Part shown: one piece after another, positions 1 through 13,325 of the stretch | Numbering within the stretch: the stretch's first letter is position 1 | Layout: every line of letters starts with the position of its first letter | Program-made: the position numbers and the translations under genes | Assembly: GCA_028288395.1 (NCBI GenBank) | Contig: JAQBNV010000349.1 | Span: 1 to 13,325, forward strand | Source: Adhaeribacter sp. | GTDB lineage: Bacteria; Bacteroidota; Bacteroidia; Cytophagales; Hymenobacteraceae | Direction of reading: 5' to 3' | DNA: 13,325 nt | Notes under the pieces: model-generated | What the model saw: only the letters and a program-made list of their open reading frames with translations | Database searches by the model: none | What the model was told of the DNA's origin: nothing

Positions 1-445
1 TTATTATGTTAATAAATATTATGATGCTGATGCGACTTCCTCTTCCAACCAGGATAACAACTGGATGATTTTGCGGTATGCTGATATATTGCTGACTTAT
101 GCCGAGGCGCTTAACGAAATCAGCACCGGCAATCCGGAAGCTTACAAAGCAATTAACATGGTAAGAAGACGGGCTTTTGGCGAAAATATCAAAACCGATA
201 CGCCGCAGCCGCACGACTTAAAAGGGCTTAACCAAAGTGCCTTCCGGCAGGCCGTTTACGGCGAAAGACGCTTTGAATTTGCCTTCGAAGGCCACCGCTG
301 GTTCGACCTGGTGCGTACAGGCCGCCTGATAAAGACCATGCAGAACAAAGGATATTCCAACATTAAGCCCGCGCATTTATTATTCCCAGTTCCTCAGGAC
401 GAAATAGCACTGAATCCTAACCTAGGTCAGAACAACGGCTATTAA
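1..445 (+). CDS. SusD/RagB family outer-membrane lipoprotein, C-terminal part (5' end outside window)
   Basis: The reading frame is open from base 2 and ends at TAA 443-445, giving the last 147 residues; full family members usually exceed 450 residues. Seen: WMILRYADILLTYAEALNE near the start, then the segment GERRFEFAFEGHRWFDLVRTG, and the ending LFPVPQDEIALNPNLGQNNGY. All three are hallmarks of the SusD/RagB C-terminal domain. Family knowledge: SusD proteins are surface lipoproteins that cap a SusC-type TonB-dependent transporter and bind oligosaccharides or other nutrients at the outer membrane. The partner susC gene would be expected upstream, outside the window. No carbohydrate-active enzyme is visible here, so the substrate cannot be guessed. 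A strong terminator follows 17 bases after the stop, so this is the last gene of its operon. The next gene, eboD, converges on it. Confidence 0.95.
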   Translation, partial: YYVNKYYDADATSSSNQDNNWMILRYADILLTYAEALNEISTGNPEAYKAINMVRRRAFGENIKTDTPQPHDLKGLNQSAFRQAVYGERRFEFAFEGHRWFDLVRTGRLIKTMQNKGYSNIKPAHLLFPVPQDEIALNPNLGQNNGY

Positions 446-462
446 TTAATAAATTAAGTAAT

Positions 463-498
463 AAAAAAAGCGGCTCCCGAAAAGGAGCCGCTTTTTTT
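463..498 (+). terminator. Intrinsic terminator, probably bidirectional
   Basis: A perfect 8-bp GC-rich stem, GCGGCTCC (470-477) with GGAGCCGC (484-491), encloses the loop CGAAAA. Seven A precede it (463-469) and seven T follow it (492-498), so the A/T runs can extend the stem and a T-tract is present on both strands. It closes the SusD gene on the plus strand. It is also the best terminator visible for transcripts arriving leftwards from eboD. Confidence 0.93.
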
Positions 499-856
499 AT
501 AGGCAGTTATCAAATATGAAATAAAAGATTATACCCCTAAAAATCAATCAAGCGCTTTAGGCTAGGAGTGGCCATAGCCTTAAAATTTTTTGTTCATTAG
601 TAAATCATTAACCTCCTATTATTTATTCCTGCTATCGCCAGCTTCCCGCTGGTGATAATATTCTTTAGGCCTCTGGCCGCTATAATTTTTAGCAGCACCT
701 TACTTTGCTGGGTTAGTGCTAACTTGCTGGGCAATGGTACCCAATAATTTGGGATACTTATAGGCCTAAGCCTGATTATTGTTCCGGAATAGAAAAATAA
801 TTAATGCCTTGGCCGGAAAGAACCCAATTTTATTTCAAGGTTTGGCTTAAAAGCGG
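499..856. other. Non-coding interval between convergent SusD and eboD genes
   Basis: No reading frame with protein-like composition spans this 358-base AT-rich stretch on either strand. It holds one imperfect hairpin (633-657), two copies of TTGCTGGG (705-712 and 724-731) flanking the near-palindrome TTAGTGCTAA, and a 19-codon minus-strand frame whose ATG overlaps the eboD stop. No tRNA, transposase remnant or recognisable eboE fragment was seen. It sits exactly where eboE would begin in a complete ebo operon. Confidence 0.6.
633..657. repeat. Imperfect hairpin
   Basis: The arms TATCGCCAGC (633-642) and GCTGGTGATA (648-657) pair over 10 bp with one G-T wobble, around the five-base loop TTCCC. 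There is no long T-tract on either side. It may be a weak secondary terminator for eboD or a relic of a small repeat element. Its function is unknown. Confidence 0.5.
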
Positions 857-2053
857 TCATTCCGCACTGCTTAATGCGGCCGATCTTTCCTGAAGTTTCT
901 GCAGATGCCGTACGGCGGCTATTACTAGATTATTATCCATGGTATGAACTTCCACGCCTTTTCCAATCCGTTCGAGCAGCATGATGGTTAGCTTGCCGCC
1001 CAGGTGCTCACGGAACTCCTGCAAGCCATGCAGTAAACTATCCGGGTGCGAAGCATCCTCCAGGTGTCTATCCAATTCCGGTACAAATAAATCGAAGCCC
1101 AAAGTCCGGATTACCGTTAATATCTGGGTGAGTTCATCGGCCGAAAGCCGGCCGGTTAAGTGCGAATACACGGAGTCGAGGGCAATACCCAGCGAAACGG
1201 CTTCGCCGTGCCGAATCTCGAAATTGCTCAACGGCTCCAGTTTGTGTGCCGACCAATGACCGAAGTCCAGCGGACGCGACGAACCTTGTTCAAACGGGTC
1301 GCCGCCGGCAATATGCTGCAGGTGCATTTCGGCGCACCGGTAAATCAGGTATTGCATCGCCGGCATGTCGCGCTGCGCCAGCTTCACGGCGTTTTCCTGA
1401 ATAAACCGGAAAAAGGTTTCATCTTTGATCAAGCTTACCTTAATGGCTTCCGAAATACCGGAACGCCAATCGCGATCGTTTAGGGTAGTTAAAAAATTAA
1501 AGTCGTTCAGAACAGCATAAGGCGGGGCAAAATTGCCGAGGAAATTTTTCTTGCCGAAAGCATTTACACTGTTTTTAACGCCAATACCAGAATCGTTCTG
1601 TGATAAAACAGTAGTAGGAATCCGGATATGCCGGATTCCGCGGTGGGCAATAGATGCTACGTACCCAACCATATCCAGCAGAGCGCCGCCCCCAATGGCT
1701 ACCATATAGGAGTGCCGGTCGATGCCAAAATTATTAACTGCTTCCAGGAGTTGCTGAACCAGCTCAGGCTGGTTCTTACACTGCTCGCCGCCCGGCACTA
1801 CGGTTAAATCGCCGTTTAAGGCCAATACATTGGCGTGGTTCAGGAAATAATTTTTCAGATCGGTTTGCAGGTTCGGGTGCGCTTCCTGCACCCCGCTATC
1901 AATTACAAAAAAAACCTTGCGTTGGCCCTCGCCGCCATCTCCGGCAATAACATCGCGGAAAAGGGGATTAGCAGGATCAAATAAACCTTCGGTAAAATGA
2001 ACAATATAAGAAAATGGGACCTGGAACTTCTGGTGGATAGAGGATATATGCAT
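857..2053 (-). CDS. eboD: EboD: 3-dehydroquinate-synthase-like cyclase of the ebo cluster
   Basis: This 398-residue protein belongs to the sugar-phosphate cyclase (DHQS) fold and is somewhat longer than AroB (about 360). Seen: the NAD-binding AIGGGALLDMVGY (residues 119-131), RIPTTVLSQNDSG (144-156), K160, GKKN (167-170), and candidate zinc ligands E202, H266 (in FGHWSAHKLE) and H282 (in RHGEAV). The spacing of the two histidines fits AroB. The VGGKT signature of true AroB is replaced by IGVKNSVN (157-164), which argues for a divergent substrate. Context after eboA, eboB and eboC makes EboD the best name; in the family it is required together with the other Ebo proteins, but its reaction is not established. 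It starts at ATG 2053, with a TAACTTTG promoter-like box about 65 bases upstream. The stop TGA overlaps an ATG (ATGA), but the frame entered there is only 19 codons long, and no eboE follows. Confidence 0.87.
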   Translation of the reverse strand: MHISSIHQKFQVPFSYIVHFTEGLFDPANPLFRDVIAGDGGEGQRKVFFVIDSGVQEAHPNLQTDLKNYFLNHANVLALNGDLTVVPGGEQCKNQPELVQQLLEAVNNFGIDRHSYMVAIGGGALLDMVGYVASIAHRGIRHIRIPTTVLSQNDSGIGVKNSVNAFGKKNFLGNFAPPYAVLNDFNFLTTLNDRDWRSGISEAIKVSLIKDETFFRFIQENAVKLAQRDMPAMQYLIYRCAEMHLQHIAGGDPFEQGSSRPLDFGHWSAHKLEPLSNFEIRHGEAVSLGIALDSVYSHLTGRLSADELTQILTVIRTLGFDLFVPELDRHLEDASHPDSLLHGLQEFREHLGGKLTIMLLERIGKGVEVHTMDNNLVIAAVRHLQKLQERSAALSSAE

Positions 2054-2116
2054 TTAAATATTCAGCGCTTAAATAAAATCTGGCTTACAGGCTTTTTTTA
2101 ATATTTCCAAATTGGT

Positions 2117-2124
2117 CAAAGTTA
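2117..2124 (-). promoter_or_regulatory. Candidate -7 box (TAACTTTG) ahead of eboD
   Basis: On the minus strand this reads TAACTTTG, a full match to the Bacteroidota -7 consensus TAnnTTTG, 63 bases before the eboD ATG. No convincing TTTG/TTG -33 element is seen at the usual distance. It could give eboD its own transcript within the 134-base gap after eboC. Confidence 0.35.
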
Positions 2125-2187
2125 GCCTTATTATTCTTTTTGTTAGTTATAAAAGTAAATATTTTAGGTTAACCAAAAGGGATTTAA

Positions 2188-3099
2188 TTAAGTAACGGCA
2201 AATTGCTTGGCGAGGTATCGCGAAATAGGGAATAATGCCAAAACCAGCAGCCCGTATACCCAACCGGCAAAACCGGCGGCAATGGCGGCATCCAGCATAA
2301 TCAAGGCTATTACGCCTGCTTTTACGGCAAACCGGATGTGCTGGGCTTCCAACGTTTTGATGGCTTTTATCAGGGGTGGAAATATAAGGTAAGTAAACAA
2401 TACGAGGAAAGGCATGGCGTACAAAATCTGGTATTGCTGCAGGCGCATCAGGGACAGAATGCCGCCAATTACTAGCAGGTACAAAAACAAAGCGCCCAGC
2501 AATATTTTTTTATTGCCCCCGTGTACTTCGCCGCGGCTAATAACGGTAATGGCCGCGATGTAAACGATGGGGATTATTGCCAGGTACCAGTAAACGCTAA
2601 CGGCCGCTGGCACCGCGCTCATGCCTAATAATAAATTGCCACCCCGGCAGGCACCCATATTTAGGGGGCCCAAAATGGAGTGGTGTTTGCCAATGGCATT
2701 GTAGATTAATGCCAGCATAGCTACCACCACGGCCAGTACACCGCTCAACACCGAAACCTGAAATGCGGCTCCGATACCCAATATTAATAAAGCTGCGCCC
2801 AGCATGGTAGCGCTCAACCGGCTGGCCGCCCCGCTGGGTATGGGGCGCTCGGGCCTTTCTACCCGGTCCAGGTCAGCGTCGAATACATCATTAAAAACTA
2901 CACCGCCGCCGTACAAACCAATGGTGGCGGCAATAAGCCAGTACAAAAGCTGTAGCTGCGGGTGAGCCGCTGAAAAACCACCTTGCTGCACCAGCAGGCC
3001 AACCGAACCCGAAGCGGCAAAACCCAGCATAATATCGGCGATGGCCGTAATAATATTGGCCGGCCGCATAAGTACCAGGTGCGCGTAAATTCGGTTCAT
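2188..3099 (-). CDS. eboC: EboC: UbiA-like membrane prenyltransferase of the ebo cluster
   Basis: A 303-residue, strongly hydrophobic protein with about eight or nine predicted membrane helices. Seen: LMRPANIITA near the N-terminus (10-19), the first Asp-rich motif NDVFDADLD (N70, D71, D74, D78) followed by RPERPIPSG (82-90), and YNAIGKHHSILGPLNMG with ACRGGNLLLG (133-159). Family knowledge: UbiA enzymes use the first Asp-rich loop with Mg2+ to bind a prenyl diphosphate and attach the prenyl group to an acceptor inside the membrane. The second canonical Asp-rich loop is not present as DxxxD; the matching region reads SRGEVHGG (188-195). This, plus the eboB/eboD neighbours, points to EboC rather than UbiA, MenA or chlorophyll/heme farnesyl-type enzymes. 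Acceptor and prenyl donor are unknown. It starts at ATG 3099, preceded by a 9-bp inverted repeat in the leader. Confidence 0.87.
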   Translation of the reverse strand: MNRIYAHLVLMRPANIITAIADIMLGFAASGSVGLLVQQGGFSAAHPQLQLLYWLIAATIGLYGGGVVFNDVFDADLDRVERPERPIPSGAASRLSATMLGAALLILGIGAAFQVSVLSGVLAVVVAMLALIYNAIGKHHSILGPLNMGACRGGNLLLGMSAVPAAVSVYWYLAIIPIVYIAAITVISRGEVHGGNKKILLGALFLYLLVIGGILSLMRLQQYQILYAMPFLVLFTYLIFPPLIKAIKTLEAQHIRFAVKAGVIALIMLDAAIAAGFAGWVYGLLVLALFPISRYLAKQFAVT

Positions 3100-3115
3100 G
3101 TTGTGGAGTTATACC

Positions 3116-3142
3116 ATTTAGCAATGCACAAATTTGCTAAAT
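3116..3142 (-). promoter_or_regulatory. Perfect inverted repeat in the eboC leader
   Basis: The arms ATTTAGCAA (3116-3124) and TTGCTAAAT (3134-3142) are perfect 9-bp complements around a 9-base spacer, ending 16 bases upstream of the eboC ATG on the minus strand. The position fits an operator or an RNA hairpin in the leader. It has no T-tract, so it is unlikely to be a terminator. Function is inferred only. Confidence 0.45.
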
Positions 3143-3229
3143 AATCGCTTATATTCCGCACTATTTACCGGTTGTTTAAAAGATATAATGCGATCGGCCG
3201 GATGTTTTTTAAATTTATTTCATATTTAT

Positions 3230-4144
3230 TTAACGAATGATCCGCGAATCTTTTTCGCCGGTCTCGATGCTCGGGGTCTGACCACCGCGCAGAATAGAAT
3301 TGCCGGAGTATTTAAGGCTCTGGTCGATGCCCGTAGCCTCCAGCCAGTCGCTTTCCTGCATCTGACCACTCTGGCCAAATGCGTCCAGGGCATTCTGGTA
3401 AGATACCATCCGCACCGACTCCTCGGAAATGCCGCGTTCCAGCATTAAATGAGCCGTTTTGGGTACCGCCAGCGGGTCGCTGATTCCCCAGTCGGCAGCG
3501 CTGTTGATCATGATACGCTCGTGGCCGTATTGGCGCACTATTTCGGTCATGCGTTCATTGCCCATTTTGGTATGGGGGTAAATGGTAAACGCCGCCCAGA
3601 AGCCGCGGTCCAGCACATCTTTTACCGTTTCTTCGTTGTTATGGTCAACAATTACCAGGCTAGGGTCCAGGCCATGTTCCAGCGCCACCTCCATGCTTTT
3701 AATCGTGCCTTTCCTTTTGTCACGGTGTGGGGTATGAATTTGCACCGGCAGCCCTACTTCTTTGGCCAAATCCAGTTGCAAGCGGTAATATTTGTCTTCA
3801 GCGGCAGTCTGGTCGTCGTACCCGATTTCGCCTACGCCTACAACGCCTTCTTTCAGCACAAACAACGGCAATAATTCCATTACTGCTTCGGCGAGGGCTT
3901 CGTTGTTTGCTTCCTTGGAGTTTAACCCGATGGTGCAATAATGTTTAATGCCAAACTGACTCGCCCGGAAGCGTTCAAAACCAATCAAATGGCTGTAATA
4001 ATCTTTAAATGTACCAGCTTCGGTGCGGGGCTGACCCATCCAGAAAGCAGGTTCAATCATGGCCACTACCCCGGCTTTACGCATGGCTTCGTAATCGTCG
4101 GTGGTGCGGGAAATCATGTGGACGTGGGGATCTATGAATAGCAT
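3230..4144 (-). CDS. eboB: EboB: TatD-family metal-dependent hydrolase of the ebo cluster
   Basis: A 304-residue TIM-barrel protein of the TatD/amidohydrolase type. The complete metal-ligand set is visible: H7 and H9 in DPHVH, E106 in GVGEIGYD, H137 in QIHTPH, H168 in VDHNNEE, and D218 in SAADWG. It is longer than E. coli TatD (about 260), with an extra C-terminal tail of polar residues after about residue 275. Family knowledge: TatD proteins hydrolyse phosphodiester or related bonds using divalent metals. The natural substrate of EboB is unknown. It has no signal peptide, so it is cytoplasmic. Its place between the EboA and EboC genes supports the name. It starts at ATG 4144, 94 bases after the eboA stop; no clear Shine-Dalgarno or TAnnTTTG box lies in that AT-rich gap. 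Confidence 0.88.
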   Translation of the reverse strand: MLFIDPHVHMISRTTDDYEAMRKAGVVAMIEPAFWMGQPRTEAGTFKDYYSHLIGFERFRASQFGIKHYCTIGLNSKEANNEALAEAVMELLPLFVLKEGVVGVGEIGYDDQTAAEDKYYRLQLDLAKEVGLPVQIHTPHRDKRKGTIKSMEVALEHGLDPSLVIVDHNNEETVKDVLDRGFWAAFTIYPHTKMGNERMTEIVRQYGHERIMINSAADWGISDPLAVPKTAHLMLERGISEESVRMVSYQNALDAFGQSGQMQESDWLEATGIDQSLKYSGNSILRGGQTPSIETGEKDSRIIR

Positions 4145-4238
4145 ATTTTTAGTCGGTTTAATATTTTATTAGGTAAAGCTGTCTTATTAAGTTGTCTAAA
4201 CAGGTTAAGTCCAGAATATTAAAATGGTAAATCGAGAA

Positions 4239-5108
4239 TTATTTGTAAGCGCCTTCTCCAACCGTTTGCCAATTAAAATCCCCTGCTTGTAATTGCTTTT
4301 TCAACTCCGGGAATTTAGAAAGTAAATCCTTTGCTTCCGGTAAATTACTTTCAGCTAAAGCCAGTGCGGCGGCTTCTTTCTGAATATTTTCGGGACTTTG
4401 GAGCAATCGCTGGATATCTTTAATATTTTCGGCAGAAATAAACGGCCCTACCAGACGCCATAGTTCGGGCGTGAGGGTGCGGCCGGCGGCCCAGCGTTCG
4501 TGGGCGTAATCAATGGCAATATTGGCTAACGCTTCGTTGCGCCGGGCATCCAGGCCATAAATTCGATACAAGGGCCGGACATTAAATATCGATTTCAAAA
4601 CCAACTGGTTCCAGGCTTCTTCCGGCAGGTAATCGTGCGGATAAGGATTATTTAGGGCAATGGCATCAAAAACCTGGGTCATGGTAGTGCGCACGCCTTC
4701 GGCCGCCCGCATAACGTGGCGTTCGGGGTAGGGTAGCAGGGGCAGGCTGGCGTACAGCGTAACTAATTCACTTAAATCGGCGGTACTGAAAACTTTATTC
4801 AGGATGGCTACATATTGTTCGGGCGTTTCGTGCGGAATAGCCCGTACCAACAGTGCTCGCGCCACCTGGTCAGTAGTCCAGTTTTGCGGGTTAAATCCGG
4901 CACGCAGATTTTCCGCTTCCTGCTGATCGGTTTCCGATAGAATAATCGGCTTTTTGCCGGTATAACGGGGTGCTACGCTAAAAGCCAGGTAAAAATCTTT
5001 CTCGGTTTTGAGGTTATCGAGTTGTTTTTGCAGCCAGGTTACGCCCGGTGCCGGTAACTGGGGTAAGAGTATTTTTAGTAAATAATCGCTTATGTTTGCT
5101 GCTGGCAT
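4239..5108 (-). CDS. eboA: EboA: helical protein of unknown activity, first gene of the ebo cluster
   Basis: A 289-residue, largely alpha-helical soluble protein without signal peptide or membrane segments. It matches the EboA-domain family by the conserved blocks FSVAPRYTGK (43-52), YGLDARRNEAL (184-194) and DYAHERWAAGR (200-210), followed by PELWRLVGPF. The C-terminal third (about 218-275) looks like short helical hairpins rich in Ala, Leu and Glu, reminiscent of HEAT-like packing. No catalytic motif is recognised, and a scaffold or binding role is possible. It is followed by eboB, eboC and eboD in the usual order. It starts at ATG 5108. The 201-base gap to the preceding oxidoreductase gene contains a terminator-like hairpin and a TATATTTG box, suggesting that eboA begins its own transcript. 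Confidence 0.84.
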   Translation of the reverse strand: MPAANISDYLLKILLPQLPAPGVTWLQKQLDNLKTEKDFYLAFSVAPRYTGKKPIILSETDQQEAENLRAGFNPQNWTTDQVARALLVRAIPHETPEQYVAILNKVFSTADLSELVTLYASLPLLPYPERHVMRAAEGVRTTMTQVFDAIALNNPYPHDYLPEEAWNQLVLKSIFNVRPLYRIYGLDARRNEALANIAIDYAHERWAAGRTLTPELWRLVGPFISAENIKDIQRLLQSPENIQKEAAALALAESNLPEAKDLLSKFPELKKQLQAGDFNWQTVGEGAYK

Positions 5109-5191
5109 CTTTTAGCTAAGAGAAATTTATTTTTCAGAAATAGGATTGGTGATGTAAACATAAAGCGTCCGCCGCTACCCACCAGCGCTAC

Positions 5192-5199
5192 CAAATATA
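5192..5199 (-). promoter_or_regulatory. Candidate -7 box (TATATTTG) ahead of eboA
   Basis: The minus strand reads TATATTTG, a full match to the Bacteroidota -7 consensus TAnnTTTG, 83 bases before the eboA start. A TTTG occurs 24 bases further upstream, a little longer than the usual -33 spacing. A second full match, TATCTTTG, lies at 5241-5248 but is buried in the adjacent hairpin. Confidence 0.4.
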
Positions 5200-5243
5200 A
5201 TTGCAACTAACGTAATCCGGCCGCAAAAATCTTATCAATACAA

Positions 5244-5273
5244 AGATAGCTGCCTTGGGAAAAGCAGCTATCT
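5244..5273 (-). terminator. Hairpin after the Gfo/Idh/MocA gene, possible terminator
   Basis: Perfect 10-bp arms AGATAGCTGC (5244-5253) and GCAGCTATCT (5264-5273) enclose a 10-base loop. On the minus strand the stem is followed only by TTGTATTGATAAG, a poor T-tract, so termination would be weak. It lies 36 bases after the oxidoreductase stop and ahead of eboA. The same bases also create the promoter-like TATCTTTG, so a regulatory role is an alternative. Confidence 0.5.
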
Positions 5274-5309
5274 AATCAAGTAAAAGGTGACAAGAATCAT
5301 TAATAAATA

Positions 5310-6455
5310 TTAAGCAATCTTTACTTCTTTGCCGCCTTCCCGGATCGACTTGTAAATAGCTTCTATCACTTTTAAATCGCGTAGGCCTTCTTCGCCGGGT
5401 ACGCTGGTAGGTTTATTCGTCTGGATACAATTTGCAAAATCATCCATTTGCGCTTCAAAGTGATCAATTTGCGGAAAATTCATTTCGCCTTTGCTCGTGC
5501 GGCCTTTAATACCGCCGTAGCCATAAGCCGGACGTAATTCCATCCATCCTTTTTCCGCCGAAGCAAACAAGCGTTCGGTGCTGGCGGCATAACTGGTGGT
5601 GCAGGAGGCCGTGGCCCCGCCCGGAAATTTCATTTGCCAGAATATCGTTTCGTCTACTTCTTTAAACTTAACCGGGTCGGTTTTAAATTCCTGGGCCGTT
5701 ACGGTAAGGGGCTCTTCACCAATTACGTAACGACAACCCTGCAACGCATAAATGCCTACATCCATTAAAGCGCCCCCGCCGGCTAAGTCTTTTTTCAAGC
5801 GCCATTGGTTCGGATCGCCTATCCGGAAGCCATCAGCCGCTTCTACTAATTTAACCTGGCCAAAAACTTTTTCCTGGCCTAAACGCTTCATCTCTAAATT
5901 ATGCGGCTCAAAGTGCAGGCGGTAACCAATAGCCAGCTGTTTGCCGGCTTTTTTGCAGGCAGCAATCATCTCTTCGCACTCTTTTACGGTATTTGCCATC
6001 GGTTTTTCGCAAAGCACATGTTTGCCTGCTTTGGCCGCCCGGATGGTAAACTCATGGTGCATGGAGTTGGGCAACACAATATAGACCAGATCAATATCCT
6101 TGTTTTTGGCAATGGTATCGAAGTTCTGGTAGTTATAGATATTCTTTTTCGGGATGTTATATTTTTTAGACCATTCTTCGGCTTTGGCGGGCGTACCGGT
6201 TACAATGCCGGCCAGGTAGCAGTTTTTGGTTTTTAACAGCGCTGGTGCAATCTGGTTTTTGCTCAGGCTGCCCAACCCAACCAAAGCCACCCCTAGCTTT
6301 TTATTTTTGTCTTGTGCGGCGTTTTGGGTGGTGGCTGATAAAAAAGGGAAAGCCGCAGTGGCCAAAGCGGCCGCTCCCAAACCCGTTGACAAGTTTTTAA
6401 AGAACCGGCGGCGGGAATTATCTGGCCCGCTGCCGGAAGAAAAATATTTTCTCAT
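5310..6455 (-). CDS. Tat-exported Gfo/Idh/MocA family oxidoreductase (glucose-fructose oxidoreductase-like)
   Basis: A 381-residue protein. Residues 1-48 form a twin-arginine signal: SRRRFFK (14-20), then a hydrophobic Ala/Leu-rich core to about residue 41. The NAD(P)-binding fold begins at ALVGLGSLS (57-65). EKP at 150-152 carries the family's conserved Lys151, and GGGALMDVGIY (226-236) is very like that of Zymomonas glucose-fructose oxidoreductase. Such enzymes transfer hydride on sugars or cyclitols with a nucleotide that often stays tightly bound, which suits a folded, Tat-exported periplasmic enzyme. The substrate cannot be read from sequence. It starts at ATG 6455, only 12 bases after the stop of the NIPSNAP lipoprotein gene, so the two are almost certainly co-transcribed. 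The 201-base gap downstream to eboA holds a possible terminator, so membership of the ebo transcript is uncertain. Confidence 0.9.
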   Translation of the reverse strand: MRKYFSSGSGPDNSRRRFFKNLSTGLGAAALATAAFPFLSATTQNAAQDKNKKLGVALVGLGSLSKNQIAPALLKTKNCYLAGIVTGTPAKAEEWSKKYNIPKKNIYNYQNFDTIAKNKDIDLVYIVLPNSMHHEFTIRAAKAGKHVLCEKPMANTVKECEEMIAACKKAGKQLAIGYRLHFEPHNLEMKRLGQEKVFGQVKLVEAADGFRIGDPNQWRLKKDLAGGGALMDVGIYALQGCRYVIGEEPLTVTAQEFKTDPVKFKEVDETIFWQMKFPGGATASCTTSYAASTERLFASAEKGWMELRPAYGYGGIKGRTSKGEMNFPQIDHFEAQMDDFANCIQTNKPTSVPGEEGLRDLKVIEAIYKSIREGGKEVKIA

Positions 6456-6467
6456 CAGTTGATGGTT

Positions 6468-7283
6468 TTATTTAATGGGCGAGTAATCGGTAGGCTTCAT
6501 GAATACAGATTCTACCTTGGTGGTAAGAGAGCCGCCTCCTTTTACTTCGGATGCCTGGCGGGCTTCTATCCAAACCGGATCAGCCCGGAAAGCCTTAAAG
6601 GAGGCTTCGCCAGCGGCTTGGTCCTGGTGAGCCAGCAGGTAAATCAGCATATCTTTTTTTGTTTCTTTATCGCGGTCAGTAGCGCGCCAGTAACCAATAT
6701 TGGTCATGCCGTGCTTCTCAAACAGTTTAACAGTATGGTCGCGGAAGCGAGCGTGAAGGTTTTCGATGTTGTTGGGCGATGCCGTATAGGTGCGTAACTC
6801 AAAGGTGCGGGGCGGATTTTTACTTTCCTGTTTCAGGGCCGGCGAGTAATCTGTAGCTTCCAGGTAAAGTGTTTCTACTTTGCTTACCAGTTTGCCATTG
6901 GCTTCAGAGGCCTTGGCTATTGCCTGCCATTCGGGATCGCTGCTGAAATTTTTCCAGGATTCATCGCGGGCTTGCCGGCTCGGGTAAGCTAGTAAATATA
7001 TTATTTTATTCTCGGGATTATCGATGGGTACCCAATAGCCAACATTTACCATACCGTGTTTCGCAAAAACGCGGGTGGTATTATTCCGGAAGCGGGCATG
7101 CAAATCATCCAGTTTACCGGGAGCGGCATAGTAACTCCGCATTTCATAAAACGGATTTTGCGCCAGGTTGGCCGCTGCCGGAGCAGCAGTAGTAGCCGAC
7201 TGGTCTACACCCGGGCTTGATGATGTTTTACAACCCAGCAGCAGGGAACTTAAAAATAAAATGGAAAAGACCAGGTTTTTCAT
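6468..7283 (-). CDS. Lipoprotein with two tandem NIPSNAP domains
   Basis: A 271-residue predicted lipoprotein. A short hydrophobic signal ends in the lipobox LLGC, with Cys18 as the lipidated residue, followed by a Ser/Thr/Ala-rich tether (19-43). Two NIPSNAP (ferredoxin-like dimeric alpha-beta) domains follow, at about 45-145 and 161-265. They are clear internal duplicates: FYEMRSYYAAPGKLDDLHARFR with KHGMVNVGYW, and FELRTYTASPNNIENLHARFR with KHGMTNIGYW. A tandem pair can mimic the dimer that single-domain NIPSNAP proteins form. No catalytic function is established for the family. Its gene precedes the Tat-exported oxidoreductase by 12 bases, so the two likely act together in the periplasm. 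It starts at ATG 7283. The 136-base AT-rich leader has several near matches to TAnnTTTG but no full one. Confidence 0.9.
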   Translation of the reverse strand: MKNLVFSILFLSSLLLGCKTSSSPGVDQSATTAAPAAANLAQNPFYEMRSYYAAPGKLDDLHARFRNNTTRVFAKHGMVNVGYWVPIDNPENKIIYLLAYPSRQARDESWKNFSSDPEWQAIAKASEANGKLVSKVETLYLEATDYSPALKQESKNPPRTFELRTYTASPNNIENLHARFRDHTVKLFEKHGMTNIGYWRATDRDKETKKDMLIYLLAHQDQAAGEASFKAFRADPVWIEARQASEVKGGGSLTTKVESVFMKPTDYSPIK

Positions 7284-7419
7284 GGATTGTGGTTAAAGGT
7301 GGATAAATATAGGTTGTATATTTCTATTTGATAAAAAATTTAAGTTTCAAATTAAATAAAAATGTAGCCGCTGCCCAATTACGCTGGGTAAATTATTCTC
7401 CGAAGGTGTCAAACTTTTG

Positions 7420-8154
7420 TCAGATCAGGCTAAAATAGGCAATACCAGCAGCAGCGACCTGGATGGTTAAATTGTCGAGGCCATGGTTGCTCACGGCTTC
7501 TACGGCGGCGCTGCCCAGGCCACAGGCCACTGCGGTAGCAATGGCCTGTGGCCCGGAGTAACCAGCTAAATACAAGCCGGCAAATGCGACCGCCGTGCTC
7601 ACCACTGCTACCGCCGCCGAGCCCTCCAGGCTCCGTTGGGCGGGCACCCCCATCAGCGATGGTACTGCATATCGGTGTTTGCCCCACCGTGTGCCTATCG
7701 GTTCGCCCACCGCATCGCCCCAGCCGCCCACCAGGTAACCGATAAAAGAAAACTTTGCGAAAAAAATATTTATAAGCACGCCTCCCAAAGCAGTGGTAAA
7801 TAAGGGTACTAATATGAAAAAGGTGCGGTAAGGCCTGTCGGTTTCCCGAGCCAGTGCTTCGTAAAAAACAAAACCTTCGCCAATCAGTACGGCGGCCAGG
7901 ACAAAAATACTTACAATGCAGCCAAATAAAACTACCAGTGAGAGGCCAAACCGGTACTGGAAAATTCCGGCCGTGGTAAATATGAGAAAATGAAAAATTT
8001 TGCGGGTATAGGGAGTTTTTACGCTCCGGTACTTTTTGAGGTAGCAAACCAGGATGGCCACCAGCAGCACGTAAATAAAAATGAGGGGACTTAAAAGCAG
8101 GATTTCGGCCTTGCTGGGAATGGCCTTAACTAGAAAATCTTCGATTATACCCAA
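7420..8154 (-). CDS. Phytol/dolichol kinase-like integral membrane protein (CTP-dependent polyprenol kinase family)
   Basis: A 244-residue protein with roughly six or seven membrane helices. Family landmarks of the VTE5/SEC59/CDP-diglyceride synthetase group are visible: TRKIFHFLIF with RK at 51-52 and His55; GGWGDAVGEPIG followed by TRWGKHRY (143-162) with Asp147; and RSLEGS (174-179). Known members phosphorylate long-chain isoprenoid alcohols such as phytol or dolichol, usually with CTP, at the membrane. The exact alcohol is not predictable here. The frame has no early ATG; the TTG at 8154 (L/M-GIIEDF) is used as the start because it precedes the first helix by about 15 residues. Another non-ATG start slightly upstream cannot be excluded, since that frame stays open. 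It is the first of seven minus-strand genes leading to eboABCD, with 136 bases before the next gene. Confidence 0.8.
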   Translation of the reverse strand: MGIIEDFLVKAIPSKAEILLLSPLIFIYVLLVAILVCYLKKYRSVKTPYTRKIFHFLIFTTAGIFQYRFGLSLVVLFGCIVSIFVLAAVLIGEGFVFYEALARETDRPYRTFFILVPLFTTALGGVLINIFFAKFSFIGYLVGGWGDAVGEPIGTRWGKHRYAVPSLMGVPAQRSLEGSAAVAVVSTAVAFAGLYLAGYSGPQAIATAVACGLGSAAVEAVSNHGLDNLTIQVAAAGIAYFSLI

Positions 8155-8423
8155 TTTGCTGTTTATTTTCCGACTTGAAAGAATAAGAAAGCTAAAATTA
8201 AAAGAAATAATTTAAAATTAAAATGGGATTATTTAGGGTGCCAGACTTTGTTTTTTTAAATATTAAATAAGTTATATTTAAAACTTAGGCGATAATAGAA
8301 TAAATATTAGGCAGAACAGATTGAAGTTCCGGTATTCGATTTATTTTAATCGGGAGAAGGTAAGTTTAAAAAGGGAAAATTAGATTTTAAAATAAAAATT
8401 ATTCAAAAATTAACTACCTTGGA
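8155..8423. promoter_or_regulatory. AT-rich divergent intergenic region
   Basis: These 269 bases separate the minus-strand kinase-like gene from the plus-strand PKD protein, so they must hold promoters for both directions. On the plus strand TACCTTGG (8415-8422) matches the -7 consensus TAnnTTTG at five of its six defined positions, and would give a leader of about 30 bases to the ATG at 8457. No full match for the minus direction was found; there are several TAATTTTA strings. A weak 5-bp hairpin lies at 8337-8352. No open reading frame of note was seen. Confidence 0.5.
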
Positions 8424-8456
8424 TTGCGGTTATTATGGTGTTATTATAGGTTTTGT

Positions 8457-11400
8457 ATGCAAAAACGTTTACCCGATAATTTTAAATTTTTTATTTTAAT
8501 AGGCGCTTTTCTTTCCTTTACTCTTTTTGCTTCCACGCCGGTTCACGCTCAGAATTCATCTAACAAAGGAAAAGATTTTTGGGTTGCCTATACGGGCCAT
8601 ATCGATAATTTGTTATCCCGGATGTTCCTGTACCTGACTTCTGATGTGGCAACTACCGCGACGATAACCATTGGCGGCGGTGCCCCTCAAACGGTTAATG
8701 TGGCAGCAAATGCGGTTACCGTGGTGCCCATCGATGGCAACCAGGCTTATGTGGGTTCTTCGGAGGTGGTAGAACGAAAAGGGATTCACGTGGCGGCGCA
8801 GAGCCCCATTGTTGTTTACGCCCATATTTTCCGGAGCGCCCGGTCGGCAGCTACCATAGTATTGCCTACGGCCACGATGGGCCGCGAATATTATACGCTT
8901 AATTTCAATCAATCTCTGCCGCTGGTAAATGATCCGAACCGATACTCGGAGTTTACTGTTATTGCCACCGAAGATAATACCACCGTTCAGATTACACCGG
9001 CTCAGATTACCCGGAACAACCGGGCGGCTAGCACCCCTTTCAAAGTTAAATTAAATGCCGGCGAAGTGTACCAGGTGCAGTCCGTGATAGACTTAACCGG
9101 CAGCCACATTACCACCAACGTTCCCGAAAATATTACCTGTAAGAAAGTAGCGGTTTTTTCCGGCAGTACCTGGACGGCTTTTGGTTGTGCGGGCGCCAAC
9201 GGCGGAGATAACCTGTATCAGCAATTGTATCCCCTGAGTTCCTGGGGTCGGAATTTTGTAACGGCGCCGCTCATCGACCGGCATTTTGAAGTTTATCGGA
9301 TATTGGTGGGGGAAGATAATACCACGGTTACGGTAAATGGCTCTACGGTCAGCGCCAACGGGGTACCGCTCCAGAATCCCTACGCAAAAGGATCGATTAT
9401 TCAGTTTCAGAGTACCCAGGGGAATATTATTAATGCCGATAAAGGTATTTCAGTTGCACAATACCAGATTTCCCAAACCTGCGATCCGCGCAATGGGCCG
9501 GATATTAATAACCCATTCGTCCCCGGCGACCCCGATATGGTTATTCTGAACCCGGTAGAACAAACCGTAACCAGTACCACTCTTTATTCCGCGCTTCAAA
9601 ATCAAACCAACCCGCCCACTCGTATTTCGCAGCATTTTATTAATGTGGTAATGAAAAGCGAGGATGTGGGTTCTTTCCGGATCGACGGTAATAGGCCTAA
9701 GGCCGCTTTTGTGCCCATTGCTAATTCGGGTTATTCTTATCTGCAGGAAGATGTAACAGGTTCTTCGCTCAATCAGCCTACCCACAACCTGGTAGCCGAG
9801 GGTGGCTTTAATGCGGTCGCTTACGGATTTGGCCCCGTAGAATCTTATGCTTACTCGGCGGGAGCGAACGTAAAGGATCTTACCAAAAATATTACTCCCA
9901 ATACCACTACGGGTACCGAAACGGGCTGCGTGGGTACCACCGTAAGTTTTACAGGTAATTTTCCGTATAAACCCATTAAAATATTGTGGGATTTTGGCGA
10001 TGGCACTCCCGTTTACGAAGAGACGGATATAAGTAAAATTGTGCAGATTTCGCCGACCGCTTTTGCCATAAAATCACCGGATCGGGTGTACCCCAACCCG
10101 GGCAACTATAACCTGAAACTGATTGTTACCCGATCCAATTCCATTGACTGCGATTCGCAGGACGAAATCGTGTATAATTTCACCGTGAATCCCAACCCGG
10201 TAGCGGCTTTTAATTTTACGACCACTTGTTACCTCGATTATACAGCTTTTACCGATGCCTCAACTTCCGAAGGCGGCAACAGCTTAAAAAAATGGAGCTG
10301 GAATTTTGGTGATCCGGCCTCGGGTAGCCAAAATATAGCTACAGACGAAAACCCAAAACATCTTTTTTCGGCCCCCGGTGAATATCGGGTAAAACTGACC
10401 GTTTCGAACAACGGCGGCTGTACTGACACCCTCTCTAAAAAAGTAATACTTTATCCGAAGCCGAAAGCCATTTTTAGCCTGAACTCTGTATGCGAAGGAC
10501 TGGCCGCTACCTTTACCAACGGGAGTACCATCTCGGCAGGTAACATGGTGGCCTGGGAATGGAAATTTGGCGACGGCGCTACTTCTACCGACCGAAACCC
10601 TACCCACATCTACCAACAAGCTGGCAATTACCGGGTGCACCTAAAGGTAACCGCCGACCAGACCTGCACCGATACGCTTTCCAAAGGTATTACCATTTAC
10701 CCTAAACCAAAAGTCGCTTTCTCCCTGCCTGATATCTGCGTGCGGGATGTAGCCGTTTTTACAAATACTTCGGCGATACCGGGAGGTGGCAAAATGACCT
10801 ACAAATGGAATTTTGGCGATGGCGGTACCTCTACGGATCAGAATCCGAGTCATAAATATGCAGCGGAAGGCGTTTACCCGGTTAAACTGGAGGTGACATC
10901 CGCCAACGGTTGTGTTAGTAGCCTGGTTACCGAGTACACCGTAAATGCGGCCGTTCCGCGGCCCGACTTTACCTCCCGGGATTATTGCCAGAAAGATGGC
11001 GTTAAATTTACTGATGCCAGTACCATACCTTTTGGTAAAATATTAAACTGGCGCTGGGATTTTGGCGATGGCGCCACCTCTACCGAACAAAACCCTACCC
11101 ATATATACGCCCAGTCTGGTTCTTATACCGTAAAGTTAACCGTTGCTTCCGGTATCTCTTGTCAGGAAACCGTGAGTAAAGAAATAACGGTATTCCCCAA
11201 TCCCACGGCTGCTTTTACCACGGCCAATGTTTGCGTGGATGAAACAGTAGTGCTCACCGAAACGTCTGCCATAGTGGGTGGAACCATTACGGCTTATACC
11301 TGGGACTTTGGCGATGGCAGCACCGCTAATACCCGGCAGCCCACTTATAAATACCGCACACCCGGCACTTATACCATTAAATTAACCATAGAAGGAGCCA

Positions 11401-12434
11401 ATAAGTGTATCGACCAGATTACTAGGCAAATTGTGGTTAGTCCCAAGCCTACGGCTTCCTTCAATGCTAATAATTTATGCGAAAGAGATGCCGTCGCCTT
11501 CACCGATGCTTCGACGGTTAGCAGCGGCAGCATTAGTTCCTGGCGTTGGGAATTTGGTGATGGGGGTACCGCCAGTCAGCAAAACCCCAGCCACACTTAC
11601 CAGACCGCCGGTACTTATACGGTTAAATTAACGGTAATAACCAGTGCCGGGTGTCAGGATATTATTTCCAAGACCTTGGTAATCGGGGTAAAACCACAGG
11701 CGGCCGCCGGTCCCGACCAGGTAAACTTATGCGGGGTAACGAGCACAGCTTTAGGCGCTACCATACCGCCGGCAGGTACCGGTACCTGGAGCATTGTAAG
11801 TGGAACCGGTGGGAGCATTAGTAATGCCAGCCAGCCCAAAGCCACCTTTTCGGGCCGTCCTGAGGAACTGTATACCCTGCGCTGGACCGTTAAAAATACT
11901 ACCTGCCCCGATGCATTTGATGAGGTACTGGTTAAATTTAATACCATCCCGACCGTTGCGGCCGGCCCAGATGTAGAGATTATAGATGGCCAAAGTTATA
12001 CCATGAAAGGCAGCGGCCAGGGTAACTTGCTATGGACGCCGGCTACCGGACTCGCCAATGCTACTACGGCTACAGCCGTAGTTACACCCAGCGAAACTAC
12101 TATTTACCGGATAACGGCTACCACGTTGGCGGGCTGCACCAGTTTTGACGAAATGACCATCCGGGTATTACCCAAACTAAGAATTCCGAACGCATTTTCG
12201 CCTAACAACGACGGCACCAACGATACCTGGGTTATTGGCGGCATAGAAGAATACCAGCTGGTTTCTATCGAGGTATTTGACCGGTGGGGCAGCCGGGTGT
12301 ACGAAGGTGGTTACAATACAACCTGGGATGGGATGCGGAACGGAAAAGCTTTGCCGATGGCTACTTATTATTATGTTATCAATCCCAACAACGGACATAA
12401 ACCAGTGGTTGGCAATGTGTCTATCGTTAAATAA
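8457..12434 (+). CDS. Secreted multidomain protein: IgGFc-binding-like region, seven PKD domains, type B (gliding motility-associated) C-terminal sorting domain
   Basis: A 1325-residue type IX secretion substrate. ATG 8457 is preferred to the upstream in-frame TTG (8424) because it places a standard signal peptide at the N-terminus (K3 R4, hydrophobic 11-25, cleavage after VHA at 31). NKGKDFWVAY (36-45) opens a beta-rich region to about 455 that resembles the bacterial IgGFc-binding-like N-terminal module. Seven PKD domains follow, with WDFGDG-type motifs whose Trp lie near residues 511, 615, 702, 784, 867, 949 and 1031; the last five are spaced at 82-83 residues. Each has one Cys near its start and one near its end. 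Two AGPD-type Ig-like modules (about 1080-1240) lead to the sorting domain (about 1240-1325): RIPNAFSPNNDGTNDTW, then EVFDRWGSRVYE. Family knowledge: such proteins are exported by the type IX system and act as surface adhesins or cell-surface filaments. The ligand is unknown. A PorP/SprF gene follows directly. Confidence 0.93.
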   Translation: MQKRLPDNFKFFILIGAFLSFTLFASTPVHAQNSSNKGKDFWVAYTGHIDNLLSRMFLYLTSDVATTATITIGGGAPQTVNVAANAVTVVPIDGNQAYVGSSEVVERKGIHVAAQSPIVVYAHIFRSARSAATIVLPTATMGREYYTLNFNQSLPLVNDPNRYSEFTVIATEDNTTVQITPAQITRNNRAASTPFKVKLNAGEVYQVQSVIDLTGSHITTNVPENITCKKVAVFSGSTWTAFGCAGANGGDNLYQQLYPLSSWGRNFVTAPLIDRHFEVYRILVGEDNTTVTVNGSTVSANGVPLQNPYAKGSIIQFQSTQGNIINADKGISVAQYQISQTCDPRNGPDINNPFVPGDPDMVILNPVEQTVTSTTLYSALQNQTNPPTRISQHFINVVMKSEDVGSFRIDGNRPKAAFVPIANSGYSYLQEDVTGSSLNQPTHNLVAEGGFNAVAYGFGPVESYAYSAGANVKDLTKNITPNTTTGTETGCVGTTVSFTGNFPYKPIKILWDFGDGTPVYEETDISKIVQISPTAFAIKSPDRVYPNPGNYNLKLIVTRSNSIDCDSQDEIVYNFTVNPNPVAAFNFTTTCYLDYTAFTDASTSEGGNSLKKWSWNFGDPASGSQNIATDENPKHLFSAPGEYRVKLTVSNNGGCTDTLSKKVILYPKPKAIFSLNSVCEGLAATFTNGSTISAGNMVAWEWKFGDGATSTDRNPTHIYQQAGNYRVHLKVTADQTCTDTLSKGITIYPKPKVAFSLPDICVRDVAVFTNTSAIPGGGKMTYKWNFGDGGTSTDQNPSHKYAAEGVYPVKLEVTSANGCVSSLVTEYTVNAAVPRPDFTSRDYCQKDGVKFTDASTIPFGKILNWRWDFGDGATSTEQNPTHIYAQSGSYTVKLTVASGISCQETVSKEITVFPNPTAAFTTANVCVDETVVLTETSAIVGGTITAYTWDFGDGSTANTRQPTYKYRTPGTYTIKLTIEGANKCIDQITRQIVVSPKPTASFNANNLCERDAVAFTDASTVSSGSISSWRWEFGDGGTASQQNPSHTYQTAGTYTVKLTVITSAGCQDIISKTLVIGVKPQAAAGPDQVNLCGVTSTALGATIPPAGTGTWSIVSGTGGSISNASQPKATFSGRPEELYTLRWTVKNTTCPDAFDEVLVKFNTIPTVAAGPDVEIIDGQSYTMKGSGQGNLLWTPATGLANATTATAVVTPSETTIYRITATTLAGCTSFDEMTIRVLPKLRIPNAFSPNNDGTNDTWVIGGIEEYQLVSIEVFDRWGSRVYEGGYNTTWDGMRNGKALPMATYYYVINPNNGHKPVVGNVSIVK
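9900..11690 (+). repeat. Tandem PKD-encoding repeats
   Basis: Seven PKD units are encoded in tandem; from the third onward they recur about every 246-249 bases. Short near-identical DNA is shared between units: the stretch coding for FGDGATST and NPTHIY in units 3 (around 10565) and 5 (around 11058) differs at only a few bases. Unit 2 departs from the pattern, with FGDPASGSQN in place of FGDG and an insertion after it. Confidence 0.85.
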
Positions 12435-12441
12435 GGAGGAG
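12433..12441 (+). promoter_or_regulatory. Strong Shine-Dalgarno overlapping the upstream stop codon
   Basis: AAGGAGGAG begins within the TAA stop of the PKD protein and lies about 7 bases before the GTG start at 12447. It is unusually close to the anti-Shine-Dalgarno complement for a Bacteroidota gene. Together with the 12-base intergenic distance it suggests translational coupling of the two genes, and it decides the GTG start. Confidence 0.75.
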
Positions 12442-12446
12442 CGGAA

Positions 12447-13325
12447 GTGAAAAAGATTTACTTTATTTTTTTATTTTGTTTTAGCTTGCTTCAGGAAAGC
12501 CAGGCTCAGCAAAAGCCGCAGTATAACCAATATATGCTCAATGGCTACCTCGTAAATCCGGCCCTAACCGGTATCGAGAACTATACCGATGTAAAGGCCA
12601 GTTACCGCCACCAATGGTCGGGCTTAACCGGCGCACCCACTTCTTTTTATGTTACGGCTAATGGCCCTTTAAACAAAGATGATCGCAGCAGTTCCATTAT
12701 TTCGTTGCCGGCCCGGGGTAAAAGCAATATTATCAACAAGCTTCGCTACAAGGAAGAAAACGATTTTAAGTTTCTGAAACCCCATCAGGGCCTGGGCGGT
12801 ATAATTATATCGGATAATATGGGGCCTAACAAACGAATCGGGGCGGCTTTATCTTATGCTTACCACCTGCCGGTAATGAATCGGCGGATGAAGCTATCAA
12901 CTGGAATTACGGCGGGCTTTACCCGCTACAGCCTGAATATTTCGAAACTCGATTTTGGCCCTGATGCCGATCCGGTGGTAAACCAGTACGAAAATGCCCG
13001 GTTGCTGCCGGAGATTGGCTTGGGTACCACGCTCTACGGCCAGCACTTTTTTGTGGGCGCCTCTGTGGCCCAGTTGTTTCAGAATACCCTCGATCTAAGC
13101 GGTATGAACGAGGGCGTGCAGCAGCGTTTCTCTAATCACTATTTTTTATCGGGTGGCTTTGAATACCGCCTGAGCCGCGAAATTGCTTTAATGCCTTCGG
13201 TACTGGTAAAGTATGTCCAGCCCAGCCCGGTTTCGATAGATATGAACCTGAAAATATCTTACCTGCGCAAAGTATGGGGCGGGGTATCGTACCGGCATGA
13301 GAATGCGGTCGCGGCGCTGGCGGGC
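12447..13325 (+). CDS. PorP/SprF family type IX secretion system membrane protein (3' end outside window)
   Basis: The frame opens at GTG 12447 and runs without a stop to the last base, giving 293 codons; family members are usually about 300-350 residues, so little is missing. Residues 1-20 form a signal peptide (KK, a Phe/Leu-rich core, SQA cleavage before QQ). QPKPQ-like polar residues lead into PQYNQYMLNGYLVNPALTG (24-42), the hallmark opening of PorP/SprF proteins, followed by SYRHQWSGL. GLGGIIISDNMGP, AALSYAYHLP and FFVGASVAQLFQ are typical strands of the outer-membrane barrel. A Lys/Glu-rich segment (about 88-108) looks like an inserted loop. Family knowledge: SprF-type proteins are needed to export or attach specific type B substrates such as SprB, so the PKD protein just upstream is the likely client. 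Translation is probably coupled to it. Confidence 0.9.
   Translation, partial: MKKIYFIFLFCFSLLQESQAQQKPQYNQYMLNGYLVNPALTGIENYTDVKASYRHQWSGLTGAPTSFYVTANGPLNKDDRSSSIISLPARGKSNIINKLRYKEENDFKFLKPHQGLGGIIISDNMGPNKRIGAALSYAYHLPVMNRRMKLSTGITAGFTRYSLNISKLDFGPDADPVVNQYENARLLPEIGLGTTLYGQHFFVGASVAQLFQNTLDLSGMNEGVQQRFSNHYFLSGGFEYRLSREIALMPSVLVKYVQPSPVSIDMNLKISYLRKVWGGVSYRHENAVAALAG

Follow-up and report, generated by a model that had tools for sequence, protein, structure and literature searches.

The window, the whole stretch of 13,325 nucleotides of an Adhaeribacter analysed here, bears four consecutive minus-strand genes that the initial annotation had read as an ebo cluster in canonical order, and both the open reading frames, all of them uninterrupted, and the family scores agree with that reading:

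4239-5108, minus strand: eboA, 289 aa, predicted all-helical (HEAT-like) protein
3230-4144, minus strand: eboB, 304 aa, protein with a predicted TatD-like metal-dependent hydrolase fold
2188-3099, minus strand: eboC, 303 aa, predicted UbiA-superfamily membrane prenyltransferase
857-2053, minus strand: eboD, 398 aa, predicted sugar phosphate cyclase superfamily member that differs from AroB in both score and residues

Judged by its profile scores and gene order, the minus strand of 857-5108 is a genuine ebo cluster of A-B-C-D order, in which the upstream gene eboA is separated from eboB by 94 bp.

Profile scores and conserved residues of EboA to EboD

EboA passed the EboA_domain model NF035938 (168.7 bits, cut-off 50) and missed the longer EboA_family model NF035937 (274.7, cut-off 320). 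Two further EboA proteins fall short of the longer model, one from Adhaeribacter locus L057 (275.9) and one from the ABCDEF operon of Hymenobacter sp. BT188 (285.3), and two cyanobacterial EboA proteins pass it (357.2 and 373.4). The matches of EboA to other helical proteins may reflect merely a common arrangement of helices.

EboB scored 59.7 bits against PF01026 (Pfam cut-off 27) and only 33.6 against the TatD exonuclease model TIGR00010 (cut-off 206), and by the latter value it does not qualify as a TatD DNase, the PF01026 match notwithstanding. The closest solved structure is AF_1765 (3guw, E 1.8e-23). The proposal that EboB retains all six metal ligands stood for five of them, H7, H9, E106, H137 and H168, which align in register with AF_1765, whereas the sixth, D218, sits two residues past the corresponding Asp in the same alignment; all six show at least 97% conservation across 89 EboB sequences.

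EboC reached 405 bits against NF035940 (cut-off 250; runner-up model 135.5), the only one over its cut-off among the 18 NCBIfam models matched at E ≤0.1. Assignment to UbiA, ChlG or another named NCBIfam prenyltransferase was rejected, as none of those cut-offs was reached. The residues N70, D71, D74 and D78 together with S188, E191, V192 and G194 are invariant in 19 aligned sequences and at least 97% conserved among 97.

The best model of EboD is NF004852 (587.7 bits, cut-off 333), which is also the best model of one cyanobacterial EboD (610.4), while the aroB model TIGR01357 was missed (228.2, cut-off 305). The residue numbers given below follow A. nidulans. All 83 of 83 aligned EboD proteins keep the equivalents of E194, K197, K152, N162, H271, H275 and H287, and all 83 are changed at three AroB active-site positions, namely K250 to H, R264 to S or A, and N268 to D. 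The EboD of the window carries H/S/D at these three positions, while a separate AroB of the same genome (contig C485, 311.1 bits) carries K/R/N. By the TIGR01357 score and the H/S/D residues EboD does not qualify as a 3-dehydroquinate synthase, and by the same sequence comparison it is not the AroB of this genome. The fixed residues also speak against DAHP as the EboD substrate. The Asp at the N268 position is shared with the heptulose-phosphate cyclase ValA (4p53), but EboD has His where ValA has Pro at the H275 position, and its residues at K250 and R264 are not those of ValA.

A set of 80 named EboC-bearing loci served for the comparison of identities and neighbourhoods. The window EboC is 49-73% identical to the proteins of these loci, and the other three proteins have matches at 63-88% (EboB, 74 of 80 loci), 54-76% (EboD, 68 of 80) and 34-61% (EboA, 73 of 80, leaving out one 27% fragment); when relatives and named loci are taken together, the ranges become 63-93% for EboB and 54-88% for EboD. 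The Pfam names DHQ_synthase, UbiA and TatD_DNase might suggest that housekeeping genes (AroB, UbiA/MenA, TatD) clustered by chance and were misread, and the assembly, which is 78.6% complete, yielded no TIGR00010 match besides EboB. Such a coincidence is extremely improbable, since none of the AroB, UbiA/MenA and TatD models of NCBIfam reaches its cut-off while the EboC cut-off is passed, a separate AroB is present in the genome, and the same gene neighbours recur in most of the 80 named loci, across several phyla. The housekeeping reading of eboA-D is rejected by the profile scores.

A six-gene set split in two

The A-D proteins, their order and their orientation are those of the eboABCDEF operon known from Bacteroidota, Cyanobacteria and eustigmatophyte plastids (Yurchenko 2016, PMC5133447), but the six genes are not adjacent in this genome, where eboEF is detached from eboABCD. 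An eboE gene (489.3 bits, cut-off 250; frame open) lies on contig C58, and eboF begins beside it but runs off the contig edge after 38 codons (76% identity). With eboE and the beginning of eboF on a different contig, the ebo set is present but split, and the four-gene cluster described at the outset, right in its A-D order, is in fact one half of a divided set of six. That neither eboE nor eboF stands next to eboD in the window could be taken as a sign of a decaying remnant that has lost both genes. This is very unlikely in view of the open eboE with eboF beginning beside it, the uninterrupted eboA-D frames, and the occurrence of both eboE and eboF in seven other Adhaeribacter genomes.

Each of the 8 Adhaeribacter genomes examined showed the division between eboABCD and eboEF, and Adhaeribacter aquaticus, of the same genus, had already been described with eboEF detached from the rest (PMC5133447). 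EboC and EboE exceed their cut-offs in identical sets of genomes, namely 17 of 39 relatives, among which this genome is counted, and 25 of 296 genomes of the phylum. Their genes are non-adjacent in 10 of those 17 relatives (8 of the 10 belonging to one genus), so their co-occurrence is not due to linkage alone. The split-but-kept set of Adhaeribacter may be convenient for testing the steps of the pathway separately.

Known ebo systems and a possible function

The literature places ebo in seven bacterial phyla and in two plastid genomes of algae, and its presence in Bacteroidota is unsurprising, since this phylum supplied more of the hits than any other when the set was first described (PMC5133447). 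In Nostoc punctiforme, deletion of eboA, B, C, E or F leaves the scytonemin monomer in the cytoplasm (Klicki 2018, PMC6282210), which indicates that the homologues of these five genes are jointly needed for its transfer. The deletion set leaves out eboD, which lies nearby in the opposite direction, and the authors detected no lipid-conjugated monomer. The Nostoc work was judged to be the right context for the window, with the difference that the Nostoc genes work with those of scytonemin, none of which is among the window ORFs examined, as had been stated. The metabolite-transfer role comes from the Nostoc data, and ebo of Bacteroidota is likened to it through the genes.

Direct biochemistry exists for EboC itself, from ebo clusters within Bacteroidota as in the window. 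The UbiA-297 prenyltransferases of Maribacter, Zobellia and Algoriphagus farnesylate 8-hydroxyquinoline-2-carboxylic acid (8-HQA) in vitro, and the Maribacter enzyme farnesylates quinaldic acid as well (PMC9235831). That activity was observed in vitro and by E. coli feeding, whereas the window EboC is known from its sequence. The statement that no product is known for Bacteroidota must be qualified by these farnesylations, and it holds for the physiological product, which PMC9235831 does not show. The ebo literature surveyed reports no isolated ebo product.

We propose, at a probability of roughly 45%, that the ebo set builds a prenylated, cyclitol-like membrane factor which lets an aromatic metabolite reach the periplasm. 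EboD would take a non-DAHP sugar phosphate, probably of the heptulose type, and cyclise it into a cyclitol-like head group, which EboB and EboE would modify; EboC in the inner membrane would attach an isoprenoid, EboF would remove a phosphate, and EboA might be a helical scaffold holding the enzymes together. From its place in the membrane, the prenylated product could then help a small indole- or quinoline-like aromatic across to the periplasm, or carry it there, by comparison with the Nostoc deletions. The order of the steps and the role of EboA are guesses. The family scores, the EboC-EboE co-occurrence, the EboD residues, the Nostoc deletions and the EboC farnesylation speak for the membrane factor. 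Against it stand the absence of an isolated ebo product from the surveyed literature and of a lipid-conjugated monomer from the Nostoc study. The UbiA-297 assays suggest that aromatics, and not a cyclitol, are prenylated directly, eboD is missing from the Nostoc deletions, 3 of the 80 named loci have eboC and eboE but no eboD (in the stretch covered around each locus), and the unlinked EboC-EboE pairs come largely from a single genus.

The farnesylation of 8-HQA and quinaldic acid would also suit an ebo set that makes a prenylated secondary metabolite for secretion, such as a farnesylated quinoline or indole, with the Nostoc transport defect being indirect. The EDB cluster of Pseudomonas fluorescens, which is said to contain a full ebo cluster, reportedly gives rise to indoles with a repellent effect on C. 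elegans (Zhou 2022, via the review PMC9655573). This explanation appears less likely than the membrane factor. A kynurenine-type source is not general, because 9 of 25 ebo-bearing genomes have no match to the tryptophan 2,3-dioxygenase model TIGR03036 (matches, none over the cut-off, in 16/25 ebo-bearing versus 118/271 ebo-lacking genomes; Fisher p 0.059), and the five Nostoc single mutants all halt at the same intermediate (PMC6282210). That the set makes no transport helper and instead yields a cyclitol-isoprenoid whose role is protective (Yurchenko 2016) appears still less probable: the ValA-like Asp of EboD and the prenyltransferase within the same set are in its favour, but the differences from ValA at H275, K250 and R264 and the transport-like phenotype of the Nostoc single deletions (PMC6282210) are not.

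Genes upstream of eboA in Adhaeribacter

Three further minus-strand genes lie upstream of eboA:

7420-8154, minus strand: VTE5/SEC59-like (phytol/polyprenol kinase-like) membrane protein, by the names of its relatives
6468-7283, minus strand: NIPSNAP-domain protein with a lipoprotein-type signal (PF07978, 109.1 bits, 2 stretches)
5310-6455, minus strand: Gfo/Idh/MocA oxidoreductase (PF01408, 104.2 bits) with a twin-arginine-type N-terminus read by eye

In each of the 8 Adhaeribacter genomes examined, the VTE5/SEC59-like gene stands upstream of the NIPSNAP gene and of eboABCD, and the pair is beside ebo in 0 of the 80 named ebo loci elsewhere; this tie to eboABCD is new here. The 7420-8154 protein matched no Pfam family at E ≤10 and no NCBIfam model at 0.1, in searches where the HMMER filters drop most weak matches. 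It is a putative isoprenoid-alcohol kinase, as suggested by the names of its relatives, through which it is likened to the phytol kinase VTE5 and the farnesol kinase FOLK (PMC9782597), and by a weak structural match to CdsA. The NIPSNAP protein has the lipobox LLLGC, also read by eye.

Within the membrane-factor proposal, the prenol-kinase-like protein may supply EboC with a phosphorylated isoprenoid, and once the compound has been exported beyond the inner membrane, the lipoprotein may act on it there. The idea that Adhaeribacter ebo recruited its own isoprenoid-alcohol kinase and surface lipoprotein, with a prenyl (mono)phosphate passing from the VTE5-like protein to EboC directly or balanced with the phosphatase-like EboF, is speculative and on the unlikely side. 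If true, the kinase reading would identify the branch of ebo chemistry that provides the isoprenoid donor, and it would mark EboD, with H/S/D/H at K250/R264/N268/H275, as a sugar phosphate cyclase of a new type. The tie of eboABCD to the prenol-kinase-like gene across the examined Adhaeribacter genomes is a lead to that donor.

The Gfo/Idh/MocA gene between the NIPSNAP gene and eboA distinguishes this genome from Adhaeribacter aquaticus and had no match in the 7 other Adhaeribacter eboABCD loci, and its membership in the ebo unit is doubtful. The NIPSNAP gene is directly upstream of eboA in 7 Adhaeribacter genomes and next but one here, where the Gfo/Idh/MocA gene starts 12 bp after it.

Identity of the cluster

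The initial annotation had placed an eboABCD cluster on the minus strand at 857-5108, and four open reading frames were found at exactly its positions in the window, which is contig C232 of an assembly of 681 contigs and 78.6% completeness:

4239-5108, minus strand, eboA
3230-4144, minus strand, eboB
2188-3099, minus strand, eboC
857-2053, minus strand, eboD

The intergenic gaps are 94 bp (A-B), 130 bp (B-C) and 134 bp (C-D). EboC scored 405 bits with the curated EboC model, 155 over the cut-off of 250, and all 17 further NCBIfam models matching it stayed below their own cut-offs. EboA passed the EboA-domain model (168.7, cut-off 50) and missed the longer EboA_family model (274.7, cut-off 320), which is probably lineage divergence, since the EboA of the Hymenobacter sp. 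BT188 ABCDEF operon misses that model too (285.3) and two cyanobacterial EboA pass it (357.2 and 373.4). EboB matched Pfam TatD_DNase (59.7), with AF_1765 as its nearest solved relative, and its assignment as TatD was rejected far below the TatD cut-off (33.6 vs 206). EboD matched NF004852 (587.7), the best model also for one cyanobacterial EboD (610.4), while as AroB it reached 228.2, missing the cut-off of 305. The region is a true ebo cluster of known kind, correctly spotted from the sequence.

Residues of EboD, EboC and EboB

In total, 83 EboD sequences were compared with three enzymes: the AroB of the same assembly (28.5% identity, 347 columns), one DHQS of known structure (6lk2 segment, 32.3%) and ValA (4p53 segment, 32.9%), leaving out K356, whose equivalent could not be placed with confidence. 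Positions are numbered as in the A. nidulans enzyme. The equivalents of D119, K152, N162, E194, K197, H271, H275 and H287 are kept in 83/83 EboD. The K250 position holds His and the N268 position Asp in every sequence, and the R264 position Ser in 79 and Ala in 4; ValA has Met, Arg and Asp at the K250, R264 and N268 positions, and Pro at that of H275. Going by these aligned positions, EboD can be classed neither as a standard DHQS nor with the ValA type, which agrees with the separate EboD clade described in a 2016 publication. The residue signature is new here.

In EboC, N70, D71, D74, D78 and the region S188-x-x-E191-V192-x-G194 are common to 19/19 aligned sequences and at least 97% conserved among 97. 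UbiA enzymes usually have an Asp-rich second region; that of EboC is not Asp-rich. At residues 214-220 of EboB the sixth metal ligand is seemingly displaced by two residues relative to AF_1765, and D218-W219-G220 is at least 97% conserved (n=89); from sequence, the metal site there may be changed.

Co-occurrence, function and the split set

EboC and EboE exceeded their cut-offs in the same 17 of 39 relatives (own genome included) and in the same 25 of 296 genomes spread across the phylum. The two are non-adjacent in 10 of the 17 relatives, which are not ten independent events because eight belong to one genus. Their joint occurrence despite separation speaks for a shared function.

In the Nostoc study by Klicki et al. 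(PMC6282210), eboA, B, C, E and F are each required for scytonemin, and when one of them is missing the monomer remains cytoplasmic. The favoured reading, at a probability slightly under one half (about 0.45), is that the ebo set makes a prenylated helper for metabolite transfer. According to Amiri Moghaddam et al. (PMC9235831), EboC of three Bacteroidota farnesylates 8-HQA, and Maribacter EboC quinaldic acid too. That the set yields a secreted prenylated aromatic is rather unlikely, and a cyclitol-isoprenoid end product is still more doubtful. Sub-cut-off matches to the tryptophan dioxygenase model TIGR03036 occurred in 16/25 ebo-bearing vs 118/271 ebo-lacking genomes (p 0.059), a weak trend that is neither for nor against a kynurenine source and that counts against the prenylated helper. 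So does the lack of any TIGR00010 match other than EboB in the own assembly, which is probably due to its incompleteness.

The eboE gene lies on contig C58 of the same assembly (489.3 bits, cut-off 250), followed at the contig end by EboF residues 1-38 (76% identity). In 8/8 Adhaeribacter genomes examined, own included, eboABCD is apart from eboE: on separate contigs in three, on one contig at ~0.35, 0.73, 2.1 and 4.3 Mb in four, and ~10 kb away on opposite strands in A. arboris; eboF adjoins eboE in the seven others besides the own genome. This split is known, Adhaeribacter aquaticus being named for it by Yurchenko et al. (PMC5133447). Two intact Hymenobacter-like clusters fall among the split Adhaeribacter ones, which also tells against the prenylated helper.

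Six ebo-bearing genomes from three further genera of the family have the ABCDEF order, as do genome G034 and the named Hymenobacter, Pontibacter and Rufibacter loci. Among 80 named EboC-bearing loci, 47 are ABCDEF, of which three carry a Gfo/Idh match in the stretch and one has its EboA split in two; another 16 are DABCEF, and 17 are partial, scattered or cut by a contig end. Three of the 80 bear eboC and eboE without eboD in the stretch covered, a further point against the helper. In genome G213 (loci L096 / L115) the EboE match starts ~160 bp past that of EboC, so there is no space for eboD between them; PMC5133447 describes a like ABCEF arrangement in Leeuwenhoekiella. Genomes G028 and G027, of two other families of the order, have scattered sets with eboC and eboE each solitary (L050, L065, L071, L075) and no further ebo match in ~20 kb around each. 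ABCDEF and ABCEF clusters were observed in L172 (Planctomycetota MAG) and L182 (SAR324 MAG); misbinning is possible because both are MAG contigs. The three Planctomycetes of PMC5133447 had no ebo clustering.

Neighbours of eboABCD

The kinase-like and lipoprotein-type neighbours of eboABCD across Adhaeribacter are new here. In the papers searched, which take in no preprints and few subscription journals, ebo had no joint mention with phytol or polyprenol kinase, nor with NIPSNAP, and Adhaeribacter appeared with ebo only in PMC5133447. The surrounding genes are:

2-445, plus strand, SusD/RagB protein, C-terminal part (PF07980, 129 bits), convergent with eboD
5310-6455, minus strand, Gfo/Idh/MocA oxidoreductase with twin-arginine-like start, 12 bp past the NIPSNAP gene
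6468-7283, minus strand, NIPSNAP lipoprotein-type gene
7420-8154, minus strand, VTE5/SEC59-like (kinase-like) membrane protein gene
8424-12434, plus strand, 1336-aa PKD-repeat-like protein with gliding/type-IX-secretion-like C-terminal end (by eye)
from ~12435, after the PKD-repeat-like gene, PorP/SprF-like protein cut by the window end (by eye)

The Gfo/Idh/MocA gene occupies this place in 1/8 Adhaeribacter genomes, the own one; weak same-strand Gfo/Idh matches (30%) lie upstream of eboA in loci L142 and L208. In genomes G001 and G002 (L057, L056), too, relatives of the PKD-repeat-like and PorP/SprF-like proteins are encoded past the kinase-like gene.
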